Origin: Candidatus Gastranaerophilales bacterium
Lineage (GTDB): Bacteria > Cyanobacteriota > Vampirovibrionia > Gastranaerophilales > Gastranaerophilaceae
Reading direction: 5' to 3'
DNA length: 40,820 bases
Assembly: GCA_944324445.1 (NCBI GenBank)
Contig: CALUWL010000008.1
Location: 1-40,820, forward strand
In this document: positions 1 to 40,820 of the stretch, one piece after another
Layout: each line of letters starts with the position of its first letter
Numbering within the stretch: the stretch's first letter is position 1
The notes under the pieces: generated by a model
The model's database searches: none
Told to the model about the DNA's origin: nothing
Seen by the model: the letters and a program-made list of their open reading frames with translations, nothing else
Position numbers and translations under genes: made by a program

Positions 1-116
1 AATATCGTAAGAAACCCCAATGACGCCATTGCAAAGCTTTCAATGGCAGGGTATGCAAACCAAACGTTGATTTTCGGTTCTTTTTTTTCACATTTGTTGT
101 ATAAAAATTTTTCCAT
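1..116 (-). CDS. N-terminal fragment, probable B12-binding radical SAM protein
   Basis: The first 38 codons of a minus-strand gene that leaves the window. Its ATG overlaps the stop of the upstream permease gene (TAATG), so the two are probably translationally coupled. After about 17 polar residues comes a hydrophobic stretch containing VWFAYPAIESFAMASLGF. This resembles the opening 'xxPDxYExGMSxLGxxxLY' strand of large B12-binding/radical SAM proteins of the TIGR03960 type. The cysteine cluster that would prove it lies outside the window, so the family call is an inference from a short stretch. Confidence 0.4.
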   Translation of the reverse strand, partial: MEKFLYNKCEKKEPKINVWFAYPAIESFAMASLGFLTI

Positions 117-1135
117 TATTTTCCGTTAATTCTATTCAAATATAATTCATCCACCAGAACGCAAACAACCGAAGCTATTGCAGGAGAAAGGATTACTCCC
201 CAAAAACCTAAGAATTTTGCGCTGATTAATAATGCAACAATTATAACTAAAGGGTGCATATTTAAAAGTTTTCCAAAGACAATCGGGCGAAGAAGCTGAT
301 TTTGAGCCCATTGTGCAATCATGAATACTGCAAAAGTTAAAAATACAAATAAAATTCCATCAGATAAACTTGTTAAAAGTCCTAAACCTATTGCTATAGC
401 AGGACCTATAACCGGAATTATATCAAAAATACAGGTTAGAAAACCAAGTAAAAACGCATGGTCATTGTGAATTAAAAGTAATCCCAAAGTTGTGAGTGCT
501 CCTACAAAAACCATTGCAATACCTTGAGCAAAAACGTAATTTCCGACTTTAGATGATATATTATTTAAAATATCAAGAGCTTTTTCTTTTTGGTTTGGTG
601 CAAAAAATTCAATAAATTTATCTCTAAGTCTTTTTTCATCATAAGCAAGATAAAAAACCATAATAGCTATTGCAAAAAAAGTAGTAAGAAAATTTGCAAT
701 CCATTTTCCTGCTGTTATTGAATTTTCAACTAAACTTTGAGCTCCTTGCGCAAGGGGTTCTTTGATTGAATCAAAGGTAATCATGCTTGATATTGTTCTA
801 TCGAAAATTTTAAAATTTAAAAATTTATCAATATTATCAAATGCACTCGTAAATTGCCCGATAAGACCTGCCGCTTCTCTTACACTTATTGAAACAAGAG
901 GTATGAGAATTAAAATTGCAGCTAAAATCATCATTAAAAGAACAATCGTAACAGCCCAAACTCTTGGAATGTATTTTTCCATTTTATCTATTATAGGATT
1001 TATTGCGCAGGTGATTACAAATGACGCAAAAAGCATCATTAATATATCAAGAGAAAAAATCGCAAGGGTTATAATACCTATTATAACAAGCATTACAACT
1101 ATATTCTTTAAGCTGAGAACTTTTATATTTTCCAT
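116..1135 (-). CDS. AI-2E family transporter / permease (PerM-like)
   Basis: A 339-residue polytopic membrane protein. It has two N-terminal helices (about 12-32 and 60-85), a soluble middle region (about 90-145), a helix near 150-165, and a C-terminal block of glycine-rich helices. The C-terminal segment reading GFLTCIFDIIPVIGPAIA and the following AQWAQNQLLRPIV are the family signature of UPF0118/AI-2E transporters. Length matches the family (330-370 residues). Substrates in this family vary (AI-2 export, Na+/H+ exchange) and cannot be assigned here. The start ATG follows an AAAGGAG ribosome-binding site and diverges from lysA. Confidence 0.85.
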   Translation of the reverse strand: MENIKVLSLKNIVVMLVIIGIITLAIFSLDILMMLFASFVITCAINPIIDKMEKYIPRVWAVTIVLLMMILAAILILIPLVSISVREAAGLIGQFTSAFDNIDKFLNFKIFDRTISSMITFDSIKEPLAQGAQSLVENSITAGKWIANFLTTFFAIAIMVFYLAYDEKRLRDKFIEFFAPNQKEKALDILNNISSKVGNYVFAQGIAMVFVGALTTLGLLLIHNDHAFLLGFLTCIFDIIPVIGPAIAIGLGLLTSLSDGILFVFLTFAVFMIAQWAQNQLLRPIVFGKLLNMHPLVIIVALLISAKFLGFWGVILSPAIASVVCVLVDELYLNRINGK

Positions 1136-1164
1136 CTAAAACTCCTTTGGTTTGTTTATCTTTA

Positions 1165-1173
1165 TGTTATAAT
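1165..1173 (+). promoter_or_regulatory. Extended -10 promoter of lysA
   Basis: TGTTATAAT is an exact extended -10 (TGn plus TATAAT). Transcription would start near 1180, giving a leader of about 30 nt that contains the AAGGAG ribosome-binding site at 1191-1196. A weak TTGGTT lies 15 nt upstream as a possible -35. Confidence 0.6.
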
Positions 1174-1209
1174 TCTTTAAGAAAATAAGCAAGGAGTAAA
1201 TAGTCTAAT

Positions 1210-2523
1210 ATGAGTTTCGTAAACCAGAATATTAAACCTTTAAATACGAGAGTAAACGAAACGGGTAATCTTGAAATTTCAGGATGTGATTTGGTTGAAT
1301 TAGCTAAAAAATATTCAACACCATTATACGTTATGGATAAATCAACGCTTGAAAAAATGGCAAACGATTATAAACAAGCTTTTTCAAGTTATAAAAATAC
1401 AAGAATGATGTATGCATCAAAAGCTCTTATGACATCTGCTATTGCATCGATTTTTTATAAATTAGGGTTTGGCTTTGATGTTGTATCTATGGGAGAGATG
1501 TATATTTTAAAAAATGCCGGAATAGATTTATCTCATGCAACATTTAACGGAAATAATAAGGGTGAAGATGAACTTGAATATGCGCTTTTAAATAATATTG
1601 CAAGGATAAGCGTTGATAATTTTTATGAGCTTGAACTTTTAGATAGTTTAGCTAAAAAAATGAATAAAAATCAAAAGATTTTATTAAGAATTACTCCGGG
1701 GATTGAATGCCATACCCATGAATATATTCAAACAGGGCAGTTGGATTCTAAATTTGGTTTTGATTTGCATAAAATTGATGAAGTTATTGATTTAATTCAA
1801 AATCAATATAAAAACCTTGATTTAATGGGGCTTCATGCTCATGTTGGTTCGCAAATTTTTGAAACTCAAATTTTTGAAGACGAAATTAAGGTACTTTTAA
1901 AAGAAATAAGAAGAATTAAAGATAAATTTAATATTGAATTAAATGAAATCAATATAGGCGGCGGACTCGGAATAACTTATGTTAAAAGCGATGCGCCTCC
2001 TGATGTTTACCAAGTTGCGGATGTAACAATTAAAGCGATTAAAAAATATTGTGCTTTATATGAATTGGATGAGCCTATACTATATATTGAACCTGGGCGC
2101 TCACTTGTTGCAACGGCAGGAGTTAGCTTATATACCGTAGGTTCAAGTAAAAATATCGAAGGAATAAGAAAATATATTGCAGTTGACGGCGGAATGGCTG
2201 ATAATCCTCGTCCTTCAATGTATTGCGCTGAATATTTTGCAGAAATTGCAAATAAAAAAGATGAATATAAGCCGGAAGTTGTTACTGTTGCAGGAAAATT
2301 CTGTGAATCGGGAGATATTATAATTAAAGATATTGAGCTAAATTCTCCAAAAGCAGGCGATATACTTTGTGTGTATGACACAGGAGCATATTGTTATTCT
2401 ATGTCATCTAATTATAATGGTGTATTAAAACCTGCCATGGTATTAATAAATAATGGAAAATCGGATATAATTGTAAAAAGACAAACACTAAAACAACTTG
2501 TTGAAAACGATGTTATTGTGTAG
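1210..2523 (+). CDS. lysA: Diaminopimelate decarboxylase
   Basis: Decarboxylates meso-diaminopimelate to L-lysine, the last step of lysine synthesis; PLP-dependent and cytoplasmic. The 437 residues match the family. The PLP lysine is K71 in YASKAL. The GGGLG phosphate-binding loop is near 250, EPGRS near 297, and the substrate-site CESGD near 365. A barrel followed by a C-terminal beta domain is the fold type III decarboxylase layout. The start has a good AAGGAG site 13 nt upstream. It is followed after 9 nt by cdaA and appears to head the run to the helicase gene. No other lysine gene is nearby. Confidence 0.95.
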   Translation: MSFVNQNIKPLNTRVNETGNLEISGCDLVELAKKYSTPLYVMDKSTLEKMANDYKQAFSSYKNTRMMYASKALMTSAIASIFYKLGFGFDVVSMGEMYILKNAGIDLSHATFNGNNKGEDELEYALLNNIARISVDNFYELELLDSLAKKMNKNQKILLRITPGIECHTHEYIQTGQLDSKFGFDLHKIDEVIDLIQNQYKNLDLMGLHAHVGSQIFETQIFEDEIKVLLKEIRRIKDKFNIELNEINIGGGLGITYVKSDAPPDVYQVADVTIKAIKKYCALYELDEPILYIEPGRSLVATAGVSLYTVGSSKNIEGIRKYIAVDGGMADNPRPSMYCAEYFAEIANKKDEYKPEVVTVAGKFCESGDIIIKDIELNSPKAGDILCVYDTGAYCYSMSSNYNGVLKPAMVLINNGKSDIIVKRQTLKQLVENDVIV

Positions 2524-2532
2524 GGGTTAAAG

Positions 2533-3444
2533 ATGAATTTTACAAATTTTGATATGATGTTAATGGCGCAAATACAGCATTTCTTTAAGGGAATGGATAG
2601 GGTCGCGCTAATTATCAATATATTTGAAATTTGTGTTTTAGCTTTTATATTGTATTACCTTTATAGGAGATTTATTAAAGGCACTCAAAGCGAAAATCTT
2701 GTAAGAGGTTCTTTGACTCTTGTTGTAATGTGGGGAATATCAGAACTTTTAATAAGGATTAATTTAAATATTTTCGGCGTCTTTTTAAAAACATTGGTAT
2801 CTATTGTATCATTTGCGCTGATTGTTATATTCCAGCCTGAATTAAGACGTTTTTTAGGTTATATCGGGCAGGGTAATTTATTTGAAAAATTATTTATAAA
2901 CGGCACTGATGAATTTGATAATGCAAAAAAAATCGATGTAGCAAAAGAATTGCTTGAAGCGATTAAATATATGTCTAAATCTAAAACAGGCGGTTTAATT
3001 GTGCTTCAAAAGGATAAAACTTCTCTTGCTCAGTCTGATGTCGGGGTTAAATTGAATGCGGATATATCTCAAGAGCTTTTATTAACCATATTTTTCCCGA
3101 AAACTCCTTTGCATGACGGTGCTGTTGTTATACGTGATGATAAAATAATTTCAGCGGGTGTTTTGCTGCCTTTAACGGAAGATCCCAAGTTGTCTTGGAG
3201 ATACGGAACAAGACACAGAGCTGCAATTGGTGTTTCTGAAGTTTATCCTGATTGCGCTTGTATTGTTGTATCCGAAGAAACAGGAGATGTCTCTGTTGCA
3301 ATTGACGGTATATTAAAGAAATATGAAGATTTAGGCAAATTGAAAAGTGATTTAATAAGGATTTTAGGCTATAAACAAGAAGAAAAATCTTCAAATGAAA
3401 AAAGTTTCATAAAATTTGACAATATTTTTGGTAAAAACAGCTAA
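2533..3444 (+). CDS. cdaA: Diadenylate cyclase, CdaA type
   Basis: Makes c-di-AMP from two ATP at the inner face of the membrane. Three hydrophobic helices (about 26-45, 58-78 and 82-100) precede a DisA_N catalytic domain. The two diagnostic motifs are present: DGA at 195-197 and RHR at 227-229, followed by AAIGVSE. Length (303) is slightly above the usual 270-280 because of a charged C-terminal tail. In Firmicutes cdaA is followed by its regulator cdaR (YbbR domains) and glmM. Here it lies 9 nt after lysA and 2 nt before a helicase gene, so that classic operon is absent. Confidence 0.93.
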   Translation: MNFTNFDMMLMAQIQHFFKGMDRVALIINIFEICVLAFILYYLYRRFIKGTQSENLVRGSLTLVVMWGISELLIRINLNIFGVFLKTLVSIVSFALIVIFQPELRRFLGYIGQGNLFEKLFINGTDEFDNAKKIDVAKELLEAIKYMSKSKTGGLIVLQKDKTSLAQSDVGVKLNADISQELLLTIFFPKTPLHDGAVVIRDDKIISAGVLLPLTEDPKLSWRYGTRHRAAIGVSEVYPDCACIVVSEETGDVSVAIDGILKKYEDLGKLKSDLIRILGYKQEEKSSNEKSFIKFDNIFGKNS

Positions 3445-3446
3445 AT

Positions 3447-5468
3447 TTGATTTATTTTACGGATGAAATCGTGCAGTTAGATAATGAAATAAAAAAAGAA
3501 GAAAAAACAGCTTTAAGAAAGAAATTTGTCTTAAAAAAACGAACTTCGATAAAAACAGATTATAAAGTTGATTATAATAATGAGCTTAATTCAAAGCAAC
3601 TAGAAGCAGTAGTTGCAAAAGAGGGAGCTTATCTTGTCATTGCAGGAGCAGGGACAGGTAAAACCAAAACTTTAACCTACAGAACAGCTCGTTTAATTGA
3701 AGACGGGATTAATCCTGCAAACATTTTACTTTTGACTTTTACGAAAAAAGCAAGCGCCGAAATGTTAAATAGAGCATCTCTTGTTCTTGATGATAGATGT
3801 GAAGATGTTGCAGGCGGAACATTTCACAGCTTTTCCAATATGATTTTAAGAAAATATTCCAAGTTTTTGGGATTAAAAAATAATTTTACAATAATGGATC
3901 AATCGGATTCTGAAGATGTTATACAACATTTAACAGGACTTTTATACCCTAAAAAAGAAAAGCGCTTTCCTAAAAAATCGACCATACTTGAAATTTATTC
4001 AAAAAGCGTCAATAAAGAAATGCCTGTAAAAGAGTTGATTGAAAAGGAATATTTTAATTTTTTAGAAGTTGAAGATAAAATAATTGAAATCCAAAAGGCT
4101 TACGTTAAATATAAGCGTGAAAAATCTTTATTGGATTATGATGATTTGTTATTGTATTTAAAATTTTTGTTATCTGAAAATGAAAACATAAGAAAAAAAT
4201 TGTCTAATCAGTATAAATATATAATGATAGATGAATATCAAGACACTAACACTCTGCAGGCTGATATAATTAAACTTTTAGCAAGTGAACACAATAATGT
4301 TATGGCAGTTGGCGACGATTCTCAAAGTATATATGCTTTTAGAGGCGCAAATTATAAAAATATTTTGGATTTTCCAAATATTTTTAAAGATGTAAAAATA
4401 ATTAAACTCGAGCAAAATTATCGTTCTTGCCAAAATATTTTAAATTTAACGAATAAAATAATATCAAAAGCAAAAGAAGGATATTCAAAAGAATTATTTT
4501 CAGAAATCATTGATGATAAAAAGCCTGCAATTATAAGAGCTAAAAATTCTCAAATTGAAGCGGAATTTGTTTGCCAAAAGGTGCTTGAGCTTTTGGATGA
4601 AAATATATCTTTAAATGATATTTGTGTTTTAATCAGAAACGCAAGAATGAGCTATAATCTTGAAATTGAGCTTTCAAAAGCCAATATTCCTTATCAAAAA
4701 TTTGGCGGGCCCAAATTTATGGATTCTGCCCATATTAAAGATATAATCGCGCATTTAAGAGTTGTTTTAAATCCGGATGATACAATTAGTTTAAATAGAA
4801 TTTTGCTTCTTTTAAAAGGAGTAGGTTCAAAAGCTGTTAATTCAATAATTCCTGCTATTCAAGAGGGAAACTATGATTATAAATTAATCGGCGGGAAATA
4901 TTCAAATTCTATTAAACCTTTGTTTAATGTTTTATCAAATGTCAGCTTGGAAGATGATTTACAGAAAATAACAGAAGCAATTGTATCATATTATAAGCCG
5001 ATTTTAAAAGATAAATATGATGATTGGCAAAAGCGGGAGAAGGATTTGGAGCACTTTTTGTATTTATCAAGACAATACAAAAAATTGGATTCATTTTTGT
5101 CTGATTTAGCTTTAGAACCCCCTGAAGCAAGCGTTGAGGGAATGTATAAGAGAAACATTAAAGATGATTGCCTGACAATTTCTACTATACACAGTGCAAA
5201 AGGTCTTGAATGGAACAGTGTTTTTATAATCGGAGCGGTAGACGGGCGTTTTCCGAGCGCGTATTCTTTTAATTCGCCTGAAGAATTGGATGAAGAATTA
5301 AGATTGATGTATGTTGCAACAACAAGAGCAAAATCTGATTTATTTATAAGTTATCCTATTGATATGTATGATTATGCAACAGGCATGATATTATCAAAAC
5401 CTTCGAGATTTTTAGATGATATTAATGAAGATTTGCTTGAACCTTGGGATATCGAAGAAGAAGCTTGA
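3447..5468 (+). CDS. UvrD/PcrA/Rep-type superfamily 1 DNA helicase
   Basis: ATP-dependent 3'-5' DNA helicase for repair or replication restart. The motifs appear in order: GAGTGKT Walker A (67-73), DEYQDTN (motif II), GDDSQSIYAFRGA (III), LEQNYRS (IV), TIHSAKGLEW (V) and LMYVATTRAK (VI). At 673 residues it is at the short end for PcrA/UvrD and lacks the C-terminal tail that binds RNA polymerase in PcrA. The TTG start at 3447 lies 2 nt after the cdaA stop and has no clear ribosome-binding site. A GTG at 3471, with GGATG 6 nt upstream, is an alternative start that would shorten it by 8 residues. UvrD versus PcrA versus Rep cannot be decided by eye. Confidence 0.9.
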   Translation: MIYFTDEIVQLDNEIKKEEKTALRKKFVLKKRTSIKTDYKVDYNNELNSKQLEAVVAKEGAYLVIAGAGTGKTKTLTYRTARLIEDGINPANILLLTFTKKASAEMLNRASLVLDDRCEDVAGGTFHSFSNMILRKYSKFLGLKNNFTIMDQSDSEDVIQHLTGLLYPKKEKRFPKKSTILEIYSKSVNKEMPVKELIEKEYFNFLEVEDKIIEIQKAYVKYKREKSLLDYDDLLLYLKFLLSENENIRKKLSNQYKYIMIDEYQDTNTLQADIIKLLASEHNNVMAVGDDSQSIYAFRGANYKNILDFPNIFKDVKIIKLEQNYRSCQNILNLTNKIISKAKEGYSKELFSEIIDDKKPAIIRAKNSQIEAEFVCQKVLELLDENISLNDICVLIRNARMSYNLEIELSKANIPYQKFGGPKFMDSAHIKDIIAHLRVVLNPDDTISLNRILLLLKGVGSKAVNSIIPAIQEGNYDYKLIGGKYSNSIKPLFNVLSNVSLEDDLQKITEAIVSYYKPILKDKYDDWQKREKDLEHFLYLSRQYKKLDSFLSDLALEPPEASVEGMYKRNIKDDCLTISTIHSAKGLEWNSVFIIGAVDGRFPSAYSFNSPEELDEELRLMYVATTRAKSDLFISYPIDMYDYATGMILSKPSRFLDDINEDLLEPWDIEEEA

Positions 5469-5475
5469 AATTTTA

Positions 5476-5484
5476 TGATATAAT
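5476..5484 (+). promoter_or_regulatory. Extended -10 placing transcription start at the rimM ATG
   Basis: TGATATAAT is an exact extended -10 whose last T is 7 nt upstream of the rimM ATG at 5491. No Shine-Dalgarno sequence lies between them; the interval is only T residues. The predicted transcript is leaderless. No good -35 is visible, as expected for an extended -10 promoter. Confidence 0.55.
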
Positions 5485-5490
5485 TTTTTT

Positions 5491-6003
5491 ATGGAAAATA
5501 AAGATTATATTTCGATAGGTAAAATCACTAATTTTTTCGGTATAAAAGGCGAAGCAAAAGTTGGTTATGATAATCAAAATCAGCTTAAAAACGCTAAGAA
5601 AGTTATTTTAGCTGATGATGTTTCTTGTCGTGAACTTGATATTCAGCAAGTCAGATTTCATAAGAATTTTGCTATTGTAAAATTCGCTCAAATTAATGAC
5701 ATCAATGAATTGATTAAATATAAAGGGCAAAGGATTTTTATATCAAAATCGCAAGCGCTAAATAGTCTTGAGAAAAATGAATATTTAATTTCTGATTTAA
5801 CAGGTTGTATAGTATATAAAGAAGACGGCGAGAAAATTGGTGAAGTAGTTAGTATTTCATCTAATTCATCTCAGGATTTATTGAATATTAAAAATTATTT
5901 AGGGCAAATAAGCCTTGTTCCTTTTGTTGATGAATTTTTCCCTGTTGTGGATGTTAAAAATAAAAAGATTATAATAAAACCCATAGAAGGACTATTAAGT
6001 TGA
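5491..6003 (+). CDS. rimM: 16S rRNA processing protein RimM
   Basis: Assists 30S head assembly by binding S19 and the 16S 3' domain. The N-terminal barrel starts with IGKITNFFGIKGEAKV, the standard RimM opening. A C-terminal PRC-barrel follows (about 95-170), with the typical end EFFPVVDVKNKKIIIKP. 170 residues is normal. The 3' end overlaps trmD by 4 nt, the common rimM-trmD pairing; rpsP and rplS, often beside them, are absent. No ribosome-binding site precedes the ATG, but an extended -10 does (5476-5484). Confidence 0.93.
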   Translation: MENKDYISIGKITNFFGIKGEAKVGYDNQNQLKNAKKVILADDVSCRELDIQQVRFHKNFAIVKFAQINDINELIKYKGQRIFISKSQALNSLEKNEYLISDLTGCIVYKEDGEKIGEVVSISSNSSQDLLNIKNYLGQISLVPFVDEFFPVVDVKNKKIIIKPIEGLLS

Positions 6004-6689
6004 GATACGACATTATTACGCTTTTTCCCGAGATAATTAATTCATATTGTATGCAATCAATTACAAAAAGAGGGATTGAAAAAGGTGTAATATCTGTAAA
6101 TACTTATAATCCGAGGGATTTTTCAAAGGATAAACATAAAAAAGTTGACGATACTCCCTATGGCGGCGGAGAAGGGATGGTATTAGCGTGTCAACCGATT
6201 TTTGATTGCTATAACAGCATTGAAAAAATTGAAGATAGTCAAAATTATGAATTCATAATGCTTTCTCCTCAAGGAGAAAAATTTAGTCAGAAATTAGCAA
6301 AAGAATTATCTAATAAAAAGCAAATAGTTTTTCTTTGCGGGCATTATGAAGGGTTTGACGAGAGAATAAGACTCGGTTTAAAACCAAGAGAAATCTCAAT
6401 AGGCGATTATGTTTTAACGGGCGGCGAGCTTGCCTGTTTGGTTTTGGTTGATAGTATTTCAAGAAATATAAAAGACTATTTAGGTAAAGATGAATCAGCT
6501 CATAATGACAGCTTTTCAGAAGGCTTGGAAGGATTGTTGGAATATCCTCATTATACAAAACCAAGAGAATATATGGGCCTAAAGGTTCCTGAAGTATTAT
6601 TGAGCGGAAACCATAAGGAAATTGAAGAATTTAGAAGGCAAGAAAGTATTAAAAGAACAAAAGCAAGGCGCCCTGATTTGTTGAATTAA
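6000..6689 (+). CDS. trmD: tRNA (guanine-N1)-methyltransferase
   Basis: Methylates G37 of tRNAs with SAM, preventing +1 frameshifts. It belongs to the SPOUT family with a trefoil knot. Visible signatures are MRYDIITLFPE at the N terminus, DDTPYGGGEGM near 50-60, FLCGHYEGFDERI near 110, the knot segment SIGDYVLTGGELA near 132-144, and a C-terminal PEVLLSGNHKEIEEFRR. 229 residues is typical. The start is TTG at 6000, overlapping the rimM stop, so translation is probably coupled. No terminator is apparent downstream. Confidence 0.95.
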   Translation: MRYDIITLFPEIINSYCMQSITKRGIEKGVISVNTYNPRDFSKDKHKKVDDTPYGGGEGMVLACQPIFDCYNSIEKIEDSQNYEFIMLSPQGEKFSQKLAKELSNKKQIVFLCGHYEGFDERIRLGLKPREISIGDYVLTGGELACLVLVDSISRNIKDYLGKDESAHNDSFSEGLEGLLEYPHYTKPREYMGLKVPEVLLSGNHKEIEEFRRQESIKRTKARRPDLLN

Positions 6690-6840
6690 TTTTTTTGATT
6701 ATCTTGCCTCGACCATCCCCTCCTTTTTAAAAAATATAATAATGGGTGAAATAGGATATTTTTAATATAACAGATTTTTGTTTGAAATGCTCTATTTTGC
6801 TGTAAAATTTGGAAGGCATTACAAATTTTTAGGGGTTTTA

Positions 6841-6869
6841 TTGAGATTTTTCGGTTTTTGTGGTATAAT
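6841..6869 (+). promoter_or_regulatory. Consensus-like promoter with no obvious downstream gene
   Basis: TTGAGA (6841-6846), a 17-nt spacer, then TATAAT (6864-6869) preceded by TG at 6861-6862: both a -35 and an extended -10. The start would be near 6876. Within 30 nt comes AAAGG...CCTTT followed by seven T residues (6883-6906), a weak hairpin with a T tract. The transcript would run antisense through the end of the zinc-ribbon gene. It could be a short RNA or a long leader for the gene at 7115. Confidence 0.45.
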
Positions 6870-6875
6870 AACCTT

Positions 6876-7076
6876 TTATTTAAAGGGGTTTACCTCTCCT
6901 TTTTTTAATTTATATATTTCTCCGCATTTTGAGCAAGCTAAAATTCTTCCCGTTGAATCAATCGGAACAAAAAGATGGTCGCATTTTTCAATTTCTTCAT
7001 TTTGAGAAATTTTATTTTTTGTTTTTTTGTTTTTTATATCGTTTTTTAGTTTTAAAAATAATTCAATTATATACAT
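6876..7076 (-). CDS. Small zinc-ribbon protein of unknown function
   Basis: A 66-residue basic protein. The N-terminal half is lysine-rich. The C-terminal half carries a treble-clef-like pattern: Cys and His in CDHLF (32-34), then CSKCG (48-52), spaced like a one-domain zinc ribbon. The segment PIDSTGRILACSKCGEIYKL is well ordered and unlike chance translation. It diverges from the TIM-barrel gene; the AATTATAATT sequence between them could serve as a -10 in both directions. No function is assigned. A predicted promoter on the opposite strand fires into its 3' end. Confidence 0.6.
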   Translation of the reverse strand: MYIIELFLKLKNDIKNKKTKNKISQNEEIEKCDHLFVPIDSTGRILACSKCGEIYKLKKGEVNPFK

Positions 7077-7099
7077 TTTAAAATTCAGTTTTTTTAAAT

Positions 7100-7105
7100 T
7101 ATAAT
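7100..7105 (+). promoter_or_regulatory. -10 box of the TIM-barrel gene, also readable on the minus strand
   Basis: TATAAT ends 10 nt before the ATG at 7115, giving a predicted leader of only about 3 nt and no ribosome-binding site. The surrounding AATTATAATT is near-palindromic and could also serve as the -10 of the divergent zinc-ribbon gene. No convincing -35 is visible. Confidence 0.4.
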
Positions 7106-7114
7106 TTTATTAAG

Positions 7115-7927
7115 ATGAAAAATAAATTACAAAGATTCATATCCTCAACTGTATCATACCATGATTTTGGTAAAGCTTGTAAAATTGCTTCTGAATTGAA
7201 TTGCGGAATAGAAATTTCCCGTTTTGGCAGGTTAGCTGATATTGAGAATAATTTTGAAAAAAATAAGGTAGAATATAAGGCAATTTTGGCTGATTTTGAT
7301 AACGAAGTTACTCTCCATGGGTTTTTTTCAAATTTAAATATAGCTGCAAAAGACCCTTTGATATCTGAAATCAGCAAAAAAAGATATTTTCAGAGCCTTG
7401 AATTGGCTCAAGAGTTTGATGTTTCCACTGTTGTTTTTCATACTTGCTATAACAATCTTTTAAAACATAAACAATATCAGGAGATGTTCTTTTTAAAGAA
7501 TATAGAATTTTTTAGGGATTTTGTTAAAAATTTTGAACGTTTGGGAATAATGTTAACCATTGAAAATGTGCATGAACCAAACCCTGACTTTATAAGAAAT
7601 CTTGTTGCTGCAATTAATTCGCCTTATTTCGGTTCAACAATTGATATAGGTCATTGTAATCTGCATTCTGATATGCTTCCTTCTGATTGGATAAGAGAAT
7701 ATGGAATTATGTTAAAACATATGCATTTTCATAATAATTTTAAAGATGAAGACTCTCATTCAAGTCTTTTGAAGGGTGATATAGATATAAAAGCGATACT
7801 ATCAACTTTAAAAGAATTAAGAATATATCCTACAATTACATTTGAAATTTTTAATGAGGATGAATTAATTGAATCCGTTGAATATTTTAATTCTTTATGT
7901 GATGAATTGGGTATAGAATATTGTTAA
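7115..7927 (+). CDS. Xylose isomerase-like TIM-barrel protein (sugar epimerase/AP-endonuclease-2 fold)
   Basis: A 270-residue single-domain barrel. The expected metal-site residues of the AP_endonuc_2 superfamily are at the ends of successive strands: E150 in LTIENVHE, D177 and H180 in TIDIGHCN, H204/H206 in KHMHFHNN, and E244 in TFEIF. The family includes sugar-phosphate epimerases, hydroxypyruvate isomerases and endonuclease IV. Substrate and reaction cannot be read from sequence, and the neighbours give no pathway. It converges on the export ATPase gene with a 2-nt gap. Confidence 0.75.
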   Translation: MKNKLQRFISSTVSYHDFGKACKIASELNCGIEISRFGRLADIENNFEKNKVEYKAILADFDNEVTLHGFFSNLNIAAKDPLISEISKKRYFQSLELAQEFDVSTVVFHTCYNNLLKHKQYQEMFFLKNIEFFRDFVKNFERLGIMLTIENVHEPNPDFIRNLVAAINSPYFGSTIDIGHCNLHSDMLPSDWIREYGIMLKHMHFHNNFKDEDSHSSLLKGDIDIKAILSTLKELRIYPTITFEIFNEDELIESVEYFNSLCDELGIEYC

Positions 7928-7929
7928 AA

Positions 7930-9276
7930 TTATAATTCGACGTTTCTCATCATATCTTTTAGGGTTTGGATTGTAGTTTGCATGGATACAATGTCGGTTG
8001 TTTTTTGTTGTAAAAAGGCATTAATTTTAGGCATAAGTTCAATTGCAACATCAAGTTTCGGGTTTGTTCCAGTTTGATACATCCCGACATCGATTAAGTC
8101 TTTATTTTCACGATATAAGGCCATTAAATTTCTCATTTTCCCCGCAGCTTCTTTATGCTCGGGGTCTGCTATAGCGCTCATTAATCTTGAAATTGACCCG
8201 AGAGCATCAATTGCAGGGTAGTGGTTTTGTTCTGCTACTTTTCTTGAAAGGAAAATATGTCCGTCTACAATACCCCTTACAATATCTACAATAGGATCTG
8301 TTATGTCATCTCCTTCCATTAAGACAGTATAAAGCGCCGTAATAGAGCCTTTTTCAGAGTTTCCTGTCCGCTCCAGAGCTCTTTGAAGCCATGAAAAGAT
8401 ACTTGGCGGATAACCTTTCATAGTAGGCGGTTCACCTAAGGATAACCCTACTTCACGACCTGCCATAGCGCAACGTGTAATGGTGTCTGTCATTAGGAAT
8501 ACTTTTTTGCCTTGATCTCTAAAGTATTCGCAAACTGTTGTTGCGGCAAGTAAACATTTCATTCTGATTAGAGGCGGTTGGTCGCCTGTTGCGCAGACTA
8601 TAACTGATTTTTTCATTCCTTCTTCTTGAAGAGCATCAACAATAAACTCTTTAACTTCTCTGCCGCGTTCTCCGATTAGCGCAACAACATTGACATCTGC
8701 ATCGGAATTTCTTGCAATCATACCCAAAAGAGTTGATTTTCCAACTCCTGAACCTGCAAAAAGCCCCATACGCTGCCCTGTCCCCATGGTTAAAAGCCCG
8801 TCTATAGCCCTTATTCCTGTTGACATTTGCTCTGTTATGATTGGTCTATGAAAAGCATCAGGGATTGTGCCGTTTATGTTCATATATTTTGCGTTTGTAA
8901 GATCAAGCGGTCTTGAATCCATAGGTTCACCCAAAGGATTAACAAGACGACCCAATAAAAAATCTCCCACGGGAAAAAGTATGGGTGCTCCCGTTGTTTC
9001 AACAAGTGAACCTTGACCTATGCCTTCTCCGTCGTATAAAAGCAAAAGTTGAGCAACATCACCTTTAAAGGCTTGGACTTCTGCGGCTTTTTTTTCTCCG
9101 GTGTAGGTTTGTATGTAGCACAAATCGCCGATTTTAAGCCCAGGAAGCTTTACTTCTACCGTTAAACCCAATAATTTAGATACAACGCCTTTATACTTAT
9201 ATAAATCAGCATTTTCAATAGTTGTAAAAGCTTTTTGTTTTAAGTTATGAATTTTGTATTCTAATTCTTCGTTCAT
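7930..9276 (-). CDS. fliI: FliI/SctN-type flagellar or type III export ATPase
   Basis: Hexameric ATPase that energises substrate unfolding at a flagellar or type III export gate. Order: an N-terminal beta barrel (about 25-95), a Walker A GLFAGSGVGKSTLLG near 175-190, ALIGERGREV, the FliI/SctN-specific KGYPPSIFSWLQRALERTGN near 305, and SRKVAEQNHYPAIDALGSISRLM. Length (448) is normal. The ATG at 9276 is preferred to the TTG at 9279. No other flagellar or injectisome gene is in the window. FliI versus SctN cannot be settled here, so the symbol is provisional. Confidence 0.85.
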   Translation of the reverse strand: MNEELEYKIHNLKQKAFTTIENADLYKYKGVVSKLLGLTVEVKLPGLKIGDLCYIQTYTGEKKAAEVQAFKGDVAQLLLLYDGEGIGQGSLVETTGAPILFPVGDFLLGRLVNPLGEPMDSRPLDLTNAKYMNINGTIPDAFHRPIITEQMSTGIRAIDGLLTMGTGQRMGLFAGSGVGKSTLLGMIARNSDADVNVVALIGERGREVKEFIVDALQEEGMKKSVIVCATGDQPPLIRMKCLLAATTVCEYFRDQGKKVFLMTDTITRCAMAGREVGLSLGEPPTMKGYPPSIFSWLQRALERTGNSEKGSITALYTVLMEGDDITDPIVDIVRGIVDGHIFLSRKVAEQNHYPAIDALGSISRLMSAIADPEHKEAAGKMRNLMALYRENKDLIDVGMYQTGTNPKLDVAIELMPKINAFLQQKTTDIVSMQTTIQTLKDMMRNVEL

Positions 9277-9283
9277 CAAAATA

Positions 9284-9292
9284 ATTATAACA
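9284..9292 (-). promoter_or_regulatory. Extended -10 just upstream of the export ATPase start
   Basis: On the minus strand this reads TGTTATAAT, an exact extended -10. Its last base lies 8 nt before the ATG at 9276, and no Shine-Dalgarno sequence separates them. A leader of zero or one nucleotide is predicted. Confidence 0.5.
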
Positions 9293-9467
9293 TTTTTTAT
9301 CTAAATTATTCGGATGATTTTTAAAATTTTGCTAATAAAATTATATGAATTTTTTTTAACACTACCTTATTTTATGTATTCTATTGTATAATTTAGAAGT
9401 AATAGCCTTATAATGGTTGTTGTGTGCTTAAAAATCAGTAATATTTGAACAGTAAGGAAAATAAGAA

Positions 9468-10106
9468 TTGTTTGACTTTAATACAGACGTTGCGCAGAGT
9501 TATGGCGTATATAGAAATAATGATGAACTTAAAATAGCTGAATATGCAAGCTCTATTAATATTTCGGCAGGTTTGCATTCGGGAGATCCGATTAACATCC
9601 GCGAAGCGCTTTTATTTGCTAAGGAAAGGAATATAGCGCTCGGCGCTCATATAGGTTATCCTGATATACAAGGTTTTGGTAAAAGAAAAATGGATTTAAC
9701 CCCCGATGAGCTTGAAGCAGTTGTAATTTATCAGGTTGGGGCTATTGAAGCTTATGCTAAGACAATGGATTTAGTTATTGAACATGTAAGATGCCACGGT
9801 GCTCTTAAAGATAAAATTAATGAAGATAGTGAAACTGCAATAATTGTAGCTAATGCTATAAAAAAGGTTAATCCTTGGTTAAATTTATTTGTTCAAAATT
9901 ATGAAACAAAATTACTTATTGAAAAAGAGGGTCTGAAAGCTGCTTTAGAGGTTGATTTCGATGAAACATCTTCAATAAGACAAATAAGAGAATTACCATA
10001 TAAACCTGATACTTTGCATTTTAGAAAACTTGAAGATATAAAAAGAGCTTATGATGTTATTAAACCGTCTCCGATAAATTATAATCGGGTTCAAAATCAA
10101 ATATAG
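9468..10106 (+). CDS. LamB/YcsF (PxpA)-like protein, shortened
   Basis: Related to PxpA, the barrel subunit of bacterial 5-oxoprolinase. FDFNTDVAQSYG matches the family's 'DLNxDxGExxG', SAGLHSGDP matches 'ACGFHAGDP', GAHIGYPD matches 'GAHPSFPD', and VRCHGALKDK matches 'VKPHGALYN'. It has 212 residues against about 245-255: the C-terminal strand with the conserved HGD is missing. No pxpB or pxpC is nearby. The start is TTG, 8 nt after AAGGA, and yvcK follows 12 nt downstream. The ligand and activity may differ from PxpA. Upstream, TATAAT boxes at 9387 and 9409 are possible promoters. Confidence 0.7.
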   Translation: MFDFNTDVAQSYGVYRNNDELKIAEYASSINISAGLHSGDPINIREALLFAKERNIALGAHIGYPDIQGFGKRKMDLTPDELEAVVIYQVGAIEAYAKTMDLVIEHVRCHGALKDKINEDSETAIIVANAIKKVNPWLNLFVQNYETKLLIEKEGLKAALEVDFDETSSIRQIRELPYKPDTLHFRKLEDIKRAYDVIKPSPINYNRVQNQI

Positions 10107-10118
10107 AGGCAAAATCAA

Positions 10119-11456
10119 ATGAAAATGTTTAATAAAAAAGTTAAAATGCCAAAAGATGCAATTTGGCTTGTTCCCGGATTAAGGATTAAGCGCTGGTTTG
10201 CTTTAAGTATTATAGGTTCAACATTAGCTGTAGTTGGTGCTACATTTGTGTTTAAATTGGAGCCTTTGTATTACATAGTTAAAACCGCAAAAGAATTATT
10301 CCATGTTGTTCCGCCTGAACCTGTCGGAGCTTTGTTTATATTTGTCGGAGCTGTATTATTTATTTTGGCTTGGAAAAAAACAAATATTACAATGATGGAA
10401 ACAGATAGCGCAGATGAAAAGCGCAAAAGACAATCCATGGGAGAAGTTTTATACAGAAGAATGAAGCTTGACCACGGGCCAAAAATAGTTGCTATAGGCG
10501 GTGGAACAGGTTTATCCATGCTGCTTCGAGGTATTAAAAAAATCACTAACAATATAACAGCAGTTGTAACAGTTGGAGATGACGGCGGTTCCTCCGGTCG
10601 TCTGCGCGAACAGATGGGAGTTTTACCCCCCGGAGATATAAGAAATTGTATAGCTGCTCTAGCTGATGATGATGATATAGTTACAAAACTTTTTCAATAC
10701 CGTTTTAGAGCAGGTGAAGGGCTTGAAGGACATAGTTTTGGAAACTTATTTATCACTGCAATGACTGCTATTTGCGGAGATATGGTAACAGCTATAAAAG
10801 AATCATCCAAAGTTCTTTTAATTAGAGGTAGAGTCCTGCCTGCAACATGTGATGATATGAAACTGTATGCTAAAATGGAAGATGATTCTATTGTAAGAGG
10901 CGAAAGCAATATTCCTGAAGCAGGAAAAAGAATAATGCAATTATGCTGTGAGCCGGCTGATTGCAAACCGACTCCTGATGTTGTAGAAGCTATTCATAAT
11001 GCCGATTTAATTATAATGGGTCCCGGAAGCTTATATACATCAGTTATTTCGAATTTTTTGGTAAAAGATATTACAAAAGCTGTTTGGCAATCTAAAGCTA
11101 AAAAAATATATGTTTGTAACGCCATGACACAAGTCGGAGAAACAGATAATTATTCTGTTTCAGACCATGTTAAAACGATTTTTGATCATGTTAGAATGCC
11201 TGAAATTGATGATAGCAACAAAAATTTCTTTGATGCGGTTTTGGTTAATAATTATATGCCAAGAAACTTGGCCGAAAAATATGAACAAGCAGGTTCGCTT
11301 CCTGTAGAGATTGATATAACCGAATTAAGAAGATTAAAAGTTGAAGTTGTTGAACGTAATTTACTTGAAGATAATAAAGAAGGATTAGTACGTCATAATT
11401 GTTCAAAGGTCGCAAAGGCTATATATTATTGGTATAAAAGATCAATTAAAAAATAA
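10119..11456 (+). CDS. yvcK: YvcK/CofD-family gluconeogenesis factor with membrane-anchored N terminus
   Basis: UDP-GlcNAc-binding regulator family needed for growth on gluconeogenic carbon and for cell-wall metabolism. The domain begins near 120 with KIVAIGGGTGLSMLLRGIK, then TVGDDGGSSGRLRE, PPGDIRNCIAALAD and FGNLFI, and later MGPGSLYTSVI. The first ~115 residues contain two hydrophobic helices (about 27-48 and 66-85). These are absent from the 317-residue B. subtilis protein, so the domain is probably tethered to the membrane. A GAGG ribosome-binding site is just upstream. The family includes CofD (phospholactate transferase), but no F420 genes are present. Confidence 0.88.
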   Translation: MKMFNKKVKMPKDAIWLVPGLRIKRWFALSIIGSTLAVVGATFVFKLEPLYYIVKTAKELFHVVPPEPVGALFIFVGAVLFILAWKKTNITMMETDSADEKRKRQSMGEVLYRRMKLDHGPKIVAIGGGTGLSMLLRGIKKITNNITAVVTVGDDGGSSGRLREQMGVLPPGDIRNCIAALADDDDIVTKLFQYRFRAGEGLEGHSFGNLFITAMTAICGDMVTAIKESSKVLLIRGRVLPATCDDMKLYAKMEDDSIVRGESNIPEAGKRIMQLCCEPADCKPTPDVVEAIHNADLIIMGPGSLYTSVISNFLVKDITKAVWQSKAKKIYVCNAMTQVGETDNYSVSDHVKTIFDHVRMPEIDDSNKNFFDAVLVNNYMPRNLAEKYEQAGSLPVEIDITELRRLKVEVVERNLLEDNKEGLVRHNCSKVAKAIYYWYKRSIKK

Positions 11457-11476
11457 AAGAATTAGTATCATACAAG

Positions 11477-12313
11477 ATGAGAAAGAGTATTCAAAAAATA
11501 CAAAACTATAAAAAAGAGGGTAAGAAAATTACTATGCTTACCTCTTATGATTATTCGACGGCAAAATATATTGATAACGCAGGAGTCGATATGATTTTAG
11601 TCGGCGATTCTCTTGCTCAGGTTGCCCTTGGATATGATAGCACTACAGATATCGGCATGGAAGAAATGCTTGTTTTTGTCCGCGCTGTTTCTCGTGCGGT
11701 TGAAAATGCTTTGCTTGTTGCTGATATGCCTTTTATGAGCTTTCAATTGGATAAAGTTGAAACAATGAAAAATGCTTGTGAATTAATTAAAGCAGGCGCA
11801 AATGCGGTTAAAATTGAAGGAAGCTCTGATTTTACAATTGAAAATATTAATCATTTAACTCAAAATGGTGTTCCTGTTATGGGGCATTTAGGTTTTACGC
11901 CATTGAGCATTAATACATTGGGCGGTCATAAAGTTCAAGGAAAAGATGCAGATAGAACAATTGAAATTTTAAAAGACGCTCTAAGGTTACAAAATGCAGG
12001 GTGTTTTGCAATTGTTCTTGAAATGGTGCCTTTGCAATCGGCGCAATTTATTTCGCAGAGGTTAAGAATTCCAACTATTGGAATTGGCGGAGGAAAATTC
12101 TGCGATGGGCAAGTGCTTGTTTCTGACGATATATTCGGAAAATACGATAGGTTTAAGCCGAAATTCGCACGTCAGTATTCAAGTTTAAAGGATATTATTT
12201 TTAATGTCGCAAAAGCATTTTGTTCTGATGTTGAGGAAGGAAGTTTTCCGAGCGCAAAAGAATCATTTATGCTTGATATTGAGGAGATAGAAAAACTTGA
12301 AAATTATAGATAA
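11477..12313 (+). CDS. panB: 3-methyl-2-oxobutanoate hydroxymethyltransferase
   Basis: Transfers the hydroxymethyl group of 5,10-methylene-THF to ketoisovalerate, giving ketopantoate, the first committed pantothenate step. Visible are MLTSYDYSTAKYID, the metal-binding ILVGDSLAQVALGYDST, GHLGFTP, and IGIGGGKFCDGQVLV near 200. Length (278) is normal. It overlaps panC by 17 nt in a two-gene panBC unit; panD and panE are not here. There is no strong ribosome-binding site; a weak TATCAT lies 6 nt before the ATG. Confidence 0.95.
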   Translation: MRKSIQKIQNYKKEGKKITMLTSYDYSTAKYIDNAGVDMILVGDSLAQVALGYDSTTDIGMEEMLVFVRAVSRAVENALLVADMPFMSFQLDKVETMKNACELIKAGANAVKIEGSSDFTIENINHLTQNGVPVMGHLGFTPLSINTLGGHKVQGKDADRTIEILKDALRLQNAGCFAIVLEMVPLQSAQFISQRLRIPTIGIGGGKFCDGQVLVSDDIFGKYDRFKPKFARQYSSLKDIIFNVAKAFCSDVEEGSFPSAKESFMLDIEEIEKLENYR

Positions 12314-13145
12314 CATTAAAGAATTAAAAGAAGAAATCAAAAATCTAAAAGGTACAATCGGGCTTGTTCCTACTATGGGAGCTTTGCATAATGGGCACTT
12401 ATCTTTAATTAAAAAAGCAGTTAGTGAAAATGATAACGTTGTCGTATCTGTATTTGTTAATCCTATTCAGTTTGGTGCAAATGAGGATTTAGATAAATAC
12501 CCTCGCAGTCTTGAAAATGATGCTAAATTATGTGATGAACAGGGTGTTAAAATAGTTTTTGCGCCGAAAATTAGCGAGATGTATTCGGATGAAAAAAATA
12601 ACTTAACTTTAATTTGTCCTCCTTATGAAGTTGTGGATAAATTATGCGGTAAATCGCGTCCGGGGCATTTTGACGGGGTTTGTTCGGTTGTAGCCAAGTT
12701 ATTTAATTTAACTAAGGCAAATAGAGCTTATTTTGGGCAAAAAGACGCTCAACAGCTTTTTATTGTTCAAAAAATGGTTAGAGATTTAAATTTTGATATT
12801 GAAATTGTGCCTTGCCCCATTGTAAGAGAATCAGATAATCTTGCGCTATCAAGCAGAAATCAATATTTAACGCAAAACGATAGAGCGCTTGCACTTAATA
12901 TTTCAAAAGCACTGTTTAATATTAAAAAACTCTTTTTGCAAGGAATTAAAGATACAAGAGCTTTGGTTGATGTATCTTTAAAGATTATGGAAGGATTAGA
13001 TGTAGAATATATTGAATTTGTTGATAAAAATACATTTAATTTCCAAACTGAAGCGGATAGAAATACTATAGTCCTGATTGCGGCAAGAGTACCGGAATCT
13101 AATACAAGGTTAATTGATAATATAAATTTATGGGACGAGATGTAA
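12297..13145 (+). CDS. panC: Pantothenate synthetase
   Basis: Condenses pantoate and beta-alanine with ATP via a pantoyl-adenylate. It carries VPTMGALHNGH (the HxGH nucleotide-binding motif), VSVFVNPIQFG, FGQKDAQQL and LALSSRNQYL, in the standard order and length (282). The start is TTG at 12297 inside the end of panB, implying translational coupling. Its 3' end overlaps the next membrane-protein gene by 16 nt. Confidence 0.95.
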   Translation: MKIIDNIKELKEEIKNLKGTIGLVPTMGALHNGHLSLIKKAVSENDNVVVSVFVNPIQFGANEDLDKYPRSLENDAKLCDEQGVKIVFAPKISEMYSDEKNNLTLICPPYEVVDKLCGKSRPGHFDGVCSVVAKLFNLTKANRAYFGQKDAQQLFIVQKMVRDLNFDIEIVPCPIVRESDNLALSSRNQYLTQNDRALALNISKALFNIKKLFLQGIKDTRALVDVSLKIMEGLDVEYIEFVDKNTFNFQTEADRNTIVLIAARVPESNTRLIDNINLWDEM

Positions 13146-14053
13146 AAAAAATAATTAAATTTCTTATATTCTTAAAATATTTTGCTCCTTTTATGGCGTT
13201 TATATATCTTTGCGCTTGGACAATCGGAGTTTTTTCAGAAAGTTTTTATATTTTCAGTAGAAAATTAATTGGTTTATTTCCTTTAATTATTGAAAAGATT
13301 ATATATGTTGAAGCGGATTTAGCCGGTAAAGATATTTCAATGAGTTATATACATTGCGCTTGTATATTAATGATTGTTATGTTTGTTTGCTCAAAATCCA
13401 TAGAGCGTTTAGAAAAAGTGCAAAAATTATATGAAAACAAAGAACTTGAAAGACGCGTAGCTGCTCAAAAAGAATTAAAAAAGCTGAAAGAAAAGCAAAA
13501 AAAAGATGTAATATGTAAAAGGAATGTTTTTTTCGGGTTATTTGAATTTAGACTTGATTATTTTAATTACTATGGCAAATTTAAAAGCGATGTTCAGGAG
13601 CTTAGAAAATTAAAAATCGAATATTGTAAAATGATAGTTGGAAAATTAAAAGAAAAATATCCTAAAATTAAGTTTATCTCAGCAGAAAAACTTTTCTTTA
13701 TGTGTGATGATTTTTCTGTTTTTTCAAGTGTTACAAAAGATATTGTGAAGTTATTTAAGGGATTTTTAAATATAGGTAACAAAAAAGGCATTAAAACCGA
13801 AATGCTTTTATCTTATTGGGCGGGAGATAAAAACACAAATGCAAAGGGTACTTATAAGATTTTAGAGAAAATAAACGAGCTAAATCATATAAATAAAGTC
13901 ATAGTAGCGAGCGGAATTTATTTTCGTTATATGGAAGAACATGAAAAAGATGCTTTTGAATTTGCTCCTATGGGCGCTTCTAAGCTTATAAATATTGATT
14001 CATCCGGAGGCGATTTGGATTTGAATTTGTATGTGATTAAAAGTTCAAATTAA
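13130..14053 (+). CDS. Two-helix membrane protein with a possible degenerate class III cyclase-like domain
   Basis: A 307-residue protein. It has two hydrophobic segments (about 14-36 and 70-90), a charged coiled-coil segment (about 90-125), then a cytosolic domain to the end. Parts of that domain resemble the class III nucleotidyl cyclase fold: FISAEKLFFMCDDFSVF where 'GDgflavF' is expected, then a strand ending SYWAG, then KGTYKILEKINELNHINKVIVASG where 'Gxx-N-A-RL...IxvS' is expected. The catalytic aspartates and transition-state Asn/Arg are not evident. The family call is a low-confidence inference. The gene overlaps panC by 16 nt and ends 1 nt from the convergent prepilin gene. Confidence 0.4.
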   Translation: MGRDVKKIIKFLIFLKYFAPFMAFIYLCAWTIGVFSESFYIFSRKLIGLFPLIIEKIIYVEADLAGKDISMSYIHCACILMIVMFVCSKSIERLEKVQKLYENKELERRVAAQKELKKLKEKQKKDVICKRNVFFGLFEFRLDYFNYYGKFKSDVQELRKLKIEYCKMIVGKLKEKYPKIKFISAEKLFFMCDDFSVFSSVTKDIVKLFKGFLNIGNKKGIKTEMLLSYWAGDKNTNAKGTYKILEKINELNHINKVIVASGIYFRYMEEHEKDAFEFAPMGASKLINIDSSGGDLDLNLYVIKSSN

Positions 14054-14054
14054 A

Positions 14055-14627
14055 TTATTTTACGTTTCTTTTTCCTAAGGCAATTGTAAAAAGATCGTAT
14101 GTAAAGTTGCCTTTTGAATCGCTAAGACCATAAATTATTCTTCCGCAGGCATTTTCAACAGTTTTTGCATCGTGTATTTCGGTTAAATATTCTTTTGCAT
14201 ATACTTCAAGTTCACAATTTGTATCCAGATAAAATCCTGCAACTATGTTTGGTGAAATTAATGCGCATTGCGCATCATTAAGGTAATCTGAAATAAGAGA
14301 AGATGTATTTTTTAAGTCGGAGCAAGTTGTTTTTTCTCCGTCTGTATATTTGATAAAATAATTTGCTAAATCTTCGGAATTAATCTCATCATCTCCGTTT
14401 TCATCTTCCAAATTAACTATTGAACCGTTACTTGTGTGTTGAAATAGAATTTGTAGGTATGTGTTTTGAATATTTGTATAAAAGCTTTGGCTTACTGATT
14501 GTATTTTTTTTGCTTTTGCTTCGTCAAAATTTAGTGTTGAAAGCACTGTAATTGTCATAATTACGGCTAGGACAACCAAAACTATCAAGGTTTCTGCTAA
14601 TGTAAAAGCAAAAGATTTATTTTTCAT
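14055..14627 (-). CDS. Prepilin-like protein with EF-hand/dockerin-like loop
   Basis: A 190-residue type IV pilin or pseudopilin-like protein. The short leader ends SFA, followed by FTLAET and a hydrophobic helix to about 33. The glutamate at +5 is present, but residue -1 is Ala, not Gly. Residues 75-86, DENGDDEINSED, resemble a dockerin/EF-hand calcium loop. The C terminus retains a shortened form of its neighbours' ending (CGRII...DLFTIALGKR) but lacks the PNxLGxDQ motif. It is transcribed away from the other three pilin genes and converges on the 13130 gene. Confidence 0.75.
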   Translation of the reverse strand: MKNKSFAFTLAETLIVLVVLAVIMTITVLSTLNFDEAKAKKIQSVSQSFYTNIQNTYLQILFQHTSNGSIVNLEDENGDDEINSEDLANYFIKYTDGEKTTCSDLKNTSSLISDYLNDAQCALISPNIVAGFYLDTNCELEVYAKEYLTEIHDAKTVENACGRIIYGLSDSKGNFTYDLFTIALGKRNVK

Positions 14628-14722
14628 TATTCTATCTCATGGTTTATCATAACTAATATACATTTTTTTTAAGATATTTTCAAAAAACTCATATATCTGT
14701 AGGAGCTTTTTATGGTTTTTAA

Positions 14723-14750
14723 TTGAATATTGTATTAAATTGGGTATAAT
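14723..14750 (+). promoter_or_regulatory. Promoter of the three-gene prepilin run, leaderless start
   Basis: TTGAAT (14723-14728), a 16-nt spacer and TATAAT (14745-14750). The GTG start codon at 14757 lies 7 nt after the -10, where transcription should begin, and no ribosome-binding site is present. The mRNA is predicted to start at the GTG itself. Confidence 0.55.
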
Positions 14751-14756
14751 ATACTT

Positions 14757-15395
14757 GTGATAAAGTGTTTTGAAAAAAAATGCGCTTTTTCTCTAACGGA
14801 AGCGATTATTACAATGCTGATATTGGGAATTGTTATGTCTCTTGCATTAGCAGGCGTTAAGTTATATGCTCCGACAGAAGAAGGGCAAACTACTCTATCA
14901 TGGAAAATGGCTGAAAATATAGAGTCTGCAACCTTGCAAATACTTTTAAATCATTCAAGTTATGATGATTTTTTAAGAATAAAAGATGGCGGCGGCTATT
15001 TTTCTATAGAAGACCCTGATATTACAAAGAGAATGTCGGCACTATATTCAAAATACTTATCAGATATCAGTTATAATGTAGATTTGACAAATGAATATTT
15101 TTCTGAAGAAATTCAGGACTATAATAAAACTTCGACAGGAGAAAAATTAAAAGATGCATATTCGAATTTTTTCTATGTAACAGATGGAATGTTGATAGGT
15201 TTTAGATTTTATCAAAGCTGTGCTGCAACTGAGAAAAATTCTAATCCACCTGAACATAGAGGCAGATATTCAATAAATAAGATTTGCGGTTCTATATTTT
15301 ATGATATAAATTCATTTAAAGGGCCGAATAAATTAGGATCAGATCAATATATATTATCTGTTTACAAACGTGGAATTAAATATAATAATGATTAA
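14757..15395 (+). CDS. Prepilin-like protein, first of three in tandem
   Basis: A 212-residue secreted/pilus-type protein. The leader KCA is followed by FSLTEA and a hydrophobic helix (about 11-35): a class III signal peptide with Ala at -1. The mature part shares landmarks with the next two genes: SATLQILLNHS after the helix, LYSKYL near 95, and a C-terminal CGSIFYDIN...PNKLGSDQYILSV. The GTG start is supported by the promoter spacing; no internal ATG gives a complete leader. It is probably a minor pilin or pseudopilin; assembly genes (pilB, pilC, pilD) are elsewhere. Confidence 0.8.
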   Translation: MIKCFEKKCAFSLTEAIITMLILGIVMSLALAGVKLYAPTEEGQTTLSWKMAENIESATLQILLNHSSYDDFLRIKDGGGYFSIEDPDITKRMSALYSKYLSDISYNVDLTNEYFSEEIQDYNKTSTGEKLKDAYSNFFYVTDGMLIGFRFYQSCAATEKNSNPPEHRGRYSINKICGSIFYDINSFKGPNKLGSDQYILSVYKRGIKYNND

Positions 15396-15416
15396 AATGA
15401 TAAAGGAGTATAAATG

Positions 15417-15992
15417 ATGAAAATCAAAAGAGCGTTTACAATGGCGGAAGCAATATTAGTCATGACCATTCTGGGTATTATTGCAACCATTATGATTACG
15501 ACATTGAAGCCTGCTGAATATAAAGATAAAGGTCTTGCAATTATGGCAAGAAAAGTTTTATCAGAAATAGATACAGCTACAACTCAAATGTTAATCAATA
15601 ATTCAGCATCAGGTAACACTTCTTCATTATATGAAGCAGGAACTGCAACTTTATTTTCATTGGAAACAGCTAATATGGATGATAAAGTTGGTAAGCTTTA
15701 TAAAAGATATTTAACTGCAACAAGACAAGAATGTAATGATGCTAATTGCCCTTGTAATGCATATGTGAATAAATTTTATTTAAAAGATGGTGCTTGCATG
15801 GGTATTACAACAGGAACTCAATCAACAGATGTTAATACTTGGTTTCCCGGAGAAACTAATTTTACTTCAATGCGGCCCACTCATGGTATGATTTTCTTTG
15901 ATACAAACGGAGAAGAAGAACCTAATGTTATGGGAAAAGATCAATTCTTGCTTCCTATGGGACCTGAAGGCGTTCAATATGCTACTGATTAA
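15417..15992 (+). CDS. Prepilin-like protein, second of three in tandem
   Basis: About 191 residues. The leader KRA precedes FTMAEA and a hydrophobic helix. Shared landmarks: TATTQMLINNS, LYKRYL, and a C-terminal HGMIFFDTNGEEEPNVMGKD. A pair of internal cysteines (CNDANCPC) is unique to this copy. Two adjacent ATGs exist; 15417 gives 8-nt spacing from AAGGAG (15403-15408) and is preferred over 15414. It lies 21 nt after the first pilin gene and 11 nt before the third, so one operon is likely. Confidence 0.8.
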   Translation: MKIKRAFTMAEAILVMTILGIIATIMITTLKPAEYKDKGLAIMARKVLSEIDTATTQMLINNSASGNTSSLYEAGTATLFSLETANMDDKVGKLYKRYLTATRQECNDANCPCNAYVNKFYLKDGACMGITTGTQSTDVNTWFPGETNFTSMRPTHGMIFFDTNGEEEPNVMGKDQFLLPMGPEGVQYATD

Positions 15993-16003
15993 TTTCTAAA
16001 GGT

Positions 16004-16624
16004 ATGAAATTGAAATATAGATTAGCTTTTACTCTGGCAGAATCTTTAATCACAATGATGATACTTTCGATAATTTATGTTGTGATTGCCGGAGTTTTGC
16101 GTCCCGGGGATGTTAAAAAGGATGTTTTACAAAAATCCGGTGCAAATATGTTGTATCAATTGGATTTTGCATCAAAACAAATTCTTGCAAGAAATACCGT
16201 AAACTATACGCTTTATCACTTAAAAACACCTGATGGTACTGAATTTTTAATAACCGAAGATGATGCAGATGAAAAATTGATGAAATTATTTAGAAGATAT
16301 TTAAAAGGTATAAAAAATGTAAATTTAAGTGCTGCTTACCTTTCAAGAGTTCTGGTTGATGAAACTAATACAACTATTACCGATGTTAGCCCTTCAAGTT
16401 TTAAATACGGTTTTAATTTGAGCAACGGAACCTATTTAGCAATAAAATTAAATAAGAATTGCACAACAACGGAAAGTTACATTTATAGTCCTGTGCAACG
16501 ACAAAAAAGAGAAGCATTAAGAAGTTGCGGCTTGTTTTTTTATGATGTAAATGGCGAAAAAGCCCCGAATACATTAGGTGTTGACCAATATATAGTTTCA
16601 GTTGGTAAAAACGGAATAAAATAA
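16004..16624 (+). CDS. Prepilin-like protein, third of three in tandem
   Basis: 206 residues. The leader RLA precedes FTLAES and a hydrophobic helix (about 9-30). The mature part has LDFASKQILARNT and LFRRYLK, and ends CGLFFYDVNGEKAPNTLGVD then QYIVSVGKNGIK, the same closing motif as its two upstream neighbours. A ribosome-binding-like AAAGG precedes the ATG. It is probably the last gene of the pilin operon; the leader of the ribosomal operon begins right after it. Confidence 0.8.
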   Translation: MKLKYRLAFTLAESLITMMILSIIYVVIAGVLRPGDVKKDVLQKSGANMLYQLDFASKQILARNTVNYTLYHLKTPDGTEFLITEDDADEKLMKLFRRYLKGIKNVNLSAAYLSRVLVDETNTTITDVSPSSFKYGFNLSNGTYLAIKLNKNCTTTESYIYSPVQRQKREALRSCGLFFYDVNGEKAPNTLGVDQYIVSVGKNGIK

Positions 16625-16627
16625 GTG

Positions 16628-16733
16628 TTGCAAAAAAATTTGCTTATTATAAAATAGTTCATGTCAGAAATCCCAACATCGAACATAAGAATTTAGCTTT
16701 TAGATAAAAAAGCTGATTTTGGTGTTCTTTTTT
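16628..16733 (+). promoter_or_regulatory. Promoter and structured leader of the rpsE operon (possible attenuator)
   Basis: TTGCAA (16628-16633), a 16-nt spacer and TAAAAT (16650-16655) suggest a start near 16661. There an 11-codon ORF begins (ATG 16661, TAG 16694-16696). It is followed by a 7-bp stem (AGCTTTT at 16695 with AAAAGCT at 16708), and an outer GAACA/TGTTC pairing ends directly in six T residues (16728-16733). This shape could be the pilin operon terminator, a ribosomal-protein attenuator, or both. The rest of the leader, to 16783, has no clear structure. Confidence 0.35.
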
Positions 16734-16783
16734 AGTTTTAGGGAATCCCCCGAAGATAATTCACATTAAGAAAGGTAATAAAC

Positions 16784-17425
16784 GTGGAAGAAAACAAAGA
16801 AATCCAAGCTGAAATTCAAGAACAAGAAACAGTAGAAGCTGTTGAAGAAGTTGTTGTTGAAGAAGCTCAGGAAGAAGTAAAAGAAGGCAAAAAACCTCAA
16901 AGAAAAAGCAGAAGAAGAAAGATTGAAACAGTTGAACCAACTGAATCAGAATGGAAAGAACAAGTTGTTCAAATACGTCGTGTAACAAAAGTTGTAAAAG
17001 GCGGTAAGAAACTTTCTTTTAGAGCAATTGTTATAGTAGGAAACAAAAAAGGCCAAGTAGGAATGGGTGTTGCAAAAGCTGCTGAAGTTATTATAGCAAT
17101 TCAAAAAGCAGTTGCTGATGCAAGAAAAAATCTTGTTAGCGTTCCTTTATTTAATGCAACTATTCCTCATATGATTACAGGCAGATCAGGTGCAGGTTCA
17201 GTTATTTTAAGACCTGCTTCAAAAGGTACCGGAGTTATTGCAGGCGGTGCTGTTCGTGCTGTATTGGAACTTGCAGGTGTAGAAAATATCCTATCTAAAT
17301 CTTTAGGTTCTAAATCTCCTCTAAATGCTGCTAATGCTACTTTAAATGCACTAAAATCTTTAAGAACATTTAAAGATGTAGCTGCAGTAAGAGGTATCAG
17401 CGTAAAAGAAATGTTACAAAAATAA
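16784..17425 (+). CDS. rpsE: 30S ribosomal protein S5 with acidic N-terminal extension
   Basis: Core S5 begins near residue 50 ([23 protein letters not shown]) and continues with [33 protein letters not shown] and [18 protein letters not shown]. It is 213 residues against about 165 in E. coli. The extra residues form an N-terminal Glu/Val-rich, strongly acidic segment followed by a basic patch ([11 protein letters not shown]). The start is GTG, with AGAAAGG 10 nt upstream. Here S5 heads its own block; L18, L6 and S8, which usually precede it, are not adjacent. Confidence 0.95.
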
Positions 17426-17441
17426 TTAAAGGTATATGAAA

Positions 17442-17624
17442 ATGGCAGATAAAAAAATTAAGATTAAACAAGTTAGAAGCACAATTGGTGCAAGCGAAAA
17501 ACAAATCAGAGTTGTTCGCGCGCTTGGTTTAACAAAAAAAGATCAAATAGTTGAACATCAAGCGAGTGCCACAATTTTAGGTATGGTTAATAAAGTACCT
17601 CACATTGTTGAAATTGTTGAATAA
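17442..17624 (+). CDS. rpmD: 50S ribosomal protein L30
   Basis: 60 residues with KIKIKQVRSTIGASEKQIRV followed by RALGLTKKDQIVEHQ, a typical bacterial L30. Two starts are possible. ATG at 17442 gives 9-nt spacing from AAAGG (17428-17432); ATG at 17436 would leave only 3 nt and is less likely. It sits between rpsE and rplO as in the E. coli spc operon. Cyanobacteria generally lack L30, so its presence matters if the host is a cyanobacterial relative. Confidence 0.93.
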   Translation: MADKKIKIKQVRSTIGASEKQIRVVRALGLTKKDQIVEHQASATILGMVNKVPHIVEIVE

Positions 17625-17639
17625 GAAAGGTAAATATAA

Positions 17640-18083
17640 ATGTTAAGTTTAGAAGATATAAGACCCGCTGAAGGCGCTACTCATACAAAAAAACGTAAAG
17701 GTAGAGGTATTGCTTCAGGACATGGTAAAACTTCATGCCGTGGAAATAACGGTGAAGGACAAAGATCAGGTAATTCACACAAACGTGGTTTTGAAGGCGG
17801 TCAAATGCCCTCATATAGACAAATGCCTAAATTAAAAGGTTTTAAGAATAAATTTAGAGAAGAATCATGTGCAATTAATGTTGCAAGATTAGCTGAATTA
17901 GATGTTGAAACAGTTGATTTGGCTTATCTTCAAGAAAACAGAAAAGCTTCTTCTTCCGCTGTCGCTTTAAGAATACTTGGAAATGGTGAAATTACAAAAG
18001 CTATTACAGTAAAAGCTAGTTATTTCAGCCCAAGTGCCAAAGAAAAAATTGAAAAAGCAGGCGGAAAGGTAGAATTGGTATAA
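17640..18083 (+). CDS. rplO: 50S ribosomal protein L15
   Basis: 147 residues. The N-terminal glycine- and arginine-rich extension (KKRKGRGIASGHGKTSCRG) and GFEGGQMPSYRQMPKLKGF are diagnostic; the globular end closes with SPSAKEKIEKAGGKVEL. GAAAGG precedes the ATG. Its stop codon shares one base with the secY ATG (TAATG), so SecY synthesis is probably coupled to L15. Confidence 0.96.
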   Translation: MLSLEDIRPAEGATHTKKRKGRGIASGHGKTSCRGNNGEGQRSGNSHKRGFEGGQMPSYRQMPKLKGFKNKFREESCAINVARLAELDVETVDLAYLQENRKASSSAVALRILGNGEITKAITVKASYFSPSAKEKIEKAGGKVELV

Positions 18084-19423
18084 TGCAACAAAATATCGAC
18101 TCAGAAAAAGTTGTGCAAAATTTAATGGCAAGTTGGCAAGCAAGTGGATTAAAGCAAAAGCTTATATTCACTTTTGCCATAATTGCATTGTTTAGATTTG
18201 GTGCACAGTTGCCGATTTACGGTATAAATAATGAAGTATTTTTGAACTTGGCCAGTGGAAACAATCTGATTGGTTTTTTGGATATGTTTTCAGGTGGTGC
18301 TTTGGGTAAAGTTTCTATATTCGCGCTTGGTATCGGACCTTATATTACATCTTCAATTATTATGCAATTAATGGCGGTTATTATACCAAGTCTTGAAAAA
18401 GCACAAAAAGAAGAAGGTGAAGCCGGCAGGCGCAAAATTCAACAATTAACAAGAGTTTTCACGGTTGCTTTGGCTTTATTTCAATCTTTGGTTTTTGCTC
18501 TTGCTTTATATAAACTTCCCGGAGCTATAATGCATGGGGTTAATCCTGTGATGTTCTTTGTGGGTTCTGCGGTATCTTTAACGGCAGGAGCCATGATTGT
18601 TATGTGGCTAGCTGAATTAATAACTGAAAAAGGCGTTGGAAATGGCGCTTCGTTATTGATTTTTGTTGGTATTATTGCAGGTATTCCTTTGTATTGCGAT
18701 AGAACCGCAACTCTGGTTAGTCAAGATCCAATGTTGCAATTGGGACTTGTAGCTTTGGTTGCTATATTTCTTGCAACAATAATATTTATTATAGTTCTGC
18801 ATGAAGCTGCAAGAAAGGTTCCTATTGTTTCTGCAAGACGTCAGGTCGGAAATAAAGTTTATGGCGGACAAAATACTAATATTCCGTTTAAACTAAATCC
18901 GGGCGGGGTTATGCCAATTATCTTTGCAGTTGCAATATTATTGTTCCCTGCAACAGTACTTGGTTTTGTTCAGCAAATGCATATTGAAAACCCTGTTTTA
19001 GCGGGAATATTCGAAAGATTAAGCTTATTATTCAGTGCAAATTCTATGAGTTATTATGTAATTTATTTTGTATTGATTGTAACATTGACATTTTTCTATG
19101 CTTCAATTATTCCTTCAATGCAGCCTAAAGAAATTGCAAATAACTTAAAGAAATATGGTTCTGCAATCCCTGGGGTTAAACCCGGTAAACCTACTGCCGA
19201 TAAATTAAATGAAATTCTAACTAGAATCACTTTAATCGGTGCTCTTGCATTGGGTATAATTGCTTTAATTCCAACTATTGCAACAAAAATCACAAATATA
19301 ACAACATTCCAAGGTATCGGCGCTACGAGCTTGATAATCCTTGTCGGTGTTGCGCTTGATTTTATTAATCAAATAAAAACTCACATGTTAGCTAAGAACT
19401 ATGAAAGTTTCTTACAACAGTAA
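18083..19423 (+). CDS. secY: Protein translocase subunit SecY
   Basis: Channel subunit of the Sec translocon. 446 residues with about ten transmembrane helices. Signatures include FRFGAQLPIYGIN, a plug-region FSGGALGKVSIFALGI followed by GPYITSSII, GNGASLLIFVGI, the cytosolic loop VPIVSARRQVGN, and FYASIIPSMQPKEIANNLKK near the C terminus. Length and order are normal. It is coupled to rplO at its start and followed 10 nt later by adk. Confidence 0.96.
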   Translation: MQQNIDSEKVVQNLMASWQASGLKQKLIFTFAIIALFRFGAQLPIYGINNEVFLNLASGNNLIGFLDMFSGGALGKVSIFALGIGPYITSSIIMQLMAVIIPSLEKAQKEEGEAGRRKIQQLTRVFTVALALFQSLVFALALYKLPGAIMHGVNPVMFFVGSAVSLTAGAMIVMWLAELITEKGVGNGASLLIFVGIIAGIPLYCDRTATLVSQDPMLQLGLVALVAIFLATIIFIIVLHEAARKVPIVSARRQVGNKVYGGQNTNIPFKLNPGGVMPIIFAVAILLFPATVLGFVQQMHIENPVLAGIFERLSLLFSANSMSYYVIYFVLIVTLTFFYASIIPSMQPKEIANNLKKYGSAIPGVKPGKPTADKLNEILTRITLIGALALGIIALIPTIATKITNITTFQGIGATSLIILVGVALDFINQIKTHMLAKNYESFLQQ

Positions 19424-19433
19424 AGGATAAATA

Positions 19434-20102
19434 ATGAAAAAAGTATTCATATTTTTAGGGCCTCCGGGTTCAGGAAAAGGTACTCAAACTTCAAGATTAG
19501 CAGATAAACTATCCATCCCTCATGTTGATACAGGATCGCTTTTGAGGAAAAATATTCAAGATGGCACCGAATTGGGTTTAATTGCTAAAGGTTATATTGA
19601 TAAAGGTCAATTAGTACCCTTGAAGGTTGTATCTGACGTAATAAAAGATAGACTTCAAAAGGATGATTGTTTAAATGGCTATATTTTAGACGGTTTTCCT
19701 CGTTCGGTTGAACAAGCTGAAGCATTAAAGAGTATAATGGATGAACTTAACACGTTCAGTCTAAAAGATGATACTTTGGCTATCTATTTTGATATTCCGA
19801 CTGAAGTACTGGTTCAAAGGCTCGTGAATAGAAGAAGCTGCCCTAAATGTGGTACTATATATAATCTTATTTCAAATCCTCCTAAAATAATGGATTATTG
19901 TGATATTTGTGATACCAAGTTGACCCAAAGAAAAGATGATAACGAAGAAACAGCTCGTTTAAGGTTTGAAACTTACGAAAAAGAAACCGCTCCTTTGTAT
20001 GACTATTTTAAACAAATGGGTATTTTAAAGGAGTTGGATGCCGATAAACCGATAAGTGAAATTTGGGAAAACTTAAAGAATATAATTTTTGAAGAAAAAT
20101 AA
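19434..20102 (+). CDS. adk: Adenylate kinase with zinc-type LID
   Basis: Interconverts ATP, AMP and ADP. P-loop GPPGSGKGT (9-17), GYILDGFPRS (82-91), and a LID domain carrying four cysteines (C136, C139, C156, C159) in the CxxC...CxxC zinc pattern, as in Gram-positive and many other adenylate kinases. 222 residues. It is the last gene of the rpsE block; a strong intrinsic terminator follows within 15 nt. The usual next genes (map, infA, rpmJ, rpsM) are separated or absent. Confidence 0.95.
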   Translation: MKKVFIFLGPPGSGKGTQTSRLADKLSIPHVDTGSLLRKNIQDGTELGLIAKGYIDKGQLVPLKVVSDVIKDRLQKDDCLNGYILDGFPRSVEQAEALKSIMDELNTFSLKDDTLAIYFDIPTEVLVQRLVNRRSCPKCGTIYNLISNPPKIMDYCDICDTKLTQRKDDNEETARLRFETYEKETAPLYDYFKQMGILKELDADKPISEIWENLKNIIFEEK

Positions 20103-20114
20103 TTTTTAATTTTT

Positions 20115-20143
20115 AAAAGCCCCTCAATTGAGGGGCTTTTTTT
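20115..20143 (+). terminator. Strong intrinsic terminator after adk
   Basis: A perfect 26-base palindrome (AAAAGCCCCTCAA and its complement, 20115-20140) ends in seven T residues. With A residues on the left arm, it can terminate in both directions. It closes the ribosomal/secY block. Confidence 0.92.
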
Positions 20144-20194
20144 AATAAACCAAACAGTCTGAGCATAATTATATATCTAATATAATTCCTTTGT

Positions 20195-20244
20195 AATGTA
20201 TTATTGACTATACAATTTTTTTATAATCTAGTCAATAATACATT
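20195..20244 (+). promoter_or_regulatory. 16-bp inverted repeat flanking a -10 box: candidate operator of the AbrB-like gene
   Basis: The left arm AATGTATTATTGACTA (20195-20210) and the right arm TAGTCAATAATACATT (20229-20244) are exact reverse complements. The 18-nt space between them holds TATAAT (20222-20227). A TTATTG 15 nt upstream of the -10 is a possible -35; TTGACT inside the left arm is only 12 nt away. A transcript from this -10 would start near the right arm and carry a leader of about 45 nt to the AbrB-like gene. A second TATAAT lies at 20181-20186. Confidence 0.6.
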
Positions 20245-20279
20245 TTATTGGACTTATATTAACATTTCAAAGGGCATAT

Positions 20280-20600
20280 ATGAAGAAAAAACTAAAACCA
20301 AGCGGAAATGGCTGGGTGCTCTATTTTCAAAAGTCTTTGCTCAAACTTCTGGGATATAAACCTGACGAAATTAAAATTTTAATTGTAGCTAAAAACTCTT
20401 GTCTTTATTTTTCACCTGTTTGCAAAGATGAGTTAGATAAATATAAAAATAATATGGTCAGGAATTTTCAAAAAAGCGGCGGCGGATATGGAATTTATTT
20501 GCCTGCAGCTTTAATTGATGTTTTAAATGTTGATCCTGCAAATGATTATATTTATGTTGAAATTGACGAAGATAGGGTGATAGTCAAAAAGGCGCAATAA
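20280..20600 (+). CDS. Tandem AbrB/SpoVT-like DNA-binding protein
   Basis: 106 residues built from two similar swapped-hairpin units: about 5-47 (SGNGWVLYFQKSLLKLLGYK) and 62-105 (SGGGYGIYLPAALIDVLNVD). Each has the family pattern of a short strand, an 'xxLPxxLxxxLgi' helix and two closing strands. AbrB-type units normally dimerise; here two are fused in one chain. AAAGGG lies 7 nt before the ATG. A long perfect inverted repeat containing the likely promoter sits 35-85 nt upstream, which suggests self-regulation. No antitoxin-toxin pairing is visible, since the next gene is map. Confidence 0.7.
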   Translation: MKKKLKPSGNGWVLYFQKSLLKLLGYKPDEIKILIVAKNSCLYFSPVCKDELDKYKNNMVRNFQKSGGGYGIYLPAALIDVLNVDPANDYIYVEIDEDRVIVKKAQ

Positions 20601-20646
20601 TTTTTTCTTTTGGTTGTATAATTATTTTTATAGAAAAGAGGAAATT

Positions 20647-21396
20647 ATGATTCATAAAAAGTCAAGAGAAGAAATAAAAATAATGCGTCATGCAGGTTCA
20701 ATTGTTGCGCTTGTTCATCAGGAAATGGCAAAAGTTATTGAAGCCGGAATTTCAACTTATGAGCTTGATAAAATTGCTTATGACATTATAAAAAAGAATA
20801 AAGCAATTCCTACTTTTCTTGGCTACGAGGGTTTTCCGGCATCAATTTGTGCTTCAATTAATGATGAAGTAGTTCATGGAATTCCATCTAAAGATAGAAT
20901 TTTAAAAGAAGGTGATATAGTCTCCATTGATGTTGGTGCTACATATAGAGGTATGGTTGGAGATGGAGCTTGGACTTATCCTGTAGGCAATATTTCTCCT
21001 GAGGTTCAAAATCTTTTAAAGGCGACCGAAAAAGCTTTGTATGCGGGTATTGAAAAAATGATACCTGATACATTATTGGAAAATGTTTCAGCTGCAATTG
21101 AAGATGTGGCGCTTGAAAATAAACTTGGAATAGTTCGTCAATACGGCGGACATGGTGTTGGGCGCGAAATGCATGAAGAGCCGTTTTTATTTAATTATCG
21201 AACAAATTGCACAACAATGATTAAGAAAAATTGTGCTATTGCAATTGAGCCTATGTTAAATCTTGGTTGCGATGAGGTGCATTCTCTTGCGGATGGTTGG
21301 ACGGTCGTTACTGATGATAAAAAACCGTCTGCGCATTTTGAACATACTGTTGTTGCAAGCGAAGACGGCCCTTTAATTATGACTCAATTATTGTAA
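20647..21396 (+). CDS. map: Methionine aminopeptidase, type I
   Basis: Removes the initiator Met. 249 residues from the ATG at 20647, supported by AGAGGA 7 nt upstream; an upstream TTG in frame lacks support. The five metal ligands are visible: two Asp in SIDVGATYRGMVGDGAW, His in GGHGVGREMHEEP, Glu in AIEPML, and Glu in HFEHTVV. TATAAT at 20617-20622 gives it its own promoter. Its stop abuts the stop of the convergent EF-hand gene with no gap. Confidence 0.96.
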   Translation: MIHKKSREEIKIMRHAGSIVALVHQEMAKVIEAGISTYELDKIAYDIIKKNKAIPTFLGYEGFPASICASINDEVVHGIPSKDRILKEGDIVSIDVGATYRGMVGDGAWTYPVGNISPEVQNLLKATEKALYAGIEKMIPDTLLENVSAAIEDVALENKLGIVRQYGGHGVGREMHEEPFLFNYRTNCTTMIKKNCAIAIEPMLNLGCDEVHSLADGWTVVTDDKKPSAHFEHTVVASEDGPLIMTQLL

Positions 21397-22050
21397 TTAT
21401 TGATTTAAAGCTTCCAAATACATTTCATAAAGTTGATTAATGTTTTCTTGGTTGTTTGTACCATCGATTAAATACCACAGGAACTCTTCACTACTTGATA
21501 AAATATCTATTTTGCCGTCAAATACTCCTGTTAGATTTCCTTGGTATTCTTCGCCAACCTTGGTTACTGTGAATTGGTCTAAATTTTTATATAAACTTGC
21601 AAATTCATCTGCACTTAATGTGCCTGAGGAGTCTGAATTTCCCATTCCTTCATCCATCATTTGAAACATAAAATGTGCCATTGCATATCCTAAGGCAATT
21701 GTTTCAATTGTATCATCTTTGTCTATATTTTTAAGTTCGCTATCTAAATATTCTTCAAGGCTGATTTCTCCGTCTTGGTTTTGATCCATAGTGGCAACTT
21801 CGCCTTCACCCAGTTTTTGAAGTTGTGTGTTGTAATCTTGTTCGTTATTTGCGTTTTTACCTTCCATAAAATCGTATTCAAATCCGATTTCACTTCCTTG
21901 ATTAAAGTATTCTGCTAATATTCCTTCTTCGCTTAATCCTAATTTATCTTTTTTATTTAATAAATTTTGTGCTGCAAGGTCATTAATTTCGTGTTTTTGC
22001 TGCCAAGTTTTCATATTGTCATAAACTTGAACACCTGTAATAGTTGTCAT
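21397..22050 (-). CDS. EF-hand-type calcium-binding protein, function unknown
   Basis: 217 residues, acidic, with no signal peptide or membrane helix. A canonical EF-hand loop appears near 88-99 (DQNQDGEISLEE) and a second, less perfect one near 139-150 (SDSSGTLSADEF). The N terminus MTTITGVQVYDNM and C terminus LYEMYLEALNQ match no family I know. AAGGAG is upstream. It diverges from the coiled-coil gene at 22203; a regulatory Ca2+ sensor or surface-structure component is possible but unproven. Confidence 0.65.
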   Translation of the reverse strand: MTTITGVQVYDNMKTWQQKHEINDLAAQNLLNKKDKLGLSEEGILAEYFNQGSEIGFEYDFMEGKNANNEQDYNTQLQKLGEGEVATMDQNQDGEISLEEYLDSELKNIDKDDTIETIALGYAMAHFMFQMMDEGMGNSDSSGTLSADEFASLYKNLDQFTVTKVGEEYQGNLTGVFDGKIDILSSSEEFLWYLIDGTNNQENINQLYEMYLEALNQ

Positions 22051-22202
22051 CTTACTTCTCCTTTTTCTTGATATAAAGAAATAAAAAAAATATATAAAAA
22101 GTATTGCTATTTATGTTAAGAAATGTAACGAATTTATATAATTTTGAAATACTGATTATATATTTGTTTTTATTAATATGTAAGTAAAAAAGGTTTAAAA
22201 TT

Positions 22203-22622
22203 ATGTTAATAGAACTTTTAAATATTATGAATAATGATGCTGCAGCTAATGAGCTTGAAACTCAAATGACAAAAAACAGCATGTCTATTCGTTTAAGACA
22301 AAAACAATCTGCTTCTAAAATTTCAGATATTCATGCTAAATATGATGTTGATAAAGAAAGAATCAGAAATGAAATAAATTCACTTGATAAAGAAGCTGCA
22401 ATTGATGAATATCAAGATTTGATGTCCGAATTGAATGATTTAAAAGATGCTGAAGATAGAGAAGTTGAAGTCGAAGAAAATGCTTCAAATGACTATGAAA
22501 CAGGGCTTCAGCTTCAAAATGACAGCATTTCAACGAGATTAGAAGCACTTAAAGCTGATAATGAATCTTTAAAAGAAACTCATCAACAAAATATTGAAAA
22601 AAGTTTCGGATATTTTAAATAG
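22203..22622 (+). CDS. Small coiled-coil protein of unknown function
   Basis: 139 residues, almost entirely helical and charged, with heptad-like leucines through about 25-130 and a closing SFGYFK. No signal peptide, membrane helix or known domain. AAAAAAGG precedes the ATG, and a terminator follows, so it is a single-gene unit. TATAAT at 22137-22142 is a possible promoter. Its size and helical content recall FliJ/SctO-type stalk proteins, but that is only a shape resemblance. Confidence 0.55.
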   Translation: MLIELLNIMNNDAAANELETQMTKNSMSIRLRQKQSASKISDIHAKYDVDKERIRNEINSLDKEAAIDEYQDLMSELNDLKDAEDREVEVEENASNDYETGLQLQNDSISTRLEALKADNESLKETHQQNIEKSFGYFK

Positions 22623-22643
22623 AGAGAGAATGAATAATTTTTT

Positions 22644-22672
22644 AAGCCCTGCTCGAGTCGAGAGGGCTTTTT
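22644..22672 (+). terminator. Intrinsic terminator after the coiled-coil gene
   Basis: AAGCCCT (22644-22650) pairs with AGGGCTT (22663-22669). Inside, CTCG and CGAG extend the stem around an AGT loop. A run of T residues follows. Confidence 0.85.
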
Positions 22673-22760
22673 GATGTAAAAATTTTAAAAATCTGATATT
22701 ATATTGTTAACAAAACTTAATTAAAATACTAAAGAATTTTAAAATAATGCCGATTAAAAA

Positions 22761-23915
22761 GTGGAAGCTATAAATTATGGCTTTAAAGAGGATATTATTG
22801 TGTTAAATGTCAAAAATGATTTATTCTTAAATAGTGTAGGTGATTTAATCAGTGCAACCTCTGTTCACAATGACCATACGATTTTAATAGTGGATGATGA
22901 AATAAATAATTTGCAGCTTTTAAAAAGAACTTTTAGAGGAAAATATACGGTTTTAACTGCGTCAAACGGGCTTGAAGGTTTGGAGGTTTTAAAAAGAAAT
23001 ATAAATGATATTTCTTTAATTGTTTCGGATCATAAAATGCCCATTATGGAGGGTACAAAGTTTTTGGAAGAAGCTAATCATATAGCTCCCGATGTTATAA
23101 AAATTCTTTTAACAGGTTTTTCGGATATTGAAATAATAACTGATGCAGTTAATAAATGTAACTTATTTCAATATATTTTAAAACCCTTTGATCCTCAAGA
23201 ATTGCAGGAAGTAGTTAAAAACGGCTTGGATAAATTTGATTTAGTCAGCTCTAAATCAATGATATTAAAAGATTTAAAAGAATTATTTTATAAAACAATT
23301 AAATCCATAGCCTCGGCTCTTGATGCTAAAGACCCATATACCCACGGGCATTCCATGAGGGTTACATTGTATTCAATTATTCTTGCAAGAGAATTAAATG
23401 TTCCTGATGATCAGCTTGAATTAATTGAAACAGCCGGTTTATTGCATGATATAGGTAAAATCGCAATACCGCAGGCAATTTTGTGTAAACCCGGCAAATT
23501 AACAGACAGCGAATTTGTTGTTATGAAATCTCATCCTTCAAATTCGGAAAAGTTAATTGCAAGTATTAAAAAGCTTCACGAGGTTTCCCCCGGTGTAAAA
23601 CATCACCATGAAAGATGGGATGGCAGAGGCTATCCTGATGGATTAAAGGGCGAAGAAATACCTTTTTCTGCTCGTATTATAGCTATAGCTGATACTTATG
23701 ATGCTATGACATCTACAAGGTCATATAGAGTGGCTTTGACACATGAAACCGCTATTAATGAAATTGATAAATGTGCAGGAAGCCAATTTGATCCGACTTT
23801 GGCTAAAAAATTTGTTGAAATTCAAGATATAATCAGGGCCGCCAAGGAAAATCCGGAAGAATATTATATAAAATATTCAACTTTATATAAAGAAATTAAT
23901 CTGGCGCATGATTAA
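22761..23915 (+). CDS. Response regulator with HD-GYP domain (predicted c-di-GMP phosphodiesterase)
   Basis: 384 residues. After about 38 unassigned residues, a receiver domain runs 40-160: acidic DDE near 45, phospho-acceptor Asp in LIVSDHKMP, conserved Lys in YILKPFD. The HD-GYP domain (about 180-370) has the HD pair in LLHDIGK, a His in HTHG-like YTHGHSMR, and HHERWDGRGYPDGLKGEEIP. These residues predict hydrolysis of c-di-GMP. The start is GTG at 22761 without a good ribosome-binding site; a downstream GTG at 22801 is an alternative. Its last 20 nt overlap the convergent PHP gene. Confidence 0.9.
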   Translation: MEAINYGFKEDIIVLNVKNDLFLNSVGDLISATSVHNDHTILIVDDEINNLQLLKRTFRGKYTVLTASNGLEGLEVLKRNINDISLIVSDHKMPIMEGTKFLEEANHIAPDVIKILLTGFSDIEIITDAVNKCNLFQYILKPFDPQELQEVVKNGLDKFDLVSSKSMILKDLKELFYKTIKSIASALDAKDPYTHGHSMRVTLYSIILARELNVPDDQLELIETAGLLHDIGKIAIPQAILCKPGKLTDSEFVVMKSHPSNSEKLIASIKKLHEVSPGVKHHHERWDGRGYPDGLKGEEIPFSARIIAIADTYDAMTSTRSYRVALTHETAINEIDKCAGSQFDPTLAKKFVEIQDIIRAAKENPEEYYIKYSTLYKEINLAHD

Positions 23916-24540
23916 GAAGGTCTTTGTGCTCATCTGAGCCACCTGTTTTAATTAGATTTAATTCATCTGCAATTTCAAAAGGAAGTTGTCTTGAGCTGAA
24001 TTTTATAATACCTCTAAATCTATCATAGGGATAAAATACTTCAATTCCATCCAGTCCATAGTTTTTTAGACACTTAACAAAATGCTTTAGCAAAATGACA
24101 TTACAGCAGCAAGGATGCGCAAGAACCGCAATTCCGCCTGCTTTGTGGATAGTATCAATAACTTTTTTGGGATGTCTTGATTTTAAGAGTCTTAAAAAAT
24201 CGTTTTTTGTTTCTTTTTCATTTTGAGCACAGAGCATATTTAGTTCTTTGTTTTCTATATCAATTCCGTAACCTAAGATATGCAGAAGCGACATTCTAAA
24301 AAAGCAATCAAATTCAACACCTTTAATTAAAATAGGGTCATTTTTGTATTTGGATTTTTTGTAGCCTTGAATAGTGTTGTGGTCGGTGATTGAAATATAT
24401 TCCATGTTTAAATTTTTTGCTTGCTCTACTAAAAAATCAAAATCTTTTTCGCCGTCAGAAAAATTAGAATGTATATGCAGGTTTATTTTTGAATAAAAAT
24501 CTTCTTTTTTAAAATTTGAAAATAATTCTTTTAAGTTCAT
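23896..24540 (-). CDS. PHP-domain metal-dependent phosphoesterase
   Basis: 214 residues with the PHP motifs in order: NLHIHSNFSDG (motif I), SITDHNTI (II), GVEFD, HILGYGID, GIAVLAHPC (III), and KTGGSDEH (IV). It resembles the stand-alone TrpH/YciV group that includes nucleoside 3',5'-bisphosphatases. It is shorter than typical YciV (about 280), lacking part of the C-terminal insertion. It diverges from the membrane-protein gene at 24596 and overlaps the HD-GYP gene by 20 nt at its 3' end. The substrate is unknown. Confidence 0.85.
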   Translation of the reverse strand: MNLKELFSNFKKEDFYSKINLHIHSNFSDGEKDFDFLVEQAKNLNMEYISITDHNTIQGYKKSKYKNDPILIKGVEFDCFFRMSLLHILGYGIDIENKELNMLCAQNEKETKNDFLRLLKSRHPKKVIDTIHKAGGIAVLAHPCCCNVILLKHFVKCLKNYGLDGIEVFYPYDRFRGIIKFSSRQLPFEIADELNLIKTGGSDEHKDLLNHAPD

Positions 24541-24569
24541 ATTTATTGCCTAAGTGTTTATAAAAATAG

Positions 24570-24587
24570 TATAATCCGATAAAGGAG
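24570..24587 (+). promoter_or_regulatory. Promoter and ribosome-binding site of the membrane-protein pair
   Basis: TATAAT (24570-24575) is followed by AAAGGAG (24581-24587) and the ATG at 24596. The start of transcription should fall at or beside the ribosome-binding site, giving a very short leader. The complementary strand has TATACT in the same place, so the divergent PHP gene may share this region. Confidence 0.5.
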
Positions 24588-24595
24588 ATTTTAAT

Positions 24596-25357
24596 ATGCT
24601 TGCTAATTATTTTCAAGGTTTGTTTAATTTGATAGCGGATTCTTTTAAATTTTCTTTCAAGAATTTTAAAGAGTTAATGCCTTATACTTGGCTTATGGTC
24701 ATATTTCAAGTTGTAGGTTATATTGAATTGCTTTTTGCTTTGTTTTCTTTTGAGCAAGGGGCTTTTGGTTTAAATACCGTTTTAAAATTTGTTGTTGCTT
24801 TAATTTTGTATTTTGGCGGTATGTTTTTTATGTTTAAAAAGTTCTTTTCTTTTCTTTCAAAAGAACTTGAAACGGATGAATTTACCTATTTTAAGACCAT
24901 TAAAGCGCTTTTAGTTTTTGCTGTTTTTAATTTGATACCTGTGCTTGTTTTTATAATCGGTATTTTATTATCTAAGTTTTATCCTGATTACACGAGGGTT
25001 TTGCAGATAATTGTTAATATTTTTTCTATAGTTTTTTATATTTCTTTAAGTTTTGCACTTGTTGAAATTGCAAAGCAAAAAAAGAATATGTTTTTAGCTA
25101 TCTTAAATTCTATAAAAATATTTTTCAAGAATTTTTTATATACTTTTCCAATGCTTTTAATAGTTTATTTTATTGCTTTTGTTATCAAATTTTTGATAAT
25201 TGCAATTTTAGCGTATGTATTCTTTAGTTTAAAAGCATTTTTACTCATTAAATCGTTGAATTTCTTTGATTCAATATTAAGTGTGCTTTCAATATATTTC
25301 TTTGCAACTTTATATTTAGGTGTTCAAGTTAATACAGTTAGGAAATTTGAGGAATAA
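24596..25357 (+). CDS. Polytopic membrane protein, function unknown
   Basis: 253 residues, very rich in Phe, Leu and Ile, with about six hydrophobic helices (near 27-52, 57-80, 103-126, 135-160, 182-214 and 226-247). No catalytic motif or transporter signature is visible. AAAGGAG lies 8 nt upstream. It forms a two-gene unit with the next gene, which begins 1 nt after its stop. Confidence 0.6.
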   Translation: MLANYFQGLFNLIADSFKFSFKNFKELMPYTWLMVIFQVVGYIELLFALFSFEQGAFGLNTVLKFVVALILYFGGMFFMFKKFFSFLSKELETDEFTYFKTIKALLVFAVFNLIPVLVFIIGILLSKFYPDYTRVLQIIVNIFSIVFYISLSFALVEIAKQKKNMFLAILNSIKIFFKNFLYTFPMLLIVYFIAFVIKFLIIAILAYVFFSLKAFLLIKSLNFFDSILSVLSIYFFATLYLGVQVNTVRKFEE

Positions 25358-25358
25358 A

Positions 25359-26114
25359 ATGGAAAATGCATTAAAATTTGGTATCTTATTTTTTAGAAAA
25401 TATTTAAAAGAATATTTAACTCTGCTTGTAAAACCTGTTTTGATTGGTATTTTAGGCATTTTTGCAATGTTATTTATGTTTATTAATCCTTTGTTTTCAA
25501 TTTTAGGGTTATTTGTAACTATTCCTTGTATTTTTTACTCTTTTTGGAGAGGGATAACGGTAACTTATACTTTAAATTATGCAGCATATAATATGTATAA
25601 AAACGGTTCAAATCATTCTTTAAAAGAACTTTGTGTTCTAACAAAGAAAAAAGAAAAAGAACTTGCAGCTTGGATAACATACGTTGCTATTTTATCGACT
25701 TTTGGTTATATTCCCGCCTTTATATTATCGAGCGTTTTTGTTTCTTTTTCTTTAGCGGATTTATTTAATTTCCCTTATGGAACAATGCAATTTTTACAGA
25801 ATTTTATGTCTTTTAAGGTTATGTCTTTATTTATCTTAAATACCCTTATTTTAATCCCTTTTTTAAATTTTTCTCAGCAAGTATTTTTCTTTAAAAAACC
25901 GCAGGAAAATTTTTATAATTTAACCTTGAATTGTTATAAAAAAATTGATATCAAAGGTTATATACTTGCTTTTTTAATTGTTTTAGCGGGTTTTATTTTA
26001 ACATCAAATTCTTTATTAATATTTTTGATTTTCTTTTTTAATGTGTATATTTATGGAGTTAATATGTTTTGGTGGGCGCAAAAAAATGTTCAAAAAATTG
26101 AAAATCATTCATAA
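25359..26114 (+). CDS. Polytopic membrane protein, partner of the preceding gene
   Basis: 251 residues from ATG 25359, chosen because GAGGA lies 6 nt upstream; an in-frame start further up would overlap the previous gene. Five or six hydrophobic helices, near 20-43, 46-70, 105-135, 153-175 and 202-240. It shares general composition and layout with the preceding protein (a short amphipathic start, then paired helices) but no clear identity. Its 3' end overlaps the convergent GGDEF gene by 10 nt. Confidence 0.6.
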   Translation: MENALKFGILFFRKYLKEYLTLLVKPVLIGILGIFAMLFMFINPLFSILGLFVTIPCIFYSFWRGITVTYTLNYAAYNMYKNGSNHSLKELCVLTKKKEKELAAWITYVAILSTFGYIPAFILSSVFVSFSLADLFNFPYGTMQFLQNFMSFKVMSLFILNTLILIPFLNFSQQVFFFKKPQENFYNLTLNCYKKIDIKGYILAFLIVLAGFILTSNSLLIFLIFFFNVYIYGVNMFWWAQKNVQKIENHS

Positions 26115-27487
26115 ATAACAACTCTGTTTCTTCCGCCTTCTTTTGCTTTGTATAAGGCTTCATCTGCTTTAAGATAAAGTGATTGAGCTTCTTTATCGTT
26201 TTTATTATATTCGCTTACGCCTATTGAAATTGTTACCGAGATTTCTTTTATTCCGTCTATATTAAATTCTTCGATATTAATTTTTTTCTTTTCAACTTGG
26301 GCTCTCAACCTTTCAGCTACAACTTTTGCTTCATCGAGTTTTGTGTGCGGAAGAAGAAAAATAAATTCTTCTCCTCCGTATCTTGAGGCTATATCTTCTT
26401 CTCTTAACTCTTTTTTTATGGTTTTAGCTACATTCTTTAAGACGCAATCCCCGACTGCATGACCATAGGTATCGTTGACTTTTTTAAAAAAGTCAATATC
26501 AGACATTATGCAGCATAAGGGCTGGTTTTGTCTTTTTGCTGAGGCCGTTGTTTCTTTTAATCTTTTTTCAAATTGATGACGATTGTTATAGCCTGTTAGA
26601 GCATCTATTGTTGCATATTCCAGTACTTCTATATATGACTTTGCTCTTGTAAGGGTAATTTGAGCTTGCTGTTTTATTTCTTCTAAGTATTCTATTTCTT
26701 TTTTTGTGATTTTATCAAAATGGTTATAAGCAACAATTGCTCCGTATGCTTTAGAATCAACTATAAGAGGAAATATGCCCATTTTGCCATCTTGTTTTAT
26801 TATAGTTGGTGATTTAGGGGTTATTTCTTCTAAATATTCATAAATTCTGTTATCTGAACAATTTTTTGGCCAAATTAATTTATATTCTTTTTTGTTTTTA
26901 TTTTTTATAAAAATATAAATTAAATGTTCAGAAATGAATTGATCAATCATCTCGCCCATTATAGGCAGTATATAGTCAAGTTCATATTGAGTTTCCGTTA
27001 TTTTTGCTATATTTCTTACCGTTTGATGAAATTTTGAGCTTATTTTTATTGCTTCTTTATTTTTTAAAGTGGTAGTAAGCATTGAAATTTGCGCTATTGT
27101 AAGAGGTAAAATTTTAAAAAAGTTGCTTTTGGGATTAATTTTTTCGCAGGATTTGAGTTTAACAATACCCAGCGTTTTATTTTTTTGACAAATTGGAAAA
27201 TATAGGATATTGTTATTGATTTCAAAATTACTTTTTTTAATTAAGAAATTGTCAAATTGTTGTTTTATTTCAGTGCTTTCAGGATTATTAGATAAATTTT
27301 CCCAAGGTTTTGTGAAATCTTTTAAAAGATAGGAATATTCATCCATCATATAAATTTTTAATTCTTCGATATTAAAAAATATTCTGAAAGCTTTTGAAAA
27401 GCTTTCTATTAGCTCGTTTCTATCTTTTGCTTCTTCAAAAGATTTAACAAGTGTGTATGTGAAATTGTATAATGTTTCAGTATCCAT
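26105..27487 (-). CDS. GAF-like sensor plus GGDEF diguanylate cyclase
   Basis: 460 residues, predicted to make c-di-GMP. The first ~280 residues look like one or two GAF-like sensory modules (for example PTIIKQDGKMGIFPLI then DSKAYGAIVAYN), without membrane helices. The GGDEF domain (about 288-458) has DALTGYNNRHQFE, SDIDFFKKVNDTYGHAVGD, the active GGEEF, and an RxxD inhibitory site (REED) five residues before it. It starts directly after the stop of the upstream TPR gene, so the two are probably co-translated. Confidence 0.9.
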   Translation of the reverse strand: MDTETLYNFTYTLVKSFEEAKDRNELIESFSKAFRIFFNIEELKIYMMDEYSYLLKDFTKPWENLSNNPESTEIKQQFDNFLIKKSNFEINNNILYFPICQKNKTLGIVKLKSCEKINPKSNFFKILPLTIAQISMLTTTLKNKEAIKISSKFHQTVRNIAKITETQYELDYILPIMGEMIDQFISEHLIYIFIKNKNKKEYKLIWPKNCSDNRIYEYLEEITPKSPTIIKQDGKMGIFPLIVDSKAYGAIVAYNHFDKITKKEIEYLEEIKQQAQITLTRAKSYIEVLEYATIDALTGYNNRHQFEKRLKETTASAKRQNQPLCCIMSDIDFFKKVNDTYGHAVGDCVLKNVAKTIKKELREEDIASRYGGEEFIFLLPHTKLDEAKVVAERLRAQVEKKKINIEEFNIDGIKEISVTISIGVSEYNKNDKEAQSLYLKADEALYKAKEGGRNRVVIYE

Positions 27488-28552
27488 TTACATATCACCC
27501 ATAAAGACTTTTCTTCCCTCGCAAATTTTAAAATCTTCAATAAGCTCTTTTTCGGTTTCTTTGTTTGAATCATTAAGAACTAATTTTCCTGCTTTGTATT
27601 TTGCGTTTGTATTGTTTTCTTCTTTGTCTTTTATTTTCTCAAAATATTCTTTGTCGCTAAATAATGCTACTTTTTGATTAACTTCAGATAATACATCGAA
27701 AAGATAGCGTGTTTTATCGGGATCCCCTTTTGAATTTAGAATAAGGGCTGCTTTTTTAAATTCTTCAGAAGCACCTCTATAATCTTTCATATCATTTAAA
27801 ATTATTGCAAGATTAAAGTGCGCTTCATATTCAAAAGGTCCTATTTCCATTGCTTTACAATAATAATATCCTGCTTGATTGTGATTTTTCAGGAGCTGAT
27901 GAATAAGACCTAAATTATAGTTTGAATTGTATGATTTTAGAATATCAACCGCTTCTTCATAAGAGTTGCTTGCTTTTTCGAGGTAGTGTCTGCTTGTGCT
28001 TTTATTTAATCCGGCAAGCAGGGATTTTGTTCTGTATGCAAGTCCCATATTGTAATAGGCAACTCCTCTGTTGTGTATATAGGATTTTTTGCTATCAACC
28101 AAGAAAGGTATTTTTATAAATTTGGGCTTATTTGAAATTACTTTTTTATATTGTTCTATTGCTTCATCTGTTTTATAGATTTCAGTCAAAATTATCGCAT
28201 AATCAATTCTTGCAACTTCATAATCAGGATTTATCAAAAGAGCTTTTTCATAATTTTTAAGTGCTGAATAATAATCTTCATACACAACATAAATGTTTGC
28301 AAGGTTATACATTGCTCTGTAGTGCTTAGGATGGAGTTTTATTCCTTTTTCATAGAAATATATGGCTTTAGACAAATCTTCTTTTTTAAATGCTTTATCG
28401 CCTCTATATATCCAATAATATCCTCGAAATTTATTAATTTCTCTTTTATAAAAATCAAAAAATACAAAAACACTGATAGCAAAAAGCAGGATAAGCACTG
28501 CACTTATCACTTTTGCTAAAGTAGATTGAAATATTTTTTTCAGTTTTTTCAT
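27488..28552 (-). CDS. Membrane-anchored TPR protein
   Basis: 354 residues. One N-terminal transmembrane helix (about 13-31) sits after a lysine-rich start, then at least five tetratricopeptide repeats between about 45 and 285 (for example KAIYFYEKGIKLHPKHYRAM and YSALKNYEKALLINPDYEVA). The charged C-terminal tail (about 300-354) is not repeat-like. It is a protein-interaction scaffold rather than an enzyme. It lies between another TPR gene and the GGDEF gene, suggesting that the three form one signalling or assembly unit. Confidence 0.8.
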   Translation of the reverse strand: MKKLKKIFQSTLAKVISAVLILLFAISVFVFFDFYKREINKFRGYYWIYRGDKAFKKEDLSKAIYFYEKGIKLHPKHYRAMYNLANIYVVYEDYYSALKNYEKALLINPDYEVARIDYAIILTEIYKTDEAIEQYKKVISNKPKFIKIPFLVDSKKSYIHNRGVAYYNMGLAYRTKSLLAGLNKSTSRHYLEKASNSYEEAVDILKSYNSNYNLGLIHQLLKNHNQAGYYYCKAMEIGPFEYEAHFNLAIILNDMKDYRGASEEFKKAALILNSKGDPDKTRYLFDVLSEVNQKVALFSDKEYFEKIKDKEENNTNAKYKAGKLVLNDSNKETEKELIEDFKICEGRKVFMGDM

Positions 28553-28574
28553 TTTTGGTGATAGCTTTTATTTT

Positions 28575-30242
28575 TTAAGCTTCAAAAAGCTTATAGAGTC
28601 TTTCTTCTATAATTTTATTATCTAGTTCATTTTTTTCTTTGTTTAAATTGAGAGCTTTTTGATACTGTTTTGCAGCTGTAATTTTTTCTCCCATTATTTC
28701 ATGGCTTCTTGCAAGGTTAAAGTGCGCAAGAACGTAATTCGGGTTGATTTCTGTTGCTGTTTTAAAGTATTCTGACGCTCTGTTTGCATCTCCGAGTCCA
28801 TCAAGAAATACGACGCCCAGATTATTATACGCTATATCATAGCTTGGATCGAGCTCGATTGCTTTTGAATAGAATATAATAGCTTTTTCAATACAATCTT
28901 TTTCCCAATATGCCATAGCAAGGCGAGAATATATTTTCGGATTGTTTGTATCTTCATTTAATGCTAAATTGTAGTATTCAATGGCATTATCGAGTTTTTC
29001 AATGTCATAATATATATCTGCTATTGCTTCATGGATTTGAGATTTGTTTTTTGTTAGAAGCAAGCTGTTTTGCAGCATAGAAATTGCTGCTTCTGAGTTT
29101 CCTTTAATTTGGTGGTATATTGCAGCAAGTGCTTGTGCTACAACAGATGACCATTCGTCATTCGGGTTTGCTTCCAGTGCTTTTTTATATAATTCAATTG
29201 CGCTATCGTATTGTTCTAATTGAACATAAGCATACGCAAGAGAATTTTGATAATATGGGTTATTTTCGTCATATTTTAGGGCTAGCTTAAACGCACTTAG
29301 GGCATTTATTTTTTCGTCTTTTTTTAAATATAAATGCCCTAATTCATAGTAACATTTTGAAAGTTCGGGGTATTTGTTAGCTAGGATGGTATAATAATCT
29401 ATTAATTCATCTATTTTATCGCTTTGAAATTCTTCAATGTATTCAATTGCATTAACGACTTTCATAGGGTCGTTATCAGATAAAATAACAACATTATTTA
29501 AGCAATCAAAAGCGATATCATGACGATTTTTTTTGATTGCAATGCGAGCCATTCTTTCATATAGGCCTATTGATTTTTTTGAATTATCTACAGCACTTAA
29601 GTATACATCGTATGCTTTTTTTTCGGAATTGATTTTTTCAAAAAATTCACCGACTGCTCTATATTTAGCAAAGTTGATATCATCCATTATGTTTCTTGCA
29701 AGCATTTTAATGCTTGCTTTATCAAACATGCTCATCAATGTTCCGGTTAAGCCGTAGTATATAGCGCCTGTGAGGTCTTTAACTGTGTCTTTTCCTGCAT
29801 GGTTTTTAATCTTTTCAAGACAAGTGAGTGCAAGGACAAGACGAGTTCTTGATGTTGCTGGTTTTAATTTTATAGCAATTTTAAATTCTTCTTTTGCTCT
29901 ATCAAATTCTGAATTCAAAGAAAGGAAATATCCCAAATACATGTGAGCGTTTGCATCATTCGGATTAATTCTTACTGCTTTGGAACACTGTTCAATTGCG
30001 CTTTCAACCCCGATTTGACCGTTTTTGTGCAAAAGTGTCGCAAGTCTGTAATAAGCGCTTGTTTGGTCGGGGTCTTCTTTTATTGTTTCTATGTAGCAAT
30101 TTATAGCGGTAGTTAAATCTTCGTTTGTTGCTTTAAGAAGATACCTTTGATGAGCCGCAACTGCCATTTCCAGTGTTTTTTCAGAATTAGTCATTTTCGT
30201 ATCGTCTTTTCTTTGGGGAAATTTAATTTTTTGTTTTAACAT
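28575..30242 (-). CDS. Large TPR-repeat protein
   Basis: 555 residues, soluble, with tetratricopeptide repeats throughout. Clear units include YYRLATLLHKNGQ, NAHMYLGYFLSLNSEFDRAK, SAIELYKKALEANPNDEW, KAIIFYSKAIELDPSYDIAY and ASEYFKTATEINPNYVLAHF. The ATG at 30242 has AAGGAT 6 nt upstream; a later ATG (MTNSEKTL) is an alternative. It is the first gene of the TPR-TPR-GGDEF run, 22 nt before the second. No targeting signal is visible. Confidence 0.8.
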   Translation of the reverse strand: MLKQKIKFPQRKDDTKMTNSEKTLEMAVAAHQRYLLKATNEDLTTAINCYIETIKEDPDQTSAYYRLATLLHKNGQIGVESAIEQCSKAVRINPNDANAHMYLGYFLSLNSEFDRAKEEFKIAIKLKPATSRTRLVLALTCLEKIKNHAGKDTVKDLTGAIYYGLTGTLMSMFDKASIKMLARNIMDDINFAKYRAVGEFFEKINSEKKAYDVYLSAVDNSKKSIGLYERMARIAIKKNRHDIAFDCLNNVVILSDNDPMKVVNAIEYIEEFQSDKIDELIDYYTILANKYPELSKCYYELGHLYLKKDEKINALSAFKLALKYDENNPYYQNSLAYAYVQLEQYDSAIELYKKALEANPNDEWSSVVAQALAAIYHQIKGNSEAAISMLQNSLLLTKNKSQIHEAIADIYYDIEKLDNAIEYYNLALNEDTNNPKIYSRLAMAYWEKDCIEKAIIFYSKAIELDPSYDIAYNNLGVVFLDGLGDANRASEYFKTATEINPNYVLAHFNLARSHEIMGEKITAAKQYQKALNLNKEKNELDNKIIEERLYKLFEA

Positions 30243-30348
30243 TTATAATCCTTGCTTTGACAGAAAAATATCATACTATCAAGCTATCGATTTTATATGA
30301 TTATGCTTTAATATTTTCAAGAAAAAATCATCTATATGTATGAAATAA

Positions 30349-30377
30349 AAAAAGCTGCCATATTGGCAGCTTTTTTG
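30349..30377 (-). terminator. Bidirectional intrinsic terminator after pgk
   Basis: The perfect inverted repeat AAAAAAGCTGCCA / TGGCAGCTTTTTT with a 3-nt loop. It terminates pgk on the minus strand; its symmetry would also work on the plus strand. The stretch from here to 30242 holds the upstream region of the TPR operon and nothing else recognised. Confidence 0.92.
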
Positions 30378-30394
30378 AGTGTTTAAAAATTTAA

Positions 30395-31594
30395 TTAATC
30401 ATCAAGTGCATCTACACCCGGCAGGATTTTTCCTTCGATAAATTCTAAAGAAGCTCCGCCGCCTGTTGAAACGTGAGTGAAATCTTCTGCTTTAGCAAAT
30501 TTCTTTGCTGCTGAAACAGAATCTCCGCCGCCTATTACAGAAGTTGCACCTGCTTTTGTTGCTTCAACAATGGCTTTTAATACTGCTTTTGTACCTTCCG
30601 CAAATTTAGGATTTTCAAAAGCACCAACTGGACCATTCATTAAAATAGTTTTAGATGATTTAATAACATCGCTGAAGGCTTTTTGAGTGTTTGGACCGGC
30701 ATCAACGCCTTCGAAGCCATCTGGGATATTGTTTACATCTACTACTTTGTTTTCCCCGTTTCCGGAAAAATCGTTTGTAGCAAGTACATCTGTTGCAAGA
30801 ACAAGATTAACCCCTTTAGCTTTAGCTTTTGCTTCAATTGCTTTAGCGGTTTCTAATTGGTCATCTTCGCAAATTGAATTTCCGATTTTTCCGCCGTTAG
30901 CTTTAACAAAGGTGTATGCCATGCCGCCACCTATGATTAGGTTATCTACTTTGTCGATTAAGTTTTCTAAAACACCGATTTTAGTAGAAACTTTAGCGCC
31001 GCCTACGATTGCAGTGAAAGGATGAGTTGGATTATTTAGTGCTTCACCTAAACATCTCAATTCTTTTTCCATTAAAAGACCTGATACCGCAGGTTTTAGA
31101 ATGTGAGCTAATTTAGCTGTTGATGTGTGTTTTCTGTGAGCAGCTCCAAATGCATCATTTACGTAGAAATCGCCAAGCTTAGCAAGTTCTTTTGCAAAAG
31201 TCATATCATCATCTTTTGCTTCTTCTTCTTTATAAAATCTGATGTTTTCTAAAAGTGCAACTTGTCCTTCCTTAAGAGCTTCAAGTTCTTTGTCTGCGCC
31301 TTTACCTACTAAAGATTTTACAAACAGAACATCTTGACCTAATACTTTTGATAAGTGTTTTGCAACAGGTTCAAGAGTGAATTCAGGTTTAACTTCTCCC
31401 TTAGGACGACCCAGATGCGCCATTAAAATTACTTTTGCACCCTTATCTGTCAAATATTTAACGGTAGGTATAATAGCTTGAATTCTTGTATCATCTGATA
31501 CATTTTTGTTTTCATCTAAAGGAACATTAACATCAACTCTTACAAGAGCTCTTTTTCCTTTGATGTCGCCTAAATCTTTAATTGATTTTTTCAT
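30395..31594 (-). CDS. pgk: Phosphoglycerate kinase
   Basis: Converts 1,3-bisphosphoglycerate and ADP to 3-phosphoglycerate and ATP. 399 residues, the standard length. Signatures are KRALVRVDVNVPLD, LMAHLGRPKG, LLENIRFYKEEE, NDAFGAAHRKHTST, the nucleotide-site GGAKVSTKIGVLENL, and VIGGGDSVSAAKKF with STGGGASLEFIEGK at the end. AAGGAG is upstream. It has its own terminator and appears monocistronic; gap and tpi are not adjacent. Confidence 0.97.
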   Translation of the reverse strand: MKKSIKDLGDIKGKRALVRVDVNVPLDENKNVSDDTRIQAIIPTVKYLTDKGAKVILMAHLGRPKGEVKPEFTLEPVAKHLSKVLGQDVLFVKSLVGKGADKELEALKEGQVALLENIRFYKEEEAKDDDMTFAKELAKLGDFYVNDAFGAAHRKHTSTAKLAHILKPAVSGLLMEKELRCLGEALNNPTHPFTAIVGGAKVSTKIGVLENLIDKVDNLIIGGGMAYTFVKANGGKIGNSICEDDQLETAKAIEAKAKAKGVNLVLATDVLATNDFSGNGENKVVDVNNIPDGFEGVDAGPNTQKAFSDVIKSSKTILMNGPVGAFENPKFAEGTKAVLKAIVEATKAGATSVIGGGDSVSAAKKFAKAEDFTHVSTGGGASLEFIEGKILPGVDALDD

Positions 31595-31660
31595 ATCTGA
31601 AACTCCTTACGTATTCACAACATAAGGTAATTTTAGAATAAAGATAAACAATCTTCAACT

Positions 31661-31921
31661 TTATTTAGTGAAGAAATTTTTAATAGCTCTTAAAATATCC
31701 AAAATTAAATTTTTGATAATTGAAATTAAGCTTTCATTATCAGCTGTAGTTTCTTCTTGTCTTTCGAAACTATCTTCAGGGTAATCTTTTGTAAATTCAA
31801 TTTGTTCTTCTTCCGCTTCTCCGCGTTGAAAATAGCCTGTATTACCTGCTCCGCCTGAAGTGGCTTTAGAAGAAGCTTGCACGTTAGATAAATTTCTGCT
31901 TGGATTTATATCGAATGACAT
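31661..31921 (-). CDS. Small protein of unknown function with C-terminal amphipathic helix
   Basis: 86 residues. The N terminus MSFDINPSRN and a Ser/Gly/Ala stretch look disordered, the middle is very acidic, and the last 22 residues (SLISIIKNLILDILRAIKNF) form an amphipathic or membrane-associating helix. The ribosome-binding site GAAGG lies within the arm of a 13-bp inverted repeat, and an extended -10 lies between the arms. That regulatory layout supports a real gene. No family is recognised. Confidence 0.55.
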   Translation of the reverse strand: MSFDINPSRNLSNVQASSKATSGGAGNTGYFQRGEAEEEQIEFTKDYPEDSFERQEETTADNESLISIIKNLILDILRAIKNFFTK

Positions 31922-31925
31922 AAAA

Positions 31926-31971
31926 AATTACCTTCTTTTACTATAATTATAGCACATTAAAGAAGGTAATT
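31926..31971 (-). promoter_or_regulatory. 13-bp inverted repeat with extended -10 in the loop and ribosome-binding site in one arm
   Basis: AATTACCTTCTTT (31926-31938) and AAAGAAGGTAATT (31959-31971) are exact reverse complements, 20 nt apart. On the minus strand the spacer contains TGCTATAAT (31946-31954), predicting a start near 31939. The transcript would then begin with the arm carrying GAAGG, the ribosome-binding site of the 86-residue gene. In read-through RNA from the upstream gene both arms are present and the arm is followed by T residues. Confidence 0.6.
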
Positions 31972-31996
31972 CAATTATTTGTTATTATTTAAAGAC

Positions 31997-32698
31997 TTAT
32001 TTTGCAGGTAATTTTAAGTTATCTTTAAGTTCCAGCATAACTTTTTCGCCTTTTTTGGCTTTAAAATGAAGTCCCGGAGAAACAACACCGCTTACAAGCC
32101 CTACTCCGCCGCCGATTGAGCCGCCGATAATAAGACCTGTGATTGTATGACCGGCAGCAACACCTATTGCAGCTCCCAAACCTGACCCTACACCGCCGAT
32201 TGAAAGAGTGTAGGCTGCGATTTTTCCGGCTGTTTCTTTAGCACCTTCTTGAAGATATTTTTTGTTTGCAAGTTCAACACAAACGGGGATATTTGTGCCA
32301 TCGGGGAGTAATATATGGGTGAATTCCATATATACTTTAGCGTTTCTTGAGAACCATTTTGGAGCTTCAATACAGGTAATTCTAGCTATAAGAGATGAAT
32401 TACAAGGTATTAAAAGAGTTCCTTCAGTTGTTTTTACGTCATTATCAAAAACAAATTGAACGTAATCACCCGTTTTATAGTATTTTGAGTTAAAATTTTG
32501 TGCAAAATTTACAATAAGATTGTTTTCTTTTTGAATTACGTTGCCGTCAGGTGCAATTTTGACAAGGTCAATTTTTGCACTCTTGGTTGTTTGTAAATGT
32601 TCAACATCGGTGTCTTGATAAGTGTATGCAAAAGCTTGCACAGAGGCAGATGCAATCATTACAGACAGTAGAGTTGTTGATAAAACTTTTTTAAACAT
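31997..32698 (-). CDS. Secreted or periplasmic glycine-zipper protein
   Basis: 233 residues with a clear Sec signal peptide (cleavage likely after ASVQAFA near 24). A beta-rich region follows (about 25-150), then a glycine-zipper hairpin (about 165-205: GGVGSGLGAAIGVAAGHTI and repeated GG/GxxxG) that could insert in a membrane, and a short lysine-rich tail. Glycine zippers occur in outer-membrane lipoproteins and toxins, but no specific family is recognised. GAGGAT precedes the ATG. Confidence 0.6.
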   Translation of the reverse strand: MFKKVLSTTLLSVMIASASVQAFAYTYQDTDVEHLQTTKSAKIDLVKIAPDGNVIQKENNLIVNFAQNFNSKYYKTGDYVQFVFDNDVKTTEGTLLIPCNSSLIARITCIEAPKWFSRNAKVYMEFTHILLPDGTNIPVCVELANKKYLQEGAKETAGKIAAYTLSIGGVGSGLGAAIGVAAGHTITGLIIGGSIGGGVGLVSGVVSPGLHFKAKKGEKVMLELKDNLKLPAK

Positions 32699-32730
32699 AA
32701 AAAATATCCTCGTAAATCTTCATTCAACTT

Positions 32731-34818
32731 TTATATTTTATCAGAAAATTTGATATTCTTAAAGTAGTGGATTTTAATTTCTATATTTGAAATGTTGGAT
32801 TTGAAAATTTCTGTGTATATTTCTTTAAAATTTTGATTTTTCAAAATGCGGTGATATCCAAGGCATTCTCTTGAAATTATTTCTGTGGGGTTTGTATTTA
32901 GTGCGCTGTAGCAGCAATTAATTTTGTCTTGATTATTAAAAACTATTTTACCATTTTCAATTTTATAGTCAATTATAATATCTTCCCTGTTAAATACGTT
33001 ATCTATTTGAATTTCTCCTTCAACAACAATTAAATCGTACTTATTTAAATTTATTTTATCTATGTTTGCGGCATTTAAAAAATCAAACCTAAACTCTTTA
33101 TTTAATGGGTTTTTAAGATACAACAAAGGCGAATCATTGTTTTTTATTATTGCTATATTTCTGCAGTTCGGATATTTTGATTTAACGGTATCATATATTT
33201 GAGGCGCAAGAAGCAATACATTTGTGATTTTTCCTCTAAAACAGCTTTCTATAAATTTTTCTTGGTTAAAATTATTTTCTTTTAAAATATCAATTATTCT
33301 AAAAAACGGCATTCTCCTTATATGCGTAGGAATAAGCGTCATATAAAAAATCATAAAAAATATTATAAAAGGTTTTAAAAAACTTTTTTTCTTATATGAA
33401 TAAATAAGACAAACGCTTGAAAGACAGACAAAAGCTACTATAAATCTGATTGAAAAGACCATATAAGCTATGCTTAAGGATAAAATAACAATATTTATTA
33501 AAAATGCTAAACCGCAAAAGAAAAGAAAAATTGTTCTTTTGTTTTTATTGAAAAATATTTTCAAAATAGATATGAAAATACAAGGTAAAAATACCATAAA
33601 ACCGAGTATTCCAAAGCCTATAATTTGTTCGTCGGTTATGATGTTTACTTTCTCCATTTCAACATTGCAGCCGATTTTGGGGTTGATATTTATTATTTGA
33701 AAAATTGTATTTTTAAAGTTTAAAATGACATCATTTAAATAATATCCCCATTTAAAACCCGTAAAATCAATCGATTGAAAAGAAAAATGTATTAAATTAG
33801 CAATAAAACCCTGATATCCGCCCCAGAATTTATGTCCTAAGTATGCTGCATGATTAGAAAACGGACTGTGAAAATCGATGAAATTTAATATGTAATTGTA
33901 GGATGAAAAAATTATAAAGTTAATTATTAAAAAACCAATAAATATGCCTAAATTTTTAAAATTTTTTTCTTTTTTTATGAAATATGAAATACCTAAAATT
34001 AAAATTAAAAAGCTAAGTAAAGCTATAAAACCTGTGCTTTTAACCCCAAGAGCAAGCGATAAGGAAAGAGAAGAAAAATATAAATTGTTTCTTAAAAATA
34101 GTGCTATTGAGCAAATTAAAAGCGAGCCAACCAATATATCGGTTTGCATGCTGGGAATTTGAATAATTACAGCAGATAGGGAAGAAAAAAGAAAAATTGC
34201 CCAAAGTCTTTTTCTGTATGAAATTTTAAATTTTGATAAAATGCTGAAATTTGACAAAATAGCTAAAATATAAGAAAAAAAGGATAAAAGCCCGAAACCT
34301 GAAAAATTTTTCTTAAAAATCAACATCCAGCTGTAAAAAATTTCGCTGTTTATAGGCATAATGAGCGCTCTTATATCATTTGTATCAAAATGAGAAAGAT
34401 TTTTTTGAGATACAAATTCAACAGCTCTTAAAAAATGGTATGTCTGGCTGTCAGGCTCTAATGGAGGCATAATAATTGCAAGAAAAAATGTAACTATAAT
34501 TAAAAATAAAAACGCAATACTTAAAACTATTAAAGATTTGTCCAATAAAAGTGCATTTTTTAATCTTTTAAAATTTATAGAATTTTTGAAATTTAAAATC
34601 GGAAATTTCCTTTTTTTCCAAAAAAAAAGTAAAATAATAAGTTCTAAAATGTTTAAAAAAATTACATTTTTTGCTTCAATTAAGCTGAATAAAGATAAAA
34701 TTTCAATATTTAAAATTATAAGCGCAAAAAAAGCTATGAAAATAATTAAACCGCTTTCAAATATTGAAGCAATTATAAACGAAGAAAAAAGATTTAAAAA
34801 AATCCCTAAAAAAAACAT
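32731..34818 (-). CDS. GT-C-type integral membrane glycosyltransferase (GT39/ArnT-like)
   Basis: 695 residues, exceptionally AT-rich, with about 11-13 hydrophobic helices through residue ~480 and a soluble C-terminal domain. The first large loop after the third or fourth helix carries PPLEPDSQTYHFLRAVEF. Its acidic pair and Arg match the catalytic loop of lipid-linked-sugar transferases of the dolichyl-P-mannose/ArnT type. It probably transfers a sugar outside the membrane. No polysaccharide operon surrounds it. There is no ribosome-binding site; TAAAAT lies 7 nt before the ATG, suggesting a leaderless mRNA. Confidence 0.6.
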   Translation of the reverse strand: MFFLGIFLNLFSSFIIASIFESGLIIFIAFFALIILNIEILSLFSLIEAKNVIFLNILELIILLFFWKKRKFPILNFKNSINFKRLKNALLLDKSLIVLSIAFLFLIIVTFFLAIIMPPLEPDSQTYHFLRAVEFVSQKNLSHFDTNDIRALIMPINSEIFYSWMLIFKKNFSGFGLLSFFSYILAILSNFSILSKFKISYRKRLWAIFLFSSLSAVIIQIPSMQTDILVGSLLICSIALFLRNNLYFSSLSLSLALGVKSTGFIALLSFLILILGISYFIKKEKNFKNLGIFIGFLIINFIIFSSYNYILNFIDFHSPFSNHAAYLGHKFWGGYQGFIANLIHFSFQSIDFTGFKWGYYLNDVILNFKNTIFQIININPKIGCNVEMEKVNIITDEQIIGFGILGFMVFLPCIFISILKIFFNKNKRTIFLFFCGLAFLINIVILSLSIAYMVFSIRFIVAFVCLSSVCLIYSYKKKSFLKPFIIFFMIFYMTLIPTHIRRMPFFRIIDILKENNFNQEKFIESCFRGKITNVLLLAPQIYDTVKSKYPNCRNIAIIKNNDSPLLYLKNPLNKEFRFDFLNAANIDKINLNKYDLIVVEGEIQIDNVFNREDIIIDYKIENGKIVFNNQDKINCCYSALNTNPTEIISRECLGYHRILKNQNFKEIYTEIFKSNISNIEIKIHYFKNIKFSDKI

Positions 34819-34845
34819 AATTTAATTTTACAAATTAATTAAAAA

Positions 34846-35175
34846 TTAGGCAACTAAAAAGCGGCGTTTGATAAGTTCTCTCTTATTTTCAATGAAATCA
34901 TTTTGATTAATGTAAGATTTTAGAGAACCCTCTTTTAAAATAATTGAAAGATACGTTAAAGTTTCGTCTTGTAAATTGAAAAGTTTAAATTTATCCGATA
35001 AAAGTGCCAAAATAAATTTTTTAGAATGAATTGTGCGGACATTTTTCATATTAAGTCCTGCAATTTTATAATTTTTAGCTTTTTTTAAAATTTTATCTGT
35101 TAATTTATCATCTATAATGAAATTATTAACAGTTATAACAATTTTATTATTATAAATTGTATATTTTAAATCCAT
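34846..35175 (-). CDS. STAS-like small protein
   Basis: 109 residues. The pattern of a strand (KIVITVNNFI), a helix, a strand (IAGLNMKNVRTIHSKKF) followed by helix ILALLSDKF, a strand KLFNLQ and a final helix LSIILKEGSLKSYI follows the STAS fold of anti-anti-sigma factors. The usual phospho-acceptor position keeps a Ser (HSKKF), but the flanking DxSG signature is lost. It lies between the glycosyltransferase and the divergent PAS protein. No anti-sigma kinase is nearby. The fold assignment is an inference. Confidence 0.4.
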   Translation of the reverse strand: MDLKYTIYNNKIVITVNNFIIDDKLTDKILKKAKNYKIAGLNMKNVRTIHSKKFILALLSDKFKLFNLQDETLTYLSIILKEGSLKSYINQNDFIENKRELIKRRFLVA

Positions 35176-35316
35176 TATATAGTCATCCCAGTATTCTTCT
35201 ATATTTTATACGGTTTTAAATTAAATGTTAATTATTACAAAGAATAAGCTTGCTATAACTTTTGTTTGAGAAAAAATCATGATAGTATAATTTCAAGAAA
35301 GATTTAAGTTAGATAA

Positions 35317-36444
35317 ATGAAAATATTAGAATATTTCAAAAATCAAAAAGAAGATAACAATTTTAATTTATTGCCTGACGGAATTTTTACGCTTGAACAA
35401 GACGGTAGAATAATTGACGTTAATGATAGAGTTCTTGAAATATATAAAACTACCAGATTTAATATTTTGGGAAGATATTTTTCGGATTTTGTTGAAAACG
35501 GTACTGCTATTTTAAATAAAGTAGTTCAAGAAGGAACTTCTGAAATAGTAAAAGCATTCATAAAAGACGAAGAAAAACCTTCATTGTCGCTTGATATGAC
35601 TGCAAAAAGAAATGCCGAAACGGGAAAAGTTTATGTTGTAGTAAGAAATGTAACCGAAAAACAAAGCGAAAATAAAGTCATAAAAGAAAAATTCTCTGTA
35701 GCGCAAAAGATAATAGACGGCAAAAACGATTTTCTTCTTGATTCTTCGGGAGCTATCTTATCTAATTTGGTTTCAATTTGCGGATTTTCAAGAGCACTAT
35801 TAGATGGAATAGGCGGAGCGTTATCTGAAAAACAGCAGAAATATTTGAATATAATTAATATTAATTCAAGGGATTTGAATTATGATTTAGAAAAATTGTT
35901 TACTTTGTTTAAAGCTGAATCGAAAAAAATTCAATACAATTATAAGCTTTTTGATTTAATTGGGTTGATTAAATCAATAGAAAGACTTTATGAAAAGGAT
36001 TTCAGGGATAAAAAAATTATTTTCTCTCTTGATTATTCAACTTTAACAGAAAGAGATTGCTATTTAGATAGCGAAATTGTGGAATACATTCTGCGTTCTG
36101 TAATGGATATATTTTCAAGATTTGCAAATCTTGGCAAATGTTCACTGAACATTGGTCATCCGCCTTTAGATTTTTTAAAAACCAGAGAATTTGCCGCAAA
36201 TGACTCTTATGATACAAAAAAATATGTGTTGTTTGAAGCTAAAATTGCGGATTTAGTTTTTAGTAAAGATGAATTGGATAATATCTTTGATACCTATTAT
36301 AAAGGTACAATTAAGCGTCCAATAGGGCTTAAAGCTTCTTTAAACCTTTTAAAAACTTATATAACTGATTTTAGAGGGGATATTTGGGTTTATTCAAAAG
36401 AAAATTTTGGCACAATGATTACATTTGTGTTACCTTTAAGATAG
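35317..36444 (+). CDS. PAS-domain protein with degenerate histidine-kinase module
   Basis: 375 residues. A PAS domain (about 18-114) is followed by a helical pair resembling the HisKA dimerisation domain (about 130-205) and a C-terminal region resembling HATPase_c. The phospho-acceptor segment reads SSGAILSNL where 'SHELRTPL' is expected, so the His is absent. The N box has no clear Asn, the DxGxG box is replaced (FEAKIADLVFS), and the G2 box reads GLKASL. IFDTYYKG and FGTMITFVLPL keep the outline. ATP binding and autophosphorylation are doubtful. TATAAT at 35286-35291 is upstream; there is no clear ribosome-binding site. Confidence 0.7.
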   Translation: MKILEYFKNQKEDNNFNLLPDGIFTLEQDGRIIDVNDRVLEIYKTTRFNILGRYFSDFVENGTAILNKVVQEGTSEIVKAFIKDEEKPSLSLDMTAKRNAETGKVYVVVRNVTEKQSENKVIKEKFSVAQKIIDGKNDFLLDSSGAILSNLVSICGFSRALLDGIGGALSEKQQKYLNIININSRDLNYDLEKLFTLFKAESKKIQYNYKLFDLIGLIKSIERLYEKDFRDKKIIFSLDYSTLTERDCYLDSEIVEYILRSVMDIFSRFANLGKCSLNIGHPPLDFLKTREFAANDSYDTKKYVLFEAKIADLVFSKDELDNIFDTYYKGTIKRPIGLKASLNLLKTYITDFRGDIWVYSKENFGTMITFVLPLR

Positions 36445-36467
36445 ATGGATAAAAAGAGCAAGGTTTA

Positions 36468-37562
36468 ATGGCGAAAGTAGTTTTAAAAAATATTTCAAAA
36501 AATTTCGGCAAAAAGGAAATTTTAAAGGATATTAATTTAGAAATAAATGACGGTGAATTTATTGTTCTTGTTGGAGCGTCCGGTTGCGGCAAGTCTACTT
36601 TATTGAGAATGATTGCCGGGCTTGAAGTCCCAACAGATGGCGAAATATATATTGAAGATAAATTAGTAAATAATGTTCAGCCCAAAGATAGGGATATTGC
36701 AATGGTCTTTCAAAATTACGCTCTATATCCTCATCTTTCGGTTAAAGATAATATTGCTTTAGGTTTAAAAGTTAGAGGCACTGCAAAATGTGAAATTCAA
36801 AGACGAGTTACACGTGCAGTTGAAATTTTAAAGCTTGAAGAATATCTAAATGCAAAACCCAAAGAGCTTTCAGGTGGTCAGCGCCAGCGTGTTGCTCTTG
36901 CTCGTGCAATTGTAAGAGAGCCTAAAGTTTTTTTAATGGATGAACCTTTATCTAATCTTGATGCTAAATTAAGAAGCGAAATGCGCTCTGAAATTAAAAA
37001 ATTGCATAACAAATTAAAAACAACTTTTATTTATGTAACTCATGATCAAACAGAAGCTCTTACTATGGGGGATAGAATTGTTGTATTGAATAATGGTGTA
37101 ATTCAACAGATTGATACTCCTCATAACATATATAATCATCCAAATAATGTTTTTGTTGCAACTTTTATGGGCGCAAATCCTATGAATATTGCGCGTGCGG
37201 AAATTAAAAACGGAATTATGGTTATGGGTAATATTTCCCTTAGTTTAAATTCTTTGCCTGTTGTAATTAAAGATAAAGAAAGTATTTTAGTCGGTGTTCG
37301 CCCCGAAGATGTTGTTGTTGAAGGAAATCCCTTGTATCCTTTTAATTTAATTAAATTTAGCGCTAAAGTTAATTTTGAAGAAAACTTAGGCGCATATAAA
37401 AATGTATATTTTAAAGTCGGAGATTGCGAATTTTGCTCAACAGTAAATTCTCAAATCCCTTTGGATAGCGAGGTTAAATTTTCAATAAATCCGAGAGATT
37501 TACATTTCTTTGATGTTGAAACAAAAGAACCTTTGTATAGAGTGTCAAATTTTAGTATTTAG
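36468..37562 (+). CDS. ABC transporter ATPase, MalK/UgpC/MsmX type
   Basis: 364 residues. Walker A GASGCGKST (36-44), Q-loop MVFQNYALYPH, signature LSGGQRQRVALARAI, Walker B VFLMDEPLSNLDAKLR, and switch-His VTHDQTEAL are all intact. The C-terminal part (about 240-364) is the TOBE/OB extension typical of sugar-importer ATPases. No permease or binding-protein gene is adjacent, so it may be a shared ATPase serving several sugar importers, like MsmX. AAGG precedes the ATG. Its stop overlaps the stop of convergent leuA by 4 nt. Confidence 0.9.
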   Translation: MAKVVLKNISKNFGKKEILKDINLEINDGEFIVLVGASGCGKSTLLRMIAGLEVPTDGEIYIEDKLVNNVQPKDRDIAMVFQNYALYPHLSVKDNIALGLKVRGTAKCEIQRRVTRAVEILKLEEYLNAKPKELSGGQRQRVALARAIVREPKVFLMDEPLSNLDAKLRSEMRSEIKKLHNKLKTTFIYVTHDQTEALTMGDRIVVLNNGVIQQIDTPHNIYNHPNNVFVATFMGANPMNIARAEIKNGIMVMGNISLSLNSLPVVIKDKESILVGVRPEDVVVEGNPLYPFNLIKFSAKVNFEENLGAYKNVYFKVGDCEFCSTVNSQIPLDSEVKFSINPRDLHFFDVETKEPLYRVSNFSI

Positions 37563-39106
37563 ATATAAATTTGATTTAGAGCGTTAAATATTGCTTTCAC
37601 GTTTGCTTGAGCGGTTGATGTATCTATTGCTCTTCCTATTATTTCTCTGCCGTCTTTATCAAGCATAGAAATCATACTCATTGCTCTTGCTGATGAGCCT
37701 TCTGTGTCGCCATCCAGTGAATATTGTTTATAATAGGATAGTTTTGTTTCAAAACCAAGTTTCTTTAAACCGTTTAAGCAAGCATCTAAAGGCCCGTTTC
37801 CTTTTCCTATTACTTCTTTTCTTTCGCCTTTAAAGTTAAAGAACAGGTCAAATATTCCCTTTTCGATTTCTTTTAAGGATACAAGCTCAAAAGCACCTTC
37901 TATATTGCATATTTTATCAAAATATAATTGTAAAATTTCTTTATCGGTTAACTCACCTTTAGTTTCTGCAATTTTTTTAGCTATAGGAGTAAGATAAACA
38001 GATTCTTGTATTGTAATTGGGTATTTGAGAGCTTTTATTATGTCATAGATTGCAGTTTTACCTGATTGAGAAGTGAAGCTGATTTTTTCATCATCAAATC
38101 TTCCTATTAAATCAGGATGAATTGGTCTGTATGCACCAAAATCCATGTCTTTTGTTTTAATTGCTCCGTCTTGGTGTATTCCGCTTCTGTGCGCAAGTGC
38201 TTCTGGGCCTATAAGGGGAGCTTTTTCGTATATTTTAACTTTTGACATCTGTGAAATAATTAAAGCTGTTTCATATAATTTATCGAGTTTAATGCCTGTA
38301 TCCACTCCGCAGTTATGTAAAGCTATTGCAACTTGCATAAAATCGGTGTTTCCTGCACGTTCTCCAAGTCCGTTCAGGCAGCATTCCAGTTGTATGGCAC
38401 CTTTAAAATAGCTTTCAACTGTTGTAGCAGTTGCCATTCCGAGGTCATTATGGTTGTGAACTGAAATGGTTACGTTTTCGGGCAAATTTTCTTTAACTTT
38501 TGAAATCATATCAAGAAATCTTTTCGGGCGGTATCTTTCAACGGTGTTTGGCAAGTTTATAGTTGTTGCGCCCTTTTTTACGATATCTTTTAAAACGTCA
38601 ATTACAAAATCAAGATTATCAAGACAATCTCCAAAATGTTCAACCGAAAATTCAACGTCTGCGTTTTTGTTTTCTTTAATTAAATTTTTATATCCGTATT
38701 CAACCGCATCAATTGCAAGAGTTGCAGCTTCATCAGGTTTTTTATTTAAAACATGCTCCATATGGAAAGGTGAAAGCGTTATAAAAGTGTGCAGGCGGGG
38801 CTTTTTAGCGTTTTTTACCGCCATAATGGCTTTATCTATATCTTCTTTATGTGCTCTTGCAAGAACCGAAACAAGAGTATCTTTAGCGCGTTGCGCAAGG
38901 GTTTTGCAGGATATAAAATCCATTTGAGATGAAGCAGGAAAACCAATTTCAATTGCAGGAATATTAAGTGCAACTATTTTGTCAAATATAAATTCTTTTT
39001 CTTCAAGGCTCCAAGGTTTTTTCAGCGATTGGTTGCCATCCCTTAAAGTTATATCATAAAAGAATGGTTTTTTTAGAATTGGTGCGGGGTTTTCATTTCT
39101 TTGCAT
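37559..39106 (-). CDS. leuA: 2-isopropylmalate synthase
   Basis: Condenses acetyl-CoA with 2-oxoisovalerate, the first leucine-specific step. 515 residues. The DRE-TIM barrel has YDITLRDGNQSL, EIGFPASSQMDF, metal ligands in SVHNHNDLG, and GLGERAGNTDFMQVA. The C-terminal LeuA regulatory domain (about 385-510) contains GKGNGPLDACLNGL and SMISMLDKDGREIIGRAIDT, consistent with leucine feedback. 'RDGNQ' followed by a Pro-containing linker is closer to the type found in actinobacteria and yeast than to the E. coli form. No leuBCD is nearby. Citramalate or homocitrate synthase are less likely alternatives. Confidence 0.88.
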   Translation of the reverse strand: MQRNENPAPILKKPFFYDITLRDGNQSLKKPWSLEEKEFIFDKIVALNIPAIEIGFPASSQMDFISCKTLAQRAKDTLVSVLARAHKEDIDKAIMAVKNAKKPRLHTFITLSPFHMEHVLNKKPDEAATLAIDAVEYGYKNLIKENKNADVEFSVEHFGDCLDNLDFVIDVLKDIVKKGATTINLPNTVERYRPKRFLDMISKVKENLPENVTISVHNHNDLGMATATTVESYFKGAIQLECCLNGLGERAGNTDFMQVAIALHNCGVDTGIKLDKLYETALIISQMSKVKIYEKAPLIGPEALAHRSGIHQDGAIKTKDMDFGAYRPIHPDLIGRFDDEKISFTSQSGKTAIYDIIKALKYPITIQESVYLTPIAKKIAETKGELTDKEILQLYFDKICNIEGAFELVSLKEIEKGIFDLFFNFKGERKEVIGKGNGPLDACLNGLKKLGFETKLSYYKQYSLDGDTEGSSARAMSMISMLDKDGREIIGRAIDTSTAQANVKAIFNALNQIYI

Positions 39107-39145
39107 AATCTTAATATCCCATATAGTTTATTTTTTTATCTTTTT

Positions 39146-39154
39146 TGCTATAAT
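39146..39154 (+). promoter_or_regulatory. Extended -10 upstream of the NNQQNFKG cassette
   Basis: TGCTATAAT, an exact extended -10, predicts a start near 39161 and a leader of about 125 nt to the ATG at 39286. The same interval must also hold the promoter of leuA on the minus strand, which I could not identify with confidence. Confidence 0.45.
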
Positions 39155-39285
39155 AAATTTTATTCTAAACAGACTTGTATGGTCAACGGGGATTAATGTA
39201 AAAAAATGTTAAAGTGAGCTTTTAAAATAGCAAAATAATTTATTTAGCATTTTTTCAAATATTGGTTAATTATAAGAAGTTTTAT

Positions 39286-39921
39286 ATGAGAATAAATAGC
39301 GTTAACAATCAACAAAATTTTAAAGGTACAGCAGCTGATAAGGTGGTCGGTTTTATTGCAAAACATCCTGGGACAATGGCAGCTCTTGCGGGTTCATCTG
39401 TTATTGCTCAAAAGGTTGTAATGTCTGCTGCTGAAGCAACAATTGGACCTGCAATGGATATTACCATAGGTAGTACTATTTCAAAAGTTACAAATGAAAA
39501 AGACGGAAGAACTAAAAAAAGTTCTAAAGTTCAAGCGGTAAGAACATTTTCTCAAGCAGTAGGCGGTACTTTTGTCGGTGTTATAATCCGCGGCTTGTGT
39601 ATTGCCGGTGCTACTGCTTTATGTATGAAATTGGGTGAAAAAGCAGGTCAAAAGCTCGGCGAAACGTTTGGTGATAAAGCTATAAATTTAATTAATGATG
39701 GTGTAGATAAAAGCAGTTTGTATTCCAGAACCAAAAATGCATCCGACTGGGGTAAGAACATAGGCGGAGCGGCTGCACTTCTTGTTATGCTTGTAACTAA
39801 TTTTATAATTGATGTACCCATTATAAATGCAATAAATAAAAAAGCATTTGGTCTTGTTAAAAAATTACACGGTAAAGAAGAAAAAACCTCTGAAAATGTT
39901 GAAAATAAGGAGGTTAAATAA
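39286..39921 (+). CDS. Hypothetical protein with NNQQNFKG N terminus and membrane-like helices
   Basis: 212 residues from ATG 39286, preferred over the upstream TTG at 39262 because the protein then begins MRINSVNNQQNFKG, a compact opening motif that I associate with proteins of this lineage. Hydrophobic, Gly/Ala-rich segments occur near 35-58 and 90-112, with another near 160-185. Charged linkers and an acidic tail (EEKTSENVENKE) complete it. No enzyme motif. It is translationally coupled to the next gene (TAATG overlap, with AGGAGG just before). Confidence 0.55.
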   Translation: MRINSVNNQQNFKGTAADKVVGFIAKHPGTMAALAGSSVIAQKVVMSAAEATIGPAMDITIGSTISKVTNEKDGRTKKSSKVQAVRTFSQAVGGTFVGVIIRGLCIAGATALCMKLGEKAGQKLGETFGDKAINLINDGVDKSSLYSRTKNASDWGKNIGGAAALLVMLVTNFIIDVPIINAINKKAFGLVKKLHGKEEKTSENVENKEVK

Positions 39922-40640
39922 TGAGTGATAACATTTTAAATTTGCTTAAATCGCTTAAACCCGGTGCAGAAAATGCAGGGAAATCTTTACTTTTATTAAA
40001 TGCTTTAGGTATGGTTTTTGCTGCTGCAAGTAATACGGTTGCAAGTGCGGTTGATAAAAATACTTCAGCGGAAGATAAAAAATTCCTTATACCTGCAGGT
40101 GTCGCAACCGGAGTTGCAAATATCAGTATATATTATGCAATGACAGATAAGTTGGTTAAAAAACTTATAGATGTTGCAGGAAATTATGTTGATAATTTAA
40201 AAGACACGGACTTAGCTGAAAAAGCTGCTGAATTTGCAAAATCAAGAATTGCAAAAGCTGAAAAAGGTTTATTTAAAAAACCTGAATTGGCTGAATCAAT
40301 GAAGCAAGCATTTTTTAAAAACGGTAATATTGCAGATGGTATAACTGATGCTGCAAAAAATTTGTATAAAAGCAATTTTGAAGCCGCTGCAGGTGTTGCA
40401 GGTGCTTTTATAGGAGCTGTTATAGGTTCATCTATATTAACTCCTATTATAAGAGATGTCAGCGCTTATTTTATTCAAAAGAAAATGGAAAAAAATAATC
40501 CTGAATTAGCAAATAAGCCATATAGACCTTATTATGACCCAACACGTGTCGGAACAGGTTTGTATAATAGAAGACAACCGTTATCTATGAAAAGCTTTAT
40601 GGCATTTACTAATGCAAGAAGCGGTAATATGAAGGTTTAA
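39921..40640 (+). CDS. Hypothetical protein, second gene of the cassette
   Basis: 239 residues. The layout resembles the first protein: Ala/Gly-rich hydrophobic segments (about 20-45, 53-75 and 150-178) with amphipathic, lysine-rich linkers. It ends in a distinctive basic, Tyr/Pro-rich tail (RPYYDPTRVGTGLYNRRQP then SMKSFMAF). The ATG overlaps the previous stop, and AGGAGG lies 6 nt upstream, the strongest ribosome-binding site in the window. A terminator follows. The two proteins probably act together, but no function is known to me. Confidence 0.55.
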   Translation: MSDNILNLLKSLKPGAENAGKSLLLLNALGMVFAAASNTVASAVDKNTSAEDKKFLIPAGVATGVANISIYYAMTDKLVKKLIDVAGNYVDNLKDTDLAEKAAEFAKSRIAKAEKGLFKKPELAESMKQAFFKNGNIADGITDAAKNLYKSNFEAAAGVAGAFIGAVIGSSILTPIIRDVSAYFIQKKMEKNNPELANKPYRPYYDPTRVGTGLYNRRQPLSMKSFMAFTNARSGNMKV

Positions 40641-40677
40641 TCGGTTTTTTAATATTGATTTAAAATTTGATTTTTAA

Positions 40678-40708
40678 AAAAAGACGAGCAGTGAGCTTGT
40701 CTTTTTTC
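40678..40708 (+). terminator. Bidirectional intrinsic terminator between convergent genes
   Basis: AAAAAAGAC plus GAGC (40678-40690) pairs with GCTT plus GTCTTTTTT (40696-40708) around an AGTGA loop. A residues on one side and T residues on the other allow termination of both the cassette and the minus-strand gene at the window's edge. Confidence 0.85.
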
Positions 40709-40718
40709 ACACACGGCT

Positions 40719-40820
40719 TACGCGTTTTTCCGCTTGTGAGATCCCACGTCGCTTTGGTATGGTCTTTGTGCTCGGCTTTTTATTCTCTTTAACGTAATTG
40801 AAAGTTTTAAACAAGCCGAG
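40719..40820 (-). CDS. C-terminal fragment of a minus-strand ORF
   Basis: A minus-strand frame is open from the window edge for about 33 codons to a TAA next to the terminator. The tail is strongly basic (KKPSTKTIPKRRG and onward), and the stretch is richer in GC than its surroundings. Its position, facing the cassette with a shared terminator between them, supports a real gene end. The product cannot be named. An inverted CTCGGCTT/AAGCCGAG pair (40771-40778 and 40813-40820) lies inside it. Confidence 0.35.

Follow-up and report, generated by a model that had tools for sequence, protein, structure and literature searches.

The gap upstream of a tandem AbrB-type regulator gene in a gut bacterium related to cyanobacteria probably (about 70% in our estimate) holds a two-operator autoregulatory switch, in which a MraZ-like protein would act on two overlapping divergent promoters. 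The proposal, drawn from sequence comparison, places two inverted sites of ~27 bp, each at the predicted start of one promoter: a good minus-strand sigma70 promoter, and a weak plus-strand one whose TATAAT -10 would drive the regulator. Since each site begins at a predicted start, protein on both would block the start or escape of RNA polymerase at both promoters. By this blocking the regulator would limit its own level and keep the divergent unit switched off, which in sister lineages is usually a protein gene (often a HAD-like phosphatase); here it would be a short stretch running to the adk terminator, possibly a small RNA. The regulator's weak promoter might be both activated and repressed, as at pLS20, and looping between the sites is conceivable. 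The analysis shows the sites with their conservation and confinement, the motif of the minus promoter and the predicted protein fold; binding, repression, the transcription starts, looping and the RNA are all things that we infer. The features are as follows.

20110-20200, minus strand: predicted divergent transcript of ~90 nt, placed from the position of the minus promoter, box A and the terminator fold
20116-20144, strand not set: terminator hairpin between adk and the regulator gene (inverted repeat 20106-20127/20128-20149)
20144-20165, minus strand: box A, candidate small-RNA segment, 5'-TGCTCAGACTGTTTGGTTTATT; in the six-species alignment 20 of its 22 columns do not vary
20177-20203, minus strand: left putative operator site (inverted copy), at the predicted minus-transcript start; second-best match in the window to the leave-out motif described below
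20195-20210, plus strand: left arm of the perfect 16-bp inverted repeat, AATGTATTATTGACTA, exact reverse complement of the right arm
20207-20212, minus strand: TATAGT, the -10 of the minus-strand promoter; L008 has TATAAT after an N16 spacer
20222-20227, plus strand: TATAAT, a putative weak -10 for the regulator, lying between the -35 and the -10 of the minus promoter; identical in the six species
20229-20244, plus strand: right arm of the perfect 16-bp inverted repeat, TAGTCAATAATACATT; holds the minus-strand -35
20230-20235, minus strand: TTGACT, the -35 of the minus-strand promoter; present in each of the six species, equalled by 2 of 300 shuffles
20236-20262, plus strand: right putative operator site, just 3' of the predicted plus start; best match in the window to the leave-out motif
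20270-20274, plus strand: Shine-Dalgarno-like AAGGG, near-invariant across six species
20280-20600, plus strand: ORF of 106 aa, tandem AbrB-type regulator (MraZ-like fold)

The inverted repeat and the paired sites

The first-pass annotation had described the two 16-nt arms as exact reverse complements, longer than chance allows. Their coordinates and 18-nt spacing were verified, and the pair is the longest perfect inverted repeat of the window, the whole 40.8-kb stretch of DNA analysed here (spacers of 3-60 nt). No inverted repeat of at least 16 bp arose in 20 dinucleotide shuffles of the whole window, and none longer than 13 bp in 2,000 shuffles of the intergenic gap. Two further perfect inverted repeats in the window, both of 13 bp with a 20-nt spacer, lie within a TPR-like ORF (29297-29342) and between two minus-strand genes (31926-31971).

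The perfect arms form the centre of a longer, imperfect pair (20178-20210/20229-20261; 33 nt, 85% complementary). Its inner parts are the less conserved, with 62% and 75% of columns invariant among six species, and the innermost TTGAC of the left arm reads ATAAC, TTAAT or TTAAC in L006, L008 and L009. Because these bases drift in three of the six species, perfect 16-bp symmetry is not the conserved feature. The loss of symmetry, together with the overlap of the minus-strand -10 by the same innermost bases, might suggest that the repeat arose incidentally, through chance and AT-richness or from promoter parts mirroring each other by accident; this is scarcely credible, as shuffles never attain 16 bp and the outer arms are kept across genera.

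What is conserved is the pair of ~27-bp sites further out, both present, in inverted orientation, in six of six related species that carry the regulator gene. Invariant columns in the six-species alignment amount to 92% in the outer left arm, 94% in the middle, 83% in the outer right arm and 91% in box A, compared with 6-19% of the four-fold degenerate sites in secY, adk, the regulator gene and map. The arms stay upstream of orthologues in sister species and also, among unrelated genes, in other genera: the orthologues there, of 50-59% identity, have different neighbours, and most have paired inverted sites, among them a perfect 21-bp inverted pair in L078/L088. In L082-L088, scanning with the right arm of the clade retrieved an inverted site roughly 101-111 nt before the start codon (matched by at most 5 of 300 shuffles). 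As an independent test in the reverse direction, a motif built from other genera only (the leave-out motif) was scored over the window: the right arm ranked first (24.8) and the left arm second (15.0), the third position reaching 10.7. In L086 and L087 the left site was found and its right partner had no clear match. The operator was seen only in orthologues of about 50% identity and above and was not recognised in the distant members L091-L104, where divergence or another mechanism may account for its absence. An exact 72-bp arm spacing in distant genera was considered and dropped; in homologous register the two sites together span 86 bp in the window, 87 bp in L084 and 89 bp in L082/L088.

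To what extent the sites are confined to this locus was assessed with an arm profile, model R1. In the whole genome, R1 gave the right site as the best match (E=3.5e-6) and the left site at E 9.7e-4, both being members of its training set. Each of the six carrier genomes has two significant sites, both at the regulator locus, and no site below E 0.06 was found in three non-carrier genomes. With the window arms in the training set, the telling result is the absence of other sites and of any site in the non-carriers. No further significant copies were found that would make the operator a repeated genomic element, and no exact match to the middle motif was found in viral contigs. The lack of another significant site in the genome suggests that the regulator's range through this motif is probably very local.

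Altogether, the autoregulatory two-arm operator of the earlier annotation stands in so far as the sites are conserved beside orthologues, with no other convincing site in the genome; the conserved units are the outer sites and not the exact arms. It is important to note that conservation alone does not identify the binding protein. The arms might be bound by a different host regulator, the tandem-AbrB gene being merely one target, a reading that could draw on a 28-bp right-arm-like stretch upstream of an OmpR-type response regulator gene (G000 contig 35, 9657-9684; L003, L024; 89% identity, E 6e-4). However, that stretch has an E-value of merely 0.75 with the operator model and is for this reason possibly a chance match, while the sites accompany the regulator gene through differing neighbourhoods, have no significant counterparts elsewhere and are absent from non-carrier genomes. 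We consider control by another regulator unlikely and favour the tandem-AbrB protein itself as the ligand.

The repeat might also act in RNA, as a stem-loop of the mRNA leader serving attenuation, processing or translation control. The plus strand does fold well (z -5.9), but a good fold is a trivial consequence of an inverted repeat. The pairing is no better than with randomly dealt partners (81/500), the covariation term counts against a stem, the arms in other genera flank a promoter and are separated by as much as 51 nt, and the predicted plus start puts the left arm outside the mRNA. Variation without covariation favours DNA sites and makes an RNA hairpin highly unlikely.

Predicted overlapping promoters and the putative divergent unit

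The arms had been taken to enclose the -10 box of the regulator gene. Both TATAAT boxes mentioned in that account were located, one between the arms and another upstream at 20181-20186, and the enclosed one is invariant; the main enclosed promoter, however, lies on the minus strand and points away from the regulator gene (TTGACT-N17-TATAGT, 20235-20207). Scored with textbook E. coli frequencies, this sigma70 promoter matches the consensus at 10 of 12 positions and is equalled by at most 2 of 300 shuffles in each of the six species. Most of the other members of the family that were checked have a comparable minus promoter, which in L104 is a perfect TTGACA-N17-TATAAT. The best minus-strand score in L082/L083 falls at a different position, and by the sigma70 score none was found in L087, L089, L091, L093, L100 and L011. 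In almost every member the promoters of the plus strand score no higher than shuffles, and the TATAAT has no better-than-chance -35. Given its invariance in the clade, it may serve the regulator gene as a -10 lacking a good -35, a weak one at best. The usual spacings predict a plus start at ~20234 and a minus start at ~20200, relative to which the right site would span about +2 to +28 and the left site about -3 to +24.

Two elements of the locus were unexpected: a promoter that points outward and, behind it, a conserved block specific to the clade, box A. In other lineages a divergent ORF, towards which the minus promoter points, often begins 60-131 nt from the regulator's start, and among 26 loci examined these ORFs include HAD-like phosphatases (7 loci), two prepilin-like genes, small ORFs and others. 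HAD-like phosphatases of ~110-126 aa were seen divergent from the tandem-AbrB gene in L082, L083, L088, L092, L099, L100 and L103, which makes the two a recurrent pairing. No divergent gene was found in front of the minus promoter in the window, where only the adk terminator lies ahead. A hairpin occupies that terminator position in all six species, with differing stems; its T-run is good on the plus strand and variable on the minus strand of the six-species alignment, being poor on the minus side in L005 and L007. On the predicted minus transcript the terminator fold has a z of -3.5, and the terminator may possibly serve transcripts from both sides.

We tentatively suggest that, where sister lineages have a divergent protein gene, the minus promoter here yields a clade-specific small RNA of ~90 nt (20200 to ~20110) whose working segment is box A. 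Acting from the paired operators, the tandem-AbrB protein would control both this RNA and its own gene. Of 383 genomes of the family, the six carriers alone contain box A at 0-1 mismatch. Matches with three mismatches in other genomes were about as many as with a reversed control and were discarded; none of the seven such loci inspected was similar to the context of box A or to the locus here. A coding start (minus-strand MLRLFGLL) was likewise rejected for box A: the ATG is absent in L005, third codon positions are conserved and there is no Shine-Dalgarno sequence. Searching its own genome for the complement of box A, as small-RNA targets would have it, gave 80 matches against 56 for the control, with no clear target, and the region has no Rfam match at any family's gathering score.

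The regulator protein and its setting

The downstream gene had been said to encode two fused AbrB units, which the structural analysis supports. An AlphaFold2 model of the 106-aa chain (pLDDT 94, pTM 0.83) contains two successive AbrB-type units, and MraZ chains head the structural match list with Z 8.5-10.1, well above the rest. The best is MraZ 9r4j (Z 10.1, 2.8 A over 92 residues, 16% identity); Foldseek gives MraZ a probability of 1.00 with a weak E-value of 0.084. The AbrB/MazE structures 1yfb and 1mvf score Z 3.5 over 44-50 residues. In Pfam and NCBIfam every family match of the protein is sub-threshold, MazE_antitoxin in Pfam being at E=0.018 (residues 64-104). The MraZ family PF02381 was found in neither the protein nor the whole genome, a search that was positive in 7 of 14 control genomes. 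The model thus gives the protein an AbrB/MazE/SpoVT-type DNA-binding fold with two units in one chain; by the same model its architecture is MraZ-like, yet its sequence lies outside the MraZ family.

Genes in the window run secY, adk, terminator, regulator, map. The regulator gene sits between adk and map in 6 of 28 genomes of the same genus examined (six species), and in G004, the sole non-carrier with a recovered adk-map junction, map lies directly 3' of adk. The tandem-AbrB family is sporadic, occurring in 58 of 383 genomes of the order (E 1e-12). No toxin gene was found beside the regulator gene, its neighbours being adk and map, and PADLOC gave no match for the protein.

Comparison with known systems

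The design had been proposed as possibly undescribed, a view that does not hold: MraZ is a known case of tandem AbrB units acting on their own promoter (PMC7761207), and Rco of pLS20 one of operators paired about divergent promoters that overlap (PMC4207663). MraZ, which also has two AbrB-type units in one chain, regulates its own promoter via repeats that lie 3' of the -10 and extend over the start (PMC7761207). The putative binding sites here are conserved and confined to one locus, and their predicted placement, 3' of a -10 and at a start, is similar. In contrast to MraZ, the protein lacks a PF02381 match, its gene lies between adk and map, after secY, and not at the head of the dcw cluster, and two inverted sites around divergent promoters replace a single array of four direct repeats with a 10-bp period. 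At pLS20, a strong promoter and the weak promoter of RcoLS20 are divergent and overlap, two opposed operators lie ~75 bp apart, and the weak promoter is both activated and repressed (PMC4207663). The window resembles this in its predicted divergent, overlapping promoters, of which the strong one points away from the regulator gene and the weak one would serve it, and in its two opposed putative operators. The RcoLS20 operators, however, are arrays of CAGTGAAA, with one located at a distance from the promoters, and looping, supported for pLS20, is only a possibility here; the comparison covers promoter and operator layout. AbrB of Bacillus and MazE-type antitoxins have the same AbrB-type unit, but a single one; unlike in those systems, an adjoining toxin gene is absent here and the sites occur at a single locus. 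The bipartite AbrB pseudo-consensus TGGNA-N5-TGGNA (PMC11497800) resembles the 11-bp-spaced ATTGTAC/ATTGGAC pair in the L082 and L088 arms.

The analysis describes a probable operator for a regulator family that is above threshold in none of the libraries searched, and no papers on AbrB-like regulators in this uncultured gut-bacterial order were found in the literature searched. The locus makes it possible to test directly whether two mirrored sites let a MraZ-like tandem AbrB protein hold two divergent promoters, and points to a possible small RNA in place of a divergent gene. Elsewhere in the order, two adjacent tandem-AbrB genes each were seen in G183 (contig 5, 953-1594) and G254 (contig 10, 13381-14096). 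In the window, a gene for an EF-hand-like calcium-binding protein (21397-22050, minus strand; Pfam matches sub-threshold) is convergent with map.

Follow-up and report, generated by a model that had tools for sequence, protein, structure and literature searches.

Bacterial N-terminal sorting or cargo peptides are short, occur on unrelated proteins, and stand before variable linkers, and glycine-zipper membrane helices carry the pattern GxxxGxxxG. Here, we describe two adjacent genes, P1 and P2, from a Candidatus Gastranaerophilales genome, which encode proteins with local likenesses to both and with no known relatives in the libraries searched. The source lineage comprises non-photosynthetic relatives of cyanobacteria that live in the gut and are uncultured. 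In one bacterial family of this lineage, the pair is an operon of near-universal occurrence that marks the family and offers a clean entry point to the biology of the lineage. Use of starch and glycogen has been predicted for gut Melainabacteria or Gastranaerophilales (PMC3787301, PMC4040986), and the gut types are described as having no type I secretion system (PMC3787301); the passages of these two papers that deal with such topics do not mention the pair. A search of the full-text literature on Gastranaerophilales, Melainabacteria, and Vampirovibrionia returned nothing on the pair or on the N-terminal tag discussed below, and a literature search for known sorting signals found none of the tag's form, with subscription papers falling mostly outside the coverage of both.

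Results

Overlapping genes for P1 and P2

The window, the whole stretch of DNA analyzed, is one entire contig of 40,820 bases (G000:C8) from a 1.8-Mb genome that is 97 percent complete, and P1 and P2 are real genes of this genome (Table 1). The two frames overlap by one base within TAATG, and the Shine-Dalgarno sequence of P2 lies inside the 3' end of P1, which bears out the tight coupling of the two genes proposed in an earlier note on this DNA. That note also credited the pair with the strongest ribosome-binding site in the window, which is correct for P2, whose eight-base AAGGAGGT is the longest Shine-Dalgarno match among the 42 ORFs called in the window, and incorrect for P1, which is preceded by a weak AAG only. 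The same bases that form the Shine-Dalgarno sequence of P2 also encode the KE[VA]K tail of P1. The P1 orthologs end in KE[VA]K because this site occupies the same bases, and the P1 tail therefore need not be a protein motif.

The sequence 3' of P2 forms a stable hairpin, and none of 200 shuffled sequences folded with equal stability, in agreement with the proposal that the pair has its own terminator; a consensus terminator scanner did not flag this hairpin. A promoter of the pair's own had been proposed as well and was not supported, as promoter-like sites were no more common than expected by chance (9 compared with 7.0 ± 2.6 in shuffled sequences). Rfam gave no match. The stretch from the terminator to the contig end (40708-40820) is GC-richer, and a 20-base piece of it has no exact repeat elsewhere among the fetched loci.

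Table 1. Features of the P1-P2 locus, in window coordinates.
Feature	Coordinates	Strand	Basis
Weak promoter-like site TTTGCA-16-TATAGT, 9/12, not above chance	39100..39127	+	Promoter scan
P1, 211 aa, ATG start, hydrophobic helical, no known family	39286..39921	+	ORF; 28/28 genus orthologs
P1 N-terminal tag, opening M[KR][IV]N.[IV] and core NFKG	39286..39327	+	Genus conservation
Shine-Dalgarno sequence of P2 (AAGGAGGT), within the P1 3' end	39907..39914	+	Best among 42 window ORFs
P2, 239 aa, ATG start, diverged paralog of P1	39921..40640	+	ORF; 28/28 genus genomes; P1 homology
P2 C-terminal motif PLSMKSFMAFTN	40578..40613	+	Loose motif in 28/28 genus members
P2 free C-terminus MKV ([LMIF][KR][IV]-COOH)	40629..40637	+	Genus and distant conservation
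Intrinsic terminator hairpin 3' of P2	40677..40707	+	13-pair stem, -15.4 kcal/mol, z -4.58

Protein properties and relationship of P1 to P2

As the earlier note had held, P1 and P2 belong to no recognized family. Single-protein searches with the window proteins gave no significant match in Pfam, NCBIfam, PHROGs, or PADLOC: the best Pfam E-values were 0.034 and 0.049 and the best NCBIfam value 0.074, all below the curated cut-offs; PHROGs returned weak matches alone (best E 0.0017, for P2); and PADLOC returned none up to E 0.1. Comparison of 30 P2 and 28 P1 members with Pfam produced just single stray matches (E 0.005 to 0.01), and one distant P2 had a weak PADLOC match (E 0.0023). Against the PDB, the P1 sequence alone matched nothing up to E 1, a P2 profile matched nothing up to 0.1, and a P1 profile gave only two weak matches, of MarR type (E 0.007). 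The AlphaFold model of P2 was all helical with a middling pLDDT of 72.9, and the model of P1 was unusable (pLDDT 41.5). Fold searches with the P2 model yielded no convincing match (Foldseek E 0.72 at best), and in VIA-align several BAR chains (BAR or F-BAR fold) reached a Z of 7.4 at best, which was equaled by unrelated GPCRs, Z values under 13 meaning little for helical bundles. Averaged over 19 residues, hydropathy peaked at 1.33, 2.01, and 2.25 in P1, with a fourth, lower peak of 0.71, and at 1.69, 1.35, and 1.99 in P2; the first helix of P1 is of modest hydropathy. Both proteins had been described as membrane-interacting: their hydrophobic segments are evident, and membrane contact itself is only plausible.

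By their sequence profiles, P1 and P2 are diverged paralogs, a relationship detectable with profiles of distant members only. With such profiles (23 and 25 sequences, members with E above 1e-5 being left out), hhalign gave a score of 44.4 and a probability of 87 over 128 columns, whereas the controls reached no more than 23.2 (40 local shuffles), 19.5 (40 full shuffles), and 13.0 and 14.9 (reversed profiles). Rotations of the P2 columns scored 24 to 45 and were not counted as a control because rotation keeps most of the aligned block intact. A P1 profile also found P2 members (best E 3.8e-7, in a set of 53). In the other direction, a P2 profile found P1 members at 2e-5. No homology was seen with genus-only profiles, and broad profiles reached an hhalign score of 21.6 only. 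As read from the alignments, the common part comprises three helices, of which the third is hydrophobic, and a polar turn (N-K-x-[IV]-[DP]-x-x-[TE]-[RK]) separates the first two.

Distribution and neighborhood of the pair

Single-protein queries found both genes in all 28 genomes of the genus and in all seven from other genera of the family (f1), with P1 present in 36 and P2 in 43 of 58 genomes, own genome included. In 30 more distant genomes, a profile search found P2 in 18 and P1 in 17, the latter count including an unrelated weak match in G053; P2 had no match in the f3 genomes, the f8 genome, or one of the two f4 genomes (G037). Across the phylum, P2 was found in 172 of 386 genomes; by reading of rows, it was present in 167 of 170 genomes of the family and in all three others of the order, and the other two matches were weak (E about 6e-5) and lay elsewhere in the class. 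Every named relative of P1 comes from a Candidatus Gastranaerophilales MAG and is 65-69 percent identical to it.

The P2 frame comes directly after P1, or nearly abuts or overlaps it, in the 29 homologous loci examined. Rows L008-L012 (the same places as L002-L006) and L112 and L091 (unrelated weak matches) were dropped from the analysis. By the first ATG of P2, 21 loci share one base and three overlap by eight; in the remainder, P2 starts three bases on (three loci) or has its first ATG further in (two). Neighboring genes differ between genera, and the pair is intact while its neighbors vary in 26 of 26 loci, which were chosen because they contain the pair. In the window's genus and in g3, a leuA2-type gene lies beside the pair, and the window copy matches IPMS_Lepto of NCBIfam above the cut-off. 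In four f1 genera, g2, g3, g7, and g8 (L195, L196, L200, and L201), glgC adjoins the pair, with the identity of glgC confirmed for L200 and L196. Loci L195, L200, and L201, from three genera, have the order glgC, P1, P2, and then opposite-strand genes for an anti-sigma factor and an ECF sigma factor.

The pair is single copy in its own genome; some other genomes have extra copies or diverged P1/P2-like cassettes. Second diverged, coupled cassettes related to P1 and P2 are present in L203 and L204 of f6, at about 8.2-9.8 kb, and in the L204 cassette one protein opens with a tag (MNISPISNK...QQSFNG). A diverged cassette of this kind also occurs in G033, on the minus strand (L271:16092-17239).

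Conserved ends and a two-part N-terminal tag

The ends of both proteins, which the earlier note had singled out, are conserved within the genus. The P1 opening is found in 28 of 28 orthologs, and 27 of them have a [NGSP]F[KNR]G core. Among distant P1 proteins, about 6 of 23 have a recognizable core, as judged by eye, which indicates that, over the order as a whole, P1 can do without the tag; P1 of f6 and of several f1 genera is untagged. Near the P2 C-terminus, an SM[KT]x[YF]M-type motif occurs in all 28 genus members. The last three residues fit [LMIF][KR][IV] in 25 of the 28 genus P2 proteins (28 if T is allowed, [LMIFT][KR][IV]) and in 18 of 25 distant ones, though the remaining tail diverges; 12 of 1532 sampled proteins end in this way, two of them P2.

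Taken literally, the N-x-Q-x-F-x-G opening proposed as a motif shared by many proteins did not hold up: it is not enriched at N-termini and occurs in one of 279 sampled proteins of the own genome, P1 itself. FKG alone was likewise not enriched (3 compared with 2.9 expected). Given these counts, we adopted a two-part motif of opening and core, and since its regular expressions were written after examples from both genomes or GH77 orthologs had been viewed, internal methionines served as the control. The two-part tag was found on 16 of 598 sampled proteins from two genus genomes compared with 0.3 expected, with 9 of 279 in the own genome (0.0 expected; internal methionines 0/1231) and 7 of 319 in G007 (0.3 expected; 1/1175). 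In this looser form, similar openings do occur on other proteins of the lineage, as the earlier note had supposed, and the motif is missing neither from the orthologs nor from the rest of the genome. At least one of the 16 matches, that at window position 23896 (MNLKELFSNFKK), appears to be due to chance. Opening and core are associated (14/18 compared with 148/580, Fisher 8e-6).

The two-part tag was rare in the other families sampled: none of 266 proteins in three f3 genomes (genus compared with f3, Fisher p 0.003) and none of 145 in the f8 genome carried it, and both f4 matches look like ordinary enzymes. It was also absent from 110 sampled proteins of G033, an f1 genome with the pair. The DNA pattern of the six-residue opening outnumbered its reversed control by 189 to 46 in 14 genus genomes and by 73 to 20 in nine further genomes of the family, and there was no excess in f2, which has the pair (14 to 19). 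The opening was also enriched in three f1 genomes in which P2 was not detected (32 to 14). Retention of the opening where P2 was not found, together with a pair but no sampled tag in G033, argues that the pair is not simply a tag receptor, and a tight link between tag and pair is weakened both by these three genomes and by the untagged distant P1 proteins.

Tagged proteins include a Hel308-like helicase, HNH proteins, a weakly glgC-like protein, several unknowns, and a GH77 enzyme; for the helicase and one HNH protein, the fit to the tag was judged by eye, and the two-part regular expression does not match them. In contig C5 of the own genome (L041:278-9134), four consecutive large genes with tag-like N-termini encode one unknown protein, the Hel308-like helicase, and two HNH-type proteins. 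In contig C13 (L049:1746-3737), a tagged protein of 663 residues has a weak glgC or nucleotidyltransferase match (TIGR02091, E 5e-7, far below the cut-off).

A tagged 4-alpha-glucanotransferase

GH77 is the clearest case of the shared tag. The own genome encodes a second GH77 with the N-terminal tag (L050:17136-19088, contig C14; orthologs L166-L184) and an untagged GH77 elsewhere (C2). Orthologs of the tagged enzyme have recognizable tag variants across the genus and in g2, g5, g7, g8, and f6, the tag being kept across genera while the linker diverges, and the other GH77 of the same lineages starts without a tag; the same enzyme thus comes in two versions distinguished by their N-termini. Loss of catalytic motifs in the tagged form was considered and is ruled out for the genus, whose members keep RIDH or RVDH, EDLG or EDIG, and HD, and the second genus GH77 is, by these motifs, predicted to be catalytically intact. 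Three tagged GH77 proteins outside the genus have WEDLV, WEALC, and WENIC at the second site (EDLG). In L197, roughly 2 kb separates the pair from the tagged GH77 gene upstream of it.

Discussion

The gene structure, coupling, co-inheritance, paralogy, conserved ends, and spread of the tag are consistent with a reading that we favor tentatively and regard as quite possible, in which P1 and P2 form a translationally coupled hetero-oligomer at the membrane, the tag is a lineage-specific sorting peptide, and the P2 tail docks; the membrane, the hetero-oligomer, sorting, docking, and function are the elements that we infer. An ancient duplication would have given rise to P1 and P2, and they would now be joined obligately in a two-gene operon of the order Gastranaerophilales, with joint synthesis by translation of P2 from a strong Shine-Dalgarno sequence inside the P1 end and across the one-base overlap. 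The hydrophobic helices of the two proteins would most likely come together as a hetero-oligomer that sits within the inner membrane or on its surface. The P1 tag, comprising M-[KR]-[IV]-N-x-[IV], a linker that is probably disordered, and x-x-F-[KG], would most likely direct proteins to a common place or partner, and the free C-terminus of P2 ([LM]-[KR]-[IV]-COOH) resembles a docking tail and may act as one. The fact that P1 is itself tagged suggests that it is a resident beside other tagged proteins rather than a receptor for them. We consider it quite unlikely that the locus represents an undescribed sorting system in which a two-part tag marks 2-3 percent of proteins, GH77 included, for a lineage-specific site that has the P1-P2 hetero-oligomer as its membrane scaffold and the P2 tail as a docking point.

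Several other explanations account for parts of these results. The glgC genes beside the pair in four f1 genera, the tagged GH77 close to it in L197, and the tagged, weakly glgC-like protein of 663 residues would all fit a role of the pair in alpha-glucan (glycogen) storage, at granules or the membrane, with the tag gathering enzymes such as GH77; but three of the four glgC genera share one gene order and may go back to a single event, a leuA-type gene takes the place of glgC in the window's own genus, and the tag is also carried by a Hel308-like helicase and HNH proteins, so that we judge this role distinctly improbable. That the tag is a secretion signal, with P1 and P2 as part or partners of an export route, is suggested by its N-terminal position before a low-complexity, variable linker on unrelated proteins and by the fact that, of two GH77 paralogs, one bears it and the other does not. 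However, no export machine was seen among the genes next to the pair, P1 is itself tagged, and untagged P1 orthologs exist, which makes export unlikely.

The opening could also be a by-product of A-rich starts, with AAA, AAT, and ATT codons after ATG, and the F-G core a matter of chance. The genome is AT-rich by inspection, and the opening pattern shows a weak excess over its control in f3, which is without the pair (41 compared with 27), and excesses of small number in single genomes of f8 (4 to 1) and f11 (9 to 2) in which no pair was detected. The pattern is not enriched, however, in eight f9 genomes (43 to 58) or in three genomes of other phyla (10 compared with 17), opening and core are associated with each other, and the GH77 tag persists across genera while the linker diverges, a last observation that points toward selection on the amino acids of the tag but is not a codon-level test; we therefore regard an origin in base composition as doubtful. 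A toxin-antitoxin or phage-derived membrane unit might likewise consist of two small neighboring genes that are coupled and encode hydrophobic segments, but this identity is very unlikely indeed for a pair that is present in all 28 genus genomes, is single copy in its own, and has no PADLOC match to the window proteins, only weak PHROGs matches, and no phage match for P2.

Under the reading of the tag as a sorting peptide of a membrane-associated P1-P2 complex, the occurrence of tagged and untagged members of one enzyme family in a single genome makes the tag immediately testable, and if it does sort proteins, it would be a new signal and might define a cellular compartment or surface that is likewise new. 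Among known systems, the tag is like bacterial N-terminal sorting or cargo peptides in being short, N-terminal, present on unrelated proteins, and placed before variable linkers. A hydrophobic helix of P2 contains the glycine-zipper-like G161-G165-G169, whose residues are invariant or almost so across the alignment; the likeness is one of local pattern only. By sequence, the nearest relatives of P1 and P2 appear to be their own paralogous cassettes in G033 (L271) and f6 (L203 and L204) and no named protein family; these cassettes have diverged far from the pair (in a set of 1840 proteins, E-values range from 6e-6 to 0.1), but like P1 and P2 they consist of adjacent genes, and they have weak profile matches to both.
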